A stretch of DNA of 64,000 nt from a bacterium (GCA_027484025.1 JAIXTI010000197.1:1-64000); one strand, 5' to 3'; positions 1 through 64,000 are shown, numbered from the stretch's first letter. Notes: generated by a model not told the origin, from the letters alone. Program-made: numbers and translations.

Positions 1-677
1 GGAAACTCGATATCGAACGCACCGGTCGAGTCAGGACCACTCCATGCTTGGACGCGCGTGATCGCCGACGCAGGTACACCGCATACGAGATACGTGCCGT
101 CCGCCGCTGCCTGACCCATTTGCGACGCCGCCTGCCGCGTCACGGACTCGGCCGAGATGAGCAACTCCAACCACTCCACACGCACCGTGCCCGTGGTGGG
201 TCGACGATCACCGTCGGCGCGCCGAAGTGTGCCGAAGAGATACCCCGTCGAGTCGAGAGGACTGGTATTGCATACCTGTTGACTCAACGTACCGCCGGAA
301 GGAACGACCAGCCGCACTTTGGTGGTCCCGCGTGACTTCACCGTTACGGGTTGCGTGATTTGTGCGATTGCCAGCGAATCCAGGCGCTGGTGCAGCGCAC
401 CGATGATCCAGCCGCCCGGCAACAGGCTATCGAAACGAAACCTTCCTCGCTGATCCGTCGTGGCCGACCTCGATGAGGAGCGATCGGACGCGTTGACGAG
501 TTGCACGACGCTCCCCACCAGCGGTTGTGCACGAGTGCTGTCCCAGACCGTGCCTTCGACACGTCCGCGCAGAACCGATTTTCCCTCTTGCGAATGGAGA
601 CGCCCGGCGGCGACAAGCATGTAGAGCAGCGCGACCACTGCGCGCATGATCACGCTGTGATTCGCGCGAATCATCAT
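1..677 (-). CDS. Secreted carboxypeptidase-regulatory-like protein, plug paralog 1 (partial)
   Basis: Fourth and last gene of a minus-strand row of four paralogs; it runs off the left edge, so its C-terminus is not seen. The ATG at 677-675 overlaps the stop of the upstream paralog (ATGA), which points to translational coupling. The N-terminus has a hydrophobic signal (RAVVALLYMLVAAGR). A carboxypeptidase-regulatory-like beta-sandwich follows, with 'GTVWDSTRAQPLVGSVVQL' and 'DQRGRFRFDSLLPGG', then 'LDSLAIAQ' and 'CGVPAST' blocks that recur in the neighbours. By analogy the missing end should carry a TonB plug-like domain. Role unknown; probably periplasmic or outer-membrane associated. Confidence 0.8.
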   Translation of the reverse strand, partial: MMIRANHSVIMRAVVALLYMLVAAGRLHSQEGKSVLRGRVEGTVWDSTRAQPLVGSVVQLVNASDRSSSRSATTDQRGRFRFDSLLPGGWIIGALHQRLDSLAIAQITQPVTVKSRGTTKVRLVVPSGGTLSQQVCNTSPLDSTGYLFGTLRRADGDRRPTTGTVRVEWLELLISAESVTRQAASQMGQAAADGTYLVCGVPASAITRVQAWSGPDSTGAFDIEF

Positions 678-2113
678 TTCCGCGGTCCGGTCCACATGAG
701 GACGACTCCACACCCGGTCAGCGACGTGAACTGCGCCGGTACCGTTTGCGGGCTGGCATACACTTCGACGGCGCGGATGTCATCTACCGATACCATCGAT
801 TCGACGTTGTTGTCGCCCTGCACGCGGATGCCGTCGAGCCATACATCTGGGGTGCACCACGAATTGAAGTTGAGTGCCCGCATCTGAACGCGCTCACCGT
901 ACGTCGCGGGCACCACGCGTACCCCTGGCACCATGCGCAGCACATCACCAATGCGCATGGGAGGGCGCTTGGCGAGATCGCTTGGACCGAAAAATCGGCC
1001 CGTGCCGGCCACGCGGCGACGCTGCTCGAACTCGGAAAGCTGACGCGCGAGCATGTCCGCGCGCGATGCATAGACGCGCACCGTATCGAGATTGGTCGTG
1101 CGGTTCATGGCCACCGTAATCGGTGCGTTGTCGCCGGCGACGATGTCGACAACCTGTCGCGTCGCGCGGTAGCCGAGCATTCGCACGTCGAGCATGTGCG
1201 TACCGGTAGGCATGGTCGAGAGCACGAACACGCCACTGTCGGAGCTCGTTGCCTGTACCCCGGTACCCCACACAGTGACCTGCGCGTTGCTCAGCGGACG
1301 GCCGCCAGCACCCTCTACGCGCCCGCGCACGACGGCGGGCCCGCGCAGCACTTCGGTAACCAGTGTATCGGCACTGCTGTCAGTAAGTACCAGACGGTCG
1401 CGCCGAATGCGTCCCGTATACAGGTCGCGCAACACGATCCCCAGCTCCGTCGTGAGCAATGCCGCGATACCGGTGGAGTCGGTGTTACTCCACGCCTGCA
1501 CCTGCATGTTGTCGTTGGCCGGTATGCCACAGAGCACGAACACACCGGCGGAATCCGTGCGCGCCTGTACGCGTTGCAGATCACGGCGCACCGCAACGCC
1601 ATCGAGCGTCAGCGACTGCCACTCGGCCTGCACGGTGCCGACACGCGTCACGCCCGGCTGCTCCGCATCGCGCAACAAGCCACGCAGATAACCGGCCCCC
1701 CGCGCAGCACTCTCTTCGCCGCACACCTGCGTCACGAGTGTACGTGCCGACGGCACCGCCAGCGTCAGCCGTGATTCTCCGCTCCGTACACTGATTCCGC
1801 GCGAAAGCTGCTGAATGCCGAGGGAATCGAGTCGTGGATGGTAGACGACCACTGCGTAGTCCGCGGGCTCGAGGCCGTCCAAGCGGAAGTTCCCCTTGGC
1901 GTCGGTGGTACCGGTTCGCAACTGCGACGGATCGTCAGCGCGCACCGCCTGCACGCTGGCGCCGGCGAGCGGTGCGGAGCGGGTGCTGTCCCAGACCGCG
2001 CCGGCGAGCCGAAGTCGAGCGGTTGACGATGTGCCAATTTGTGCACGGCCAACGACTGGAAGTGCGCACAACAGGGCGACGCCCCATGCGAGAGCACGAT
2101 GGTACGCCGTCAC
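674..2113 (-). CDS. Secreted carboxypeptidase-regulatory-like/TonB plug-only protein, paralog 2
   Basis: About 479 aa. I prefer the GTG at 2113, one base after the upstream TAA, with GGAGG four bases before it, because the signal peptide (HRALAWGVALLCALPVVGRAQ) then starts at once; an ATG at 2161 would add 16 unlikely residues and overlap the neighbour. Beta-sandwich blocks ('VWDSTRSAPLAGASV', 'VRGRVEGAGGRPLSNAQV') are followed by a plug-like domain: 'FFGPSDLAKRPPMRIGDVLR', 'MVPGVRVV', 'CTPDVWLDGIRVQG', 'AVEVYAS'. The protein ends at 'CGVVLMWTGPRK' with no beta-barrel, unlike a normal TonB receptor. Its stop overlaps paralog 1. Confidence 0.85.
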   Translation of the reverse strand: MTAYHRALAWGVALLCALPVVGRAQIGTSSTARLRLAGAVWDSTRSAPLAGASVQAVRADDPSQLRTGTTDAKGNFRLDGLEPADYAVVVYHPRLDSLGIQQLSRGISVRSGESRLTLAVPSARTLVTQVCGEESAARGAGYLRGLLRDAEQPGVTRVGTVQAEWQSLTLDGVAVRRDLQRVQARTDSAGVFVLCGIPANDNMQVQAWSNTDSTGIAALLTTELGIVLRDLYTGRIRRDRLVLTDSSADTLVTEVLRGPAVVRGRVEGAGGRPLSNAQVTVWGTGVQATSSDSGVFVLSTMPTGTHMLDVRMLGYRATRQVVDIVAGDNAPITVAMNRTTNLDTVRVYASRADMLARQLSEFEQRRRVAGTGRFFGPSDLAKRPPMRIGDVLRMVPGVRVVPATYGERVQMRALNFNSWCTPDVWLDGIRVQGDNNVESMVSVDDIRAVEVYASPQTVPAQFTSLTGCGVVLMWTGPRK

Positions 2114-2114
2114 G

Positions 2115-3578
2115 TTACCTCCGATCCGGCGGCGGGGTACGCCGTCCTGTCCAGACCACAATGGCGCCGCATGGGTTGGGCACGGCCAGCTCGATGGGTG
2201 TCGCGTTTCCGCGGTAAATCTCGAGTGCCAACAAATTGTCGGGCCTCACAAGCATGAAGAAGTCGTCCTCACCACTTTCCCGGCCATCGATCAGAAACGC
2301 CGGTGTACAGCGTCTCAGTCCGCTGCCAATCGTAAGCGATTCGCCCGCGGCAACGCCCCATTGCACGCGCACGAACGCCGCGCGCGAGAACAGTTGAGAC
2401 ATGGTCGCGGGATTCTCCCGGTTCAAGTCGTCCGGTGAGAGGAATACGCCTCCACCGCGCCGCTTACGCTTCAGGAATTCGGCTTCCTTGAAGGGTCCCT
2501 GATCACGCATCGCCCACGCCCGAATGCGCAGCGTATCCAACGTCGTCACACGCACGAGGTCGACCGCAATGGCCGACACATCGTCGGGGAGCACATCAAC
2601 GAGACGACGAATCGGTTCGTACCCGACGGCGCGCATTTCAACAGTATGCGTTCCAAAGGGCAGCCCCAACAGGGTGTACATGCCGGCCTGATCACTTCGC
2701 ACCTCGAGCCCCGTTCCCCACATCGACGCGATGACGCCGGGAAAGGGGACCCCGCTGCGCGCCATACGACCGTTCACCCGGCCGGTGCCGCGGCGATACG
2801 CGGTGATGACCGTGTCGACCAGCACGCCGGTGCTGTCCTCGAAGCGCACGAGCGCGGTATCGGCACGACGTTGCGATGAGGCGACGAAGATATCGAGTCG
2901 TCGAAGCCCTGATGCGTCCGCAGGTACGTCGAGCAGACCGCTCGAGTCGGCGCCGGCACTTGCCTGGATCTGAAAGCGCGTATCGGTGGGAACGCCGCAC
3001 GCCACGTACTCACCGCTTTCGCCGGAGGGTTGATCGAAGCCCACGGTACTCTGCGTAATGGAGACGCCGCGAATCTGGACTTCGGACCACTGCGCGCGAA
3101 CCACGCCAGCCACCGCGCTACGCTGACGATCTGCACGTCTGATGGTACCGAAGACGACGCCGAGCGAATCGCGTACGGTACTATCTCCACATAAACGTCG
3201 GATGAGGCTGACCGCAGACGGCACGGCCACGCGGATCTGCGTGAGCTTCCCGGCCGTCACCCGCAGGGGGCGCGCGAGCTGCGTGAGCCCCACGGAGTCG
3301 AGCCGTGCATGCCATGCGCCCACGATCCAATCGCCGGCAGTCACGGAGTCGAAACGGAATCGCCCGGCGCTGTCCGCAGCGGTCGTGCGCATCCCTGAAT
3401 CGGATCCGACCCGCAAGAGTTGGATGGTCGCCTCTGCGAGAGGGCGACGCGAGACGCTGTCGTACACCACCCCCTGAACCCGGCCGGGTGACGCGCTCTG
3501 CGCGGTCAACACCGGCGCCATCGCGGGCAGACAGGCGAGCGCCACGCAAAGGCTGACGCGTGCAGTCGCGGTGGTCAT
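2115..3578 (-). CDS. Secreted carboxypeptidase-regulatory-like/TonB plug-only protein, paralog 3
   Basis: About 487 aa. The ATG at 3578 overlaps the stop of paralog 4 (ATGA) and begins a signal peptide (ATARVSLCVALACLPAMAPV) ending near LTAQ. It has the same architecture as its neighbours, with 'VYDSVSRRPLAEATIQLL', 'GRFRFDSVTAGDWIVGAW' and 'ACGVPTDTRFQIQA'. The C-terminal plug-like domain is the most diverged of the set: 'FLSPDDLNRENPATMSQLFS', 'CTPAFLIDGRESGEDDFF', 'LALEIYRG' and 'CGAIVVWTGRR'. The WLDG motif of the other copies is LIDG here. No barrel follows. Function unknown; an interaction or envelope role is inferred only from the domains. Confidence 0.84.
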   Translation of the reverse strand: MTTATARVSLCVALACLPAMAPVLTAQSASPGRVQGVVYDSVSRRPLAEATIQLLRVGSDSGMRTTAADSAGRFRFDSVTAGDWIVGAWHARLDSVGLTQLARPLRVTAGKLTQIRVAVPSAVSLIRRLCGDSTVRDSLGVVFGTIRRADRQRSAVAGVVRAQWSEVQIRGVSITQSTVGFDQPSGESGEYVACGVPTDTRFQIQASAGADSSGLLDVPADASGLRRLDIFVASSQRRADTALVRFEDSTGVLVDTVITAYRRGTGRVNGRMARSGVPFPGVIASMWGTGLEVRSDQAGMYTLLGLPFGTHTVEMRAVGYEPIRRLVDVLPDDVSAIAVDLVRVTTLDTLRIRAWAMRDQGPFKEAEFLKRKRRGGGVFLSPDDLNRENPATMSQLFSRAAFVRVQWGVAAGESLTIGSGLRRCTPAFLIDGRESGEDDFFMLVRPDNLLALEIYRGNATPIELAVPNPCGAIVVWTGRRTPPPDRR

Positions 3579-5026
3579 CGACGCACCGCCTCGAGCGGTG
3601 TGCGCGGCCCCGTCCAGAGAACGACGACGCCGCACCCCGACACCGTCGCGTATTGGGGCGGCACACTCCCCGCGCTGGCATAAATCTCCACCGCGCGCAC
3701 CTGCTGCGGCTGTACGAATGAATCCATCGTGCCGTCGGTAGAAATGCGATTGCCGTCGAGCCAGATGTCCGGGGTGCAGAACTGGCTGAAGCCGATGCCT
3801 CGCATCAGAATCTGGTCACCAGATATGCCATTGGACGCGACACGCAGGCCGGGCACGCGCTCCATGAGCGTCGCCATGCGCAGCGGGTCCAACGCGATCA
3901 TGTCTTCGGGTCCGAAGTAGCGCCCCGCTCCCACTTTGCGGCGCTGCTCGAAGTCGATCATATCCTGACCCATGGCGATCGCGCGAAAGGCGCGGATCTC
4001 CACCTTGTCGAGTATGAGCGCTTTGCTCAGCGAGAACGTCGTGATTTGTGCTTCGTTTTCGAAAATGCTCACCGGGATACGCAACGGCTCGAAGCCGATG
4101 GCGCGGACATCGAGAAGCTGCGTACCGGTGGCTACGCCCTCCACGTCGAAGCGACCGGTCTGCGCGGTGCGTTCCGTCTGTCCACTTCCCACGACGGCGA
4201 CGACAGCATTGGCGATGGGGGTACCCTTGCTGTCGGTCACGACCCCGCGCACGCGCCCATCCCCGCGGCGCAGCACGACCGTAGCCAGGCTATCCCCCGC
4301 TGGAGCGGTGCTATCCAGTACCTGTCGCACGTATCGAGTGCGACCCAGTGCGAAATCGCGCTTGCCAATAGACGGCGGGGTCAACGTCACGTCGATGACA
4401 CCTGTAGAATCGACGCTGCTCCAGGCCTGCATGACCGCTTGTGTAGAGGCAGGAATACCGCAGAGCAAGTATTGACCGGACGGAGAAGTTTTTCCAACGA
4501 CGGAGACTTCTCTGCGAGAGAGGCGCCCGTCGCTCACGGCCAACTCCGTCCACTTGATGCGCACCGATCCCGTCGTGGCGGCTTTATCGCCATCGGCGCG
4601 TCGGAGCTGGCCGCTGACATACCCGGTCGAGTCGCGATGATTCACGCCGCACAATTGGCGACTCAAACTGCCAACGGACGGGACGCCGAGCGTGACGCGC
4701 GACGCGATGCCTGGCGTGACGGCGACTCGTAGCGCAACCTCATCGACCGCCAGCGTATCCAGGCGCGGATGCTGCGCGGCCAGGAGCCAGACACCAGCGA
4801 CGACACTATCGAAGGCGAAACGGCCCGCGCTGTCCGCTCTGGTCGAGCGGGGGGCGGAAAGCCCCTCCGCGTGCACCATCTGCACCACGCTACTCCCCAA
4901 GGGGGCGGCGCGCGTACTGTCCCAGACGACTCCCGACACCCGAGAACTCGTCGTCCCAATCCCCTGCGCGGTGCCGTCACGCGCGAGGCTGCACATCAGT
5001 AGGCACAATGTCAGTATTTTCCACAT
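3575..5026 (-). CDS. Secreted carboxypeptidase-regulatory-like/TonB plug-only protein, paralog 4
   Basis: About 483 aa and the first gene of the four-gene row. The ATG at 5026 gives a short signal peptide (MWKILTLCLLMCSLARDG); an ATG nine codons upstream is possible but adds charged residues. TACAAT lies 7 bases before the ATG and could be part of a promoter. The sandwich blocks are 'VVWDSTRAAPLGSSVVQM' and 'VRGVVTDSKGTPIANAVV'. The plug-like part includes 'YFGPEDMIALDPLRMATLM', 'VPGLRVASNGISGDQILM', 'CTPDIWLDGNRIS', 'AVEIYASAG' and 'CGVVVLWTGPRT'. It stops where a TonB-dependent barrel would begin. Confidence 0.85.
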   Translation of the reverse strand: MWKILTLCLLMCSLARDGTAQGIGTTSSRVSGVVWDSTRAAPLGSSVVQMVHAEGLSAPRSTRADSAGRFAFDSVVAGVWLLAAQHPRLDTLAVDEVALRVAVTPGIASRVTLGVPSVGSLSRQLCGVNHRDSTGYVSGQLRRADGDKAATTGSVRIKWTELAVSDGRLSRREVSVVGKTSPSGQYLLCGIPASTQAVMQAWSSVDSTGVIDVTLTPPSIGKRDFALGRTRYVRQVLDSTAPAGDSLATVVLRRGDGRVRGVVTDSKGTPIANAVVAVVGSGQTERTAQTGRFDVEGVATGTQLLDVRAIGFEPLRIPVSIFENEAQITTFSLSKALILDKVEIRAFRAIAMGQDMIDFEQRRKVGAGRYFGPEDMIALDPLRMATLMERVPGLRVASNGISGDQILMRGIGFSQFCTPDIWLDGNRISTDGTMDSFVQPQQVRAVEIYASAGSVPPQYATVSGCGVVVLWTGPRTPLEAVRR

Positions 5027-5053
5027 GGCTCTATTGTACCGCGCAAACGGCAA

Positions 5054-5085
5054 ACGCGCCGCTACGGTGTTCCGTAGCGGCGCGT
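5054..5085 (-). terminator. Hairpin terminator downstream of ahcY
   Basis: Perfect 14-bp stem (5054-5067 with 5072-5085) and a 4-base loop, in the 100-bp gap after the ahcY stop. On the minus strand it is followed by GTTTGCCGTTTGC rather than a clean T run, so its strength is uncertain. It separates ahcY from the four-paralog row. Confidence 0.65.
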
Positions 5086-5126
5086 CCCACGTTGTCGACC
5101 TGACGGGTCGATGCCCGGCGAACAGC

Positions 5127-6617
5127 TTAGTACTTGTAGTGGCTTGCCTTGTACGGCCCTTCGAGCGGCACGCCGATGTACGACGCCTGATCCGCCGACA
5201 GCACCGTGAGCTTCACGCCGAGCTTCTCGAGGTGCAGGCGCGCCACCTTTTCGTCGAGATGCTTGGGGAGCGTGTACACCTTCTTCTCGTACTGCTCGGC
5301 GTTGGCGTGCAGCTCGAGCTGCGCCAGCACCTGGTTGCTGAAGCTCGCGCTCATCACGAAGCTCGGGTGGCCCGTGGCGCAGCCGAGGTTCATGAGACGG
5401 CCTTCGGCGAGAATCAGAATGGAGCGCCCGTTCGGCAGCACGAACTCGTCGTACTGCGGCTTGATGTTGATGCGCTTCATCCCTTCGACCTTCTTGAGAC
5501 CGGCCATGTCGATCTCGTTGTCGAAGTGGCCGATGTTGGACACGATCGCCTTGTCCTTCATGCGGCTCATGTGCTCAACCGTAATCACGTTCTTGTTGCC
5601 CGTCGCCGACACGAAGATGTCCGCCTGATCGACGATGTCTTCGAGCGTCGTCACCTGATAGCCTTCGAGCGCTGCCTGCAACGCGCAGATGGGATCGATT
5701 TCGGTGATCACGACACGCGCGCCCTGACCCTTGAGCGCCTGCGCGCATCCCTTGCCCACGTCGCCGTAGCCAAGCACCACCACGATCTTGCCCGCGAGCA
5801 TCACGTCCGTCGCGCGGTTCAAGCCGTCGACCACCGAGTGACGGCAGCCGTACAGGTTGTCGAACTTCGACTTGGTGACGGCATCGTTCACGTTGATGGC
5901 CGGGAAGGCCAACGTGCCGGCGCGCTCCATTTCGTACAGGCGATGCACACCCGTGGTCGTCTCTTCCGACACGCCGCGAATGCCCGCGAGCACCTTCGTC
6001 CAGCGGCCCGGGTTCTTCTTCTGCTCGGCGCGCAGCAGATCGAGAATGACGCCCCACTCTTCGGGCTCGTTGTCGCTGTCGAAGCCCGGGATCTCGCCGG
6101 ACAGTTCGTACTCGGTGCCCTTGTGCACGAGGAGCGTGGCGTCGCCACCGTCATCGAGCAGCAGGTTGGGGCCCGTGCCGTCGCTCCACATGAGCGCCTG
6201 CTCCGTGCACCACCAGTACTCTTCGAGCGTTTCGCCCTTCCACGCGAACACCGGCGTGCCGTTCGGCTTCTCCACCGTGCCCGTCGGGCCAACCGCGACC
6301 GCGGCCGCCGCATGGTCCTGCGTGGAGAAAATGTTGCACGACACCCAACGCACGTCGGCGCCGAGCGCGACGAGCGTTTCGATGAGCACCGCCGTCTGCA
6401 CCGTCATGTGCAACGAGCCCATGATCTTCGCGCCCTTGAGCGGGAACTTGCCCGCATGCTCCGCACGCAGCGCCATGAGGCCCGGCATTTCCTGCTCGGC
6501 CAGACGGATTTCCTTGCGACCCCACTCCGCGAGCGACAGATCGCGCACGGCAAAAGCGGGACGTTCGGCAGCCGTCAGGTCGACGACGCCGTGTTCGGTC
6601 ATGATTGAAGTTGCCAT
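5127..6617 (-). CDS. ahcY: Adenosylhomocysteinase (S-adenosyl-L-homocysteine hydrolase)
   Basis: About 496 aa, within the longer bacterial size class. It reversibly splits S-adenosylhomocysteine to adenosine and homocysteine with bound NAD, clearing the product of methyltransferases. The substrate-domain motif '[14 protein letters not shown]' lies near residues 67-80, '[19 protein letters not shown]' near 253-271, and the Rossmann loop 'GYGDVGKG' at 283-290. '[11 protein letters not shown]' and '[14 protein letters not shown]' follow, and the family-typical tail is 'KASHYKY'. I chose the ATG at 6617 ('[10 protein letters not shown]'); the open frame further upstream does not look like protein. 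It lies 35 bp downstream of a SahR-like regulator on the same strand, so the two are probably co-transcribed. TTGACA overlaps the regulator's stop and may add an internal promoter. Confidence 0.97.
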
Positions 6618-6652
6618 CGTGTTGTGCGGAGTAGAGGGAGAATACGTGATTG

Positions 6653-7615
6653 TCAAACCACCATCAGCGGCTGCGGCATCGCCACCGCCGTACAACTGAA
6701 CAACGCGGGTCCACTCGCGTTCGGGTCCACCGGGAGCGGCACATAGTGCGGCCGCTCGAATCCGGCGTCGTGCAACCATGCGCGCAGCGTGTCTTCGGAA
6801 AAACCAAGCCACACGTGCCCCATTTGCTCGCGATAGCGTTCGTGCGCGTGCGGGCGCATGTCGGCAATGAGCAAGCGGCCAGCGGGGCGCAGCACGCGAT
6901 GCACTTCGCGGAGCGCGCGCGCCGGGTCGGCTACGTGATGCAACACCAGCATGAGTACGGCCGCGTCGAGCGATCCCGTTTCCAGTGGCAACGCTTCGAG
7001 GGCGCCTTCGGCCACGGTGACATTCTCGAAGCTGCTGAGCCGCGCCGACGCTGCCGACAACATCGACGACGACGCGTCGATCGCGTACACATGCTGCACG
7101 TGCGGCGCGAGCGCGGCCGACAACGAACCTGTGCCGCAGCCGAGGTCGCCAATGACGGTGTGCGGATCGAGCAACGCAAACGCGGCGGTCAGGTCGGCGC
7201 GCGCGCCGAACATGTCGGTGCGCAGCGCATCCCACTCGGCGCTCGCCGACGCGAAGAACGCCTGCGTGGCGGTGCGACGTGACGCAACGACCGCCTCGAT
7301 GCGCGCCTCGTCCTGGAGCGCCGCCGGCGTGTCGGCCATGGCACCGCGCACCAGCTCCCACAGGCCAAGCATGTGTGCATCGAGGAGCGGGTTGCGGCGG
7401 TACCACCGGCTCGTGCCCTCGGCGCGCGAAGACACCCAGGCCTGATCGGCCAGAATGCGCAGGTGCCGGCTCACCGTGCTTTGCGGCAGCTGTAGCGCCA
7501 GCGCCAGCTCGCCCACGGTGAGCTCCTGCCGCTCCACCGCTACGAGCAGCCGGCACCGGGTGGTGTCGGCGAGCTCGACCATATGGTCGTGGATGGAAAG
7601 GCGCGGCGCGGTCAT
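6653..7615 (-). CDS. ArsR-type HTH fused to SAM-dependent methyltransferase (SahR-like regulator)
   Basis: About 320 aa. An ArsR-type winged helix covers roughly residues 10-75 ('[14 protein letters not shown]', '[15 protein letters not shown]'). A class I methyltransferase fold follows, with motif I 'DLGCGTG' at 157-163, '[14 protein letters not shown]', '[15 protein letters not shown]' and '[16 protein letters not shown]'. Such fusions next to ahcY are the hallmark of SahR, an S-adenosylhomocysteine-responsive repressor described in Proteobacteria. Here the methyltransferase fold probably senses SAH; real methylation activity is not excluded. The ATG at 7615 is the first sensible start and lies directly downstream of an inverted repeat that could be its own operator. 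Confidence 0.88.
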
Positions 7616-7624
7616 CCCGTAATA

Positions 7625-7642
7625 TATCCGTGCATCCGGATA
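7625..7642. promoter_or_regulatory. Inverted repeat upstream of sahR-like/ahcY
   Basis: TATCCG, six bases, then CGGATA, ending 10 bp before the ATG of the ArsR-methyltransferase gene. The spot and the dyad fit an autoregulatory ArsR-family operator that would control the sahR-ahcY pair. A further GGATAG lies just to the right (7646-7651). Binding is inferred. Confidence 0.5.
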
Positions 7643-7728
7643 AAAGGATAGTCCCCCGGCTGAGTTCGTCGACGACGTGCGGTTTTCCCCCTCGCGGCGG
7701 GACGGGGAGTCGATAGCATTCTTCCTAT

Positions 7729-9042
7729 ATGCTCCTGTCCCCATTGGCCCTCGATCTCCTGGTGGCTGCCCTCGTCGGGATGGCCGTCGGGGTGGAGCGC
7801 GAGTGGTCGGGACACACGGCCGGGCCGGACGGCCGCTTCGCCGGCGCCCGGACCTTTGCCCTGCTCGGCGCCATCGGCGGCTTCGCCGGCTGGTTGCTTC
7901 GAATAGACCAGCCCGTGCTGGGGGCCATCCTGGCCGCGGCCGGCGCGACATTCCCGGTGGTGGCGTACTGGTCCACCATGCGCCGCCCGGGTACGACCGC
8001 CGACGGCACCACCGAAGTGGTCGCACTGCTCGTCGTCGCCCTCGGCGTAGCCTCCGGGCTGGGTCACCGTACCCCGGCGGCGGCTGCGGCGGCCATTACC
8101 GTGGTGCTGCTCGCCGAAAAAAGTTGGGTGCAGAACACGCTGCGTCGCGTGGACGCCCACGAGATGCGCGCCGCCATTCAGTTCGCGGTGCTCGCCCTCG
8201 TCATTCTGCCCGTCCTCCCCGACGCCGCTTATGGCCCGTACGACGCCTTCCGCCCGCGGCAGCTGTGGGTCGTCGTGCTCATTTTTTCGGCGCTCAACTT
8301 TGCCGGCTACATCGCCCGTCGACTCATTGGAGAAACGCGCGGCCTTGGCGTGACCGGACTGTTGGGCGGACTCGTTTCCTCGACGGCGGTGACGCTCACC
8401 TTCAGCCGACGCAGTCGCGAAGAGCCGCAGCTCGCCTTGCCACTGGCGCTCGGCGTAGTGGCCGCGTGCACGGTGCTGGTGCCACGCCTCTTCGTGATCA
8501 TCACCATGCTGCGTCCGGAGTTGGCGGTCGCCACCATCCCCGTGCTGCTCCCCGCGCTCATTGCCGGCCTAGGGGTCATCGGCTTCGTGCTGTGGAAGGA
8601 GCGGGACGCACGACCAGACACGGCCGAGCAGACGCTCGCCGACAAACCAACCACCGGCGCAGCGGGCGGCAACGGTATCGGATCCAATCCGCTCGGACTT
8701 GCGTCGTCTCTCCAGATGGCGGTCGCCTTTCAGGCGGTCCTCTTTGCCATCGCGTGGGTGCAGCGCAACGCCGGCGATACCGGCGTGCTCGCCTCTGCCA
8801 CGTTACTTGGCCTGACGGATATGGACGCTCTGACCGTGTCGATGACGCGCTTCGCGAGCGATCCCGGCAATCAGCCTATTGCCGCTGCCGCCATCGGCGT
8901 CGGCATGCTGGCGAACACCGCGCTCAAGAGCGCGCTCGTGCTCACCATTGGTGCGCCACGCTATCGTATTCGCGCCGTCTCCGGGCTGGCCGTGTTGGCG
9001 GTTGGCAGCAGCATCGGACTCGTGCTCGGCTGGCCGCGCTGA
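7729..9042 (+). CDS. MgtC/DUF4010-family multi-helix membrane protein
   Basis: 437 aa, strongly hydrophobic throughout with about a dozen predicted membrane segments. The N-terminal half carries the MgtC/SapB-like signature 'LLVAALVGMAVGVEREW' and 'RTFALLGAIGGFAGWLL'. The C-terminal half is of the DUF4010 type ('GLLGGLVSSTAVTLTFSRRS', 'LTDMDALTVSM'). This arrangement is common in bacteria, but the transported substrate, if any, is unknown; a cation-homeostasis role is only a guess from MgtC. It is divergent from the SahR-like gene with a 113-bp gap, and mlaE follows after 30 bp on the same strand. Confidence 0.85.
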   Translation: MLLSPLALDLLVAALVGMAVGVEREWSGHTAGPDGRFAGARTFALLGAIGGFAGWLLRIDQPVLGAILAAAGATFPVVAYWSTMRRPGTTADGTTEVVALLVVALGVASGLGHRTPAAAAAAITVVLLAEKSWVQNTLRRVDAHEMRAAIQFAVLALVILPVLPDAAYGPYDAFRPRQLWVVVLIFSALNFAGYIARRLIGETRGLGVTGLLGGLVSSTAVTLTFSRRSREEPQLALPLALGVVAACTVLVPRLFVIITMLRPELAVATIPVLLPALIAGLGVIGFVLWKERDARPDTAEQTLADKPTTGAAGGNGIGSNPLGLASSLQMAVAFQAVLFAIAWVQRNAGDTGVLASATLLGLTDMDALTVSMTRFASDPGNQPIAAAAIGVGMLANTALKSALVLTIGAPRYRIRAVSGLAVLAVGSSIGLVLGWPR

Positions 9043-9072
9043 CATGCTTGCCATGCATCACGCACTCGTCGC

Positions 9073-9864
9073 ATGCTGACCGCCACGGTCACCAGCATCG
9101 GTCGTGTCACACGACGCGTATTCGAACCGGTGGGAACGGGCGCGCGCTTCACCGCCGACGTGCTGCGCTCGCTGCGTGATGTGCGCAGCTGGTTGCCGGA
9201 GCTCTCCACGCACGCGCGTATCCTTGGCGTGGAGTCGTTGCCGATTGGTGTGTTCATCGCGCTCTTCACCGGCATCGTGCTCGCGCTGCTGGCGAGTTAC
9301 AGTGTGGGCGACATCGTACCGCCGTACTTCGTGGGGACGCTCGTGCAGAAGACCGTCACGCTCGAACTGGCGCCGGTACTTACCGGGCTCGCACTCGCCG
9401 GACGCGTGGGCGCCAACATCGCCGCCGAACTTGGCACCATGCGTGTCACCGAACAGATCGATGCGCTCGAAACACTCACTTTCGACCCCATGAGCTATCT
9501 CGTCGTGCCGCGCGTGGTGGCATCGGCGGCGATGTTTCCGATCGTCGTGGGAACGGCGATGCTCGTGGGCATGGTATCGGGGTGGGGCGCATCCAACTTG
9601 CTCCTCGACATCAGCACGCCGCAGTTTCTCAAAGGCGTTCGCATTTTTTTCACCACCTTCGACGTGCAGTATGGGCTCGTCAAGTCGGCGAGCTTCGGTG
9701 CGGCCGTTGCGCTCATTGGTTGTCGCGCCGGCCTCACCACCTCTGGCGGCGCACAAGGTGTTGGACGCAGTGCCACACGCGCCGTCGTGATTTCGGCCGT
9801 CATGATTCTCGTGCTCGACGCGTTCTGGGCCGTGGTGTGGCTTACCAACCGTACGCTCAAATGA
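9073..9864 (+). CDS. mlaE: MlaE-family ABC transporter permease
   Basis: 263 aa, the usual MlaE length. The long amphipathic N-terminus is followed by membrane segments starting near residue 55 ('PIGVFIALFTGIVLALLASY'). The family-typical coupling motif is 'ELGTMRVTEQIDALETL', and 'FGAAVALIGCRAGLTTSGGA' lies near the C-terminus. MlaE permeases move phospholipids between membranes with an MlaF ATPase and MlaD MCE protein. The MCE gene follows 46 bp downstream, but no ATPase gene lies between or beside them, which is unusual for this cluster. An ATPase encoded elsewhere must be used if the transporter is active. Confidence 0.92.
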   Translation: MLTATVTSIGRVTRRVFEPVGTGARFTADVLRSLRDVRSWLPELSTHARILGVESLPIGVFIALFTGIVLALLASYSVGDIVPPYFVGTLVQKTVTLELAPVLTGLALAGRVGANIAAELGTMRVTEQIDALETLTFDPMSYLVVPRVVASAAMFPIVVGTAMLVGMVSGWGASNLLLDISTPQFLKGVRIFFTTFDVQYGLVKSASFGAAVALIGCRAGLTTSGGAQGVGRSATRAVVISAVMILVLDAFWAVVWLTNRTLK

Positions 9865-9910
9865 TGTACGCCTCCTCGTTCTTTCTTCACGCCGTCTCCG
9901 GCTGACCGTC

Positions 9911-10924
9911 ATGACGACTTCCAAACGTACCAGCGACTTCGTAGTCGGCATTACCGTCATCGTCGTCACCGCCGCCATTATCGCAGCCACGCTGTGGCTC
10001 AATCGCGCCGACCTTGGCGGACGCACGCGCCATCTCACCGTGCGCGCACGCGATGTCGGTGGCGTGGCCCTCGGCAATCCCGTCGTCATTCGCGGTGTGC
10101 GGGCCGGACGCGTCGAAGGCATTGCGTTGGGCGACAACAACTGGGTCGTTCTCAAGCTCGGCCTCGATCGCGGCGTCGAGCTCCCCGCCGATCCGGTCGT
10201 ATTGCTCGCCGCGTCCACACTCTTTGGCGAATGGCAGGCGACGGTCATGAGCCGCGATGGCGTCCCTGCCGACCGCGAGCTGCGCGCCGCCATTGAGGAA
10301 GCGCGCAGCAGCAGTGATACACTCGCCGGCGCGGTGCTCCCCGATATCGCCCAACTCACCGCTGTCGCCGGACGCATCAGCGGTGACGTGGCCAAAGTCG
10401 CCGAACGCGTACAAGTCGCCTTCGATGATCAGGCGGCGCGCGAGCTGCGACTCAGCATCCGCAACTTTGCGCAGCTCTCCACCGAGCTCGCGCAGTCGGT
10501 CAATACGCAGTCGAAGAATCTCGATCGCATCAGCAGCAACGTGCAGACCGGACTCGCCAGCATCAACGACGCAGCCGCCAAACTCAATGCATTCTCAGCG
10601 CGTGTCGACTCGGCCACAGATCGCGGCGAATTGCAGACGATCGTGACGAATTCGCAGACGGCGGCCCGAGAGCTCGTCGAAGCCACACGCAATCTGCGCG
10701 AGCTCACCGATCGACTCGACAAAACGGAAGGCAATCTCGCGCGCGTGGTCTCACGCGCCGACTCGGTACTGGCCAAAGCCAACGGTCGCACCGGGACACT
10801 GGGGCTGATGATCAACGACCCCGCGCTCTATCAGCAGAGTGACACGCTGGTCCGCGAACTCCGCGCGCTGTTGGCAGACGTGAAGAAGAATCCGAAGCGG
10901 TACATCAACCTGCGCGTTTTCTAA
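9911..10924 (+). CDS. mlaD: MlaD/MCE-domain lipid-binding protein
   Basis: 337 aa. One N-terminal membrane helix (residues about 10-30, 'VVGITVIVVTAAIIAATLWL') anchors the protein, with the MCE domain outside (about 35-115: 'VRARDVGGVALGNPVVIRGV', 'RAGRVEGIAL', 'STLFGEWQA'). A long helical region to the end has heptad-like spacing ('LSIRNFAQLSTELAQSVNTQ'), as in MCE proteins that form hexameric tunnels. It probably passes lipids to or from MlaE, encoded just upstream. Its TAA is followed immediately by the palindromic repeat element at 10928. Confidence 0.9.
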   Translation: MTTSKRTSDFVVGITVIVVTAAIIAATLWLNRADLGGRTRHLTVRARDVGGVALGNPVVIRGVRAGRVEGIALGDNNWVVLKLGLDRGVELPADPVVLLAASTLFGEWQATVMSRDGVPADRELRAAIEEARSSSDTLAGAVLPDIAQLTAVAGRISGDVAKVAERVQVAFDDQAARELRLSIRNFAQLSTELAQSVNTQSKNLDRISSNVQTGLASINDAAAKLNAFSARVDSATDRGELQTIVTNSQTAARELVEATRNLRELTDRLDKTEGNLARVVSRADSVLAKANGRTGTLGLMINDPALYQQSDTLVRELRALLADVKKNPKRYINLRVF

Positions 10925-10927
10925 TTG

Positions 10928-11162
10928 AACAACGGTTGTTTGGTCCGGCGACTTACTGACCACGGTACTAGCCCTCAGGGGGAAGAAAGCAAGAGCACAG
11001 GATAGAGCGCGGTTGCGTGAACCAACACCGAAACCGCAGTTCGGTGTGGACGGCACCGCGCTTTATCCTGTGCTCTTGCCTTCTTTCCCCTGAGGGCTAG
11101 TGCCGTCGGCCAGTAAACCGCCGGACCAACCAACCGTAGTTCCGGACCAACCAACCGTAGTT
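10928..11162. repeat. Dispersed palindromic element, copy A, with 21-bp tandem repeat
   Basis: Fills the gap between convergent mlaD and usp. Outer inverted repeats start AACAACGGTTGTTTGGTCCGG on the left and recur as the reverse complement near 11121-11141. Inside, roughly 65-bp arms share ACTAGCCCTCAGGGG and CAAGAGCACAGGATA, with a small central hairpin (ACACCGAA/TTCGGTGT). The right end is duplicated as two perfect 21-bp copies (11121-11141 and 11142-11162). A related copy lies at 43916-44130. It has no coding capacity. The layout fits a MITE- or REP-like element, and the transcript could act as a two-way terminator. Confidence 0.8.
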
Positions 11163-12082
11163 CACTTCCCCGGAACCGCCAGCACCCCCACCCTCGCCGT
11201 CCGCAGTACCCGCGTCGCGACGGACCCCACCACCAGGCGCTCGATGAACGAGTGGCGCTGCGTCCCGACGGCAATGAGATCGGCATTCGACTGCTGCGCA
11301 TACGCCAGCAACGCCGGCGCGGGATCGCCGCGCACTGTCACCGTCTCGACCGTCACGCCGTCAGGCGCGTCGAGCTGCGACCCCACTTGCTCGAACAGCG
11401 GCGGTAACGTGCGGCCATAGTCCGCATCCCAGGCCTGCCAATCGGCGCTCGGGTGCTCAAAGCGCGGGCGCACGTGCACGAGCGTCAGGCGGCCGCCCTG
11501 CATGAGCAGACGCAGCGCGAGATGCGCCGCATGAATGCTCGCCTGACTGAAGTCGAGACCGACCACCGCGTGGGTGGGCGGCGCCGGAAAGTTCGGGCCG
11601 ACGGCAAGAATCGGGACGTGCGATTCGCGCAACGTCGACAGCGTCGTTTCGGTCCCGAACAGCCGGTCGAGCGGATTGTGTCGCCCAATGCCCATGACGA
11701 TCAGCGACGCACCACGATGCTCGGCTTCCGTGGCGATCATCCGCGGCGGTGACCCCACGAGCACCGAGATCGGCCAGCGCGGATCACCGGCCGCCGAGAT
11801 GTTCACCGAACGCTGCAAGTCTTCCAGCATTGTCGCCCGTCGTGCCTCGTCGAGTTCCGCTGGCACCGGGAGCACATCCATTCCTGCCGCAACGCCGGGC
11901 ATCGGCTCACAGACGCCAATGACCTCCAGCGCCCCGCCGAACGCCGACGCGGCCAGTCGAGCCGCCGTAAAGAGCGCCTCGTGCGAGAACGCCGAGCCAT
12001 CGCTGGCCACGAGAATGGGCCCGCCAATGGCCAACGAAGTGGGAGAGGGTGACGACACGGGAAGTAGAGCAGTGGCGGACAT
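11162..12082 (-). CDS. Tandem-domain universal stress protein
   Basis: About 306 aa with two UspA-like folds: residues about 20-155 ('GGPILVASDGSAFSHEALFT', 'SLIVMGIGRHNPLDRLFGT') and 165-306 ('HAVVGLDFSQASIHAAHLAL', 'IAVGTQRHSFIERLVVGSVA'). The ATP-binding signature is degenerate: in domain 2 the usual second glycine is replaced in 'GTQRH'. The ATG at 12082 has a good ribosome site (GGAGG, 6 bases before); an upstream ATG at 12157 lacks one. The stop touches the repeat element. Usp proteins help survival under stress, but no specific trigger can be read here. The 245 bp upstream shows no other gene. Confidence 0.9.
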   Translation of the reverse strand: MSATALLPVSSPSPTSLAIGGPILVASDGSAFSHEALFTAARLAASAFGGALEVIGVCEPMPGVAAGMDVLPVPAELDEARRATMLEDLQRSVNISAAGDPRWPISVLVGSPPRMIATEAEHRGASLIVMGIGRHNPLDRLFGTETTLSTLRESHVPILAVGPNFPAPPTHAVVGLDFSQASIHAAHLALRLLMQGGRLTLVHVRPRFEHPSADWQAWDADYGRTLPPLFEQVGSQLDAPDGVTVETVTVRGDPAPALLAYAQQSNADLIAVGTQRHSFIERLVVGSVATRVLRTARVGVLAVPGK

Positions 12083-12327
12083 GGACGACCTCCGGGCGTA
12101 ACACGCCTGGGTGGCTCGTGTCGACGCGACCGGAGTGCATCCCCGGAAAAGGCACATCGCGCGACACAGAAAGAGGGTCGCACATTGCCGCCAATCACTC
12201 TATCGGGGAGGACTCCCGTGAGAGTCAGGGAATCCCGCACATCAGCATGCGGTACGCGCGAGTTTTCCACGGCTTTCCATAAATCGGCATTTCGAAGCGG
12301 GTCCGTTGAACCGATCTATCGTAGAAG

Positions 12328-13692
12328 CTACAGCGCCCACCGCAGCATATACGCCACACGATCCGCGAGGCGATGACCAAGGGAACGCGTCGCCCACGCA
12401 TCACGCGTGATCTCTATGCTCCCCTCGAGGTCCGATTTGTACGACTGCTCGAGCGCCGCACCACACGCGTCATCGAAGAGCAGCACGTTGCATTCCGCAT
12501 TCAACCAGAACGAGCGGAAGTCGAGATTCGACGAGCCTACCAGGCTGGCATAGCCGTCCACGACCAGGGTTTTGGCGTGCAGTGTGGCCCGCTGATACTC
12601 GTAGACCCGCACGCCACCATCGAGCAACCGCTGATACGCGCCGTGCGCGGCATGGCGCACCAGCGGGACATCGGCGCGATCGCCGGGCACGAGAATGCGC
12701 ACGTCCACGCCGCGCTGCGCCGCCGACACCAACAGGCGCAGGGCACGTGCGGGGGGCGCAAAGTAGGGCGTCGTAATCCACAACCGCTCACGCGCCGCCA
12801 CCGCGAGTGCCACCAACACAGTCAGCATCTCGCGCTGCCCACGACCGGGACGCGGATCGAGCACCAGCACCGCGGGACTCTCATCACCAGCTTGTTCCGC
12901 ATTGCGCCGGACGCGGCGACCACGGCGGCGATCGCGACGTTTGCCCACCCGTTGCTGCCACGCCGATTGCAATCGTGCCTGCAACGCGCGCACCGCCGCC
13001 GGCGACGAGTGCAGCAACCGTTCGGCGAACGCCGGCGTATGCACCCGTCCCTCGGCCCAGCTCACATACTCGAGCCCCGGCAGTACCGGGCCGCGCGCAC
13101 GATCCCACCCTTCGGCGAATACGGCCGCGAGTTCACCAGCCACCGAGCCACGTACTTCGATGAACGTGTCGCGCCACGCGTCATGGCGACTCCTGATGCT
13201 CGACCCATACTCTTCGCCAATGTTCATGCCGCCGGTAAAGGCGATCGTTCTATCGCACACCAGCAACTTGCGATGATCACGACGCAGGGCGTCGAGCGGA
13301 TGATGCCAGAGCCGGTGAAAATGACGGACCGTCACGCCGCCCTGTTCGAGCGTCGTCCAGAAGTCGTCGTCGGTGGCGAGCGACCCAACGGCATCGGCCA
13401 ATACGTACACCCGCACCCCGCGCAACGCGGCATCGATGAGCGCTGTCTGCACCGAGACGCCCAAACGGTCATCGCGCAGTATGTACGTTTCGAGCAACAC
13501 CTCGACCCGCGCGTCGCCAATGGCGCGCAACATGCGCGCAAACGCCGCTTCGCCATCGGGGAGGAGCTGCACGGGCGGGCACACGTGCAGCGGTCCGCCA
13601 TCGACCTGCTGCACGAAGGCCCGGAAGGCGGGGTCGCGCACGCCATCTCCCAGACGGCGGACCGCGCCAAGCGCACGCCGGAGACTCGTCAT
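12328..13692 (-). CDS. cls: Cardiolipin synthase-like phospholipase D protein
   Basis: 454 aa with two HKD motifs: 'DHRKLLVCDRTIAFTGGMN' near residue 140 and 'LHAKTLVVDGYASLVGSSN' near 365, so both halves of the active site are present. This is the layout of bacterial cardiolipin synthases, which join two phosphatidylglycerols. The usual N-terminal membrane helices are absent, so the enzyme resembles the shorter ClsB type and may be peripheral. A basic stretch ('RVGKRRDRRRGRRVRR') sits between the halves. It lies 22 bp downstream of the esterase gene on the same strand and may be read with it. Confidence 0.88.
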   Translation of the reverse strand: MTSLRRALGAVRRLGDGVRDPAFRAFVQQVDGGPLHVCPPVQLLPDGEAAFARMLRAIGDARVEVLLETYILRDDRLGVSVQTALIDAALRGVRVYVLADAVGSLATDDDFWTTLEQGGVTVRHFHRLWHHPLDALRRDHRKLLVCDRTIAFTGGMNIGEEYGSSIRSRHDAWRDTFIEVRGSVAGELAAVFAEGWDRARGPVLPGLEYVSWAEGRVHTPAFAERLLHSSPAAVRALQARLQSAWQQRVGKRRDRRRGRRVRRNAEQAGDESPAVLVLDPRPGRGQREMLTVLVALAVAARERLWITTPYFAPPARALRLLVSAAQRGVDVRILVPGDRADVPLVRHAAHGAYQRLLDGGVRVYEYQRATLHAKTLVVDGYASLVGSSNLDFRSFWLNAECNVLLFDDACGAALEQSYKSDLEGSIEITRDAWATRSLGHRLADRVAYMLRWAL

Positions 13693-13714
13693 GGAGTCAC
13701 TCGGCGTGCTCCAC

Positions 13715-14557
13715 TCATTTGCGCGTGGGGGTTGGCTGCATCACAAGAAATGTGCGGGCATAACGATGACCGATTTCGCGAACGGATGGCGTGTCGTAGT
13801 GCGTGGTATCACCGCGATGCTTGAGCCCGTCGGTACGCACGAACGCCGCGCCCGGCGTCGTACGCGCCACCACCTGATGCAAACTATCCACCCGCGTACG
13901 ATACGGCGTCCACGGCTTTTCTGCGAAACGGCCCATCTGGCCAATCAGGAACGGTACGTCCGGCGCATTGAGATCGCGACGCAGATTGGCGATCACGTCA
14001 CGCATCCGCTGTTCGTAGTCGGCGGGACCAGACGCATTGCTGTCCGTCTCCCCCTGCAACCATAGAATGCCGGCGAGTCGCCCCGAGGCCAGCGCGGCCC
14101 TGGCGCGCGCCACGGCCTCGTCGTACGGATGCGTCTTGGTGGGAGCATCCAGGGCGCCCGGTGCCCACGAACGAATGGACGAGCCTCCCACCGCGGCCGG
14201 TATGAGCCCGATCTCCGCCGTGGTCCACGCGGTCGCGATGTCCACACCGAACGCGCGGCCTGGGCCGACACCCACCACCTTCGGCTTGTCGAAATGCATG
14301 GGCTCGCGCGCTGGCACCCACGCGTTGGCCGCATCGAGCATGTACACGCGCGGCACCGCCACGCTGTCCTGCATTTCGACCGTACCGCGGCCCGCCATGT
14401 TCGACTGACCCACGAGCAGGAACAGCTCGAGATTGCGCGGTGCCGTGCGCGCGCTACCCTGTGCTACGGCACGCACACCGGGCAGGGCAAGTGCCGACAG
14501 GATGAACGTCGCCGCAGCGGCGAGCCGACGGTGTGAAACTGCACGTATCGTGTTCAT
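13715..14557 (-). CDS. Secreted sialate O-acetylesterase-like (CE6-type) esterase
   Basis: About 280 aa. Signal peptide (HRRLAAAATFILSALALPGV) ending near VAQG. The SGNH/CE6 blocks are 'ELFLLVGQSNMAGRG' with the catalytic serine, 'PAAVGGSSIRSW', 'GILWLQGETDSNA', and a C-terminal histidine in 'HYDTPSVREIGHRYA'. CE6 enzymes remove acetyl groups from plant polysaccharides such as acetyl-xylan. The ATG at 14557 overlaps the stop of uxuA (ATGA), placing it in the uronate operon. It would deacetylate the imported or surface glycan so that the GH2 enzymes can act; the exact substrate is inferred. Confidence 0.85.
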   Translation of the reverse strand: MNTIRAVSHRRLAAAATFILSALALPGVRAVAQGSARTAPRNLELFLLVGQSNMAGRGTVEMQDSVAVPRVYMLDAANAWVPAREPMHFDKPKVVGVGPGRAFGVDIATAWTTAEIGLIPAAVGGSSIRSWAPGALDAPTKTHPYDEAVARARAALASGRLAGILWLQGETDSNASGPADYEQRMRDVIANLRRDLNAPDVPFLIGQMGRFAEKPWTPYRTRVDSLHQVVARTTPGAAFVRTDGLKHRGDTTHYDTPSVREIGHRYARTFLVMQPTPTRK

Positions 14558-15603
14558 CGCTGCACTCCCTCCCACAGTCCTTGCAGGTACATCGCGCCCA
14601 ATGCGCGATCGTACAACCCATACCCCGCACGTCCCTCTTCGCCCCAGATCATGCGGCCATGATCCGGGCGCATCGAGCCGGTATAGCCGTGACGTGCCAG
14701 GGCCGCCAACACGCCACGCATGTTCACATCACCGTGCGCACTCGGGTGCGGCACCTCATCGAAAATGCGCGCGCCGAGCACGTCGCTGCGACGCTTCACG
14801 TTGCGGCAGTGCATGAAGTGAATGCGCTGCTGCGCGGCGAACTCGTCGACCATGGCCGGCAGATCGTTCTCTGCGAGCACGCCCAGCGATCCGGTGCAGA
14901 AGGTAAGGCCATTGGCGGGATGATCTACGAGTGACAGGAAACGACGCAGGGCGTGCACGTCGGTAATGACACGCGGCAATCCGAAGATCGACCAGGGTGG
15001 ATCGTCCGGATGGATGGCCAGCTTCACGTTGACCGACGCGGCAACCGGCACCACGCGCTCGAGGAAGTACGCGAGGTTCTCCCAGAGCCCTTCGGCGTCG
15101 ACGGTGCGCCACTGGGCGAGCAGCGCGCCCAGCGTATCGGCGTCGTAGGCCATGCTCCATCCCGGCAGCTCACCGGTGCCGCGACTCAGGTCGAAGCGCG
15201 ACATCGCCTCGTCACTGTACGTGAGCGTCGTGGAGCCGTCGGGCATGGGATGCGCGAGATCGGTGCGCATCCAGTCGAAGATGGGCATGAAGTTGTAGCA
15301 CACAACCGGCACGCCCGCCGCGCCCACCTGGCGCAAACTTTCGCACCACGCGTCGATGTAGCGATCACGATCGGGGGCACCAAGCTTGATGTGCTCGTGC
15401 ACCGGAATGCTTTCGACGACTTGCAGCGACAGTCCCGCGTTGTCGATGGCATCGGTGAGGCGCGCCACCGAATCGCGCGTCCACGCGTCGCCTACCGGCA
15501 CATCGTACACGGCACTCACGATGCCATGCACGCCGGGAATCTGTCTGATGTGTGCGAGCGGCACTCGGTCGGCCGGCCCGTACCAACGGAACGTCATCTT
15601 CAT
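14554..15603 (-). CDS. uxuA: Mannonate dehydratase
   Basis: About 349 aa. Converts D-mannonate to 2-keto-3-deoxygluconate in the glucuronate branch. Family motifs: 'MTFRWYGPADRVPLAHIRQI' at the N-terminus, 'YNFMPIFDWMRTDL', 'LAIHPDDPPW' and 'CTGSLG', then 'FMHCRNVK' and 'SMRPDHGRMIWGE' with metal-binding His and Asp residues. I chose the ATG at 15603, preceded by AGGATCG; the frame upstream overlaps uxuB and is not conserved in character. It lies 61 bp after uxuB, and its stop overlaps the esterase start. Confidence 0.95.
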   Translation of the reverse strand: MKMTFRWYGPADRVPLAHIRQIPGVHGIVSAVYDVPVGDAWTRDSVARLTDAIDNAGLSLQVVESIPVHEHIKLGAPDRDRYIDAWCESLRQVGAAGVPVVCYNFMPIFDWMRTDLAHPMPDGSTTLTYSDEAMSRFDLSRGTGELPGWSMAYDADTLGALLAQWRTVDAEGLWENLAYFLERVVPVAASVNVKLAIHPDDPPWSIFGLPRVITDVHALRRFLSLVDHPANGLTFCTGSLGVLAENDLPAMVDEFAAQQRIHFMHCRNVKRRSDVLGARIFDEVPHPSAHGDVNMRGVLAALARHGYTGSMRPDHGRMIWGEEGRAGYGLYDRALGAMYLQGLWEGVQR

Positions 15604-15664
15604 GCAGCACGATCCTGTGCGGCGCGCATCGGCGCACCGCGGTGTGGAGAGACGTACATGGCGA

Positions 15665-16477
15665 TCAGACTCCGGTAAACGCGGAGAATCCGCCATCGAT
15701 GGGGAGCACCGTGCCTGTCACGAACGACGCAGCATCGCTGCAGAGGAATCGTACCGCCCCGTGGAGCTCTTCGTGACGGCCAAAGCGTCCCATGGGCGTC
15801 TTGGCCAGCACGGCGCGGGCGCGCGGCGTCCACTGGCCCTCGCTGTCCACGAGCACCGCCCGGTTCTGAGCCGCAATGAAGAAGCCGGGCGAAATGGCGT
15901 TCACCCGCAATCCCTCGCCGCAACGCCGCGCGAGGTCCACCGCGAGCCACTTGGTAAAGTTCTCCACCGCCGCCTTCGCCGCCGAGTAACCCATGACGCC
16001 GCTCAGCGCCTGCGTAGCCGCCATGGACGAGATGTTGATGATGCTGCCACGTTTGTTGTCGGCCATGGCGGCACCGAATACCAGCGATGGCAACACCGTG
16101 CCGTGCAGATTGAGACGCAACACTTCATCGAATGCGTCCATGGGCATGTCGAATGGCGGGCCATGGTCGGTCCGCGCACGCGCGACGTTGCCACCGGCGG
16201 CATTCACCAGAATGTCCACGCTTCCCCACGCGGCAAGCACAGCGGCGCGCGCCTGTTCGAGCGCGGGGCGATCGGCGACGTCGGCAATGACGTACATCGC
16301 CTCACCGCCCGCCTCCGTAAGGCGCGACACCATCGCGCGCGCTTCGTCGACACGACGGCCCAAGATGACGACACGCGCACCCGCGGCCGCCAGGGCACTG
16401 GCCATACTGCCACCCAGCACCCCGTATCCACCGGTCACGACCGCAACGCGGCCGCGAATATCAAAAAGATCGGTCAT
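15665..16477 (-). CDS. uxuB: SDR-type fructuronate reductase (D-mannonate oxidoreductase)
   Basis: 270 aa short-chain dehydrogenase. NAD(P)-binding 'VVTGGYGVLGGSMA' at residues 13-26, 'ILVNAAGGN', catalytic Ser in 'INISSMAA', 'YSAAKAAVENFTKW' with Tyr and Lys, and 'AISPGFF'. The insert around 'ARTDHGPPFDMPMDAFDEVL' is typical of the SDR fructuronate reductases found beside uxuA, as in Bacillus yjmF, rather than the MDR-type E. coli UxuB. It would reduce fructuronate to mannonate, the substrate of the next gene's enzyme. The context between a GH2 gene and uxuA is the main reason for this call. Confidence 0.88.
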   Translation of the reverse strand: MTDLFDIRGRVAVVTGGYGVLGGSMASALAAAGARVVILGRRVDEARAMVSRLTEAGGEAMYVIADVADRPALEQARAAVLAAWGSVDILVNAAGGNVARARTDHGPPFDMPMDAFDEVLRLNLHGTVLPSLVFGAAMADNKRGSIINISSMAATQALSGVMGYSAAKAAVENFTKWLAVDLARRCGEGLRVNAISPGFFIAAQNRAVLVDSEGQWTPRARAVLAKTPMGRFGRHEELHGAVRFLCSDAASFVTGTVLPIDGGFSAFTGV

Positions 16478-16528
16478 ACCGTAAAGATCAGATGAAGAGG
16501 TCCGCGCCGCTGCGAACAGCGCCGCGCG

Positions 16529-19465
16529 TCAGCGCGTTTCCGTTCGGAGCAGCACGAGTCGGCGATCACCGCGAACGTGCATGGCCACACTGTTGCCCGA
16601 CAACGGCAGCGACACCATCGCGCTGTCGTTGGGCGCGATCGTGGCCGACACGCGACGGCCGTTGATGCCAATCGTGACCGGCAATGGTGCCGCGGTGGGG
16701 TTGAGAACGAGCGTGGATACCGTGGTGCGACCGTTCGGCACGCGCCACCACACACGTCCCTCACCTTCGGTATCGGTCGCATCGAGGAGCCGATACGACC
16801 CGCCCGAGGTGAACTCGTACGGTCCGTATGGACGACGGCCGCGCGCGACATACTGTACCGCCGGCCGCGTGTTCCATCCGCCACTCTCACCACCCGCCAA
16901 CCAGAACCCTTCGGCGTCAATTTGCGTGGCGTTCGCGGCACGCATTGGCGCAGGCATCGTGGGGACCGTGTGCACCAGCAGTCCGTTGTTGACACCCGTA
17001 ACGATCCCATGCTCGGACCCGTAGTCACCCCACACAATGGGCGCCGCAATCACCGGCTGTGCATCGTGCTCGCCCTCGCCGGCCATATACGTCACGAGGT
17101 TGCGCAGCAGGCGGTCGGCCACGGGATCGCGCGATACACGTGGTACCATGTCGAACGCCGACAGCAGCGCACTCCCCTTGCCGATGAAGTGCTCGGTGAG
17201 CGCGTGGCCCACGAGACCGTGGTCGTAGTTGGCAAGCACCGCTACGCGCGAAAGCTCCTGCGTGCGCGTGAGCGCATAGCCGCGCGTTACCGGATAGACC
17301 GCCGGGAAACCCGGCGTCGACTCGCGCCACCCCGTGTAATCGGACCACAAGAAGAGATCGTCGCGCGTGAGTCCGGCGAACACCGCATGCGTGGGGCGCT
17401 CGGGATTGATGGCCATCCCCTGCGCCCACGGACGTCCACCGGGCATGATGTCGGCGTGATCGAGCGCCGTCACCGACGGCCGCACGCCACCGGGGAGCCA
17501 TTGCGTCGCAAACGTCCCCGGCTGCTGATCGAGGATGAGCGCGCGTCCGCCGCGCGTCACGAACACCTCCAGCAGCCCCACCTGATTGCTGAGCGTCGCG
17601 TCCCAGGCATTGCTGCCCACGACCACGGCATCCGCCGCGGGGTCGAGCCCTGCCATGCTGACGATGGGCACCGTGCGGATACCAACCGCCGCGAGTGCCG
17701 CACGCGTGCGCCCACTCGGGTCATAGAGCTTGACTGCACGCGAAGACGCAGCGAGCGGCACACCCGCAGCACGCGGGTGCACGCGAACAGACACCGTGTT
17801 CTCGCTCAGCGTGTCAGCGCCGCGCACCAGCACACCGCGCAGCGACCAGGTGCCGCTGGCGTTGGCGGGCAAGTTCATCGGGAGTGCCTGCTCCGTCGCG
17901 GCATAGTGCGCGACCGTGGGCCACTTCACGCGCACCACACGCTGCGTACGCCCGGCGCTGTCGCGCAACGTCGCCACGAGCGTCGCTCCCGTGATGGCCT
18001 TGCCATCCTCGGCGTCGTTCACCACGTGCGCCACGACCGGCCAACGATCACCGGCATAGCGCTGCGGCGTCCACGACTCCCACGACAACAGCACCGGACG
18101 GAACGAGCGCGACAGCTGCGACACCACGGGCTTGGGACCCATGTCGCGCATGGAGGTAATGCCGTGCCAGTTGGAGAAGAGAATCGTGAACGGCACGATC
18201 CCCGCGAGATTGCCATTCTTGCTGCGCAACCGACGCGTGATCTCGATCGCCTGTCCCGACAGCCACGCCTGATACGCCTGCGCGCGCGGTCCCTGCTCGG
18301 CGTCGGGCGCGTGGCCCGTCCAGTTGAGCTGCGAGTCAGGCTGCTTGGTATCCGACACCAGGTTGTAGCGGCCGTCGGCACCGGTGTAGTTGCCGATCAC
18401 TTCGCTGAGCGTGATCGGCTGCGCCTTGCTTCCACGCAAGCAGCTGCTGGCGTCGCGCAGCGTGTAGAAGCTGAGGAACGAGTTGTAGTACCAGCCCCAG
18501 TAGCGGTGCATGTCGCACAGGTCGCCCGTGCGTCCAAAGCCATAGCCGGCGTTGGCAATGATGAGGCGGGTGGGATCCCAGCGCGTCACGCTGTCGTGCA
18601 CGACGGCGAGAAAGCGCTCCATCGCTGCCGCACCGTCCGACATGTAGTGCACCTCGTGATCGGCGGTCTCATTGGTGAGCGCATAGATCACGACACTGGG
18701 ATGGTTCACCTGCTGCGCCAGCAACGTATCGCGGTACCACGCAATGCTGGCCGCCTGGTTGGCCGGCACGCGTGTGGCCGATCCGCCGCGCGGCGTGCCG
18801 TAGTTGCCTTGGAACACCAGCATCCCCACGTCGTCGGCCGCATCGAGCCATACGGCCGACGGACTGCCGAGTCGCACGATGTTCACTCCCTGCGCACGCA
18901 GAAAGCGGAGGTAGTCGCGCGCGAATCGTCCACTCTGCGCCAGCGAGTCGGGAATATTGCGTCCCGGCGGGTTGATCGCGTTCCCCTTGAGAAACACGGG
19001 TTGCCCATTCAGCAGAATACGACCGTTTGCCGTGCTGATCGTACGGAAGCCTACGCGCACCGTGTCGGCCTGCGTCCCGACCATGACAACGAGATCGTAG
19101 CGCACAGGCGACGCGGGTGACCATCGTTGTACGCGGGGCACCGACACACGGGCGGAGAGCACCGCGGCGTCGCCGCGCGCACTCAACGTGCCGAGGGTGC
19201 CACGCCACACCGTAGTCCCGAGCGTATCGCGTAGCACCGCCTGTACCGATTGACCAACCGCGGTGCCCGCTCGCAGCTGCACGTCCACGCGCATGGACGC
19301 ACTCTCGGTGAACACCTGCGTGCGAAAGGCGTCACGACGCTGCGCGTCGGCGCGCAGCAGCTCGGTGCGTGACTGCGCAAACAGCGGAGTACCCGTGAGT
19401 ACTCCGGCACAGGCGCCGAGCGCCGCCGCCGTCAGGACCCGCGAGGGCCGCCTGTGCGCCCTCAC
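16529..19465 (-). CDS. GH2-type glycoside hydrolase with extra C-terminal domains
   Basis: 978 aa from a GTG at 19465 that overlaps the previous stop (GTGA). Signal peptide (LTAAALGACAGVLTGTPLFA). A GH2-type TIM barrel starts near residue 150 ('ILLNGQPVFLKGNAINPPGR'), with a probable acid/base in 'VVIYALTNETADHE' (E266) and a possible nucleophile in 'ITLSEVIGNY' (E355). A region near 595-730 ('VVVGSNAWDATLSNQVGLLE') resembles a glutamine-amidotransferase-like fold, as seen in some large secreted hydrolases. The end is beta-rich. Substrate unknown; with uxuAB downstream a glucuronide or related plant glycan is likely. Confidence 0.82.
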   Translation of the reverse strand: MRAHRRPSRVLTAAALGACAGVLTGTPLFAQSRTELLRADAQRRDAFRTQVFTESASMRVDVQLRAGTAVGQSVQAVLRDTLGTTVWRGTLGTLSARGDAAVLSARVSVPRVQRWSPASPVRYDLVVMVGTQADTVRVGFRTISTANGRILLNGQPVFLKGNAINPPGRNIPDSLAQSGRFARDYLRFLRAQGVNIVRLGSPSAVWLDAADDVGMLVFQGNYGTPRGGSATRVPANQAASIAWYRDTLLAQQVNHPSVVIYALTNETADHEVHYMSDGAAAMERFLAVVHDSVTRWDPTRLIIANAGYGFGRTGDLCDMHRYWGWYYNSFLSFYTLRDASSCLRGSKAQPITLSEVIGNYTGADGRYNLVSDTKQPDSQLNWTGHAPDAEQGPRAQAYQAWLSGQAIEITRRLRSKNGNLAGIVPFTILFSNWHGITSMRDMGPKPVVSQLSRSFRPVLLSWESWTPQRYAGDRWPVVAHVVNDAEDGKAITGATLVATLRDSAGRTQRVVRVKWPTVAHYAATEQALPMNLPANASGTWSLRGVLVRGADTLSENTVSVRVHPRAAGVPLAASSRAVKLYDPSGRTRAALAAVGIRTVPIVSMAGLDPAADAVVVGSNAWDATLSNQVGLLEVFVTRGGRALILDQQPGTFATQWLPGGVRPSVTALDHADIMPGGRPWAQGMAINPERPTHAVFAGLTRDDLFLWSDYTGWRESTPGFPAVYPVTRGYALTRTQELSRVAVLANYDHGLVGHALTEHFIGKGSALLSAFDMVPRVSRDPVADRLLRNLVTYMAGEGEHDAQPVIAAPIVWGDYGSEHGIVTGVNNGLLVHTVPTMPAPMRAANATQIDAEGFWLAGGESGGWNTRPAVQYVARGRRPYGPYEFTSGGSYRLLDATDTEGEGRVWWRVPNGRTTVSTLVLNPTAAPLPVTIGINGRRVSATIAPNDSAMVSLPLSGNSVAMHVRGDRRLVLLRTETR

Positions 19466-22131
19466 TGACGCCGTACCCGAACGGCGCTCAGGATAGGCTT
19501 CCCTTTGCGCGACACGAAACGCACGTCGAGCCCGCCCCCATTCACGGCGCGCACCGGCACCAGCACGGGCACCGCAATACCCGTCCCTGCCTGCGTGACC
19601 AGATCGAGCATCGTCACCACCGGCGTCCCGTTCACCTGCACATCGAACACCCGCTCACCCGCCGGCGTCGCGTTCGGCTCGGCGAAGCGCAGTTCAAGCT
19701 CGTAGTCGCCATCGGGCACGTCGAAGCGATAGGCGCTGAGCCCTTCGCGGAAGGTGATGTACACCGGCGGTTGCGACGTGCCACGCACCGGAAGCTCCTT
19801 CGAGAACGGGACGGCCTCACCACCCACATAGCCGTAGCTCCCCTTCGTGTATGCCCGATCGGCGAGCCAGATCACGCCGTCCACATCGGCCATCTCGGCC
19901 TGGCTCCCCACATTCACCGCGATCTCCTTGAACGGCACGGAGAAATCGGCGAGCAGGGGTGCGCGATAGGTGAAGGTGATCACCAGACGATCCGACGCCG
20001 TCGCGCCCACCGCGCGGGCCTCGAGCACGTTCGCGCCATCGACGAACGGCACGTCCCACGTGATGCGCTTCACGTCGTCGGGCACGCGAACGCCAAGCGA
20101 GCGCCCGTTCACGAATAGCTCGACGCGCGCCGCGTTCGAGTACACATCGACCGGCTGACGAACCGCACGCATTCCGGCACCGAGCGGCGCCGTGCTGTCG
20201 CTGCCGCTGCGACGCGTCCACGTGCGACTCGCGATGTGCACCATGGGCTTGGTCGTCCAGTTGGCCTGGTACAGGAAGTACACATCCTTGTACTCGCGAT
20301 TCCACGTCTGCAGCCCCTTCTGGTTGCGGAAGGGAATGGAACCGCCAATCTCGCCTTTGCCAAAGTCGAACTGATTCCACACCGCGCTGCCGGCGAGCCA
20401 CGGACGTGCCGCCAACTGCCGCAGATACGACTCGTGATAGCGGCGCTGCCACGTCCCGCTGAAGTCGAACCGTTCGGGCGCCAGACTGTTCACGCGGTAA
20501 TCGTCTTCGGCGCCGTACTCACTGAGAATGAGCGACTGCGCCGGATGCGCTGCACGACGGCGGTCGAGCCCTTTCCCCAAGTCGGCGAACACGCCGCTGT
20601 ACCAACCGTCATAGCGGTTGACGCCCACCACCGGCGTCTGAATACCGAGGCCGGCCTTTTCGTAGTCGTCGCTGCCATGCAGCGCGACGGTGGTGACACG
20701 CGACGGATCTTCCGCGCGCGCCACACTGTCGAGCGTCGTTTCGAGCGCCTTTACCTGCCGCAGGTAGGTCGTATCGATGTGGCGGCTGATCCGCTCCCCC
20801 TCGCCCGACCAGAGCAGCACTTCGTTCATCAGACCCCACAACACCACCGACGGGTGATGACGATGCTGATGAATCATCTCGCGCATCTGCGTCACCGTCG
20901 CCGCGGTAAAGCGGGAATCGGCGTTGATGTAGTCGACCACGGGAATCTCTTCCCAAAGCAGCAGGCCAAGCTCGTCGGCCGCTGCCAATACCGCAGGGTC
21001 CTGCGGGTAGTGCGCCAGCCGCAGGAAGTTCGCGCCCATCGCCTTGATCATCTCGAGATCGCGACGATGCAAGTCATTCGACAACGCCGACCCGAACTTC
21101 TCGTGATCCTGATGACGGTTGGTGCCGCGCAGCGTGAGCTTGGCGCCGTTCAGGTGAAAGCCGGTGGAATCGAAGCGGAACCAACGGAACCCCACCGGAT
21201 CGGTGACACGATCGAGCACACGTGCCCCATCGCGCACCTCGGTGTGCACACGATACAGATACGGCGTATCCGGGCTCCACAAGCGCGGCTGAGCCACAAC
21301 GGGCAAGCGACCGCGTGTCGTGCTCGACGCACCGGCCGCCAACGTGAGCGGCGACTCCCGCCGCCCCACTTCCTTCCCAGTGGCATCGGTCAGCACATGC
21401 GCCACTGTCACCGTGCGCGGAGCGGCGCCGTCGTTGGCGACCGTGGCTTCCACTTCGACGACCGCCGAATCGCGTGAGACCTGCGGGGTGCGCACCACGG
21501 TCCCCCGATCGCCCAACGCGCCAGCACGGACATGCACCTGGTCGGTCGCAATGAGCCAGACATCGCGATAGATGCCGCCGTACAACACGAAATCGACAGC
21601 CAGCGGAGCGAGAAACGGATCGTGCGCGTTGTTCACCTGCACCGCAATCAGATTGCGGGCGCCGACGGTCATGAACCGCGTGACGTCGAAGGTGAATCCA
21701 GTGTAGCCGCCGCTGTGTCGTCCGGCCCATGCGCCGTTCACGTACACATCGGCCACCTGATTCACCCCTTCGAAGGAGAGGGAGAGGCGCTTGCCCGTAT
21801 AGCTGCTGTCGAGCGTGAGATAGCGACGGTACCACGCCACCCCGCGGCGGTAGCCCGGCACATCGTCGAACGGATCACGTGCATTCCACGTGTGCGGAAT
21901 CGTGACCTGTTCCCATCCGTCGTCCGCATCCTGCGCCCGCTCGAAGCTCCGGAACTTGCCGGGCTCGACGAGCGCCGTGAAGCGATCGCCATACGACTGC
22001 CCGCCGTACGCGAAACGCCAGCCATCGTTCAGGCTGCGCTCGACACGCCCTCCCCCCTGTGCCCGGGCATCGACCCCGTGCAGCATGGCCACCGCGGCCA
22101 TGCCCAGGCACCACTGCTTCATCCGCGACAT
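19462..22131 (-). CDS. GH2 beta-galactosidase/glucuronidase-like enzyme with malectin-like tail
   Basis: About 889 aa with a signal peptide (residues 1-25). The sugar-binding and sandwich domains of GH2 come first ('DGWEQVTIPHTWNARDPFDD', 'GGYTGFTFDVT'), followed by the TIM barrel. That barrel has the acid/base in 'VVLWGLMNEVLLW' (about E437) and the nucleophile in 'SLILSEYGAED' (about E538). A DUF4982-like segment follows, and the last 150 residues look like a malectin carbohydrate-binding domain ('SAYRFDVPDGDYELELRFAE'). The ATG at 22131 is preceded by GTG; either could start. It probably releases a terminal galactose or glucuronic acid. It follows susD by 7 bp in the operon. Confidence 0.9.
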   Translation of the reverse strand: MSRMKQWCLGMAAVAMLHGVDARAQGGGRVERSLNDGWRFAYGGQSYGDRFTALVEPGKFRSFERAQDADDGWEQVTIPHTWNARDPFDDVPGYRRGVAWYRRYLTLDSSYTGKRLSLSFEGVNQVADVYVNGAWAGRHSGGYTGFTFDVTRFMTVGARNLIAVQVNNAHDPFLAPLAVDFVLYGGIYRDVWLIATDQVHVRAGALGDRGTVVRTPQVSRDSAVVEVEATVANDGAAPRTVTVAHVLTDATGKEVGRRESPLTLAAGASSTTRGRLPVVAQPRLWSPDTPYLYRVHTEVRDGARVLDRVTDPVGFRWFRFDSTGFHLNGAKLTLRGTNRHQDHEKFGSALSNDLHRRDLEMIKAMGANFLRLAHYPQDPAVLAAADELGLLLWEEIPVVDYINADSRFTAATVTQMREMIHQHRHHPSVVLWGLMNEVLLWSGEGERISRHIDTTYLRQVKALETTLDSVARAEDPSRVTTVALHGSDDYEKAGLGIQTPVVGVNRYDGWYSGVFADLGKGLDRRRAAHPAQSLILSEYGAEDDYRVNSLAPERFDFSGTWQRRYHESYLRQLAARPWLAGSAVWNQFDFGKGEIGGSIPFRNQKGLQTWNREYKDVYFLYQANWTTKPMVHIASRTWTRRSGSDSTAPLGAGMRAVRQPVDVYSNAARVELFVNGRSLGVRVPDDVKRITWDVPFVDGANVLEARAVGATASDRLVITFTYRAPLLADFSVPFKEIAVNVGSQAEMADVDGVIWLADRAYTKGSYGYVGGEAVPFSKELPVRGTSQPPVYITFREGLSAYRFDVPDGDYELELRFAEPNATPAGERVFDVQVNGTPVVTMLDLVTQAGTGIAVPVLVPVRAVNGGGLDVRFVSRKGKPILSAVRVRRQ

Positions 22132-22138
22132 CACGTGC

Positions 22139-23800
22139 TCAGTAACCCGGGTTCTGGTTCATCTTGCGCCCGAGGTTCGCATCGATGACCGACTGCGGAA
22201 TGGGCAACAGGGAGTCACGCGGCTGCACCGCGGCGCGCGCGAGTGGGTTGAAACGTACCGTCCGGTCATACCAGGTGCCCGTGCGCATGAGCGTGTAACG
22301 CCGCTGCTCTTCCGTCACGAGTTCGCGCGAACGCTCATCGAGAATGAACTCGAGCGTCACCTGCGCCGGCGTGATCGTCGACGCACCGGCACGGGCGCGC
22401 ACGATGTTCAGATTCGCCGCCGCCTCGGTGAGCTTCGCCTGCCTGAACTGCGCTTCCGCCAACAGCAGGTACGTATCGGCCAATCGCAGGTACGGCTGAT
22501 CGACGAACGTCGCACCGCCCTGCGGGTCGATCGCGCTCGCCCAATCCCACTTGCGCGTGCTCGGCCACAGGAAATCGTTGAGGCGCTCCACCGGACCCAC
22601 CACCGTGAGCAGCGTGTCGCCAACGCGACGTCCCGCCGGCAGGGTGGCCGGGTTGTTGAACGTGTAGAACCGACGAACGGCAAACGCACCACCACGCTGG
22701 TCCTGCGGCTCGTACAGGTTGAGCCCGTAGCGCGTTATGGCCAGACGACCAATGCCACGGCCGCCATTGTCCGTCGAAATCTGCATACCGCGGTTCTGCT
22801 CGTAGCGGTTCACCCAATAGCGGCGCATGATGCTGCCACCACCACCGTTCACCAGCTCCGCATACTGCAGCACCCACAGCGCTTCGGTGTTGCCCTGCGC
22901 GCGGTTCACGTTGCCGTCCTGGAACTGATCCATGAACGCGACACCCGGCTCCGTGCGCTTCACACCATAGCGCGACGTGATCAGCCGGTACGTGCCACTC
23001 GCAATGACCGCCTGTGCCTTCTGCTCGGCGAGCGCCGGCTGGTTGAGCGCGAGATACATCTCGGCCAGGTAGTGCTGCGCCACACCCTTCGTGACCTTGC
23101 CGGCGTTCCCCGACGTGAGCGGCAGGTTCTCTTCGGCGAAGAGCAGATCGCTGACGATGAAGCGACGCACCGAATCGCGCGGCACCCGCTCCCAGTCATT
23201 GCGAATGCTCGTGCCCGACGACTCCTGCGTGTTGATCGGGACATCGCCATACAGGTACGACAGATGGCGATACGCCCAGGCGCGAATGAGTCGCGCTTCG
23301 GCCACCACACGGGCCTTATCCGACGTCGTCCACTTGACCGCCGGATTCTCCGCGCGCGCAATGATGGTGTTGGCGGCGTTGATGGTCTGGTACATCACGT
23401 TCCAGATGTTCGTGATGAACCCGTCGGTGGGCGCCATGCGCACGCCGAACTCCTGGAACGTACGCTCGTTGGGTGAGACGAAGTTGCCGAAGCCGTTGTC
23501 GGTGCCGATGGTCATGGGGATCATCAGCAACTCGTTATTCGACTCATCCTGCCCCCACCGCTCGCGGCGCACCTGCGCGTAGAGTGCGTTCAACCCGGCT
23601 TCGAAGCCTTCGAGATTCGAATAGAGGTTGTCGGCGACGATGATGTCCTTGGGTGTTTCGACGAGCAGCTTGTCGGTGTCACAGGCGCTGGCCGACAGCG
23701 CCATCACGACACTGCCGGAAACCAACAGCGTGCGGCGCAGGAACGAACGCGCGGCAGCGGGCATACGGGAGCCCCGGATGTTTGAAGTAGTGGTCGTCAT
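22139..23800 (-). CDS. susD: RagB/SusD-family nutrient-binding lipoprotein
   Basis: 553 aa. Lipoprotein signal with a lipobox at 'ALSASAC'. The helical TPR-like core of SusD proteins follows ('YSNLEGFEAGLNALYAQVRR', 'NIWNVMYQTINAANTIIARA', 'RLIRAWAYRHLSYLYGDVPI'). The conserved C-terminal RagB/SusD part has 'YLRLADTYLLLAEAQF', 'FILDERSRELVTEEQRRYTL' and the ending 'IPQSVIDANLGRKMNQNPGY'. It would cap the SusC barrel and bind the oligosaccharide on the cell surface. It lies 3 bp after susC. Confidence 0.96.
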   Translation of the reverse strand: MTTTTSNIRGSRMPAAARSFLRRTLLVSGSVVMALSASACDTDKLLVETPKDIIVADNLYSNLEGFEAGLNALYAQVRRERWGQDESNNELLMIPMTIGTDNGFGNFVSPNERTFQEFGVRMAPTDGFITNIWNVMYQTINAANTIIARAENPAVKWTTSDKARVVAEARLIRAWAYRHLSYLYGDVPINTQESSGTSIRNDWERVPRDSVRRFIVSDLLFAEENLPLTSGNAGKVTKGVAQHYLAEMYLALNQPALAEQKAQAVIASGTYRLITSRYGVKRTEPGVAFMDQFQDGNVNRAQGNTEALWVLQYAELVNGGGGSIMRRYWVNRYEQNRGMQISTDNGGRGIGRLAITRYGLNLYEPQDQRGGAFAVRRFYTFNNPATLPAGRRVGDTLLTVVGPVERLNDFLWPSTRKWDWASAIDPQGGATFVDQPYLRLADTYLLLAEAQFRQAKLTEAAANLNIVRARAGASTITPAQVTLEFILDERSRELVTEEQRRYTLMRTGTWYDRTVRFNPLARAAVQPRDSLLPIPQSVIDANLGRKMNQNPGY

Positions 23801-23803
23801 GGG

Positions 23804-26755
23804 TCAGTACCGGATGGAGAGGCCCGCGGTGTACGAGCGCTCGAGCGGCACTGCGCGCTGCGAACTGAGTTCCGGATCCATGCCGGTCCACTCGGTGCTC
23901 GTCCACAGATTTCGGCCGTTCACATAAATGCGCGCCGACTGCACGCCGAGGCGGGAGAACGATCCCTTCGGAAGTTCGTACGACACGGCCACGTCCTTGA
24001 GACGCACGAAGCTCGCGTCCTCGTAGAAGTCCACACCCAGCGGATTGCTCGTCTGGTTGTTGGCGGGATACGTGTTGATCGCGTTCTGCGGCGTCCAGTA
24101 CTGCTGCAGCAGCATGTTGCGGCTCACGTTGGAGTTCACCTGACCGGTGCTGCGCAACACGTTCTGGCGCGTCACCCCCTGCACGGTCTGCACGAACGCG
24201 CTCACCGTGATGCCCTTGAAGCGCACCGTGTTCGTCATGCCACCCGTGTACTTGGGCTGCAGGCTGCCGATGATCGTGCGGTCGGTCGGGTCGATCTTGC
24301 CGTCACCGTTGGTATCCAGAATGCGCACATCGCCGGGCCGGGCCGTCGGCTGGGGCGACGTGCGAATGCGCGCCGTGTCCGCCACCTGCCAGATACCGTC
24401 GAACTTGTAGGCGAAGTTCACGTCGATCGGCATGCCAATGAACCACTGGTTGGCAAGATCGCTCTTGCCGTCACCGTACAGATCGACGATCTGATTGCGG
24501 TTCACCGAGACATTGAGGTCCGTTGACCAGCGGAAGCCACCACGATCGAGATTGATGGTGGAGATCTGCGATTCCCAGCCCCAGTTGGACGTGCGGCCGA
24601 TGTTCTGCGTGATGCGCGTGATGCCCTGAACCGACGAGATGGAACGCGAGAGCAGCAGGTCGCGCGTGTCGGCTTCGTACCGTTCGAAGGTCCACGTGAC
24701 GCGTCCCTGATGCATCGACAGGTCGAAGCCGATGTTGCTCGAGGTCGTCGTTTCCCACTTGAGATCCGGATTGCCAAGCGTCGACGGGATATAACCCGGC
24801 GCCGACGCGTCACCGTTCAGATACGAGCGATCGTTGAGCTGCGACAGCGTCTGGTACGGGTTGATCGCCTGGTTACCGTTGCGGCCGCGCGTGTAGCGCA
24901 GCTTGAAGGCATCCACCTGATCCTTGAACGGGAAGAAGCTTTCGTTCGAGACGTTCCACGCCAGCGCCAGCGACGGGAAGACGCCGTACTTGTTGTTCGC
25001 CCCGAAGCCCGAGTAGCCGTCACGACGGGTGGTGAAGGTCGCGAGGTAGCGTTCGTCGTAGCCGTAGTTGAGGCGCGCCATCTGCGAAACGATCTTCGAT
25101 TCGACGACCGAGGCGTTCGACACGTTGAGCGTCGCCAGCGCCGACCGGTAGCCCAGCACGTCGTTGGGGAAGCCCTGCGCATCACGGCTGCGCGTTTCGA
25201 TGCTGCTCGACTGCACGCTGTACAGTCCCGTCGCGTCGATCGCGTGGCGCCCGAACGTCTTGGCGTAGCGCGCCAGGTTTTCCACCGTCCAGTCGTTGCG
25301 AATGGAATTGCTCGTGGTCGCCGTACCGGCGCTGCGCTGACCCGTGCCGGTGTTGCGGCCGTAGTATCGCCCGTTGTTGCTGTTAGTGAGATCGGCGCCG
25401 GCGTTCAGACGGAACGACAGTCCCGGGATCTTCGGCACCGTCACCTGCGCGTAGTTCGACGTGAACATGCGGTTGTTCACCGCGTCGTCGGACACGAACA
25501 GATTCTCCAGCGGGTTGGCGCCGTTGATCGGCTGCTCGGGCCACGGGTTGATCAGAATGCTGCCGTCGGCGTTGAACGGCTTGATGAGCGGATTCAGATA
25601 GTACGAATCGGTGAAGCTGATGGGCAGACCGCTGCGATCGGTGCGCGCGAACTGCGTCGAGGTGCCGGCCGTGAGCCACGAGCGGATCTTCTGATCGATG
25701 TTGGCACGGAACGTGGTGCGCACATAGCGATCGTTCTTCGCCACACCGGAGACGTCGAGCAGCGAGCCGCCCAGCAGATACTTCGTGTCGTCGCTGCCAC
25801 CGCTTACCGACAGATCATGCTGGATCTGCTGACCGGTACGCGTGCCAAGCTTCTGCCACGGCGTATCGATGTTCTGCGCGATGTTGTCGTTCTCCGTCTG
25901 CGTGAACAGCTCGGCGCAGGTCTGATCGGGGCGAACGCGCAGGCGCTCACACTTGAACGTCTTGAACTCTTCGGCGTTCATCACACGCGGGAGCTCCGCC
26001 AGCTCCTGGGATCCCACACTGCCGTTGTACTGCACGCGCGCCTTGCCCGTGGTCCCCTTCTTGGTGGTGACGAGCACCACGCCGTTGGCGCCGCGTGCAC
26101 CGTAAATGGCCGTCGCCGAGGCGTCCTTGAGCACGTCGATCGAGGCAACGTCGCCCGGATTGATTTCCGAGAGCGGCCCGTTGTAGGGAATCCCATCGAC
26201 GACCACCAGCGGTGAGCTGTTGGCGGAGATGGAGCGCTGCCCGCGCACCGTGATGTTGAGCGTGGGCTCAGCGCCGGCCCCCGTGTTCACGACCGCGACA
26301 CCGGGCAACGATCCCTGCAGCGCCTGCGCGACGGTCACGTTGGGCCGGTCCTCGAGGCGATCGGTGGGCACCGAGACCACGGATCCGGTGATGTCGGAAC
26401 GCTTCTGTGTGCCGTAGCCGACCGTGACGACGTTGCTCAGCGTGAGCGCGGTGCGTTCGAGCGTGACGTCGACGGTGGTGCGGCCGGCCACCGGTTCGCG
26501 ACGCTCGCGGTAGCCGATGCGGCTGATGACGAGCGTGTCATTGGCGCCGCGCGTGGTGAACGAGTACCGGCCGTCCTCGTTGGTCACCGTACCGATACGC
26601 GTGCCGGAGATGACGATGGTGGCGCCGGCAATGACTTCGCCGTTGTCACGAGCCGTGATACGACCGCGCAGCAGTGGCCCGGACTGCGCCAGTGCCGGCA
26701 CAGCGGACGCCACCAGCAACGCGGCGAGTGCCACGATGGAAGAAGTGCGATTCAT
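23804..26755 (-). CDS. susC: SusC/RagA-family TonB-linked outer-membrane transporter
   Basis: 983 aa. Signal peptide ending ALAQ, then a carboxypeptidase-like domain (residues 28-100), the SusC signature 'TVGYGTQKRSDITGSVVSVP' (111-130), the plug ('GIPYNGPLSEINPGDVASI', 'DVLKDASATAIYGARGANGV') and a long beta-barrel ending in the aromatic 'LSIRY'. This imports an oligosaccharide using TonB energy, with the SusD cap encoded next. The regulator gene lies 98 bp upstream on the same strand; no clear promoter is seen in that gap. The SusCD pair outside Bacteroidetes fits Gemmatimonadota. Confidence 0.97.
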   Translation of the reverse strand: MNRTSSIVALAALLVASAVPALAQSGPLLRGRITARDNGEVIAGATIVISGTRIGTVTNEDGRYSFTTRGANDTLVISRIGYRERREPVAGRTTVDVTLERTALTLSNVVTVGYGTQKRSDITGSVVSVPTDRLEDRPNVTVAQALQGSLPGVAVVNTGAGAEPTLNITVRGQRSISANSSPLVVVDGIPYNGPLSEINPGDVASIDVLKDASATAIYGARGANGVVLVTTKKGTTGKARVQYNGSVGSQELAELPRVMNAEEFKTFKCERLRVRPDQTCAELFTQTENDNIAQNIDTPWQKLGTRTGQQIQHDLSVSGGSDDTKYLLGGSLLDVSGVAKNDRYVRTTFRANIDQKIRSWLTAGTSTQFARTDRSGLPISFTDSYYLNPLIKPFNADGSILINPWPEQPINGANPLENLFVSDDAVNNRMFTSNYAQVTVPKIPGLSFRLNAGADLTNSNNGRYYGRNTGTGQRSAGTATTSNSIRNDWTVENLARYAKTFGRHAIDATGLYSVQSSSIETRSRDAQGFPNDVLGYRSALATLNVSNASVVESKIVSQMARLNYGYDERYLATFTTRRDGYSGFGANNKYGVFPSLALAWNVSNESFFPFKDQVDAFKLRYTRGRNGNQAINPYQTLSQLNDRSYLNGDASAPGYIPSTLGNPDLKWETTTSSNIGFDLSMHQGRVTWTFERYEADTRDLLLSRSISSVQGITRITQNIGRTSNWGWESQISTINLDRGGFRWSTDLNVSVNRNQIVDLYGDGKSDLANQWFIGMPIDVNFAYKFDGIWQVADTARIRTSPQPTARPGDVRILDTNGDGKIDPTDRTIIGSLQPKYTGGMTNTVRFKGITVSAFVQTVQGVTRQNVLRSTGQVNSNVSRNMLLQQYWTPQNAINTYPANNQTSNPLGVDFYEDASFVRLKDVAVSYELPKGSFSRLGVQSARIYVNGRNLWTSTEWTGMDPELSSQRAVPLERSYTAGLSIRY

Positions 26756-26853
26756 GGAGAGGTCTGTTCGGGTGCGCGCCGGGAGAGAGAGGCGCGGAAC
26801 GATGAAGCGGGACTGCGGGAGGGAAGAGGAAACGCAGGAACGACGGCGGAGCG

Positions 26854-27630
26854 TCAGGCCGGTCGGGCGAGCACCGGCAGGGGGTGCACCGCCGGATCCC
26901 AGCGCTGGAGGTCGGTGCGGACTTTGTCGAGGTGCGCACGCATGAGGTGTCCGGCGCGCGATGCATCGCGGGCGCGCAACGCCTCGAAGATCTCCACGTG
27001 CTCGCGATGGTCTTCGGCGCGGGAGTTCTGGATGTCGAGAATGGCCCGCTGCTCGCGCGTGAAGAGCGAGGTGAGCACCTCCAGCAGCTGCGCGAAAACC
27101 GAATTGCCCGACGACACCGCGATCATGCGGTGGTAGGCCATGTTGGTCTGGTTGAGCACATCGTCGTTGGTGAGATTGGCGGCCGCTTTGGCGAGCAGCG
27201 CTTCCATCTCCGCCAACTGCTCCTCGCTGGCTTCGCGGGCCGCCCGCTCAGCGCCGAGGACTTCGATGGCCGCGCGTGCGTCGATGAGGTCGAGCAGCTG
27301 CTGCTTGGAGGGCATCCCCGTGAACACCGGGTTGCTCATGAGCAGCGCATCGTTGCGATGCCCCACGTAGACGCCCGATCCGTGGCGGATGGAGACGGTC
27401 CCCGCCATCTCAAGCCGCTTGAGCGCCTCGCGCACGGTGGGGGCGCCCACGCCGAACTCGCGGGCCAGCGCCGCGATGGACGGGAGGCGGTCGCCGGGGC
27501 CGTACTCGCTCTGGATGAGCTGCTTGAGCCGCTCCGCCAGGTCGTTCGGGAGGCGGGTGCGGCTGATCGGCCGCAGCGAAAAGGAGGGGTGGGTACTCTG
27601 GTCAGCCATAAGATCCGGTGATAAAGTCAT
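26854..27630 (-). CDS. GntR/FadR-family transcriptional regulator of the uronate locus
   Basis: 258 aa from the ATG at 27630; an ATG at 27609 (MADQS) is also possible. The N-terminal winged helix has 'DLAERLKQLIQSEYGPGDRL' and 'AREFGVGAPTVREALKRL' followed by 'RHGSGVYV'. The all-helical FCD sensor has 'DARAAIEVLGAERAARE', 'AYHRMIAVSSGN' and 'DHREHVEIFEALRARD', which supply the Asp/His residues that bind a metal in this subfamily. FCD regulators such as UxuR and ExuR sense uronate-pathway metabolites, and the neighbouring genes fit that. It is divergent from the SGNH hydrolase across a perfect palindrome. Confidence 0.9.
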   Translation of the reverse strand: MTLSPDLMADQSTHPSFSLRPISRTRLPNDLAERLKQLIQSEYGPGDRLPSIAALAREFGVGAPTVREALKRLEMAGTVSIRHGSGVYVGHRNDALLMSNPVFTGMPSKQQLLDLIDARAAIEVLGAERAAREASEEQLAEMEALLAKAAANLTNDDVLNQTNMAYHRMIAVSSGNSVFAQLLEVLTSLFTREQRAILDIQNSRAEDHREHVEIFEALRARDASRAGHLMRAHLDKVRTDLQRWDPAVHPLPVLARPA

Positions 27631-27640
27631 AATATGACTT
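27624..27640. promoter_or_regulatory. Perfect palindrome over two divergent start codons
   Basis: AAGTCATA-A-TATGACTT, 8-bp arms around a single base. The start codons of the FadR-type regulator (27630-27628) and the SGNH hydrolase (27634-27636) lie inside it. Size and symmetry fit a GntR-family operator. A protein bound here would block translation-proximal transcription of both genes. If the upper ATGs are used, both mRNAs would have very short leaders. Confidence 0.65.
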
Positions 27641-28416
27641 CTCGCCTACGCTACCGACCTGTTCCATCCCCTGTCAAGCGCCGGGGCCGCTGGGCGCTTG
27701 CCGCGGCCGTCTCCGCGTCACTCGCGCTGAGTGCGCCGCGGCCCCTCCCGGCCCAAGCGGCCGATTCCGTCCCCCTCCCCGCCTACGTCCCCAAGGGCTC
27801 CAAGCTGGGGTTTGCCGACGCGATTGCCGCCTTCGAGGCGCGCGATCGCGAGACGCCCCCACCCGCCGGCGGGATCGTCTTCGTTGGGAGCAGCATATTC
27901 CGACAATGGGAACGCCTTTCGGAGCAGATGGCTCCGCTCCCGGCCTTCAACCGCGCCTTTGGCGGATCGAAGACGTGGGAAGTGCTCCACTACGCCGACC
28001 GCATCGTGCTCCCCTACAAGCCGGCGTTCGTGGTCTACTACTGCGGCAGCAACGATGTGAACGGCAAGCACGCCGCCGGCGGGATCATCGAGCGTATCCG
28101 CCTCTTCAACACCAAGGTGCACACGGCGCTCCCCAACACGGTGGTGTTCTTCACCGCCATCCAGCGCGCCCCCGACAAGCGCGCCCGCTGGGCCGTCGTC
28201 GACTCGGTGAATGCCGCCATGAAAGACGAAGCCGCCCGCTCAGGGGGCTGGCTGCGCTACATCGATCTCAACCCCGTACTCTTCGACGCACGGGGCGAAA
28301 TCCGCGGTGAGCTGTTCAAGCCCGACAGCCTGCACTTCAAGCCACCGGCCTACGACGAGTTCACCGCCGTGATCAAGCCGGTCCTCGAAAAAGCCTGGCG
28401 CGAACGGCGCCCCTGA
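27634..28416 (+). CDS. Secreted SGNH/GDSL hydrolase
   Basis: 260 aa. Basic N-terminus and signal peptide (WALAAAVSASLALSAPRPLP) ending near AQA. SGNH blocks: 'GGIVFVGSSIFRQW' with the nucleophile serine (block I as GSS), 'NRAFGGSKTWE', 'VYYCGSNDVNGKHA' (block III) and 'FKPDSLHFKPPAYDEF' with the Asp-x-x-His pair. It is probably an esterase acting on a glycan or lipid; it may supplement the CE6 esterase of the neighbouring operon, with which it shares a divergent control region. Confidence 0.85.
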   Translation: MTSRLRYRPVPSPVKRRGRWALAAAVSASLALSAPRPLPAQAADSVPLPAYVPKGSKLGFADAIAAFEARDRETPPPAGGIVFVGSSIFRQWERLSEQMAPLPAFNRAFGGSKTWEVLHYADRIVLPYKPAFVVYYCGSNDVNGKHAAGGIIERIRLFNTKVHTALPNTVVFFTAIQRAPDKRARWAVVDSVNAAMKDEAARSGGWLRYIDLNPVLFDARGEIRGELFKPDSLHFKPPAYDEFTAVIKPVLEKAWRERRP

Positions 28417-28453
28417 CCTCGCGCACTCCACAGCGCGTGCACATTCTTCAGTC

Positions 28454-28825
28454 ATGAACCTGCTGTTACGACTGCTGATCAATGCCGCCGCGCTGTGGAT
28501 GGCCGCGAAGTTCATCGACGGCATCCGCTACACCGGCACCGCCACGGGACTGCTCACCCTGTCGCTGGTGTTCGGGGTGGCCAATGCGTTCATCCGTCCC
28601 ATCATCGAGTTCTTCTCGCTCCCCGTGCTCATCATCACGCTGGGGCTCTTCTCGATGGTGCTCAATGCCGCCATGCTGCTCATCACGAGCGCCTTCGCGA
28701 CGCGCCTGCAGATCCCCTTCCACGTCGACGGCTTCGGCCCGGCCTTCATCGGCGCCTTGCTCGTCAGCGTGGCCTCAACCGTACTCGGCTGGATTCTCAT
28801 CCCCAGCGAAAAAGACGACGACTGA
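28454..28825 (+). CDS. Phage holin family 4 (YvlD-like) small membrane protein
   Basis: 123 aa with four hydrophobic helices: 'LLLRLLINAAALWMAAKFI', 'TGLLTLSLVFGVANAFI', 'LPVLIITLGLFSMVLNAAML' and 'FIGALLVSVASTVLGWILI'. The spacing and the 'ANAFIRPIIEFFSLP' motif match the PF04020 family, which is widespread in bacteria and, despite its name, is not linked to a prophage here. Function unknown; a membrane-stress role is known for YvlD in Bacillus. It ends in acidic 'SEKDDD'. Confidence 0.88.
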   Translation: MNLLLRLLINAAALWMAAKFIDGIRYTGTATGLLTLSLVFGVANAFIRPIIEFFSLPVLIITLGLFSMVLNAAMLLITSAFATRLQIPFHVDGFGPAFIGALLVSVASTVLGWILIPSEKDDD

Positions 28826-28875
28826 GGCCTCCTCAGCTCATCGGCTCCCCCCATCAGGCACAAGAACGCACAAGG

Positions 28876-29853
28876 TCACGCGCCGTCAGCCACCTCGAGC
28901 AACTGCTGCAGCACCGCCAGCACGCGCTCACGCACCGCCCCCGGCGAGACCACCGCCGCATCGGGCCCATACTGCAGAATGTGCCGCACCGCCCACGCTT
29001 CGTCGGCCAGCGGATACGACACCTCCAACGTGCCGTCGTCGGCCACCGTACCGCCGGTCCGTTCGGCAATCCACCGCGCCACCTGCGGTGAGTAGCGCAC
29101 GACCAACGTGTCTTCCACACTGTCGTCACGCTTGAAGACGCCGCCCTGCTGCAGCACCTGCGCCAGCGAAAAGTCAGCGGGCACGTCATAGCGATCGGTG
29201 GTGAGCGTCGCCCCGGTCACGCGATCGAGACGGAACACGCGCAACGCCTCCGCGCGCTCGCACCACGCCACCATGTACACGTGGGCATCAGCGCGCAGCA
29301 GCGCATACGGACGCACCCGACGCACCCCCGGCTGCACCTCGTCGGGACGCTGATACTCCAGCGTCACCACGAGCTGCTGTTCCTGCGCCTGCTGCAACAC
29401 CGCAAGCATCGCCAGCTGCGACGCGCGCACACTCTCCGCCATGACAGCATCTTCGCGGCGATCACCCTCCGACCCACTCGTTGCACGACGCGCCGTCACC
29501 GCCTGCAGCAGCTGACGCGTACGCGCGACCACCGCGCGTTCGTCCACCGGCAACTCCGACTGCAACATGCCAAGGCCAAGATCGAGCGCGAGCATCTCGG
29601 GGCGGTTGAGCTTCTGCGGCCGCTTGAAGTGCGACGATTGCATCGACGCCTGCCCCTGCTGAATGAGCAGCTGCACCGTGTCCACCCACCCCGCGGGGGT
29701 GTCGTAGCGCTCGAGCGACGCAAAGTCTTTCGTGAGCACCTTGGTGTTGGTGCCTACGCGACGCGCCAGTTCCTCGACCGACATGCCCGGCTCATCGGCC
29801 ATGAGCGGAAAGGCTAGCAGCAACCGCTGCAGCCGTTCATCGGCGCGAATCAT
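28876..29853 (-). CDS. pafC: WYL-domain transcriptional regulator, PafC-like
   Basis: 325 aa. A winged-helix start ('ERLQRLLLAFPLMADE', 'MSVEELARRVGTNTKVLTKD') is followed by a helical region and a WYL domain ('YALLRADAHVYMVAWCERAE', 'LRVFRLDRV'). A C-terminal WCX extension ends 'RERVLAVLQQLLEVADGA'. The ATG overlaps the stop of the upstream WYL gene (ATGA). Paired WYL regulators of this kind are PafB and PafC, which activate a RecA-independent DNA-damage response in actinobacteria; the same role here is inferred. Confidence 0.85.
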   Translation of the reverse strand: MIRADERLQRLLLAFPLMADEPGMSVEELARRVGTNTKVLTKDFASLERYDTPAGWVDTVQLLIQQGQASMQSSHFKRPQKLNRPEMLALDLGLGMLQSELPVDERAVVARTRQLLQAVTARRATSGSEGDRREDAVMAESVRASQLAMLAVLQQAQEQQLVVTLEYQRPDEVQPGVRRVRPYALLRADAHVYMVAWCERAEALRVFRLDRVTGATLTTDRYDVPADFSLAQVLQQGGVFKRDDSVEDTLVVRYSPQVARWIAERTGGTVADDGTLEVSYPLADEAWAVRHILQYGPDAAVVSPGAVRERVLAVLQQLLEVADGA

Positions 29854-30977
29854 GCGGCCTCCGTTGCCACGGCCACCTGCGCATCACGTGACGCGCGCAG
29901 CAGCGCCGTCCACTCCTGCACCGCATCGTCGGGCGCCACGGGTCGCGCGTCACCGGCAAACGACAGCACCCATCGCAAGAACGTATCGCGGCGTCGCACA
30001 CGGAAGCTGCGGACACTGTGCGTCGTACTCAGCGACGCGAACTGCTCGTCGTACGGCGCCGCCAGCGGTTCACCCAACGCGCGCCCCTGCGAGACAACAC
30101 CGGTATCACCGCGAAACGCCACGATCACTGTCTGGTGATCACCGTTGCCCAGCTCCCACGCCTGTCGCGATGCGGCATACGTGGAAAGGTTGAAGGTCGC
30201 CGGCACTTCGAAGTCAGGATGTTGCTTGCGCTGATCGCCCAGCACCGCCGAGCGAATGCGACTCACGCGAAACTGCCGCATTCCCTGGGCGTTCACATCA
30301 CGCGCCACCAGGTACCAATGGCCCGTAAGAAAGACGAGGCCGTACGGTTCCACCACGCGTTCGGCGGTCTCGTTGCGCTCCATGCTGTGATACGTGAAGC
30401 GCAGCCGCTTCCGGAGCGCTACGGCATCGGTGAGTGTGTCGAACACATCTCCGTCCACGCGCAACACCGCCGCTGCCGGTAGTCCTTCGGCAAACACTTC
30501 GAGATCGAACTGCAGCTTGCGCAGCGCGCGCGCCGCGTCTTCGGCAAGCTCCACGTGGCCCAGTCCCGACACGCGCGCAGCCGCACGCCGCAGCGCATGA
30601 CACTCGTCTGGCGTGAGCACGAGCGACGGCACGCTCCCGCCCATGGTGGGCGCGCCGTATCGCGGCTGCTGGCGCAGTTCGGTCTCCGACGGGAGCAGCG
30701 TTTCGCACACCGACAGCAGCGGCAAGTAGAAGTCGGCTTTGCGCAGCTGATAGCGCGAGACACCGTCGCTGTCGGGAATGGTGTCGATGACGACGCCCAA
30801 CTCACGCAGCTCGCCCTTGTCGCGCTCGAACATGCGGAGGATGCTGTCTTCCTTCACCGATTCGTCGGCATACCCCGGCACTTCGCGCCGCAGTTCACTG
30901 AGCGGCAAGGGGTAACGACGACTCAGCAGAGCAGCCAGAATATCGAGCCAACGGTGGAGCTTGTCGGATGCAGACAT
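29850..30977 (-). CDS. pafB: WYL-domain transcriptional regulator, PafB-like
   Basis: 375 aa. Helix-turn-helix at the N-terminus ('KLHRWLDILAALLSRRYPLP', 'LSELRREVPGY', 'ILRMFERDKGELRELGVVI'), then a WYL domain near residues 190-290 ('YGLVFLTGHWYLVARDVNAQ', 'MRQFRVSRI') and a C-terminal extension. This is the first gene of a two-gene unit with the PafC-like regulator (4-bp overlap), and it lies 39 bp downstream of matC. WYL domains bind single-stranded nucleic acid in PafBC. Confidence 0.85.
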   Translation of the reverse strand: MSASDKLHRWLDILAALLSRRYPLPLSELRREVPGYADESVKEDSILRMFERDKGELRELGVVIDTIPDSDGVSRYQLRKADFYLPLLSVCETLLPSETELRQQPRYGAPTMGGSVPSLVLTPDECHALRRAAARVSGLGHVELAEDAARALRKLQFDLEVFAEGLPAAAVLRVDGDVFDTLTDAVALRKRLRFTYHSMERNETAERVVEPYGLVFLTGHWYLVARDVNAQGMRQFRVSRIRSAVLGDQRKQHPDFEVPATFNLSTYAASRQAWELGNGDHQTVIVAFRGDTGVVSQGRALGEPLAAPYDEQFASLSTTHSVRSFRVRRRDTFLRWVLSFAGDARPVAPDDAVQEWTALLRASRDAQVAVATEAA

Positions 30978-31016
30978 GACATGAAGCCGGGAAAACGGGA
31001 AATCGCAATGGAACGG

Positions 31017-32264
31017 TTACATCGCAAACAGTGGGATGACCGTCTGACAGAAGAGCGCGCCCACCACACTCATGGCAAAGCCCCACAAGAGTAGCTGACG
31101 GAACAGGCGGCGCGTGTCCTGCCCCGTTGGTACCGCCGCAATGCACAGCCCGCCAATCGTCGACAGCGGCGACACGTCCACCAGCGCCGCGCCGACATTC
31201 ACGCTGAGCGCAATCTCCAACGGATTGCCACCGCCAAGCTTGGCCACGAGCCCGGGAATGGCCGGAATGAAGGCCGGATACACCACCCCCGACGTGGAGC
31301 TGTAGGTCGAGATCAGCCCCGTCACCCCTCCAATCACGCCATTCACCGTGGCCGGCGTAGCCAGCTGCGACAACAGTGTGGTGAACAGATCCATACCGCC
31401 GGTCTTCTCGAGCACCCCAATGAGCACGCTCACGCCGCACACCATCGTGATCACAGGCCATGGGACCTGCTTGAGCATCGCCGTGTCGTCGCCGGCACCC
31501 AGCAACACCAGCGCACCCGCCGCGGCAAAGGCGGTCAATCCCGGCGGCAGCTTGAGAAACAACACGCCCGCGATCCAGAGTGCACCCACCGCAAAGGTGA
31601 CCGCATGCTTACGCTCGAACGGCACCGACGCAATCTGCTCCGCCTCTACCGCCGGGGCGCGGCGCAAAGCGGGACCACCGAACAAGGCCCACGCGGCCAC
31701 CGCCACCATGGCGTGCGCGGCAAAGTTGGCCAGGAACACCGCCATTTCGTGGCCACCCAGTCCCGCCTTCTCCATGAGCGACAACACCAACACCCCGATC
31801 GCGCTGATGGGCGACAGGTTACCCGCGTTGGCGCCGTTGCCGATCATGAGCGCGGCAAGCAGCATCGGCACCCGCGCCTGATACGCGAGCCCCATCGCAA
31901 TGGGCGCCAGCAACGCCACCGTGGCAATGGCCCCCGGACCCAACGAGCTGATACCGAACGCCAACACGAACAGCAGCAGCGGCATGAGCGCCGTCTGCCC
32001 TCGCAACGCGCGCAGCCCCGCGTTGGTAATCGTCGACATGCTGCCGTTGCTCTGCGCCACACCAAAGAGCAGCGTCACCCCCACCAGCGTGAGAAAGAGC
32101 GACGACGGAAATGCCGCCATCACCTGCTCCGGCTTCCACCCCGCCGCGAACACCCCCACGCCCCACGCCAGCGCCACCGCGAGCACGCCCACGTTGAGGC
32201 GCGACGTGAGACTCACGCCCACCACGATCAACAGGGCCACCAGCGACAGCGCGGCGGGGCTCAT
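31017..32264 (-). CDS. matC: MatC-like malonate/dicarboxylate carrier
   Basis: About 415 aa and almost entirely membrane helices (roughly eleven). The N-terminus ('LSLVALLIVVGVSLTSRLNV', 'LTLVGVTLLFGVAQSNGSMS') matches the MatC N-terminal family. Two re-entrant-like repeats, 'GPGAIATVALLAPIAMGLAY' and 'YSSTSGVVYPAFIPAIPG', resemble the ion-transporter superfamily. The malonyl-CoA synthetase gene lies 25 bp upstream on the same strand, so malonate is the likeliest substrate. The ATG at 32264 starts the first helix; a GTG two codons earlier is possible. Confidence 0.85.
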   Translation of the reverse strand: MSPAALSLVALLIVVGVSLTSRLNVGVLAVALAWGVGVFAAGWKPEQVMAAFPSSLFLTLVGVTLLFGVAQSNGSMSTITNAGLRALRGQTALMPLLLFVLAFGISSLGPGAIATVALLAPIAMGLAYQARVPMLLAALMIGNGANAGNLSPISAIGVLVLSLMEKAGLGGHEMAVFLANFAAHAMVAVAAWALFGGPALRRAPAVEAEQIASVPFERKHAVTFAVGALWIAGVLFLKLPPGLTAFAAAGALVLLGAGDDTAMLKQVPWPVITMVCGVSVLIGVLEKTGGMDLFTTLLSQLATPATVNGVIGGVTGLISTYSSTSGVVYPAFIPAIPGLVAKLGGGNPLEIALSVNVGAALVDVSPLSTIGGLCIAAVPTGQDTRRLFRQLLLWGFAMSVVGALFCQTVIPLFAM

Positions 32265-32289
32265 GAACACGCGCGACCCGTCGTGCGAC

Positions 32290-33768
32290 TCACTGCGGCG
32301 TCCACGGCGGCAACAAATGGCGCTGCACCTTCCCCAACGCCGTGCGCGGCAGGACAGGCACCCGCACGAACGCGCGCGGCACCTTGAACGATGCGAGCTG
32401 TGTACGCACCGTCGCGCCCAGCGCGTCGAGGTCCACGTCGTCACCGCACACCACATACGCCACCGGCACTTCGCCACGCGCTGCGTCCTTCACACCCACC
32501 ACCGCCGCTTCGGCAACGCCCGGTTGCTCGGCCAGCAGCTCCTCGATCTCGCGCGGGTAGATGTTGAAGCCGCCGGAAATGATCAGATCACTACGCCGTC
32601 CTTCAAGCGTGATGTAGCCGTCGAGCGCGCGCACACCCACGTCACCCGTGCGGAACCATCCCTCCACGAACGCCGTCGCTTCGGCATCGGGACGATTCCA
32701 GTAGCCGCGGCACACATTGGGGCCGCGCACGAGCAGTTCACCGCTGGTGCCGTCGGGCACGTCACGCATCGATTCATCGACGATGCGCACCGACGTCATC
32801 GGCAACGGAAAACCCACCGTCCCGGGGCGACGTTCACCATGGTACGGATTGCTCACGTTCATGAGCGTCTCGGTCATTCCGTAGCGCTCGAGAATCACGT
32901 GACCGAAGCGCTCACCGAACGCTTCCATGACCGGTGCTGGCAACGGCGCCGACCCGGAGACGAACAACCGCACCGACGCGCCAATGCTGCTCGCCTGCTC
33001 CGTCGGGAGTTCGAGCAATCGTACGTACATGGTGGGCACGCCGAAGAACAGCGTGGGCGTGTACGCGCTGAACCACCCCGGCGCGCGCTCCTGCTCGAAC
33101 CGCTCCACCAGCTTCATGTGACAGCCGCTCAGCAGCCACACATGCACGCCGTTGGCGAGTCCGTGCACATGGAACAGCGGCAGCACCGCCAGGTACCGGT
33201 CGGCCGATGTGATCTCCCACGCCTGCACGAGCGCGAGTGCGTTCGCGGCAAAGTTGCCATGGGTGAGGATCGCGCCCTTCGAGGCGCCTGTCGTGCCCGA
33301 GGTATACACGATTGCTGCGGCCGTATCGGCGGCGAGTGACAGCGCCTGCCGTTCCGCGGATGCCGTCTGCATCTCGGCGCCGAGCGTCGCCACATCCCAC
33401 CACACCGTGCCGCCCGGCAGCAGCGAAGCCTGCGCCGCCGTCGTCACCACCGCCACCGGCGCGGCATCCTGCACGATGTGCGCAATTTCACGCTCACGGT
33501 ACAGCACGTTGATGGGCACCACGATGACGCCCAACTTGACGCACGCCAGCCAGAGGTCGATGATCGCCGGCTGGTTGATCAGATAGAACGCGAGGCGATC
33601 ACCGGCGTGTACGCCGCGGGTGCGCAGGACCGCCGCCAGCTGATTGCTGCGACGCTCCAGATCGCCGAAGGTGTAGTGCGTAACCGCACCCGCCGCGTCT
33701 TCGAATTCCAGCGCAGGGTGCGAGGCCCGCCCCAACAACGAGCGGTCGAAAAGTCCGGAAAGTGACAT
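32290..33768 (-). CDS. matB: Acyl-CoA synthetase, probable malonyl-CoA synthetase
   Basis: 492 aa, class I adenylate-forming enzyme. The phosphate-binding loop is 'IVYTSGTTGASKGAILTHGN', 'ERYGMTETLMN' is motif A5, 'GWFRTGDVG' carries the ribose-binding Asp and 'GFNIYPREIEELL' the hinge. The C-terminal lysine lies in 'LPRTALGKVQRHLL'. It joins an acid to CoA with ATP. The preference for malonate is inferred from the adjacent MatC-type carrier and from similarity in layout to MatB. No malonyl-CoA decarboxylase gene is visible, so malonyl-CoA may feed fatty-acid or polyketide synthesis. Confidence 0.85.
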   Translation of the reverse strand: MSLSGLFDRSLLGRASHPALEFEDAAGAVTHYTFGDLERRSNQLAAVLRTRGVHAGDRLAFYLINQPAIIDLWLACVKLGVIVVPINVLYREREIAHIVQDAAPVAVVTTAAQASLLPGGTVWWDVATLGAEMQTASAERQALSLAADTAAAIVYTSGTTGASKGAILTHGNFAANALALVQAWEITSADRYLAVLPLFHVHGLANGVHVWLLSGCHMKLVERFEQERAPGWFSAYTPTLFFGVPTMYVRLLELPTEQASSIGASVRLFVSGSAPLPAPVMEAFGERFGHVILERYGMTETLMNVSNPYHGERRPGTVGFPLPMTSVRIVDESMRDVPDGTSGELLVRGPNVCRGYWNRPDAEATAFVEGWFRTGDVGVRALDGYITLEGRRSDLIISGGFNIYPREIEELLAEQPGVAEAAVVGVKDAARGEVPVAYVVCGDDVDLDALGATVRTQLASFKVPRAFVRVPVLPRTALGKVQRHLLPPWTPQ

Positions 33769-33840
33769 GGCGCGGAAAGTACCGTTGGGGGTACCCCCGC
33801 GCCATGCAAGCGGCCGCAGCCGCTACACCAACGTCGTCAG

Positions 33841-34119
33841 TCAGTACCGATGCGCCATCGTCAACGCCGACAGCACCGGCTCGGCGAACCCTTCACGTCG
33901 CAAATCATCGATGGTATAGCCCGCATGGGCGACGACATCCTGCAGGAGTGTCACCAACCGCGAGAAGCGATCGAATTCGCTCGTCGGTCGCTGCGAGTCG
34001 ATGACGGGCGTGAGTGCGCCGCCGCTGGGCTGCACGGCGTGGGCAAACGTCGCGATGGCAAAGGCGTGTTCCAGTCCACCAGCGAGTGCGCCGAACTGGG
34101 AGCGTAGGGCAAGTGGCAT
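33841..34119 (-). CDS. Short degenerate RelA/SpoT-type HD-domain protein
   Basis: About 92 aa from the ATG at 34119 (AGGT eight bases upstream). The order of motifs copies the HD hydrolase fold of RelA/SpoT-type proteins: 'AFAIATFAHAVQPSGG' for the usual A-x-AHxGQ start, 'RLVTLLQDVVAHAGYTIDDL' for LLHDVxEDTxxTxEDL, and 'GFAEPVLSALTMAHRY' for the end. The His-Asp pair that binds metal is Gln-Asp (QD) here. The protein is therefore probably not a hydrolase; it may be a binding protein or a decaying gene. Confidence 0.6.
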   Translation of the reverse strand: MPLALRSQFGALAGGLEHAFAIATFAHAVQPSGGALTPVIDSQRPTSEFDRFSRLVTLLQDVVAHAGYTIDDLRREGFAEPVLSALTMAHRY

Positions 34120-34264
34120 GAGAAGGTACCTGTGGATCCAACATCGAATCCGTGATGAGGTCACAGCGTTTCCTGCTTGGACCCTTCACCATTGCATCTT
34201 CGGTGCCGATACTCATCAATGCGAGTACGGCCATTCGCGGTGCTCTGCAGTGCAACCCTCGCGA

Positions 34265-34732
34265 CTACTTGAAGCCGAGCTCCTGCACGAGCGCGCGCAC
34301 CCCGACCAGCGAGAGGCCGTCTTCCTCGAAGACGATGACCCCCATGAGTGCCCGGCTCACGTCGTCGGGGAGCCGGTCCGCGCGGAACACCTGAATGACC
34401 GGCCCGCTGTTCATCGCATCGCCGAGACGGGGTCCCGACCACACGACCCCCAGCGTGGGATCGCTGTCGTACCCGTTGGCCAGCACCGCCTGCAGCCGCA
34501 CCGCCGACACCCCCCGATAATGGAGCGGCGGATGTTTCGCGCCCAGACTCCGCTCGAAGAGCACCTGCCAGGCCATGGGACGCGCACCCTGGTCGCGCCG
34601 GCCGCTGGCCACCACCACCTGTGGCGAACGGGAAAGCACGTGCATGCGTTGTACGGCATCTTGCAGATCTTCGAGAATGCGGTCCTGACGCTCGGTCGCG
34701 CCGCTCCCGGTCGTGCGGTCTTGATCGCTCAT
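34265..34732 (-). CDS. Conserved-looking hypothetical protein
   Basis: About 155 aa. I do not recognise the family. The ATG at 34732 follows GGAGA and lies 41 bp from the divergent MFS gene. An N-terminal helical stretch ('DRILEDLQDAVQRMHVLSRS') precedes a mixed region ('PMAWQVLFERSLGAK', 'LGVVWSGPRLGDAMNSGPVI', 'GVIVFEEDGLSLVGVRALVQ'). There is no signal peptide and no membrane segment, so it is probably cytoplasmic. Confidence 0.6.
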   Translation of the reverse strand: MSDQDRTTGSGATERQDRILEDLQDAVQRMHVLSRSPQVVVASGRRDQGARPMAWQVLFERSLGAKHPPLHYRGVSAVRLQAVLANGYDSDPTLGVVWSGPRLGDAMNSGPVIQVFRADRLPDDVSRALMGVIVFEEDGLSLVGVRALVQELGFK

Positions 34733-34773
34733 TCTCCAAATCTCCGTTCGCGCGCGCTCCCCGGCCACCCCTC

Positions 34774-35964
34774 GTGTTCACACTCTTTCTTGTCGTCTTT
34801 CTCGACCTGATCGGCTTCGGCATGATCATCCCGGTGTTCCCGTTCTACGCGGAACGCATCGGGGTCTCGCCGTCGTCGGTCATCTTCTTCCTGGGGCTCT
34901 ACTCCGCCGGCCAACTCGTCGGCGCGCCGCTCTGGGGGAGCCTTTCCGACCGGATCGGACGACGGCCGGTGCTGCTCTTCACGCTGCTCGCCAATGCCGC
35001 CTCCTCGTGGATGCTCGCGTACGCCGACACGGGCGTGACGCTCGCCATCTCGCGCATCATCGCGGGGCTCTCGGCTGGCAATATCTCCGCCGCCTACGCG
35101 TACACCACCGACATCACCACCGACGCCACGCGCCCCAAGGCGCTCGGCCTCCTCGGCTCGGCCTTCGGGATGGGCTTCATTTTGGGACCCGCGCTGGGCG
35201 GGCTGCTGGCCGGTGCGGACAACGACAACGGCAGCGCCCTCGGCCGCGTGGCCCACGCGGCCGCGATCTTGTCGCTCGTGGCCTTCGTGCTGACGCTGGT
35301 GCGCCTCCCCGAATCACTCCCGCCCGAAAAGCGTCGCGCCCCCGACACCCGGCGCGTGGGGATGGGCGTGTATTTCACGCGACCGGTGCTGCGCGGATTG
35401 TTGGTGGCCACCATCGTCGTCGTCGCGGCGGTCGCGTTGCTGCAGAGCACTCTCGCCCTCTATTCCGCCGAACGCTTTGCCGTAGGCCCGCGCACACTGG
35501 GGTGGATGTACGGGTTCACGGGCATCATTTCGGTGGCCGTGCAGGCCGGCGCCATCGGGAAGCTCACGACTCGCTTCGGCCCGCACAAACTGGCGACGGT
35601 CGGCATCGTGTTCACGGCCATCGGCATACTCGGCGTTCCGTTCGCCACCAGCATTCCGTTACTGCTGGTGGCGCTGTCGGTCTTCGCGGTGGGATCGGCG
35701 CTCTTCAATCCCAGCATGAGCGGCCTCGTGGCTGCATCGGCCGCACCACACGAGCGCGGCGGCGTGCTGGGCGCGTATCAGGGCGCGTCGTCGCTCGGCC
35801 GCGTCGTCGGCCCCGTTTTGGGAAGCGGCGTCGCCAGCCTCGTCGGACTGGGTGGCCCATTCATCGTGGGCGCCGTCGTGTGCGTGGCAGGATCACTGCT
35901 GGTCGCCCGTCAGGGAAGGAAGTACGCTGCTGCATCCGCGACCTACGGCGGCTCGCCCAGCTGA
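34774..35964 (+). CDS. MFS transporter, TetA/multidrug-exporter-like
   Basis: About 396 aa with 12 membrane segments. N-terminal 'LIGFGMIIPVFPFYAERIGV', then the motif A loop 'GSLSDRIGRRPVLLFTLLAN' and 'ISRIIAGLSAGNISAAYAY'. The motif C-like 'GMGFILGPALGGLLAG' supports an antiporter that exports drugs or metabolites, most like TetA/MdtG. No ATG fits the first helix; the GTG at 34774 starts 'VFTLFLVVFLDL' directly. An ATG at 34621 would add 51 residues opposite the neighbouring gene and is less likely. Confidence 0.88.
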   Translation: MFTLFLVVFLDLIGFGMIIPVFPFYAERIGVSPSSVIFFLGLYSAGQLVGAPLWGSLSDRIGRRPVLLFTLLANAASSWMLAYADTGVTLAISRIIAGLSAGNISAAYAYTTDITTDATRPKALGLLGSAFGMGFILGPALGGLLAGADNDNGSALGRVAHAAAILSLVAFVLTLVRLPESLPPEKRRAPDTRRVGMGVYFTRPVLRGLLVATIVVVAAVALLQSTLALYSAERFAVGPRTLGWMYGFTGIISVAVQAGAIGKLTTRFGPHKLATVGIVFTAIGILGVPFATSIPLLLVALSVFAVGSALFNPSMSGLVAASAAPHERGGVLGAYQGASSLGRVVGPVLGSGVASLVGLGGPFIVGAVVCVAGSLLVARQGRKYAAASATYGGSPS

Positions 35965-36059
35965 TCACGTCACAATGTCAGGCGCTGGTGAGAGATATGG
36001 AGCAAACGATGCCCCCGCTACGCATCGACGGTAGTGACCCCCGCCGAGCGTTTGGTCTG

Positions 36060-36536
36060 CTAAAGATTGTTTCGGATTACGACGGCGTTAGAATCGAGCG
36101 CCAAGTACGTCAGTCCCGAGAACTTGTTGATCATCGGAGTTGCGAGAATGAAGCGATTGGGAGTGAGCCGGAATAGCAGCCCATTGTTGATCCGCGCGGC
36201 CTCCACGCTATCCGCCACACCGAACGAGGCGTACAGGCGTTGCCAAGCAGTGATGGCTGCATGGCACTTGACAGTATCTTGTACCACCGTGACCTGATTC
36301 AACCGGACGCCGGTAACGCCAAGCTCGGCACGAGTGTCTTGGTAGACCTCTCCCCGAAGACCGGTATCGCTGAGAAAAACCCCCATAAACGCCCAAGCTC
36401 TGGCAGTGTTGAGCGGTTCCATCGAGCACGGATTAAGCGATTCAGCGGCGGCCTGTGAGGTCATCATCGGCATGCCGGGTGTTGCCGTTGCGCAGATGCT
36501 CGCGGTAAAAACCAAGGCGAGTAGTTGAAGACGCAT
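36060..36536 (-). CDS. Small secreted protein of unknown function, paralog of 53553-54020
   Basis: 158 aa with a signal peptide (LLALVFTASICATATPG). The C-terminal two thirds match the island protein at 53553-54020: 'TVVQDTVKC', 'AITAWQRLYASFG', 'LLFRLTPNRFILATP' and 'TYLALDSNAVVIRNNL' recur with few changes. Two conserved cysteines could form a disulfide. It lies 11 bp downstream of the broken JAMM-like lipoprotein gene, and its base composition is lower in GC than the surroundings, as with transferred DNA. A partner or protective role is only a thought. Confidence 0.7.
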   Translation of the reverse strand: MRLQLLALVFTASICATATPGMPMMTSQAAAESLNPCSMEPLNTARAWAFMGVFLSDTGLRGEVYQDTRAELGVTGVRLNQVTVVQDTVKCHAAITAWQRLYASFGVADSVEAARINNGLLFRLTPNRFILATPMINKFSGLTYLALDSNAVVIRNNL

Positions 36537-36547
36537 GATCGTTGCTC

Positions 36548-38536
36548 CTACTTTATTGTTGTAGGTGCGTCACTTGTCTTCGTAACGCAGCTGTTATTGG
36601 TGAATGGCTTGTTCCTCTTCCATCCCTGCAGATTGTTTCCAACGATTACCGTGTCAGCCATGGTGTACTTGACTGAATCGGAAACGACGGTCCCCCAAGG
36701 AATTGTGCTACGAGGATCGATAAGCCAAAGGTAGTCGGGGTCAACAATCATTGGCTTGTAGAGTGGGGAGAAGAGATCGAGGTTGGTGTCGTTTTTGTAC
36801 ATGTTGTTGAGAACGTTCATGTCCTTCCACGAGTTCTCCCAGTCCACATAGCTCGGGCCTATCCCGGCGCGCTGCCCACGGAATCTTGGTGGACAGTTTG
36901 ACGGGAACTTGTCCCTTAAGCCGAAAGGATGTGTGTGTATCACGCTGACAATTGTCATCACTCCGACGACCCATCGCGGTGGAATGAACTGGTTGATGTC
37001 GGACGTTGCCATTGTCGTCTCGCACGGAGAGGAGATGGAGTCCAAATCATAGTAGCGACTAACGAGCACCCCTCCAGAATCGATAAGCATCGCCGTGCGT
37101 TCTCTGCGGTCAGCCGCGTTCCCGTGGTTTCCGCCGATTCGCCAGATACTATCGATCAATGCACGCATTTCTTTGCTATCGAGCGCCGGGTCGCCGGTTG
37201 GACACGGCATGCTATCGATGTTTATGGTCGTCGTCAGGGTGATGCCTTGCGTCGTCGTGGCGGTAACGGTCAACGGTGTTGGCGCGCTTCCGCCGCTCAG
37301 CTGACATGCTCCTGCTGCCGCATTGCACGCGGCGGACATGGGAGCTGAACCGACCAGACTCGCTCGCCGACGCACCATGGCGGCGGGCATCGCGACGATC
37401 GTAATTGATGAGAGGGCGCGTTCAGGCACGGTCCGCACGAGCACGCGCACCGAGTCCAGACTACCGCCCACCGCACGGGGGGTGGGCGTGGCGACCAGCT
37501 TGAGCGGCTTCACCACCACCTTCGCAAACGCCTGCTCACCGATAGTCGCCGGATTCAAATTCGCGCGGAGATACATGTTCCCGGTGCGATAGACCCGCAC
37601 CCGGCACGTCACGGTCCCGTTGGCACACACGCCGGTCTGCGTGTCCGGCGGATCCGCCTGCAGTTGGCCACCAACGGCGCGCCGATGCGGCACCCACCTC
37701 CATCGCTGGGAGCCGGCGATCATCGTCATGCCACCGCTGACACTGGGCGTGAAGCTGACGGAATCGCCTTCAAACACCTCCGTCGGCGACGCAGTGAGCG
37801 CGAGCCTGTCCATCCACGGGTGCAGCGTGATCGATTGCTCGGCCTGACTCGCGATGACACACGGACCATTGAGGCAATTGAACCACCCCGGCCACGTCGG
37901 CTGGTTCATACCCGTGCGCAGGATGGTGCCGCTCCCGCGCAGGCGTCCTACCGTGACCTTCTCCGCCACGATCAGATTGTCCGCGTCATTGTTGGTGCTC
38001 GACACCGTGCACGAACGCAACGTGTGCTCCACGAAGCCGAACACCCGGAAGTTCGTGCGAATCTCGCCGAAGCAGAAATTGCCGGAGAACGCGCCGTCGG
38101 CGTCGATGGGCTTGTAGGGCGTACCCTGCAGATGGGCGAACGAGGGCGACAGCGCGCCGACGTACGCCCGAGGGATGACGCCGTTCACCCGCATGAGCAT
38201 CACGGTGGCGGTGGACAGTGTGTCCGGCCACGCCACACTGTTCTCCGCAGTGAAGCGATTCGGTCCGGTGCTCAGTGGGCGCGTCGTGGTGCCGGGCACG
38301 TCGCCCGGGACCAGCACGCAGTCCACCCCGCAGCTGGTCGGGGTCGGGTCCAACAGCACCGAGCGGCGCGGCGCACCGATCTCCGCCTCGGCCGCGCGAT
38401 CCGGCACCTAGGTCGGGAAAGAGCCCCGCTCTCGGCAGGCCGCTAGCGCGATCACGGCACCCAGCCGCAGCAGGTACCTCGGACGTATCGCGCGGACACG
38501 TCGTGTTCGCAGATCGCGTAGGTCGCACAAATGCAT
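36548..38536 (-). pseudogene. Lipoprotein with Ig-like region and JAMM-like C-terminus, cut by in-frame TAG
   Basis: Reads as one frame of about 662 codons from an ATG at 38536 (GGGAG eight bases before). The first 42 codons encode a lipoprotein signal with lipobox 'IALAAC'. A TAG at 38408-38410 then interrupts the frame, followed by 619 open codons. A CAG-to-TAG change would explain it. The middle is beta-rich ('GDSVSFTPSVSGGM', 'LVATPTPRAVGGSLDSVRVL'). The C-terminus has 'SVIHTHPFG' (His 491/493 counting from the GTG after the stop) and 'GPSYVDWEN' (Ser-x-x-Asp at 519-522), the spacing pattern of JAMM/JAB metalloproteases. If only the 619 codons are made, the product lacks its export signal. 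Confidence 0.65.
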
Positions 38537-38983
38537 GGCTTGCTCCCAATCACACAGTAGAAAGCGCCGGAATCCCGGCAATTGGAGGCGGCAGAATACC
38601 GCGCGAGGTCCGCTCACCGCCACGTGGCTGGTACAAACCGTTTCATTTCCGCGCCGGCCCCTACCCAAAAGGGCCGGAGCGTTCACCGTCACAATGCGTA
38701 AACACCGCATGGGCGTCCGAGCCGAGTCCCGCAGTCGACGCACCGACGTCCCTCAGTCACGCACAAACGCCGCGAGAAGGAACTCCTTACTTTTCCTAGC
38801 CAGGCTTTCTCACATCGCTAGTGCATACCGGCGGCTTCTCGCGGCATAAGGGTTTGTCGAGAACACTTTACCACACAAAGGGTGACGGTCGTTGTGCGAA
38901 CAGCGCATGCGATGGACGCGCCGGCATTTCAAGCTGAGGCGGGTCGCGAGGTGGTGGCCCGGTTTGTTGGCGGGACGGCGCGC
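38537..38983. other. Intergenic stretch with no recognised gene
   Basis: 447 bp between the lipoprotein pseudogene start and the M48 protease stop, both on the minus strand. Open frames here are short and not protein-like. It probably holds the promoter of the lipoprotein gene and the end of the protease transcript, but I see no convincing hairpin or boxes. Confidence 0.5.
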
Positions 38984-40420
38984 TTACCTGCCAATTCCTC
39001 CCACCACACGCTTCACCAGCGTCCCTCGCGGGAGCGAAGTCGTCGCTTCCACACCGTTCATCACGTACACCTGCTCTGCCGGCACCGAACTCGGGTAACG
39101 CTGCACGAACTGCTGTGCGGTCATCGTCTGATCGAGCGTCACGATCTCCACGCGCGCCGGCTGCACGCCCAGCGCAGCGGCGTCGGTCAGCGGACGGAAC
39201 GAGCGCAGCGCTGCTTCGATGGCGGGACCCTGCTGCGCGGTCACCTGCGGGACGGTGAGCCCCAGCAGCACATACGTACTGCTCCCGTATGTCAGCGCGA
39301 CCGCCAGTCCGCTCAGCGTCCCCTGCTGCGTCTGTGCGTCGAACGCCGCCATGACGGCACCAATGCCATTGATGGTGGTCTGTCCCGATTGCTTCACCGT
39401 TACGCCCTGCTGTTGCAGCACCCCCTGCAGCGCCTGCGTGGGCGTACCCTGTCCCGGCACGAGCTGAATTTGCGCGCCGTTGTCGGGGCTCACGGCCACC
39501 ACGGCATCGGGCTGATTGGCGGTCTTCCACCCAGTCGGGAAATCGAGCTGAAAGCGCAGGTCGGGGTGCAGAAAGCGCGTGCCGGTGAAGTAGCCCTGCC
39601 GCGGATTTTCTCCGAACACCATGCCGTTCACCACGCGCAAATACGATTCGCGATTCACGGCTTTGCCTGTCAGCGCCGCCGGCGCCGTTTGCGCAATGCG
39701 CTGCTCCGCGCGCTGAATGCGATTGCCCGGATCGGGGTGCGTGCTCTGCCACTCGGGCACGCGTCCCGCGCCGCCACTCAGTCGCCCGAGCGTGGTGAAG
39801 ACCTTGGGCGACTCGCGCACATCGAACCCCTGCGCGAGTGAATACTGAAAGCCGAGCGCATCGGCCTGCAGCTCGTCGTCACGGCCGAACTTGAGAAAGA
39901 GCAGCGACGCGCCGGTGCCCAGCAAATCACCGTACTTGGCAATGGTGGGCGACACGATACTCGCACCCACCAACCCGATCTGCGCCAACTGCTGTTGGCT
40001 CATCGATGCGACCGAGTGCTTGGCGGTGACGTGTCCGATTTCATGGCCCACCACTTCGGCGAGCTCGGCTTCACTGTTGAGATACGTCATGAGCCCGCGC
40101 GTCACGAAGATGAATCCGCCTGGATAGGCGAACGCATTTACGGCCGCATCATCGAGCACATGGAATTCCCACGGGAGCGACGGCCGCTCCGACTTGGCGG
40201 CCATCTGTGTCCCAAGGCGTTTGACGAGCGCCTGCGCAGCAGTGCTTGGAACTTCGCCCACACGCCGCAAGTCGTTCTGCGACGCCTCGCGTCCCATCTG
40301 CACTTCCTGAGACTCGGAAATGAGCGACAGCTCGCGCCGCCCCGTCACGGGATTGGTAGCGCAAGCTGTCAGCAGCGACAACGTGATGACGGTCACGACA
40401 ATGGGCGTACAACGAGGCAT
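38984..40420 (-). CDS. Secreted M48-family zinc metalloprotease
   Basis: About 478 aa. Lipoprotein-type signal ('VVTVITLSLLTACATNPVTG') with a lipobox cysteine at residue 20. Zinc motif 'VVGHEIGHVTAKHS' (HEIGH at 126-130) and the third ligand in 'RDDELQADALGFQYS', so all catalytic residues are present. A C-terminal region from about 280 ('LRFQLDFPTGWKTANQPDAV', 'VMNGVEATTSLPRGTLVK') is an extra beta-rich domain. It resembles BepA/LoiP-type proteases that survey outer-membrane proteins. I prefer the ATG at 40420 over the TTG one codon earlier. Confidence 0.92.
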   Translation of the reverse strand: MPRCTPIVVTVITLSLLTACATNPVTGRRELSLISESQEVQMGREASQNDLRRVGEVPSTAAQALVKRLGTQMAAKSERPSLPWEFHVLDDAAVNAFAYPGGFIFVTRGLMTYLNSEAELAEVVGHEIGHVTAKHSVASMSQQQLAQIGLVGASIVSPTIAKYGDLLGTGASLLFLKFGRDDELQADALGFQYSLAQGFDVRESPKVFTTLGRLSGGAGRVPEWQSTHPDPGNRIQRAEQRIAQTAPAALTGKAVNRESYLRVVNGMVFGENPRQGYFTGTRFLHPDLRFQLDFPTGWKTANQPDAVVAVSPDNGAQIQLVPGQGTPTQALQGVLQQQGVTVKQSGQTTINGIGAVMAAFDAQTQQGTLSGLAVALTYGSSTYVLLGLTVPQVTAQQGPAIEAALRSFRPLTDAAALGVQPARVEIVTLDQTMTAQQFVQRYPSSVPAEQVYVMNGVEATTSLPRGTLVKRVVGGIGR

Positions 40421-40517
40421 CAATGCTCCGGGTGAATGTCTCCCAAAACAATATCAGCCGAGCAAGGAGTATGCCCGTTGTCGCTACCCGTCGCCTCCGT
40501 TGCCGCGAAGGCGCACT

Positions 40518-41084
40518 TTACGGCGCGATCGTGTACGCGAAGGTCACGTCGATATCCGTATCGCCCACGCACGACGTGGCCGTGGCCACCTTCGGCGACG
40601 AGTCGTAGTGGCAGAGCACCACGCGCGCCGTGCCGGCGGTGGCGGTGGCCGTCAGCGCCTTGGAGAAGCGGAGTCCCAACGGACGGTTCTGACCATCCAC
40701 ATCCGTCGTCGTGATCGTCGCGCCCGTGCCGGTCACCGTGTAGAACACGCGGTGCTCGTTTGCTTCCTCACGAACTTCGGCCGTGATGTCTTCGGCCGGC
40801 GTCTTGAGGCGGTTCTCGAACTTCACCGTGCCCGTGTACGTCACGCCACGCCGGAGCGCCGGAATGGCGACCTGCGCCGACGGCGCCGTGGAACCGCTAC
40901 CGTCTGCATCGTCGATGTACGTCTCGAGCGCTGCGCCACCGGTCGTGGGCGTCAGCGTCAACGTCACGCGCGAAATGATCTCCGACTCGCCACCAGGCGC
41001 CGTCGTCGAGTCACCGCAGGCCGCCAGCGAAACGAGTGCCGCAGAACCAAGCACCATGAAACGGCGGGACGAATAATTGTGCAT
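40518..41084 (-). CDS. Lipoprotein partner of the adjacent TonB receptor
   Basis: 188 aa from the ATG at 41084 (GGAG seven bases before). Lipobox 'LVSLAAC' near residue 23. The mature part is a beta-rich domain: 'VTLTLTPTTGG', 'DADGSGS', 'VTYTGTVKFENRL', 'EDITAEVREEANEHRVFYT' and 'DTDIDVTFAYTIAP'. This pattern recalls lipoproteins encoded next to TonB receptors in Bacteroidetes; that likeness is from memory. The receptor gene lies 41 bp upstream on the same strand, so the two are likely read together. It may bind the receptor's metal or metal chelate on the surface. Confidence 0.72.
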   Translation of the reverse strand: MHNYSSRRFMVLGSAALVSLAACGDSTTAPGGESEIISRVTLTLTPTTGGAALETYIDDADGSGSTAPSAQVAIPALRRGVTYTGTVKFENRLKTPAEDITAEVREEANEHRVFYTVTGTGATITTTDVDGQNRPLGLRFSKALTATATAGTARVVLCHYDSSPKVATATSCVGDTDIDVTFAYTIAP

Positions 41085-41125
41085 CGGAAATCTCCAGTGT
41101 GTGAAAGGGTGATGATGGGTGAAAC

Positions 41126-43474
41126 TCAGAACGGCATCGTCAATCGCACGACCACATCGCGACCGGCATCGTTGACGAACAACCGGTAACGACTCAGGTA
41201 ATCGCGATACCGGGTATCGAGGGCGTTGTTCACCGACACCGACACGTCGGCAGTCCGCCCGAGCATGTGGATGGCGCGCGTACCCGCTTCCAATTGCAAC
41301 AGCGCATAGCCTGCGGTGGGCAACGTGTATACCGTTCCTGCCGGCACGCCGTCCTGCTGTCGCACCAGCAAAGCACCGGTACCCACGAACCACTCGCCGA
41401 GCGTGCGGCGTGATCCCATGAATCGCGCCGACACGTTGATGCGATCGGCGGGCATATCGTACAACGCTTCTCCGGTAGCGCGCCGCGTGCCGCGTACCAG
41501 CGTACCATTCGCCGAGAATTGCAGACGTGACACGGGCGTGTACGACGACGACAGCTCCAACCCGCGCATCCGCGCATCCGCTTGTGCGTAGCGGAATCCC
41601 GGAAAGGCTCCGCGAATGGTTTGCACCGGCTGCGTGGGCTGGAGGTAGATGAACCCCGACACCGTGTTCGAATACGCCGCCGCTTCCATTTGCACGGTGC
41701 GACCACGGTAGCGCACCGTGCTCTCCACACCGAGCGATACCTCGGGATCGAGCGCGCTGTCACCGAGTTCGTATTGCGCCGTGCCGTGATGCACACCCTG
41801 CGCATACCGTTCATCCACCGTCGGCGGGCGCCACGCGCGCGCGACACGCACCGCGACGTCGAGTCCGTCGCGCAACAGATACGCCGCGCCGAGCGAGCCA
41901 GCCATGTTTCGCCATGACGTGGTGCCGGCCGGACTACGAATCCCCACGTCGCCAAAGGCAATCGTGCTCTGGGAGATCAGATCGCCACGCAGGCCGGTGA
42001 GAATGGACAACCGGCCGAGCCCGAGCTCTTCCTGTGCGTATACCGCCCCCTGCCACAGGTTGTAACCGGGAATGAGAAACGCTTTGCCGAGCGTCTGATT
42101 CCCCTGCGCCAGAGCGCTAGTTCCCACGGTGCCGCGCCAGCCCTTGTAACGCGCGTGCGTGTAGCGAACGTCGAGCGAGTTGCTGAACAACTTGAGGTTG
42201 AACGCCGGCTCATTGCGGAAGCGCAGCGGTCCGTGATTGTCGTACTCGCGACGATGATTGTATTGCAGGCCGTACACCACTTCGAGTTGCGCATCATTGG
42301 CAAACTCGCGCACCGTACGCAGCTGCATCGTGCTGTGCGCCACACGCTGATTGGGGCGACCAATGTCATACGTGAACGCCGAGTCGCGCGGCGCCATCGT
42401 CATGGCACGCTGCAAGTCGTCGGCATTGCCCACATGCGCCTGCCGCAACACGCCGAGCTCCGTGGCGAAGCGCGAGAACGACAGCTCGGCGCGTCCCCAG
42501 CTGCGCCGTATACCAAGGGCGAGACTGCCGTTGAGCTCACGAAAGCCCGTATTCGACAGGTAGTAGTCGGGCGCCGCACCGTTACCCGCCATGCGCGACG
42601 TCAATCGCAGGCGATAGCCCGTGGTGCCAAGACCGGGCAGCGAAAGGTCTGCGCCCTCCACACCAATACTCGCCGCCCCCTGTCGACTGTTCGAGAAGGC
42701 ATTGAGCGCGACACTGCCGCGCAGGCTGCCCGTGTCGGGAAGCGCCGCGCGATCCACGCGCACTACGCCGCCCAGTGCATCGGCGCCGTACAACACCGTG
42801 GCCGCGCCGCGCACCACCGTCACCGCGTCCGCTTCGAAACTGTCGATGTTGGGGGCGTGCTCCGTGCCCCACTGCTGATCTTCCTGGCGCAGTCCGCCGT
42901 TCATGACCAGCACGCGCTGCGAGTTGAGCCCGCGAATCACCGGCTTCGCAATACTCGGCCCGAACTGAATGACCGAGACACCGGGAAGATTCTTGATCGT
43001 CTCGCCCAGTGTTTGCCCGCGGGTCGCTGCCAGCGCCTGCGCGTCGAGCGTCGAGGTGGCGGCCACACGCGCCAGTCGCTCGCCAAGCGTGTCCGCACGA
43101 ACCGCGACTTCCTGCAGCAGCGTCGTCGCGGGCTCGAGGTGCACCGTGAGCAGACGGTCGGCGCTGCGCAGTTCCACCTCGCGGGCGTTCGGCGCGAAGC
43201 CCAGTGCCCGCACACGCAGCATGACGGTGCTTGCCGGCAGATCACGGAGGTCGAAGCGTCCGTTCCCATCGGTGCGCTGTCGGACCGAGCGCGTCCCCCA
43301 GGTCACGACGACTTCCGCGTCGCGGACGGGCCGTCCCGTCGCTGCCGCTTCCACCACGCCATGAAGATGGCGCATGTCGCCATGCGTATCCTGGGCGGTG
43401 GCGGGCACGACCAGCCCCGCCAGCGCCACGACGCCGACGACAACGAGGGTGAGAAAGCGAGAATAGGTTCTCAT
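41126..43474 (-). CDS. TonB-dependent outer-membrane receptor
   Basis: 782 aa. Signal peptide ('LTLVVVGVVALAGLVVPATA'), carboxypeptidase-regulatory-like domain (about 37-110), plug ('LGETIKNLPGVSVIQFGPSI', 'KPVIRGLNSQRVLVMNGGLR', 'VVRGAATVLYGADALGGVVR') and a full beta-barrel ending 'VVRLTMPF' with the terminal Phe. The plug resembles metal and haem receptors of the ZnuD/HemR kind. The inverted repeat over its start codon supports regulation by a metal-responsive repressor. Substrate not determined; zinc or iron is inferred. Confidence 0.93.
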   Translation of the reverse strand: MRTYSRFLTLVVVGVVALAGLVVPATAQDTHGDMRHLHGVVEAAATGRPVRDAEVVVTWGTRSVRQRTDGNGRFDLRDLPASTVMLRVRALGFAPNAREVELRSADRLLTVHLEPATTLLQEVAVRADTLGERLARVAATSTLDAQALAATRGQTLGETIKNLPGVSVIQFGPSIAKPVIRGLNSQRVLVMNGGLRQEDQQWGTEHAPNIDSFEADAVTVVRGAATVLYGADALGGVVRVDRAALPDTGSLRGSVALNAFSNSRQGAASIGVEGADLSLPGLGTTGYRLRLTSRMAGNGAAPDYYLSNTGFRELNGSLALGIRRSWGRAELSFSRFATELGVLRQAHVGNADDLQRAMTMAPRDSAFTYDIGRPNQRVAHSTMQLRTVREFANDAQLEVVYGLQYNHRREYDNHGPLRFRNEPAFNLKLFSNSLDVRYTHARYKGWRGTVGTSALAQGNQTLGKAFLIPGYNLWQGAVYAQEELGLGRLSILTGLRGDLISQSTIAFGDVGIRSPAGTTSWRNMAGSLGAAYLLRDGLDVAVRVARAWRPPTVDERYAQGVHHGTAQYELGDSALDPEVSLGVESTVRYRGRTVQMEAAAYSNTVSGFIYLQPTQPVQTIRGAFPGFRYAQADARMRGLELSSSYTPVSRLQFSANGTLVRGTRRATGEALYDMPADRINVSARFMGSRRTLGEWFVGTGALLVRQQDGVPAGTVYTLPTAGYALLQLEAGTRAIHMLGRTADVSVSVNNALDTRYRDYLSRYRLFVNDAGRDVVVRLTMPF

Positions 43475-43498
43475 TACCCACTAAGGATAATGAGAACC
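43466..43498. promoter_or_regulatory. 11-11-11 inverted repeat over the TonB receptor start
   Basis: GGTTCTCATTA (43466-43476), 11 bases, then TAATGAGAACC (43488-43498), perfect arms. The left arm contains the receptor's start codon read on the minus strand. The right arm with its flank reads GATAATGAGAA, close to Fur-family boxes. Arm centres are 22 bp apart, two helical turns, as for two repressor dimers on one face. Confidence 0.6.
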
Positions 43499-43526
43499 GT
43501 CCATCATGTAAGTGGGGGTATCGCGA

Positions 43527-43898
43527 TCAGCGGGGGCCGCGGTACTCGCAGCCGGAGGTGCATGTTTCGCGGACGACCACCGCGCTCAGCAGCGGCAGCG
43601 TGGGGCGCAAGCGCTCCCAGATCCATACCGCGAGCACTTCGCTGGTGGGATTCTCCAGCCCCGGGACATCATTGAGGTAATGGTGGTCCAGCTGGTCATA
43701 GATGGGCCGGAACGCCGCTTTGATGTCGGCAAAGTCCATGACCCACCCCATGGTCGGGTCGAGCGGCCCCGACACCCGGATCTCGATCCGGAACGAGTGC
43801 CCATGCAGCCGAGCGCATTTGTGGCCGGCAGGCACGTTGGGAAGCCGGTGCGCGGCCTCGACGGTGAATTCCTTGTACAGCTCGATGGGGGACGACAT
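43527..43898 (-). CDS. queD: 6-carboxy-5,6,7,8-tetrahydropterin synthase
   Basis: 123 aa, the normal QueD/PTPS length. '[12 protein letters not shown]' and '[13 protein letters not shown]' carry the zinc histidines and the catalytic Cys. '[17 protein letters not shown]' and 'LDHHYLND' follow, with '[15 protein letters not shown]' and '[13 protein letters not shown]' at the end. It makes carboxytetrahydropterin for queuosine biosynthesis. The pathway's last reductase, queF, is also in the window (59936-60328), but the two are 16 kb apart and not in one operon. Its upstream side is occupied by repeat element B. Confidence 0.95.
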
Positions 43899-43915
43899 CG
43901 CTGGAAGATAACGAA

Positions 43916-44130
43916 AACTACGGGTGTCTGGTCCGGCGCTTCACTGGCCGACGGCACTAGCCCTCAGGGGAAAGAACGCAAGGATAAAGGTGGAAGCGCG
44001 GTTTCATCCACCAGCACCGAAACTGCAGTTCCCCGCCGAGCGAACCGTGCTTCCCCCTGTGTTCTTACGTTCTTCCCCCTGACGGCTAGTGCCGTCGGCC
44101 AGTGAAGCGCCGGACAAGACACCCGTTGCT
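43916..44130. repeat. Dispersed palindromic element, copy B
   Basis: About 215 bp with imperfect terminal inverted repeats: ACGGGTGTCTGGTCCGGCGC on the left and the reverse complement near 44107-44126. The arms share CTTCACTGGCCGACGGCACT and AGCCCTCAGGGG with copy A at 10928. A central CACCGAAACTGCAGTT segment is also close to copy A. The arms match each other better than the centre does. It has no protein-coding capacity. It sits between queD and a divergent lipoprotein gene, whereas copy A lies between convergent genes, so it is not tied to one position type. Confidence 0.78.
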
Positions 44131-44398
44131 CACTCCCCCCGCAGCCCCGCCACCCGCTCCCTCGGCATCACCTCAAAAAACCCACCACGCGCCCCCGCAT
44201 ACACGAGGTGTATACGCATGGACGCGGCAACGTCGAATTCCACGAGCATCCGGCCAGTACGACGTGTCGCGACCGGGAGATCTGTGCGGTGTATGTTCAT
44301 GCCTCATAGTGCGCCGGCACGGCCTCCGGCCTATATCCGGTATGTTGCAGCTTCGTACCACAGACGTTGCGACTTTGCCCACGACTGCCAATTCCCCG
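44131..44398. other. Leader region upstream of a lipoprotein gene
   Basis: 268 bp between repeat B and the lipoprotein start. It has an alternative in-frame ATG at 44342 but no clear ribosome site. I see a short ACGAGGTGTATACG stretch and no other structure worth naming. Confidence 0.4.
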
Positions 44399-45292
44399 AT
44401 GACGCGTTCCCCGCTGGCCATCGCTGTTGCCGTTGCGGCCTTGGCCACTACCGTTGCGCTCAGCGGCTGTGCGAGTGCCACGCCTCCGGCTGAAACCGCA
44501 GCAAAGCCCGTCGCGGTCGCGCCCATCGACAGCGCACCGGCAGCGCCAACCGATGGTCTTTCGGCCAGCTTTCACAGCGCGTTCGATGTCGCAGATCGGC
44601 GCGCGCGGGCCATCGCCTACTGGTTGCAGTGCGTGCCCACCATCGCACGGCTGCGTGCCGATGGCTCGTTCGGCCCCGCCGCACGCGCTCCGCGGGGCAT
44701 TTACTGCCAACGGACTGCCGACGGCGTGCCCATCGGTGTCGTATACGATGTAGACAGCGCATTCAGCGCGGTGCGCCGTGTGCAGGCACGACGACTCGAT
44801 ACGCGCGCGGCGTTTACGGAGCCGCTCGACACCGCGCTTCTGCTTCGCGCAGTCCGCCTTGCGCGCGATGTCTCAGCACAAGTGTCGCCGCAGTGGGCAC
44901 AGCGCAAACGCCCGTTTTCGGTGGTCCCCATTGCCACCACGAACGCCGCCACGGAAACCTGGGTCATCCCGCGCGCCACCAAAGCACGCAGCGTGGTCAC
45001 CGGCGGCGATGTCGGGTACGCCGCGCCCGCCACCGGCCGCACCCCCTCTCTCATTGAAGATCGCACCGCCACCTGGACGCAGCTCAACCTCGCGCCCACC
45101 GGCAGCGTTCGTCTGTACAGCAGCACGCGCGAGGTGCCGGCCGTGAGCGATCTCGTCACCGCGCGCTACTACGCGGAGCTTGGGCGGCCGGTCACCGTGA
45201 GTACCCCTGCGGTCATCAGTGAGCTGTCGTCGGGCTTCGATGCCGCGACCGGCTCGCGCATTGTCTGGAAGCACGCACCGGCGCAACGCTGA
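44399..45292 (+). CDS. Lipoprotein of unknown function
   Basis: About 297 aa. The ATG at 44399 starts a clear lipoprotein signal ('AIAVAVAALATTVALSGCAS', lipobox LSGC). A Pro/Ala-rich linker follows ('PPAETAAKPVAVAPIDSAPA'), then a domain I do not recognise with 'AIAYWLQCVPTIARLRADGS', 'GIYCQRTADGVPIGVVYDVD' and two cysteines that could pair. An in-frame ATG at 44342 would add 19 residues. An HD-hydrolase gene begins 4 bp after the stop, suggesting co-transcription. Confidence 0.75.
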   Translation: MTRSPLAIAVAVAALATTVALSGCASATPPAETAAKPVAVAPIDSAPAAPTDGLSASFHSAFDVADRRARAIAYWLQCVPTIARLRADGSFGPAARAPRGIYCQRTADGVPIGVVYDVDSAFSAVRRVQARRLDTRAAFTEPLDTALLLRAVRLARDVSAQVSPQWAQRKRPFSVVPIATTNAATETWVIPRATKARSVVTGGDVGYAAPATGRTPSLIEDRTATWTQLNLAPTGSVRLYSSTREVPAVSDLVTARYYAELGRPVTVSTPAVISELSSGFDAATGSRIVWKHAPAQR

Positions 45293-45296
45293 CATC

Positions 45297-45986
45297 GTGA
45301 ACACGTCGTTCCCGCTGCGTCTGCCGCACGATCATCAGACGCTCGAACGTCTGCTGAGAACCGCGTGGGGGCTCGATGTGGCAGCAGACCACGAGCCCGC
45401 GCCGCACGATGGTGCGCACGACATTGGTCACGTGCGGCGCGTGTGGCTCAACGCGCAACGCATCGCCGCCGCCACCATCGAGGCCGTCGACCTCGAAACA
45501 CTCTGCGCTGCGGCGTTCCTGCACGACCTCGTCAATTATCCCAAAGACTCACCACAGCGCGCGCTGGCATCGCTCCACTCGGCAAACGACGCCGTCACCC
45601 TGTTGCGTGATGCGGGATTCCCCGTCGACAAGCTCGACGCGGTCCATCACGCCATTCACGCACACAGCTTCTCCGCCAACGTCGCGCCGCGCACCCTCGA
45701 AGCCGCCATCCTGCAGGACGCCGATCGCCTCGAAGCCCTCGGCGCCATTGGGCTCGCCCGCATGTTCTATGTCTCCGGCGCCATGCAGCGCGCGCTCTTC
45801 GATGCCGCCGATCCGCTCGCGGAACACCGCCCGCTCGACGACCGGGCGTATGCGCTCGACCATCTCGAGGTCAAGCTCTTTCGCATCGTCGAGACCATGA
45901 ACACTCCCGCGGCGCGCACCATGGCCGGTGAGCGCGCGCAGTTCATGCGCGACTATCGCGATCAGCTGCTCAGCGAATTGCGCTGA
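45297..45986 (+). CDS. HD-domain metal-dependent phosphohydrolase
   Basis: About 229 aa from the GTG at 45297, which follows the previous stop closely; an ATG at 45219 would overlap the upstream gene by 74 bp. The metal residues of the HD fold are present: His in 'HDIGHVRRVWLNAQRI', His-Asp in 'AAFLHDLVNYPKDS', and Asp in 'AILQDADRLEALGAIG'. 'HHAIHAHSFSANVAP' adds the two histidines seen in the YedJ-like group. Substrate unknown; probably a nucleotide or phosphate ester. Confidence 0.88.
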   Translation: MNTSFPLRLPHDHQTLERLLRTAWGLDVAADHEPAPHDGAHDIGHVRRVWLNAQRIAAATIEAVDLETLCAAAFLHDLVNYPKDSPQRALASLHSANDAVTLLRDAGFPVDKLDAVHHAIHAHSFSANVAPRTLEAAILQDADRLEALGAIGLARMFYVSGAMQRALFDAADPLAEHRPLDDRAYALDHLEVKLFRIVETMNTPAARTMAGERAQFMRDYRDQLLSELR

Positions 45987-46080
45987 CCCCCAAGGCTGAA
46001 CTCGCGCGCCGGAGCTCGGCGGGCCATGTTCTTGCAGCCGCACTGCCCGTGGCTTCGCGTCGCCGCCTCCCGGAGATTTC

Positions 46081-46548
46081 ATGAATACCCTGCCCATTGC
46101 CCTCAAAGTGAACGGCGTCGCACGCACGTTCGCCGGCGACGGCGACACGCCGCTCCTCTGGTTTCTGCGCGACGAGCTCGCACTCACCGGCACCAAATTC
46201 GGCTGCGGTATTGCCCAGTGCGGCGTGTGCACCGTGCATGTGAACGGCGCCCCCGTGCGCGCCTGTCAGCGCCGCATGAGTACGCTCGCCGACGCGAACG
46301 TCACGACCATTGAAGGACTGCACCCCACCGGCGATCACCCGCTGCAACGGGCGTGGCGTGCCATGGATGTCCCGCAATGCGGATTCTGTCAGAGTGGGCA
46401 GATCATGCAGGCCGCCACACTCCTTGCCCGCACGAAAACGCCCACGGACGCCGACATCGATGCCGCCATGAACGGGCACCTCTGTCGGTGCGGGACCTAC
46501 CCGCGCATTCGGGCCGCCATCAAGTCCGCAGCGGAGCACACCAAATGA
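46081..46548 (+). CDS. iorA: [2Fe-2S] subunit of IorAB-type molybdenum hydroxylase
   Basis: 155 aa with two [2Fe-2S] clusters. The plant-ferredoxin-type cluster is in '[20 protein letters not shown]' and the second in '[18 protein letters not shown]' with '[17 protein letters not shown]'. This is the small subunit of isoquinoline 1-oxidoreductase-like enzymes of the xanthine oxidase family. It passes electrons from the molybdenum site in the large subunit, whose gene overlaps by 4 bp (ATGA). No FAD subunit gene is present, as is usual for this type, which instead passes electrons to a cytochrome or other acceptor. Confidence 0.93.
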
Positions 46549-48902
46549 GCGCCCCCACCCGCTTACCGTGGCTGTCCACCGGCGCGACGCCCGTGGCGCA
46601 ACCGGTGCCCGAGAGCCCCACACTTCCGGCTGACCTCGACGCCTCCGGTCGCCGCCAGTTCGTCAAACTCCTCGGCATGGGTGGCGTCCTGCTGGCCGTC
46701 GGCGCCAGTGGCGTACGTCGGCTCGGTGCCGCCGATCTCTCTCCGGACAACGCCGCGCCGCTCGAACCGCATGTGTACGTGCGCATTGGCGAAGACGGCA
46801 TCGTCACGATCGTCTGCCACCGCTCCGAAATGGGACAGGGCATCCGGACCACCATGCCCATGATCATCGCCGACGAGATGGAAGCCGACTGGGCCATGTG
46901 CCGCGTCGAGCAGGCACTCGGCGATGACAAGTACGGCAGCCAGAACACCGACGGCTCCACCAGTGTCCGCGATTTCCTCACGCGCTATCGCGAGGCGGGC
47001 GCTACCGCGCGCGCGTTGCTCGAAGATGCCGCCGCGAAGGAATGGGGCGTCCCGTCCAGCGAGGTGACCGCGAGCAACGGTCAGGTGGTGCACACAGCCA
47101 GCGGTCGACGGAAGCCCTTTGGGGCGCTCGTCGCCACGGCACGCAGCCTCCCCATGCCCGCCAAGGAACGCCTGCACTTCAAGTCACCGAAGGAGCGGCG
47201 CTACGAGGGCAAAGGCATCACCTCCATCGACCTCGTCCCCATGACGACGGGCGCCGCTGTGTATGGCGCCGACGTCTCGCTGCCAGGCATGAAGGTGGCC
47301 GTCATCGCGCGTCCACCGGTGTGGGGTGACACACTGCTCACCGTCGACGATTCTCTCGCGCTCAAGGTGCCGGGCGTCGAGCGCATCGTGCGCATTCCCG
47401 AAACGCCGCTGCCCGGTGCATTCCTGCCGCTCGGTGGCGTGGCCGTCATTGCCAAGAACAGCTGGGCCGCGATGAAAGGGCGCGACGCGCTGCGACTCAC
47501 GTGGAAGAAGGGCCCCAACGCCACGTACGACAGCCGCGCGTACAAAGCGTCGCTCATGAATGCCGTGCGCGCACCCGGCAAAGCCGGTCGCACCAACGGG
47601 AACGTCAACACGGCCTTGGCGTCCGCCGGCAAGCGTGTCGTGGCCGAGTACTACATGCCGCACCTCTCGCATGCACAGATGGAACCCATGGTGGCGCTCG
47701 CGCACGTGCACGGCGACGCGGTCGACATCTGGGCGCCCACGCAATCGCCCATGGACGCGCGCAACACGGTGGCGCAGTTCCTGGGCGTGAATGTGAAGAA
47801 CGTCGCGGTGCACGTCACGCTGCTGGGTGGCGGCTTTGGCCGCAAATCCAAACCCGATTTCATCTGCGAAGCGGCGTTTCTTTCGCGCGAAGTCAAAGCG
47901 CCGGTACGTGTGCAGTGGACGCGCGAAGACGATCTGCACAATTCCTATCTGCATTCGGTGGCCGCGCACCGGCTCGAAGCCGCCCTCGATGCCAACGGCA
48001 CCGTGAGTGCGTGGCTGCATCGCTCGGCATATCCGGCCATCGGCGCGACCTTTGCGCCCAATGTACCGGGCGCCGATCCGGACGAACTCACCAACGGGGC
48101 GAGCGATATTCCGTTCGACATTCCGAACGTGCAGGTGGAGATCTGCCCGGCGGTCGCGCACACACGCATCGGCTGGTATCGCAGCGTCAATGCCATTCAT
48201 CATGGCTTCGCCATCGGCTCGTTCGTCGACGAACTCGCGCACGCCGCGAAGAAAGACAGCGCCGACTTCCTGCTCACGTTGATCGGCCGCGACCGACAGG
48301 TCGATCTCTCCAAGGCTGGACTCGTCGCGCCCGCCAGCAATTATGGGGGTACCTGGACCGATCATCCGCTCGACAGTGCGCGCGCACGTCGTGTGGTGGA
48401 GTTGGCCATCGAGAAGAGCGGCTGGCGCGGCGCTCCTTTGCCGCGTGGCAAAGGACGAGGCATTGCCGTACACCGCAGCTTTCTGTCGTACGTTGCAATG
48501 GTCGTCGAAGTCGAGGTGCTGCCGGACGGCACGGTGCTCGTGCCCAAGGCGACGGTCGCTGTCGATGCGGGCTTCATCGCCAACCCCGATCGTGCGCGCG
48601 CGCAAATGGAAGGCGCACTCATCATGGCCATGAGCAACGTGCTCTACAGCGAAGTGACGTTCGCCGAGGGCAAAGTGGTGCAGTCCAACTTCCGCGACTA
48701 CAACGTCACACGCATGCGCGCCGCACCACGCGCGGTAGACGTGCATCTCGTACCGAGCGAAGGCTTGCCCGGTGGCATCGGCGAACCCGGTGTGCCTCCC
48801 GCCGGCGGCGCCATTGCGAACGCCATCTTCGCGGCCACCGGTGTGCGGGTACGCGAACTTCCCGTTGGCAAACAGTTGGCGGGCTGGCAGTCACGCGCCT
48901 GA
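46545..48902 (+). CDS. iorB: Molybdopterin-binding subunit of IorAB-type aldehyde/N-heterocycle oxidase
   Basis: About 785 aa. N-terminal twin-arginine signal ('[20 protein letters not shown]'), so the complex acts in the periplasm. Molybdopterin motifs: '[20 protein letters not shown]', '[15 protein letters not shown]', '[20 protein letters not shown]', and the C-terminal '[20 protein letters not shown]' with the glutamate that serves as base in the family. This is a complete large subunit. Substrate is unknown; aldehydes, isoquinoline-like rings or other heterocycles are all possible. No maturation gene is nearby. Confidence 0.93.
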
Positions 48903-48924
48903 GCCGTCTACTACAGCCCGCGCG

Positions 48925-48948
48925 CGATAGCCGGTGATTCGGCTATCG
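48925..48948. terminator. Hairpin between convergent iorB and EamA genes
   Basis: Nine-bp stem CGATAGCCG/CGGCTATCG with a 6-base loop, 22 bp after the iorB stop and covering the EamA stop codon (48943-48945). It could end transcripts from both sides; T runs are absent. Confidence 0.5.
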
Positions 48949-49764
48949 TCGCGTGGCGAGTTGAATGCCGGCAATCACCGCGACGAGTGCCACCACGAGT
49001 CTCGCGGTGACGGGCTCATGCAACAGCAGCACCCCCAACGCAATCGCCGTAATGGGATTGATCGCAAGAAACACCGCCACACGCGACGGCGTCGAGCGGC
49101 GCAATGCGAATCCCCATAGTCCGAAGCCCACGGCGCCACCGAGCAGTCCGAGGAAAAACACCGTCAACCATCCGGACGGGGTAATGGTGCGCGTGTGCGC
49201 GAGCAGCCCCTGCGCCAGCGCCAGCGGCGCCAACGCGATCGTGCCGGCAAGCATGGCGAAACTCGTGACCGCCGCCGACGGATAGCGCAGCAACAGCGGC
49301 CGTGACCACACGTTGTATACCGAGCCGCACAGTACCGTCGTGGCCACTTCGGCGTAGCCGATCCAACTCACCGCCGACGGCGACGTCGCGGCGGCCTGCG
49401 CCCCCGTGGGGAGCAGCGCAATCGCAATGCCGGCCAGCGCCAACAACTGACCGGCAATGGCGCGCCCCGACAGCCGCTCGGTGCCGCGCAGCGCCGACAG
49501 CGCGAGTGTCACCAGCGGATTGGTCGCCACGATCAGCGCGACAGTCGCCGACGGCAAATGCGTGAGCGACGCGCTGAAGCTCCACGGAAACATCCCGAAG
49601 AAGAGCACACCGAGCAGCGCCACCTGCCACCGGTCGCGTGACGGCATTGGGGTGAACGCCGAGCGTCGCAACACCGCGAACATGGCCGCGCTCGCAATCG
49701 TGTAGCGCAGGAAAGCGAGCACCACCGGCGTCGTTTGTGCCACCACGAATCGCGTGGCGACCAC
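48943..49764 (-). CDS. EamA/DMT-family transporter
   Basis: 273 aa from the GTG at 49764, with nine visible membrane segments and two EamA repeats ('TVALIVATNPLVTLALSALR', 'VAVFLAINPITAIALGVLLL'). The frame stays open to 49864, and the upstream codons read 'AAIAATIACICFGASV', the missing first helix of the family. There is no ATG, GTG or TTG in that stretch; a CTG at 49848-49846 preceded by AGGA is the only candidate, so the real protein may be 301 aa. It exports small molecules such as amino acids or related metabolites. Confidence 0.85.
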   Translation of the reverse strand: MVATRFVVAQTTPVVLAFLRYTIASAAMFAVLRRSAFTPMPSRDRWQVALLGVLFFGMFPWSFSASLTHLPSATVALIVATNPLVTLALSALRGTERLSGRAIAGQLLALAGIAIALLPTGAQAAATSPSAVSWIGYAEVATTVLCGSVYNVWSRPLLLRYPSAAVTSFAMLAGTIALAPLALAQGLLAHTRTITPSGWLTVFFLGLLGGAVGFGLWGFALRRSTPSRVAVFLAINPITAIALGVLLLHEPVTARLVVALVAVIAGIQLATRR

Positions 49765-50036
49765 CGACGCGCCAAAGCAGATGCACGCGATCGTCGCCGC
49801 GATCGCGGCACTCCGCTGGTCGTGTGCCGACGGCGACGCGCTGCTCAGTGGTCCTGCACGGCGTCAAGGGTATATCGGCGGGGCCTCATCGCGCCAAACC
49901 TATCGTGGCCTCTGGCGATCCACAATTCTCTGAGGGGGTGTTTCGCAGGTGGTACGCATACTGCACATGACGGTATCGTCGTCGCCGTTGACCCATCATC
50001 TGGCGGATCTGTTCACGCATACTGGAGCACCGCCAC

Positions 50037-51113
50037 ATGCTGTTCGAACCGTACACGCTGGGACGCATCTCGCTACGCAACCGCGTAGTCATGGCGCCCA
50101 TGACGCGCAATCGCGCGACCGCCGAGCACGTACCGACGCCCATCATGGCCACCTACTACGCGCAGCGGGCGAGCGTTGGGCTCATTGTCACCGAGGGGAT
50201 CGCGCCATCGGCCGACGGCGCCGGCTACGCGCGCATTCCCGGCCTGTACAACGCCGCGCAGGTCGAGGCGTGGAAGCCAGTCACCAAGGGCGTGCACGAC
50301 GCCGGTGGCAAGATCTTCGCGCAGCTCATGCATTGTGGGCGCGCATCACACGTCGACAATCTTCCTGCCGGCGCCCGCGTGGTGAGTTCCGCGGCGGTGA
50401 CGCTCGCAGACCCCATCTATACCGATAGTCACGGCCTGCAGCCCCCCAGCGCGCCTCATGCGCTCACAACCGCCGAAGTGGCCACCGTCGTGCAGGAGTT
50501 CGTGGCGGCGGCCACGCATGCCATAAACGCCGGCTTCGACGGCATCGAACTGCACGCCGCAAATGGCTATCTCATCGAGCAGTTCCTCAACATCAATCTC
50601 AATACGCGTACCGACGCCTACGGCGGCAGCGCGGCCAACCGCAACCGCTTCGCGCTCGAGATAGCCGCAGCCACCGCGCGCGCCATCGGCGCCGACCGCG
50701 TGGGCATTCGCGTCTCGCCGCACGGCAATTTCAATGGCATGGGTACCTTCGATGGCGTCGACGAGCAGTTCATTGCGCTCGCCAAGGGTCTCGGCGCGCT
50801 CGAACTCGCCTATCTCCATCTCGTGAATCACGAGTCCATGGGCAATCCGCCGCTCCCGACGGCGTTGCCGTTGCAGCTCAAGCAGGCCTTCGGCGGCACG
50901 TTCATCGCGTCGGGCGGTCTCGATCACGGCTCCGCCGAGGCGCTGCTGCAGAGCGGCGCCGCCGATCTCGTCGCCTTTGGTCGCCCGGTGCTCGCCAACC
51001 CCGACTTCGTCGCGCGTGTGCAACGTGATGCCGTGATGAATGCCCCCGACTTCAGCACCTTCTACACGCCGGGCGAAAAGGGCTACACCGACTATCCGGT
51101 GCTCGCGGCATAA
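50037..51113 (+). CDS. nemA: Old-yellow-enzyme-type alkene reductase
   Basis: 358 aa, usual OYE length. FMN and substrate motifs: 'RNRVVMAPMTRNRATAEHVP', 'IFAQLMHCGRASH', 'FDGIELHAANGYLIEQFLN' with the His/Asn pair, 'TDAYGGSAANRNRFALEI' and 'LVAFGRPVLANPDF'. It reduces activated C=C bonds, and NemA-type members also act on nitro compounds and N-ethylmaleimide using NAD(P)H. The 172-bp gap to the EamA gene probably holds divergent promoters. Confidence 0.95.
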   Translation: MLFEPYTLGRISLRNRVVMAPMTRNRATAEHVPTPIMATYYAQRASVGLIVTEGIAPSADGAGYARIPGLYNAAQVEAWKPVTKGVHDAGGKIFAQLMHCGRASHVDNLPAGARVVSSAAVTLADPIYTDSHGLQPPSAPHALTTAEVATVVQEFVAAATHAINAGFDGIELHAANGYLIEQFLNINLNTRTDAYGGSAANRNRFALEIAAATARAIGADRVGIRVSPHGNFNGMGTFDGVDEQFIALAKGLGALELAYLHLVNHESMGNPPLPTALPLQLKQAFGGTFIASGGLDHGSAEALLQSGAADLVAFGRPVLANPDFVARVQRDAVMNAPDFSTFYTPGEKGYTDYPVLAA

Positions 51114-51128
51114 CGCGCGGCACAACCG

Positions 51129-51169
51129 CATGACCATGCGCGCTCCTGGTGGGGAGCGTAATGGTCATG
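51129..51169. terminator. Two-way hairpin between convergent nemA and SDR genes
   Basis: Nested arms CATGACCAT/ATGGTCATG (9 bp) and CGCTCC/GGAGCG (6 bp) around a TGGTGG loop, lying 16 bp after nemA and 9 bp before the SDR stop. This suits a bidirectional terminator. Confidence 0.7.
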
Positions 51170-51177
51170 GCGCTATG

Positions 51178-51873
51178 CTACGCCCGAGGACGCTTGGGGG
51201 AGAGAATGCGCACCTCCACACGATGCAACAGCACCTCCGGTGGCGTGTCGATCACCGCCAACACCGCGGCCGCCACATCGTCGGCCAGCAACTGCGCGCC
51301 ACCCTTGGGCTCGCTCCGTCCGCCGAACGTCGTCGCCACCGATCCCGGACTCACCACACTCACTTTCACACCGTCGTCGCGGACTTCCAGCATGAGGTTC
51401 TCCGCAAAACCCATGACCGCGTGTTTGGTGGTGGCGTAACCGGCGCCGCCCACGAACGCGCTCCGGCCCGCAATCGACCCGATGATGACGACATGGCCGT
51501 GCCCGCGCGACACCATCCCCGGAAGCACGGCTCGCGTGACATGAAAGAGCGCATTCACATTCACGTCCATCATGCGGTGCCATTCGTCGGGCGTGAGGTC
51601 GAGCAAGGGTTTCATCACGCCCACGCCGGCGTTGTGCACCAACACGTCCACGTGTTGGTCATGCAGCCGCTCGATGATCTCTGCTGCTTTGGTGATATCG
51701 AGCGGCAGCGCATCGGCCTCGCCCCCGCGTGTGCGGATCTCCGCCGCCAGCGCGTCCAGCGCGCCAATCTCACGCGCCACCAGCAGCAACCGATGCGTCT
51801 TCGCCAGACGCAGCGCAATGGCGCGACCAATGCCGCGCGATGCACCGGTAATGAGCGCAACCGGTCGCGTCAC
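51178..51873 (-). CDS. Short-chain dehydrogenase/reductase
   Basis: About 231 aa from a GTG at 51873 whose GTGA overlaps the upstream amidohydrolase stop, with GGAG seven bases before. A classical SDR: 'ALITGASRGIGRAIALRLA' at the N-terminus, 'DVLVHNAGVGVM', 'DVNVNALFHVTRAVLPGM', 'VIIGSIAGRSA' with the catalytic serine, and 'GYATTKHAVMGF' with Tyr and Lys. The substrate cannot be read; SDRs of this group often reduce keto acids or sugars. It is the second gene of a two-gene unit with the amidohydrolase. Confidence 0.92.
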   Translation of the reverse strand: MTRPVALITGASRGIGRAIALRLAKTHRLLLVAREIGALDALAAEIRTRGGEADALPLDITKAAEIIERLHDQHVDVLVHNAGVGVMKPLLDLTPDEWHRMMDVNVNALFHVTRAVLPGMVSRGHGHVVIIGSIAGRSAFVGGAGYATTKHAVMGFAENLMLEVRDDGVKVSVVSPGSVATTFGGRSEPKGGAQLLADDVAAAVLAVIDTPPEVLLHRVEVRILSPKRPRA

Positions 51874-53183
51874 GGAGCACTCCGGTTCACGACCACCTTG
51901 CCGCCTTTCATCACCCAGACCACGTGCTCGATCACGACGTCGATGTTCTTGAGTGGATCGCCCTCGACGGCCACGATGTCGGCAAAGAAGCCCGGCGCAA
52001 TCCGACCCAACTTGTTCGGCTGTCGAAGCAGCACGGCCGCGTTGGTCGTCGCCGTAGCGAGCGCCTCGGCGGGAGTCATGCCGGCCTTCACGAACCATCC
52101 CAGCTCACGGGTGTTCTCCCCGTGCATCCAGTACACGGCATCGGAGCCCATCGCGAACTTCACCCCCGCCGCGTGTGCACGACGCGCCGACTCGAGATTG
52201 AGCACCCGGAAGGAATCGAGCGCCGCCACCTGCTCGCGGGTGTAACCGAACAACGCCGCGTTCTCGGCATAAAAGCGATTGTGATCGACCGTGGGGACAT
52301 ACATAGCACCCCGCTGCCTCCACTCGGCCAGCGTCGCCGCGCTCAACCCCGCCGGATGCTCCACCGATTCGGCACCCGCCCGTATCGCCGCGCGCCCACC
52401 AGAGTCACCGTACGAGTGAATGGCGATCGGCCTGCCGAACCGGTGGGCGGCCTCGACCGCCACACGCATCTCCGTCTCCGAAAACGTCTGCGTGCTCGTG
52501 ACATTCTGAAAGCTCCCCGTGGAGCCATACATCTTGATCCAGTCGGCACCCGCTTCCACCTGCGCGGCAATGGCGGCCTTGATATCGAGCGTGTCCCAGA
52601 TGCGCCCGCGCACCGCGGCAGACGGAGTGCCTTCGCGCGGCGCGGCGGTCAACTTGGACAGACCGTAGCCGGAGACGAACATGCGCGGACCTACCATGTC
52701 ACCACGAGCGATCGCATCGCGCATCGCGATGTCGGTGTAGTTCGAGGCGCCAAGATCGCGCACCGTCGTCACACCCGTCTCCAGCGTGCGACGCGCATTC
52801 TCCGCCGCCACCATCACCACCGAGTCACGACTCCGCGGACCGTTCGACATTGGCGCGTTCTTGTCACGCCAATACGTCATGTGCGTATGCACATCGATGA
52901 GCCCGGGGATCGCCGTGTACTTGCGCATGTCCACGACCATCGCGCCGGCGGGAAGCGCGCGACTCGCACTTTGCACACGCACGATGGTGTCGCCGTGTAC
53001 GAGAATCACGACGTCGCGTTGCGTGCGCCCCGATGCGTCGGCGAGCGCGCCGAAGCGGAGCGCGGTCATGGCACCCGGCTGACGGTCGGCCATCGCGCCC
53101 TGCGCCGACGCGTGCCCCGCGATACGGGTAAGCAGCGTGCCGCCCGCGGCAATGACGAGCAGGGTGAGAAGCGTGGAGCGCAT
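51870..53183 (-). CDS. Secreted amidohydrolase-family protein (imidazolonepropionase-like)
   Basis: 437 aa with a signal peptide ('LLTLLVIAAGGTLLTRIAGH'). Metal-site residues of the amidohydrolase superfamily: 'PGLIDVHTHMTYW' (His-x-His), 'GADWIKMYGS' (bridging Lys), 'RPIAIHSYG' and 'AESVEHPAG' (His), and 'KFAMGSDAVYWMHG' (Asp). This is a complete site, close to the imidazolonepropionase/prolidase-like group that acts in the periplasm. Its substrate may be a peptide or cyclic amide. It precedes an SDR gene with a 4-bp overlap. Confidence 0.92.
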   Translation of the reverse strand: MRSTLLTLLVIAAGGTLLTRIAGHASAQGAMADRQPGAMTALRFGALADASGRTQRDVVILVHGDTIVRVQSASRALPAGAMVVDMRKYTAIPGLIDVHTHMTYWRDKNAPMSNGPRSRDSVVMVAAENARRTLETGVTTVRDLGASNYTDIAMRDAIARGDMVGPRMFVSGYGLSKLTAAPREGTPSAAVRGRIWDTLDIKAAIAAQVEAGADWIKMYGSTGSFQNVTSTQTFSETEMRVAVEAAHRFGRPIAIHSYGDSGGRAAIRAGAESVEHPAGLSAATLAEWRQRGAMYVPTVDHNRFYAENAALFGYTREQVAALDSFRVLNLESARRAHAAGVKFAMGSDAVYWMHGENTRELGWFVKAGMTPAEALATATTNAAVLLRQPNKLGRIAPGFFADIVAVEGDPLKNIDVVIEHVVWVMKGGKVVVNRSAP

Positions 53184-53350
53184 GGCGGAGCCGGTTCATG
53201 AGGAGGGCGTGCTGCCGGGGCGGCGGTACTGGCCGTCTCCTGAGATAGCGCTTTCGCTCGATTGCGGCGAGGGGTGCCTCTGCTGCCGCCAGCGTCCTTC
53301 ACATAGGGCCCACCGTCACCGCCCGGGGACCAATTGAACCAGTATGCAGA

Positions 53351-53380
53351 GCGGCGCCCCGACCGAGGTCAGGGCGCCGC
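53351..53380. terminator. Hairpin next to att copy 1
   Basis: GCGGCGCCC/GGGCGCCGC (9-bp arms) with a smaller inner GACC/GGTC, followed on the plus strand by TTTCTGTG. A near-identical hairpin lies next to att copy 2 at 55596-55623. It may be the original terminator of the tRNA-Phe gene carried along. Confidence 0.6.
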
Positions 53381-53389
53381 TTTCTGTGT

Positions 53390-53435
53390 GCAGTGGCTTG
53401 GGACGGAATCGAACCGCCGACACGCGGATTTTCAG
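53390..53435 (-). other. tRNA-Phe 3' fragment, attachment-site copy 1
   Basis: A 46-bp identical piece of the tRNA-Phe gene covering the anticodon loop, the T arm and the acceptor 3' side. It starts GCAGTGGCTTGGGACGGAAT in plus orientation and ends in GATTTTCAG. It lacks the 5' half of the tRNA, so it is not a functional gene. It marks the distal end of the island and is accompanied to the right by paired TCCCTCAGT sites 67 bp away. Confidence 0.85.
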
Positions 53436-53501
53436 GTCTCGTGCCACGTGGTCCTACATAGGCGTACTCCAAAGGAGACCACTCCGCTTCGAACCGCTGG
53501 G

Positions 53502-53532
53502 TCCCTCAGTCGGGCGTGCAACGTCCCTCAGT
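53502..53532 (+). repeat. Paired TCCCTCAGT arm-type sites, set 1
   Basis: TCCCTCAGT at 53502-53510 and 53524-53532, same strand, start-to-start 22 bp. The same pair with the same spacing occurs at 55746 and 59604. Probable binding sites for an integrase N-terminal domain or accessory factor. Confidence 0.6.
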
Positions 53533-53552
53533 GAATGAGCTCAGAGGTCATC

Positions 53553-54020
53553 TCAAAGGTTGTTGCGGACGATGACGGCATTGGAGTCCAATGCTAAGTA
53601 GGTGATCCCGGAGTATTTGTTCGGCAACGGCGTGGCCAGGATGAAACGATTCGGCGTCAGTCGAAAAAGCATGCCGCCGTCGATGAGCGCGGCGTCGGCA
53701 CCGAGGTCCGGTCGGAAAGACGCATAGAGAGCTTTCCACGCGTTGAGCGCGGCGCGGCACTTCACAGTGTCTTGCACGACCACCACCTGTTCGTAGCGGA
53801 CGCCAACGACCCCAAGCTCTTGCCGTCGTTCAGCAAACCGCTCTCCGACCTCGCCGGTATCAGTGAGGAACGTGCGAAGGTACGATCTGGCGCGCGATGC
53901 GGGAAAAGCGTCCATCTCGCACGCGCTTTGCGTGACCCTCATCGGCCGACCTGACGAGTCGAACCCTAGTGCTGCCAGTGACGTCGAAGCCGCGATAGTG
54001 GTGAGCAGTATGAAGCGCAT
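53553..54020 (-). CDS. Small secreted protein of unknown function, paralog of 36060-36536
   Basis: 155 aa with a signal peptide (MRFILLTTIAASTSLAALG). The body matches the protein at 36060-36536: 'VVVQDTVKCRAALNAWKALY', 'LFRLTPNRFILATP' and 'TYLALDSNAVIVRNNL'. The most conserved piece is the C-terminal half, suggesting a folded domain there. Being inside the tRNA-Phe island, it is likely mobile cargo. A possible role next to the lipoprotein gene of the same island is not known. Confidence 0.72.
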   Translation of the reverse strand: MRFILLTTIAASTSLAALGFDSSGRPMRVTQSACEMDAFPASRARSYLRTFLTDTGEVGERFAERRQELGVVGVRYEQVVVVQDTVKCRAALNAWKALYASFRPDLGADAALIDGGMLFRLTPNRFILATPLPNKYSGITYLALDSNAVIVRNNL

Positions 54021-54264
54021 TGAATTTCTTCCCTAGAGAACGAGAACCGATCACCACGAGGGCGAGTGGAGTGACTTCAAACAGCGCAGTCCGCGAGAGG
54101 TTTGTTCCGAAATCCTTCCACCCTACCGGACTGCGGAGCGTAAACGGCGCGCGTAGCTGCACGACCAGAAGGTTTCCGATAGGCCATACCAGCGTCGCCA
54201 TCAAAAGCCATCGCATGACGATCTGAGCGGATATCGCCCTGCTATGAGCATGTTGGGTGGTCAA
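53860..54264 (-). CDS. Possible small membrane protein (uncertain, overlaps next gene)
   Basis: 134 codons starting with TTG at 54264 in a TTGA overlap with the upstream lipoprotein gene; an ATG at 54216 is an alternative. The first 80 residues look real, with two hydrophobic segments ('MRWLLMATLVWPIGNLLVVQ' and 'ALFEVTPLALVVIG'). The last 50 residues overlap the start of the 155-aa secreted protein in another frame and look random. It may be a truncated or frameshifted gene. Confidence 0.35.
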   Translation of the reverse strand: MTTQHAHSRAISAQIVMRWLLMATLVWPIGNLLVVQLRAPFTLRSPVGWKDFGTNLSRTALFEVTPLALVVIGSRSLGKKFNALHTAHHYRGFDVTGSTRVRLVRSADEGHAKRVRDGRFSRIARQIVPSHVPH

Positions 54265-54752
54265 TCGTATGTCTCATGTAATGTGTACAACGCGCTCTGC
54301 ACTGACGGCGCCTGCAGAGACGTCGATGGCCTCACATGCAGCTCGACCATCCAGGTCGAGGGTAATCGGATCAAATGTCCCAGTACCTGACATTCGATGA
54401 CGGTGCAGCGCACGGACGTTACTTCAAATCGATTGGCGGAAGAGCGTGATGGCGTCTTGCACGTTGAGGCTTCGACGCGGACTGGTTTACCAAGTCCTCC
54501 CAGACGCGCTCCCACCGAATGTGCGACAGCGGTATCTCCATCACACAGGCGCAATTCCAGTTCAGTCCCGGCAATCTCGCTCACGTACTGAAACGCCGCG
54601 TAGACCGTGCCGGGCTTCTGCGCGAGTGTGACACTATCACTCGTGGACTTCTCCGCCGCTGACTTCGCCCGTACGGCTTCGCCGGAGCAACCCGCGACCG
54701 CCATTATGACACATGCGATCAGTGTTGAGCGGAGTACCCCTACTCCACGCAT
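54261..54752 (-). CDS. Island lipoprotein of unknown function
   Basis: 163 aa. Lipoprotein signal ('LRSTLIACVIMAVAGCSGEA', lipobox VAGC). The mature part has four more cysteines ('ELRLCDGD', 'EASTCKTP', 'SVRCTVIEC') that could form disulfides, and beta-like 'FQYVSEIAGTELELRLC'. It is the first of two or three minus-strand genes in the left part of the island. I do not recognise the family. Confidence 0.68.
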   Translation of the reverse strand: MRGVGVLRSTLIACVIMAVAGCSGEAVRAKSAAEKSTSDSVTLAQKPGTVYAAFQYVSEIAGTELELRLCDGDTAVAHSVGARLGGLGKPVRVEASTCKTPSRSSANRFEVTSVRCTVIECQVLGHLIRLPSTWMVELHVRPSTSLQAPSVQSALYTLHETYD

Positions 54753-54819
54753 TCACTCACTCCGATTCGGTTGACGTCCGCGGTTTGCACGTTCGACAGC
54801 AGTTTTCGCGCTTCTTGTA

Positions 54820-55191
54820 TCAAGCGGACACGACAAGCCGCCCATCCCGGTCATGCTGCAACGGCTCGAGCTTTTCGATCTCCTTCGCATTGGGACCGTG
54901 CACGGCGTCCCACAACTCGCGCGCGTCCTGCATGTTGATCCAAAACTGCGCCGATGTGCCCAACACGCGCGCCAAGCGAAGCGCGGTGTCGACCGTTACC
55001 CCGCGACGGCCGCACAGCAGGTCGTTGAGGCGCTGCAACGAGATCCCCAGCCGCGCGGCGAAGGCCGTCTGGGTGATGGCGAGCGGCACCAGAAAGTCCT
55101 CGCGCAGTACCTCACCCGGGTGCGCTGGCGGCTCGACCATCTGCTCGACGGACGGGCGCGAGATGTGCGTTGGGAGTGGTTTGGTGCTCAT
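54820..55191 (-). CDS. higA: HigA-family antitoxin
   Basis: 123 aa. XRE-type helix-turn-helix with the HigA signature: 'PPAHPGEVLREDFLVPLAIT', 'QTAFAARLGISLQRLNDLLC' and 'GVTVDTALRLARVLGTSAQF', then 'WINMQDARELWDAVHG'. It neutralises the HigB RNase encoded 51 bp upstream and represses the operon through an inverted repeat at 55546. Toxin-first order is typical for higBA. A 30-residue N-terminal extension may be disordered. Confidence 0.92.
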   Translation of the reverse strand: MSTKPLPTHISRPSVEQMVEPPAHPGEVLREDFLVPLAITQTAFAARLGISLQRLNDLLCGRRGVTVDTALRLARVLGTSAQFWINMQDARELWDAVHGPNAKEIEKLEPLQHDRDGRLVVSA

Positions 55192-55242
55192 GAAGTCCTC
55201 TAATTTTTTGGCAACGTGCCTGGTGCCAACCCGATGTTGCGG

Positions 55243-55533
55243 TCACCGGTGGTAATCCGTGAACTCCACCCGCGCGGGACCTTCCGTGGTCCACACGAAA
55301 CACAGGCGATACTGATCGTTCACGCGAATCGAGTGTTGTCCCTTCCGATCTCCCCTGAGCGGCTCCAGCTGATTGCCGGGCGGGCTCCGGAGATCGTCGA
55401 GTGTCACTGCCGCGTCCAGCGCCGAGAGCTTACGCCGGGCCACCGACCACAACGCCACCGCGTGACGGTTGGCCTTGGTCCGTTTTCCCGCGAAGAGGTC
55501 GGCGGTGGCTTGGTCGAGGAACGACTGGATCAC
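55243..55533 (-). CDS. higB: HigB-type toxin (RelE/ParE superfamily)
   Basis: About 96 aa from the GTG at 55533, which starts at the family's usual N-terminus ('VIQSFLDQATADLFAGKRTK'). The ATG at 55563 lies inside the operator-like repeat and is unlikely. Motifs: 'RRKLSALDAAVTLDDLRSPP', 'NQLEPLRGDRKGQHSIRVND' and 'QYRLCFVWTTEGPARVEFTD' ending 'YHR'. HigB cuts mRNA on the ribosome. It is followed by higA, and both lie in the left part of the tRNA-Phe island. Confidence 0.9.
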   Translation of the reverse strand: MIQSFLDQATADLFAGKRTKANRHAVALWSVARRKLSALDAAVTLDDLRSPPGNQLEPLRGDRKGQHSIRVNDQYRLCFVWTTEGPARVEFTDYHR

Positions 55534-55545
55534 GCCGTAGTTTAT

Positions 55546-55563
55546 ATGGTACACATATACCAT
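55546..55563. promoter_or_regulatory. Inverted repeat and promoter-like region of higBA
   Basis: ATGGTA, six bases, TACCAT, just upstream of the higB GTG. On the minus strand TATAAA (55541-55546) lies next to it as a possible -10 box. Position fits the HigA operator. Confidence 0.55.
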
Positions 55564-55595
55564 GCAACAGGATCCGACCAGCCGGGTACGCAAAA

Positions 55596-55623
55596 CGGCG
55601 CCCCGACCGAGGTCTGGGCGCCG
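55596..55623. terminator. Hairpin next to att copy 2
   Basis: CGGCGCCCC/GGGCGCCG with inner GACC/GGTC, followed by CTTTCTGTG on the plus strand. Nearly identical to the hairpin at 53351-53380, so the duplicated block is larger than the tRNA fragment itself. Confidence 0.55.
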
Positions 55624-55633
55624 CTTTCTGTGT

Positions 55634-55679
55634 GCAGTGGCTTGGGACGGAATCGAACCGCCGACACGCGGATTTTCAG
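55634..55679 (-). other. tRNA-Phe 3' fragment, attachment-site copy 2
   Basis: Same 46-bp fragment as at 53390 and in the intact tRNA at 59708. The TCCCTCAGT pair lies 67 bp to its right, exactly as for copy 1. It divides the island into a left part (higBA, small secreted proteins) and a right part (hipBA, AbiEi-like, integrase remnant). Confidence 0.85.
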
Positions 55680-55745
55680 GTCCTGTGCCACTTGGGCGTG
55701 CAGAAGCGTACTCCAGAGGAGAACACCTTGCTCGAGACGGCAGGA

Positions 55746-55776
55746 TCCCTCAGTCGATGTCTCAGGGTCCCTCAGT
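55746..55776 (+). repeat. Paired TCCCTCAGT arm-type sites, set 2
   Basis: TCCCTCAGT at 55746-55754 and 55768-55776, 22 bp apart. The second overlaps the hipA stop codon (55772-55774), so the coding region runs right into the recombination site. Confidence 0.6.
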
Positions 55777-57178
55777 CTAGGAGATCTCCCTTGGCGGGGC
55801 TCACACTTGTGAGCGCTACCACGCCTAGTCGGAACTTTGCGCACTGTGATCGGACACCTTTTTCGATGCGCTCCCAGACACTCTCTGGGAAGTTTGACGG
55901 CAACGACGCAGCAAGCTGCTCGAATGACCTGTCAGCCCGGTCAACGAGCTGCTCCATCAGCTGAAACATTCCTGGTACTCCCGACTGGTCCGCCAGCATC
56001 TTCCAGTGCACTGTGGCGATTTTTCGGAGCTTGCGCTCAAGAGTTCGCTTTCTGCGCAGCCCCATGGCGACCTCCACATCCTGATCGGCCAATTCGTTCG
56101 GGCCGGGGCCAATGATTGGCCAGGCGGAAAGGACGTCATAGAGGGGAGTCAGAGCGTACCCCTCTTTCCTTAGAAACACCGAGTAGTTCTTGGCATGACC
56201 GTCTGGGGCAGCTAGGAGCCAACCTGCGAGCTGGGCGAGCACAAACATTTTGGTATCGTTTTCCGGATTGACTCCCTTCGCCAAGAGGTCGATGATTTTC
56301 TTGATTCCCGGGCCTTTTTCCGCTTCGTACTTCTCTTCTCTCGATAGCCCGAAGGCTTGGCAGAGATCCTCTTGCGGAAGGCGGATGAACCAAGACTCGA
56401 AGGGATCCTTTTCGATGTGTAAATGCCTGTCGAAGCGTTCCACGACGAGAACTGACTCTTCGCTAATGTGATCCCTGAATCGTGCGAGCTCAGCACGGGC
56501 CGTGGGTAGTCCCCACAAGGAGAGGAGTGCAAGGCATAGCCATTCATTCTCCACGGAGTTGTTCATGTCCGCCCGTATGTTGCCGATGAGCCCAAGAGGC
56601 AGCTTAAGGATGTGCGTCGTTGGTGTTGTCCCCTGTGGCTCGCACCACCTCCCGTTATGCCGAAGCAAGGCGGTCTTTTCCTGGGCGCCAGCAATAGAGA
56701 TTCGGAACGGCGTCTCGGAGGACCTTCCAACCGCGAAGGGCGCTCCGCTTGTGACCGTGCGTAGTAGGCCGGCGACATCAGCATCTGTCAGAGGAACCGC
56801 GTTGATCTGGCGCGTTCCTGATGGCACCTCTCCAATCGGCAATAGTTGAACGGCCCCTACGCAGTCGCGCCCAATAGCCGTGAGTAGGTCAATCGCCTCT
56901 GTGCTCCTTGTGTTGAAGCGTCTTCTTAGGCGCTCGCGAATGGTCGGTGAGTCGGGTAGGAGGTTCTCAAACCAGGCGGTGACGTGGGTACCGCGATGCG
57001 GAACGTCGCCTGGCAATCGCGGCAGGGAAATCGAGAGCGGTCGCGCGTGCATCGACTCCCACCATGTATCCGCGTACGCGAACTCTGAACTTGCGTTCGT
57101 TCCGCCACTCCACTCGCCGACCTTTTCGCCGTTCATCCAAATCGCGAGCGCGTCAGAACGTGATCGTCGCGCCTTCAT
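55772..57178 (-). CDS. hipA: HipA-family serine/threonine kinase toxin
   Basis: 468 aa, full length. HipA landmarks: N-terminal subdomain with 'TAWFENLLPDSPTIRERLRR', phosphate loop 'ISIAGAQEKTALL' (160-172), 'FIRLPQEDLCQAFGLSREEK' (264-283), catalytic loop 'AAPDGHAKNYSVF' with Asp 326, and 'YALTPLYDVLSAW' with Asp 348. All kinase residues are present. HipA phosphorylates glutamyl-tRNA synthetase in E. coli and stalls growth; other members have other synthetase targets. The ATG overlaps the stop of hipB (TAATG). Confidence 0.95.
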   Translation of the reverse strand: MKARRSRSDALAIWMNGEKVGEWSGGTNASSEFAYADTWWESMHARPLSISLPRLPGDVPHRGTHVTAWFENLLPDSPTIRERLRRRFNTRSTEAIDLLTAIGRDCVGAVQLLPIGEVPSGTRQINAVPLTDADVAGLLRTVTSGAPFAVGRSSETPFRISIAGAQEKTALLRHNGRWCEPQGTTPTTHILKLPLGLIGNIRADMNNSVENEWLCLALLSLWGLPTARAELARFRDHISEESVLVVERFDRHLHIEKDPFESWFIRLPQEDLCQAFGLSREEKYEAEKGPGIKKIIDLLAKGVNPENDTKMFVLAQLAGWLLAAPDGHAKNYSVFLRKEGYALTPLYDVLSAWPIIGPGPNELADQDVEVAMGLRRKRTLERKLRKIATVHWKMLADQSGVPGMFQLMEQLVDRADRSFEQLAASLPSNFPESVWERIEKGVRSQCAKFRLGVVALTSVSPAKGDLLD

Positions 57179-57444
57179 TACCAGCTCCCGTAGGGGGTTG
57201 GTATATCCGCGTTCTTCTCCGCGTTGTTCGGATCACGAATCATGAGCTGCACACCGAGGGCGGTGAGTACCGGCAGGAGATTTCCCAGCGTTACATCGCC
57301 AGGAGATCTCTCGATTTTCGACACGCGTGGACGGGCTACGCCGAGACGATCAGCGAGATCTTGTTGTGTGATTCCCTGTGTCTTGCGTAGTGCTCGTAGA
57401 TACGCTTGCAGCTGCTCGATATTCCCAATCGTGTAGTCTGCCAT
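57178..57444 (-). CDS. hipB: HipB-like XRE antitoxin/repressor
   Basis: About 88 aa from the ATG at 57444. Helix-turn-helix 'LRALRKTQGITQQDLADRLG' and 'VARPRVSKIERSPGDVTLGN', then 'LLPVLTALGVQLMIRDP'. It binds HipA and represses the operon. A longer start at 57525 would run through the first operator-like repeats and is rejected. The upstream AT-rich region has six regularly placed GAAAC-N6-GTTTC-like palindromes. Confidence 0.92.
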   Translation of the reverse strand: MADYTIGNIEQLQAYLRALRKTQGITQQDLADRLGVARPRVSKIERSPGDVTLGNLLPVLTALGVQLMIRDPNNAEKNADIPTPYGSW

Positions 57445-57468
57445 ACGTTCCGTTGTTTGATTGTTTTT

Positions 57469-57611
57469 GAAACGTATATGTTTCGCATTGCGAAATCTAT
57501 ACGTTTCTAGTGCAAAATGAAACACATAGGTTTCTTTTTGTAAATGAAACCCAAAGGTATCCTAAAATGTAATCTATAAGTTTCATACAGCAAATGAAAC
57601 TTATAAGTTAC
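57469..57611. promoter_or_regulatory. Array of six operator-like palindromes upstream of hipBA
   Basis: Sixteen-bp imperfect palindromes GAAAC-N6-GTTTC start at 57469, 57492, 57519, 57546, 57569 and 57596. Start-to-start distances are 23, 27, 27, 23 and 27 bp. Copies 1 and 3 have both half-sites intact; copies 2, 4, 5 and 6 vary by one or two bases per half. The region is clearly richer in A and T than its surroundings. It is most simply an operator for HipB, with room for multimeric binding. Confidence 0.75.
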
Positions 57612-57719
57612 AAAAATTCAGAAAGAACATATCCGTAACGATTGGCTAGCACGACGAGCTCTTGGATGACGACAACGCTGAAACTAGCGGCGGTCTCGCG
57701 CCAACAGATTCATGGCGAG

Positions 57720-57751
57720 CTGACCAGCTGGTATATATACCAGCTGGTCAG
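57720..57751. promoter_or_regulatory. Perfect 32-bp palindrome 1 upstream of AbiEi-like gene
   Basis: CTGACCAGCTGGTATA and its exact reverse complement, no spacer. The core GGTATATATACC is shared with palindrome 2 (57775-57806); centre-to-centre distance is 55 bp. Probable operator. Confidence 0.75.
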
Positions 57752-57774
57752 TCACCAATATTATGATACCAGCT

Positions 57775-57806
57775 CCGTGGTGCAGGTATATATACCTGCA
57801 CCACGG
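57775..57806. promoter_or_regulatory. Perfect 32-bp palindrome 2 upstream of AbiEi-like gene
   Basis: CCGTGGTGCAGGTATA and its exact reverse complement, ending 15 bp before the ATG. Same length and same GGTATATATACC core as palindrome 1, but different outer arms, so the pair is not a simple duplication. Confidence 0.75.
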
Positions 57807-57820
57807 CGCGCGCGAAGGAG

Positions 57821-58744
57821 ATGCGTGTGCCAAGGCCCGCCGAGTGGTCCCGAGAAGCCGTCCGTGCACTTGCAAGGACGAACCGCCGCGTTTTCACAGC
57901 CGGTGATCTTCAACGCCTCCTCGAGGAGCTTCAAAAGGCCAACACCATTCCGGAGACGATCTCCGCACGACGTTTTACTGAAGTGATGCAGGTCGAGGCG
58001 GGCCTCCGAGAGGAGGAAGTACCCTCTGTGGCAGACACCGGTGAAAAGCCGGGTCCCTACCGTGCATTCCGCCGATACGTGATTGGCACCGCCTCTTCAG
58101 AGGAGCTGGCCGTGTCGCTACGGCCGCGAAGCTACCTGTCGCACGGCTCCGCCTTACACGCGCATGGAATCACTGAGGTCCAAAAAGACGCTGTATACGT
58201 CAATCAAGAACAGCGGCCAAAGCTGCCCGCACGAGGGATGCTCACACAACAGGCCATAGACCGAGCCTTTAGTAATCGTGCAAGGGAGTCCCGCTACGTA
58301 TTCGAGAATGGCGGGACTCGATTGGTGCTATTGGCGGGGAAGCACACAGGCAATCATCGCGTAATCGAGCTGCCACACGACGGAAGCGACATCGCGCTAC
58401 CCGTAACCGATCTTCCAAGAACACTTGTAGACGTAACTGTCCGCCCGACGTACGCCGGCGGGCCCGGCGTCGTTCTCGACGCCTACCGGCATGCCGTTTC
58501 CAAAGCGGACCCCCACGCGCTCGTCGTAGACCTCGTCAATACACTCGAGACTTTAGGCCACGTATATCCATATCACCAAGCCATCGGATTCTACCTAGAG
58601 ATGGCAGGACTGCGTTCAGTCCATCTCAATGCACTGCAAGACCGTGGCATCCACTACGACTTCTACCTCTGCAACCGTATCGAAACGCCGGCCTATAATC
58701 CGAACTGGCGCGTGCATGTGCCCCAGGAACTGATGAAGGCGTAG
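57821..58744 (+). CDS. AbiEi-like type IV antitoxin/transcriptional regulator
   Basis: 307 aa. The N-terminal winged helix ('RREAVRALAR'-like 'AVRALARTNRRVFTAGDL') is followed by the AbiEi landmark 'RPRSYLSHGSALHAHGITEV' (101-120). A second block, 'LPVTDLPRTLVDVTVRPTYA', corresponds to the ERTLVDL region of the family. GAAGGAG abuts the ATG at 57821, so the GTG at 57827, six bases from GGAG, may be the true start. AbiEi proteins autorepress by binding two inverted repeats, and two perfect palindromes precede this gene. No AbiEii nucleotidyltransferase gene follows, so it is an orphan or belongs to another toxin. Confidence 0.72.
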   Translation: MRVPRPAEWSREAVRALARTNRRVFTAGDLQRLLEELQKANTIPETISARRFTEVMQVEAGLREEEVPSVADTGEKPGPYRAFRRYVIGTASSEELAVSLRPRSYLSHGSALHAHGITEVQKDAVYVNQEQRPKLPARGMLTQQAIDRAFSNRARESRYVFENGGTRLVLLAGKHTGNHRVIELPHDGSDIALPVTDLPRTLVDVTVRPTYAGGPGVVLDAYRHAVSKADPHALVVDLVNTLETLGHVYPYHQAIGFYLEMAGLRSVHLNALQDRGIHYDFYLCNRIETPAYNPNWRVHVPQELMKA

Positions 58745-58953
58745 TTCCGAATAGATTAGCCGGCACACCCTGTAGCTCTCCCCGAACGCTCTCTCCACGT
58801 CAGCCACCATGCCTCCTAGCTGCTCTTGAGGCGGTCACCCGGTGATTTCACTGCAATCCGCTGGGTCCCCTAGGGTCCCTAGGTTAGCCCCCCCATACAT
58901 GCACCATCTATCCGAACGGGAACAAGACGCCTGGTTCTGCCGACGCCATCACG

Positions 58954-59535
58954 GTGGCCCCCGCCTATTGGCCCTTCGTGGTCCAGGCGGTGCCGGCGGT
59001 ACTCAAGCGAAGCGCCATTCGGAAGATGCTGATCAAGGCCGCGAAAGCCGCAGGGATTCAGCCCATTCGCGTGCATGACCTTCGCCATTGTCTGGGCCAC
59101 TTCGCCGCCGAGGGCGGTGCCACCCGCGAAGAGCTACAGGCCGCCCTTCGCCACAAGTCGGCTCGCATGACTGAGATCTACACGCAACGGCCCAAGGTCG
59201 AGAATACCGCGCGGGCCATGGCGAACGCCCTCGGCGCGGTCGATGGAGAAAGTCTTGCCCAGACGGCCGGCCTTCCCGCACTGGCGCCGCCCGCGGTGGC
59301 GCCCGTGCCCAGCCGCGGGGCAGCACTGCAGGCGCTGTCTCGGAAGGAACTTTACGACCGAGTGTGGACGAAGCCCATCGAACATGTGGCCAAAGGCCTC
59401 GACGTCAGCGATATCCTCGTGCACAAGCGGTGCCGCAAAATCAACATTCCCACGCCGCCGCGCGGCTATTGGCAGGGCAAGGCCAAGGGGTATGACGTCA
59501 TGCCCGTACCGCCGCTGCCGGCGCAGTCGGCGTGA
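58954..59535 (+). pseudogene. Truncated tyrosine recombinase fused to a DNA-binding-like tail
   Basis: 193 codons from a GTG. Residues about 20-95 match the C-terminal catalytic part of phage-type integrases: 'GIQPIRVHDLRHCLGHFAAE' with the His-x-x-Arg box, 'REELQAALRHKSARMTEIYT' with the late His and the nucleophile Tyr. The N-terminal arm and core-binding domains and the first catalytic Arg are missing. From about 125 a separate domain begins ('LSRKELYDRVWTKPIEHVAK', 'PTPPRGYWQGKAKG'), a small HTH-like module known from other bacterial proteins. It is probably the island's decayed integrase. Confidence 0.65.
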
Positions 59536-59603
59536 GACCAGCAGTGCGCACCGTCCGGCGTTACGCGGCAGAGCAGGGGTACACGGTGCGCCGCAGTGCG
59601 GGG

Positions 59604-59634
59604 TCCCTCAGTGTCGAGTTCAGGGTCCCTCAGT
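59604..59634 (+). repeat. Paired TCCCTCAGT arm-type sites, set 3
   Basis: TCCCTCAGT at 59604-59612 and 59626-59634, 22 bp apart, on the island side of the intact tRNA (74 bp from the core). Diverged relatives (GGGTCCCCTAGGGTCCCTAGG-like, spaced about 10 bp) lie at 58863-58883. Confidence 0.6.
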
Positions 59635-59707
59635 CGGCTGAAAAAAAGCACCGCGCGGCAGGCTCAGTTCGAGTCCCGCCGCGCGGCGTAAGTTGTTGAT
59701 TTATAAG

Positions 59708-59784
<77 letters not shown>

Positions 59785-59935
59785 AGTCATCCCCCGCCGT
59801 GCGCAAGCGCAAGCGGGAGCCCTTCAATATATCCGGCCCCATCGCAAAGGGAACCCGCCTCGGCCAGGGAGTTCACGGACACCGAACGGCCCGCCCCCCA
59901 GCCCAAGACCCCACTGCCGGGCCAGGACCCGCACC

Positions 59936-60328
59936 TCACGCCCGCGTAAAGCTCGCCGAGATGATGCTCTTGAGGCCGCCGCGCACGTTGAAGTCGCCCA
60001 CGACCGTCATGTGGTGCGGGTTACACGCTGCCACGAGGTCGTCGAGGATGTGGTTCACCGCGCGCTCGTAAAAAATGCCGTCGTTGCGGAAGCTCCAGAA
60101 ATACAACTTCAGGCTCTTCAGCTCGAGACACTTCTCGGCCGGCGTGTACGTGATCTTGATCGTCGCAAAATCGGGCGCGCCGCCTTCGAGCAGCTTGAGT
60201 TCCGCCGCGTCCGTCTCCACACCGCCAAGCGGGCAGAGCGACGTGAACTCGTCCGTCTCCATGTAGATCTCGTACTTCCGATCCGCATACGGATTCGGAA
60301 ACGTTTCCAGCAATTGTGGTTTGGGCAT
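59936..60328 (-). CDS. queF: NADPH-dependent 7-cyano-7-deazaguanine reductase (preQ1 synthase)
   Basis: 130 aa, the short unimodular QueF type. 'ETDEFTSLCPLGG' carries the catalytic Cys, followed by the QueF NADPH motif 'CLELKSLKLYFWSFRNDGIF' and 'YERAVNHILDDLVAACNPHH'. The end is 'VRGGLKSIISASF'. It reduces the nitrile of preQ0 to the amine preQ1 in queuosine synthesis. It is the first gene to the right of the tRNA-Phe island. Confidence 0.96.
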   Translation of the reverse strand: MPKPQLLETFPNPYADRKYEIYMETDEFTSLCPLGGVETDAAELKLLEGGAPDFATIKITYTPAEKCLELKSLKLYFWSFRNDGIFYERAVNHILDDLVAACNPHHMTVVGDFNVRGGLKSIISASFTRA

Positions 60329-60406
60329 GCCTTAACTCTAAATGGCCACGCGCACGTTGCGCACTCCCGCCGCGGCACTTCGACGCGCTTCGCGGCGCGC
60401 CACCAC

Positions 60407-61336
60407 TCACGTCAGATCGCGCAACCGCTTCGACCACTCGTCGAGCATCATCCGCTCGGCCGGGGTCAGACTGTCGATCCCTTCGGCCGCGATCTTGTCG
60501 AGCACCGCGTCGAGTGCCGTGCTCGGCGCCGGGGCGACCGTCGCCACAGGGGCGGGCTGCGGCTGCGGCTTCTGCGCCGGACGCACACGCGACATCGCGG
60601 CCTTGCTCTGCGCCACAATGTCGTCCGTCTCGCGCTCACGCTCGCGCGGCCGGCTCGTCTTGGGCACCGCACGCGGCGGCTCGTCGCCGTAATCGGGCGC
60701 CGGCGCAATGCGGCTGCGGAACCGGTCCAGACTCCCCACGTTCGGCGCGCGCAGATACAACCACCCGGCCACCATCCCGCCAAAGTGCGCCGCGTACGCC
60801 GTGCCGCCGGCACTGCCGCTGTCGAGCACTGTCATCGTGATGTTGATGAGCGCCATGAACGCCACCAGCCACTTCACCTTCATGGGCACGACACCGAAGA
60901 ACAGCACTTCGTCGTCCGGCCAACGCGACGCATACGCGACGGCCACGCCAAGAATGGCCGCCGACGCGCCAACGAGCACACCACCGTTGGGCTGCAGCAG
61001 GTAGTGAAAGGCCCAGCCGCCAAGCCCGCACCACAGGTAGTACCACGTAAATGTGCTCGCGCCCCACGACCGCTCCACACGCGGACCGAACAACCACAGC
61101 GTCCACATGTTGAGCAGCAGGTGCATAAGACCACCATGCACGAACATGTACGTCCCGATCGTCCACAGCTTGCGCGCGGCGAGATCACCCGACGCATAGC
61201 CCAGCCCGTTCGCCATGTTCGCATCGCCCACGAGCGTGGCCTGCACGAAATACACGGCCACGCACAACCCGATCAGCCAGTACACGGCGCTCGGCGTACG
61301 CGATGTCTCGAACTCGTCGTAGGTGACGTAACTCAT
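60407..61336 (-). CDS. Rhomboid-family intramembrane serine protease
   Basis: 309 aa with six membrane segments ('AVYWLIGLCVAVYFVQATLV', 'IGTYMFVHGGLMHLLLNMWT', 'YLWCGLGGWAFHYLL'). The catalytic Ser lies in 'VLVGASAAILG' (GxSx) and the His in 'TAYAAHFGGMVAGWLYL'; both are present, so it should be active. A soluble, proline- and charge-rich tail of about 100 residues ('PRERERETDDIVAQSKAAMS', 'SLTPAERMMLDEWSKRLRDL') extends into the cytoplasm. The ddl gene lies 24 bp upstream on the same strand. Confidence 0.93.
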   Translation of the reverse strand: MSYVTYDEFETSRTPSAVYWLIGLCVAVYFVQATLVGDANMANGLGYASGDLAARKLWTIGTYMFVHGGLMHLLLNMWTLWLFGPRVERSWGASTFTWYYLWCGLGGWAFHYLLQPNGGVLVGASAAILGVAVAYASRWPDDEVLFFGVVPMKVKWLVAFMALINITMTVLDSGSAGGTAYAAHFGGMVAGWLYLRAPNVGSLDRFRSRIAPAPDYGDEPPRAVPKTSRPRERERETDDIVAQSKAAMSRVRPAQKPQPQPAPVATVAPAPSTALDAVLDKIAAEGIDSLTPAERMMLDEWSKRLRDLT

Positions 61337-61360
61337 GGCAAGTGAACGAAGTCGGTGCGG

Positions 61361-62398
61361 CTATCGATCCCGCGACGGTGCGAGCGCGAGATGCACGATG
61401 CGCTCGCACAGATCGGGAAACAAGACACCCGCGGCCGCGGCGGCCTGTGGGATGAGACTGGTAGGCGTCATCCCCGGCAACGTGTTGGCCTCAAGACACC
61501 ACGGACGCCCCTCCGGGTCCAGCCGGAAGTCGATCCGCGCGTACCCCCCCAACTTGAGCGCCGCGAACGCCCGACGGGCCTGATCCGCCAGCGACGCCTG
61601 CACATGTGCCGGTAGTTCGGCGACGAACTCCTTCGCCATCCCTGGGGTGTACTTGCACTCGTAGTCGTACAACTCCTTGGCCGGAACGATCTCGATCGTC
61701 GGCAGCACGGCGTCGCCCAGAATGCCCACCGTCAGCTCCTGCCCCGGCACGAACCGCTCGATCATGACCTCGTCGTCGTAGCGGAACGCCTCCGTCACCG
61801 CCGGCGCCAGCTCGCCGGCCGCCCGCACAATGCTCAGCCCCACCGTGCTCCCCTGCTTGGACGGCTTCACCACCACCGGCCACCCCAGCTCGCGACCCAC
61901 GGCCTCGGCGTCGAGCTGCGACACGTCGGTGGGCGCCATGATCCAGTCGGCGGTATACACGCCGGCCGCCCGGAGCACGACCTTGCTGAGGTGCTTGTCC
62001 ATGGCGAGGGCGCTGGCGAGGTGGCCGCTGCCCGTATAGGGCACGCCAACCAAGTCGAGCAGCGCCTGCACGGTACCGTCTTCCCCTTGGCCGCCATGAA
62101 GCGCCAGGAAGACGCAATCCGCCTCGGTGAGCTCGGACATGGTGCCCAACGTCGGCGACAGCGATTGCGAGGCCATGCCGGCCAGCGCGTCTAGCGAGGG
62201 GGGCGCGCTGCCCACCCCGGCCGCCAGCATCCGCCGCTCGGTCTCGCGGGTGAGCACGCCCTCTGCCGGGTCGAGGCAGATGACCTCATGCCCCTTTTCG
62301 CGCAGCGCCTGCGCAATGCGGAGGCCGCTGGACAGCGAGACATCGCGTTCGGCGGAAACGCCGCCGAGGAGGACAGTAATTCGGAGAGGGCTCGACAT
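61361..62398 (-). CDS. ddl: D-alanine--D-alanine ligase
   Basis: 345 aa, ATP-grasp enzyme that makes D-Ala-D-Ala for peptidoglycan. 'VLLGGVSAERDVSLSSGLRI' at the N-terminus, 'VFLALHGGQGEDGTVQALLD', 'YTGSGHLASALAMDKHLSK', 'VVVKPSKQGSTVGLSIVR', 'GYARIDFRLD' and 'CLEANTLPGMTPTSLIPQAA'. It has the complete set of Ddl motifs. The YSG region is YTG here. It lies in a minus-strand unit with the rhomboid protease. Confidence 0.97.
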   Translation of the reverse strand: MSSPLRITVLLGGVSAERDVSLSSGLRIAQALREKGHEVICLDPAEGVLTRETERRMLAAGVGSAPPSLDALAGMASQSLSPTLGTMSELTEADCVFLALHGGQGEDGTVQALLDLVGVPYTGSGHLASALAMDKHLSKVVLRAAGVYTADWIMAPTDVSQLDAEAVGRELGWPVVVKPSKQGSTVGLSIVRAAGELAPAVTEAFRYDDEVMIERFVPGQELTVGILGDAVLPTIEIVPAKELYDYECKYTPGMAKEFVAELPAHVQASLADQARRAFAALKLGGYARIDFRLDPEGRPWCLEANTLPGMTPTSLIPQAAAAAGVLFPDLCERIVHLALAPSRDR

Positions 62399-62458
62399 AC
62401 TGCAAGCTACGCAGAATGCCGGTCGAGGGAAAACGGCAACGCGTCGGGCTAGGCGGCC

Positions 62459-62896
62459 TTACTGCCGGCCCGTACTCTCGAGCACGAACTGCACGATACG
62501 CGACAGCATGGCGCCATCGGGGATCTGCTCCCATTCGCGGACCACGTGCACCCGGTCGAACGCGTCGATGGTGACGTGCCGCCCTTCCCGCGGGGCGTCG
62601 GGGTCCAGCGCAATCCACGCCTGCCAGAGCGTCAGCCCCTGCGCGTTGAGGGCGACGCCGTGCGCGTCCTCCCAGGTGGAGGCGCGAGGGTCTGCGAAGA
62701 ACGCCGCCAGGCGGCCTTTACTGAAGTCGCGGAGTGGCTCACCGAGTGAATCAGTGAACTGGTCCAGTGCGTAGATCATGAAGCGGAATACGGAGGGAAG
62801 CCGCGCGAGACATCGCTCAGCCGTGTCATAGGGGAGACGGCAAACGCGCGCCGAAGTAACGATGAGCTTCGCTTCACTCCATTCCAGTTGCTGCAT
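62459..62896 (-). CDS. Hypothetical protein
   Basis: About 145 aa from the ATG at 62896 ('MQQLEWSEAKLIVTSARVCR'). No signal peptide or membrane segment. It has 'RFMIYALDQFTDSLGEPLRD', 'GRLAAFFADPRASTWEDAHG' and 'VREWEQIPDGAMLSRIVQFV'. I do not recognise the family. It is 60 bp upstream of ddl on the same strand and divergent from the small lipoprotein gene at 62966. Confidence 0.6.
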   Translation of the reverse strand: MQQLEWSEAKLIVTSARVCRLPYDTAERCLARLPSVFRFMIYALDQFTDSLGEPLRDFSKGRLAAFFADPRASTWEDAHGVALNAQGLTLWQAWIALDPDAPREGRHVTIDAFDRVHVVREWEQIPDGAMLSRIVQFVLESTGRQ

Positions 62897-62965
62897 ATTC
62901 ACCGGCGTAGTGACGCGACACGCCATCACGAGGTATGGCCTCCTGAACCGCTCATCGAGGCACTC

Positions 62966-63379
62966 ATGTATCGCGCATCATTGCTGACCCTTGCCGCACT
63001 CGCCGTTTTTTCGACCGGCTGCGAGCGCACGCCCGTCGACGCCGACGACACCGTCGACCCGCCGCGCAACGGTATCGTGGCCGGCACACTCGAAGTCACG
63101 GCCAAGCGCCCGAATCTCACGCTGCGCAACACCAGCGAGTTCATCGTCGGCTACACCATCGTGGACAGCGAGATGGCGACCATTGCCCTCTTCCCGCCGT
63201 GCGGCAACAGCTGCCCCACGCTCGTGCAGGGGGCAAGCATCGTGGTGCCGTACAGCGCCATCGGCGGCTACTCGACCGCGTCCAAGAAAGCCAACGTGCT
63301 CTGGTTCAAGTACCAGCGCAGCGCCGACGGCACGCTCAAGCCCATCGAGGGAGTGAACGTGGCGCAGGTGACGCTCTAA
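62966..63379 (+). CDS. Small lipoprotein of unknown function
   Basis: 137 aa from the ATG at 62966, giving a lipoprotein signal ('YRASLLTLAALAVFSTGCER', lipobox STGC). The mature domain is beta-like ('LEVTAKRPNLTLRNTSEFIV', 'GYTIVDSEMATIALFPPCGN', 'SCPTLVQGASIVVPYSAIGG') with a Cys pair in CGNSC. The sigma-factor gene follows 18 bp after the stop, so a shared transcript is possible. Function unknown. Confidence 0.75.
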   Translation: MYRASLLTLAALAVFSTGCERTPVDADDTVDPPRNGIVAGTLEVTAKRPNLTLRNTSEFIVGYTIVDSEMATIALFPPCGNSCPTLVQGASIVVPYSAIGGYSTASKKANVLWFKYQRSADGTLKPIEGVNVAQVTL

Positions 63380-63397
63380 CGCCCGGATCACTCGTCC

Positions 63398-63973
63398 GTG
63401 TCCACGCTCTCCGACGCGACCGCGTTTCGCCGCGTGCTGTTGCAGGCACGGCAGGGCGATCGCGTGAGCTTTGCGCAGCTCGTGGAGCATTACCATCCGC
63501 GCGCCATGCGCTTTGCGTTGCAGATGCTGCGCCATCGCGAAGACGCCGAGGAAGCGGTGCAGGACACGTTCGTGCGGGTGCACGACCATCTCGCGCGCTT
63601 TCGCGAGGACGCGCCCTTCGATCCGTGGTTCTTCCGCATTCTCGGTAACCGCTGTCGCACGCTGCTCGTGCGGCGTAAGCGGCATCACGACATCATCGAT
63701 TACGGTGACCTGCCGCATGATGCCGCGAGTGTCGAGACGGTCGACCTTCCCAGCGACCGCTTTACCCACGACGTGCACCGCGCGCTCGCCGAACTTCCGG
63801 CGGAGCAGCGCGAGGCGTTCCTGCTCCGCCATGTGAACGACATGGATTACGAAGAGATGACCATCGTCACCGGCGCCAAGGGATCGACCCTGCGCATGCG
63901 CGTCAAGCGTGCCATCGATGCACTCCGCAACCGGCTGCACGCCCCCATGCGCGAAGGAGCGTTTCATGACTGA
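63398..63973 (+). CDS. ECF-type RNA polymerase sigma factor
   Basis: 191 aa from a GTG. Sigma region 2 near residues 25-90 ('FAQLVEHYHPRAMRFALQML', 'EDAEEAVQDTFVRVHDHLAR') and region 4 near 125-180 ('LAELPAEQREAFLLRHVNDM', 'DYEEMTIVTGAKGSTLRMRV', 'KRAIDALRNRL'). It directs RNA polymerase to stress or envelope promoters. The next gene starts inside its last codons, as is usual for an anti-sigma factor gene. Confidence 0.92.
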   Translation: MSTLSDATAFRRVLLQARQGDRVSFAQLVEHYHPRAMRFALQMLRHREDAEEAVQDTFVRVHDHLARFREDAPFDPWFFRILGNRCRTLLVRRKRHHDIIDYGDLPHDAASVETVDLPSDRFTHDVHRALAELPAEQREAFLLRHVNDMDYEEMTIVTGAKGSTLRMRVKRAIDALRNRLHAPMREGAFHD

Positions 63974-64000
63974 CCGCGATCGCCGCTCCGAGCGGAACCA
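63966..64000 (+). CDS. Start of next gene, probable anti-sigma factor (partial)
   Basis: The ATG at 63966 overlaps the sigma-factor stop by 8 bp; GAAGGAG lies shortly before. Only 'MTDRDRRSERN' is visible. The anti-sigma assignment rests on position alone. Confidence 0.45.
   Translation, partial: MTDRDRRSERN

Follow-up and report, generated by a model that had tools for sequence, protein, structure and literature searches.

The window analysed here, 64 kb in length, is the first part of contig C179 of a genome of 4.74 Mb in 291 contigs, whose near relatives are labeled, for example, Gemmatimonas or Gemmatimonadaceae. Four genes lie head-to-tail on the minus strand, downstream of an S-adenosylhomocysteinase gene that ends at 5127 (Table 1). 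As the initial annotation had described, all three junctions are ATGA overlaps or 1-bp gaps: genes 4 and 3 overlap at 3578-3575, genes 2 and 1 overlap at 677-674, and a single base at 2114 separates genes 3 and 2. All four proteins have a signal-peptide-like N-terminus, and over the C-terminal 220 residues the products of genes 3, 4 and 1 share 31–45% identity with that of gene 2. Tandem DNA repeats and sigma-70-type promoters were sought at the locus, and none were found.

The visible C-termini of genes 2–4 in the window are GCGVVLMWTGPRK, PCGAIVVWTGRRTPPPDRR and GCGVVVLWTGPRTPLEAVRR. The contig start interrupts gene 1, and at the end of another contig of the genome, C138, lies a C-terminal half, 257 residues long, that belongs to a family member. 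We conclude that the two contigs adjoin at gene 1, because gene 3, gene 2 and the N- and C-terminal parts of gene 1 are consecutive on the MAG contig L034, and because the syntenic locus of genome G054 (ahcY, two family genes, then a convergent 1,262-aa CPD-bearing Oar/TonB-receptor-like gene) shares neighbors on both sides. The half on C138 is the rest of gene 1, and all four array proteins therefore end alike. Copy number varies between the syntenic loci, with two genes in G054 and four here, so the array may have arisen by local tandem expansion.

Table 1 The four-gene array, its domains and selected residues. Positions are those of the window except where a contig is named.
Feature	Position	Strand	Description
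Gene 4, first of the operon	3575..5026	-	Signal peptide, CPD, sandwich, CPD, plug; 483 aa from ATG at 5026
Gene 3, most divergent paralog	2115..3578	-	Family profile 232 bits
Gene 2	674..2113	-	GTG start; Pfam Plug above cut-off; AlphaFold models made
Gene 1, N-terminal part only	1..677	-	Runs into the start of contig C179
Gene 1, C-terminal part	G000:C138 (L024 11482-12255)	-	Ends GCGVILLWSGSRDIPGAVKK
Gene 2, second CPD domain	1094..1336	-	Fold of the NTE of SusC BT3090, PDB 9hfj
Gene 2, Ton-box-like stretch (LDTVRVYA) and whole plug, to stop codon	677..1099	-	Model and structure matches
Gene 4, plug domain to C-terminus	3578..4021	-	Alignment with relatives
Gene 3, plug domain to C-terminus	2118..2549	-	Alignment with relatives
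Gene 2, first conserved plug Cys (Cys436 of P0002)	854..856	-	Family column 160
Gene 2, C-terminal stretch CGVVLMWTGPRK	677..712	-	Cys484 and Trp490 of P0002; family columns 209 and 215

Domain architecture and predicted fold

The array proteins consist of a CPD domain, a linker sandwich, a second CPD domain and a TonB-receptor plug, and they end at the plug/barrel junction. The Pfam domain CarboxypepD_reg was detected twice in each of genes 2–4, once in the cut gene 1 and in 18/18 aligned relatives, and the carboxypeptidase regulatory-like domain PF13620 scored above its curated cut-off in the array proteins. The plug domain (PF07715, cut-off 23.9 bits) was matched by gene 2 at 32.4 bits, by the C138 half of gene 1 at 22.9 bits and by gene 3 at 16.3 bits, with no match for gene 4; 15 of the 18 aligned relatives matched it at E 0.01 or better. 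For members below the Pfam cut-off, the plug assignment is carried by the family profile and the predicted structure.

AlphaFold2, given an alignment of 18 relatives, modeled the mature gene 2 protein with a pLDDT of 86.9. Matches to the full-length model were dominated by sandwiches of the transthyretin/CPD and pilin types, which masked the plug, and the plug was therefore modeled separately (pLDDT 83.8, pTM 0.77). The best 50 PDB matches of this plug model were all TonB-dependent transporters, by Foldseek (best E 7e-6) and VIA-align alike. The top VIA match (Z 10.0, rmsd 6.4) is itself a computed model; the best experimental structures were FyuA (Z 8.9, 108 residues, 3.4 Å) and BT1763 (Z 8.8, 107 residues, 3.7 Å), and most of the remaining VIA matches listed had Z scores of 4.6–8. 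The alignments reach residue 137–141 of the 141 in the model, corresponding to BtuB 135, FhuA 157 and FepA 148, and the family profile, 146 positions long, likewise matches receptor plugs in the PDB, with SusC homologs aligned as far as position 140. The second CPD domain of gene 2 superimposes on the NTE of the SusC protein BT3090 (9hfj) with Z 12.8 and an rmsd of 1.7 Å over 78 residues. From the CPD and plug matches together it follows that the unit is equivalent to a SusC-like receptor that lacks the barrel and keeps its NTE, Ton-box position and plug. Gene calls, Pfam, the family profile and the structure model thus agree with the initial annotation, which had seen four adjacent paralogs with signal peptide, CPD and plug domains, and the structure matches bear out the plug fold that it had proposed.

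A phylum-wide family with a common C-terminal end

A family profile was built from ten members of the source genome; members score >230 bits, partly by construction, and receptors of the same genome ≤84 bits. The initial annotation had suggested an HMM search for such proteins in Gemmatimonadota, and the profile found members in 235 of the 298 sampled genomes of this phylum (E 1e-25 or better), with 1 to 17 per genome among those read closely; the phylum-wide scan itself counted no more than 10 matches per genome. Plasmid scans beyond the phylum returned only Gemmatirosa replicons and one ordinary Bacteroidota receptor.

We then read 131 members, some of them near-copies from close relatives, in 80 regions from 15 genomes and at other loci, with genes called by codon usage. 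In 118 of these, <40 residues followed the plug, and the other 13 carried an extra C-terminal domain of 130–162 residues. No plug-bearing protein had about 165 to 690 residues after the plug, and receptors had 690 or more. Nine of the 13 tails were of the TonB_C type, two of them in the source genome (contigs C64 and C89); Pfam, run on eight of the nine, placed seven above the cut-off and one just below it (23.8 vs 24.6 bits). Three tails of 156–162 residues, all in one genome (G019), had barrel-like strands ending in Tyr and no Pfam match, and one tail was assigned to no type. By Pfam, the window genes have no TonB_C domain.

In a tree of plugs from which the four signature columns had been removed, members and receptor plugs were split by one branch with a support of 100. 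Given that the tree was made with FastTree from 133 columns and held only receptors that the family profile could align, this separation is supported rather than proven. Comparison with orthologs gave dN/dS values of 0.055 for gene 4 (98.6% identical to its ortholog in L032), 0.086 for gene 2, 0.096 for the C-terminal half of gene 3 and 0.18 for the C-terminal part of gene 1, and the family is under purifying selection.

The contig break inside gene 1 and the frame breaks in two MAG copies (L033 and L034) could be taken as signs of truncated or decaying receptors or of an assembly artefact, which is extremely improbable given that the same end recurs in 118/131 proteins, including those of single-contig genomes, with no intermediates, that dN/dS is well below 1 and that the members form their own group with their own signature. 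Truncated or decayed receptors were accordingly rejected on the defined end, the dN/dS values and the tree separation. The results show that stand-alone NTE-plug proteins, which are homologous to the periplasmic half of SusC-like TonB-dependent transporters and end at the plug/barrel junction, make up a family found across the phylum. The shared, defined C-terminus claimed in the initial annotation extends to the fourth array protein and to most relatives, and its free plug family is upheld by the fold, the phylum-wide conservation, the purifying selection and the separation from receptors; with receptors apart and intermediates lacking, the barrel-bearing homologs do not reduce the members to simple truncations.

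Signature residues, Ton box and export

Comparison of the 131 members with 23 receptor plugs from the same loci revealed five columns that set the two apart, among them those of the Cys pair, the Pro and the Trp that make up the family signature. Cys occupies column 160 in 97% of members (mostly Ser, Asn or Gln in receptors) and column 209 in 99% (Asn or Ala), Pro occupies column 199 in 100% (Ala), Tyr column 192 in 94% (Leu or Ile), and Trp column 215, near the terminus, in 98% (Thr or Phe). When small alignment shifts were allowed, both Cys were present in 129/131 members and neither in one; the single unpaired case is a sequence without its last stretch. As the two Cys are jointly present or jointly absent, they probably form a disulfide that links the strand preceding the [D/N]G turn with the final strand of the plug, and a bond between these strands would stiffen the plug domain. 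The isolated FepA plug behaves as unfolded, according to PMC11658791, and on that account a stand-alone plug would need extra stabilization. The disulfide may thus keep the plug folded without a barrel.

The Ton box is less well kept. Receptors of the same loci have L-[DE]-x-V-V-V-T-G before the plug, and the Ton box of BT1763 is DEVVVTG (PMC7782687). At this position the members partly retain D, V and V and the hydrophobic V-x-V pattern and have lost VVTG, with T in 16% vs 91% of receptors and G in 28% vs 91%. An E. coli-like box, [DE]T[VILM]x[VIT]x[AGS], occurs in 44/131 members vs 0.3 expected when the stretch is shuffled, a count over related proteins and not over independent events, and two thirds of the members do not have even this looser box. 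TonB binding at the Ton-box site may have been lost, since T and G are not kept and most members are without the looser box; judged from the sequences, TonB binding by members is possible.

A crude rule assigned a signal peptide to 107/131 members, and a lipobox is absent in nearly all of the 131. The members are thus probably exported by Sec to the periplasm and not lipidated, the location being predicted by that crude rule. A role as surface or secreted adhesin-like proteins, in which the CPD (transthyretin-like) sandwiches do the work and the plug serves as a terminal cap or for sorting or anchoring, would suit the resemblance of the repeated CPD domains to pilin and S-layer sandwiches, seen in the structure comparisons and in matches of an NCBIfam S-layer model. 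We regard it as rather improbable: the invariant residues peculiar to the family sit in the plug, short members have a single CPD domain, and the lack of a lipobox also speaks against it.

Genomic context, possible roles and comparison with known systems

Most members stand alone in their genomic neighborhood, with 90 single genes; pairs occur 14 times, triplets three times and a run of four once, a tally that undercounts the window's own array because the plug of gene 1 falls outside the window. Clustering of 754 neighbor proteins revealed no constant partner gene, the largest clusters being receptors and SusD. A receptor was found within 2 genes of 23/115 members vs 8/45 background genes in the window, so there is no clear enrichment of receptors near members. 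SusD-like genes occurred within 2 genes of 18/115 members, and none was found next to the window array. For the TonB_C-fused member on C89 and for its G054 relative, the next genes are a receptor and a SusD gene in the same orientation, and one TonB_C-fused member in G092 lies right after a receptor-SusD pair. No complete plug-less barrel was found in the source genome; C61 and the short PF00593 frames examined (C246, C235 and C202) are all located at contig ends.

These data bear on the suggestion in the initial annotation that free plugs gate or inhibit real receptors, which they could do by entering empty or plug-expelled SusC-like barrels and closing or inhibiting them. The members have the same fold as receptor plugs, and cryo-EM of SusC showed that the plug can exit the barrel as a whole (PMC7782687). 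Such trans-plugging nonetheless looks unlikely, and we give it low credence, because of the eroded Ton box and the failure to find any complete plug-less barrel; in addition, residues of the last strand and of the LDG strand differ from those of receptors, and the stiffening disulfide would be expected to oppose remodeling of the plug inside a barrel.

We tentatively propose that the members are soluble periplasmic clients of the Ton system, a possibility that falls somewhat short of even odds. They would contact TonB C-terminal domains, or the NTE and plug surfaces of receptors, through their own NTE-plug surfaces and the diverged Ton box, and as adaptors or competitors they might tune the access to TonB among the many receptors of these bacteria. 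The TonB_C-fused members would be the clearest bridge to the Ton system. The members may also take part in an envelope complex, the other role suggested in the initial annotation.

It is also possible that the fold has been repurposed, such that the NTE-plug is a periplasmic binding or scaffold protein no longer touched by the Ton system, with a small ligand, a glycan or another envelope protein as the candidate partner. The eroded Ton box, the new conserved Cys pair, Pro and Trp unlike those of receptors, the tails other than TonB_C (three barrel-like and one unassigned) and the lack of a fixed receptor neighbor all agree with such a change of function, whereas the nine fusions to a TonB-type C-terminal domain and the retention of the full NTE-box-plug order of SusC, and not of the plug alone, argue for a continued link to Ton. 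We hold this reading and the proposal of soluble Ton clients to be nearly equal in probability.

More speculatively, and in our view unlikely, the free disulfide-locked plug could be a signaling or force-transmission module, a third Ton component next to TonB and the receptors, with plug proteins, plug-TonB_C hybrids and plug-small-barrel hybrids forming a periplasmic network that relays, or competes for, the force of TonB independently of transport.

Plugs are textbook parts of channels and are thought to depend on their barrel. Annotations of a generic kind, for instance 'TonB-dependent receptor plug domain-containing protein', are in use, and single members have therefore surely been seen before. 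No NCBIfam model covers the family, and a literature search, with most subscription papers outside its reach, turned up no article about plug-only proteins; neither the family nor its signature appears to have been described so far.

The closest known systems are the SusC/RagA-type transporters such as BT1763 and BT3090, with which the members share the NTE (CPD), the Ton-box position and the plug, alike in order and folds. Unlike these, the members have no 22-stranded barrel and an eroded DEVVVTG box, and they add the Cys pair, the Pro and the terminal Trp and, in the long form, have two CPD-like domains. Relative to the Pfam Plug domain, the member fold is complete to the last strand and several members score above the cut-off, but the plug is C-terminal and not placed before a barrel, and genes 3 and 4 fall below the cut-off. 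The nine relatives with a domain like that of the TonB energy transducer (PF03544) after the plug, two of them from the source genome, differ from TonB itself in having a signal peptide and a CPD-plug in place of a membrane anchor and a proline-rich linker. The isolated FepA plug (Usher et al. 2001, cited in PMC11658791) is barrel-less too, but it is a laboratory construct that behaves as unfolded, whereas the members are natural and probably stabilized by a disulfide. The receptor cork has apparently evolved into an independent protein, and natural, abundant barrel-less plugs would show how a plug stays stable alone; with this family it can be tested whether a plug is able to leave its barrel in a folded state and whether anything besides barrels is a client of TonB.

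Domain fusions and extended relatives

Two single-chain fusions, each joining a carboxypeptidase regulatory-like domain (CPD), a plug and a TonB-type C-terminal domain, were found in the source genome, G000 (contigs C64 and C89). Immediately downstream of the C89 fusion gene, and on its strand, lie the gene of a SusC-like receptor and one for SusD. In the relatives of about 900 residues, the CPD-CPD-plug part is preceded by a further CPD at the N-terminus and by a domain of 250 residues, which a 381-aa protein on G000 contig C150 seems to have as well.

Features of the window, source genome contigs and fetched loci
Feature	Location	Strand or orientation
SusC-like receptor	window 23804-26755	minus
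SusD-like gene	window 22139-23764	minus
Two large exported-looking proteins, after the SusC-like/SusD-like genes	window 16529-22122	minus
CPD/plug/TonB-type fusion	L029 12621-13856 (G000:C64)	
CPD/plug/TonB-type fusion	L030 8517-9737 (G000:C89)	
Large CPD-bearing Oar/TonB-receptor-like gene, ~1,300 aa	L024 7283-11455 (G000:C138)	convergent with array
Frame breaks in gene 4 copy	L033 9100-9830	
Deletion fusing both gene 1 halves out of frame	L034 2640-2760	
~900-residue relative	G000:C101:79900-82300 (L078)	minus
~900-residue relative	L047 456-3146	

Genomic setting

A relative of the C138 Oar/TonB-receptor-like gene occupies the same position in genome G054. The gene 4 breaks and gene 1 deletion in the MAG copies may reflect either assembly error or decay. 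Besides same-strand arrays, the family also includes neighbouring members on opposite strands, in 3 of 23 adjacent pairs (L045, L093, L145). Elsewhere in the window, positions 16529-26755 (minus strand) are possibly a polysaccharide-use locus.

Barrel-like tails

Three plug proteins of genome G019 (L080, L083, L084) have tails of 156-162 residues, for which Pfam returned no match. These tails, with an alternating strand pattern and a final Tyr, look like a small outer-membrane barrel.
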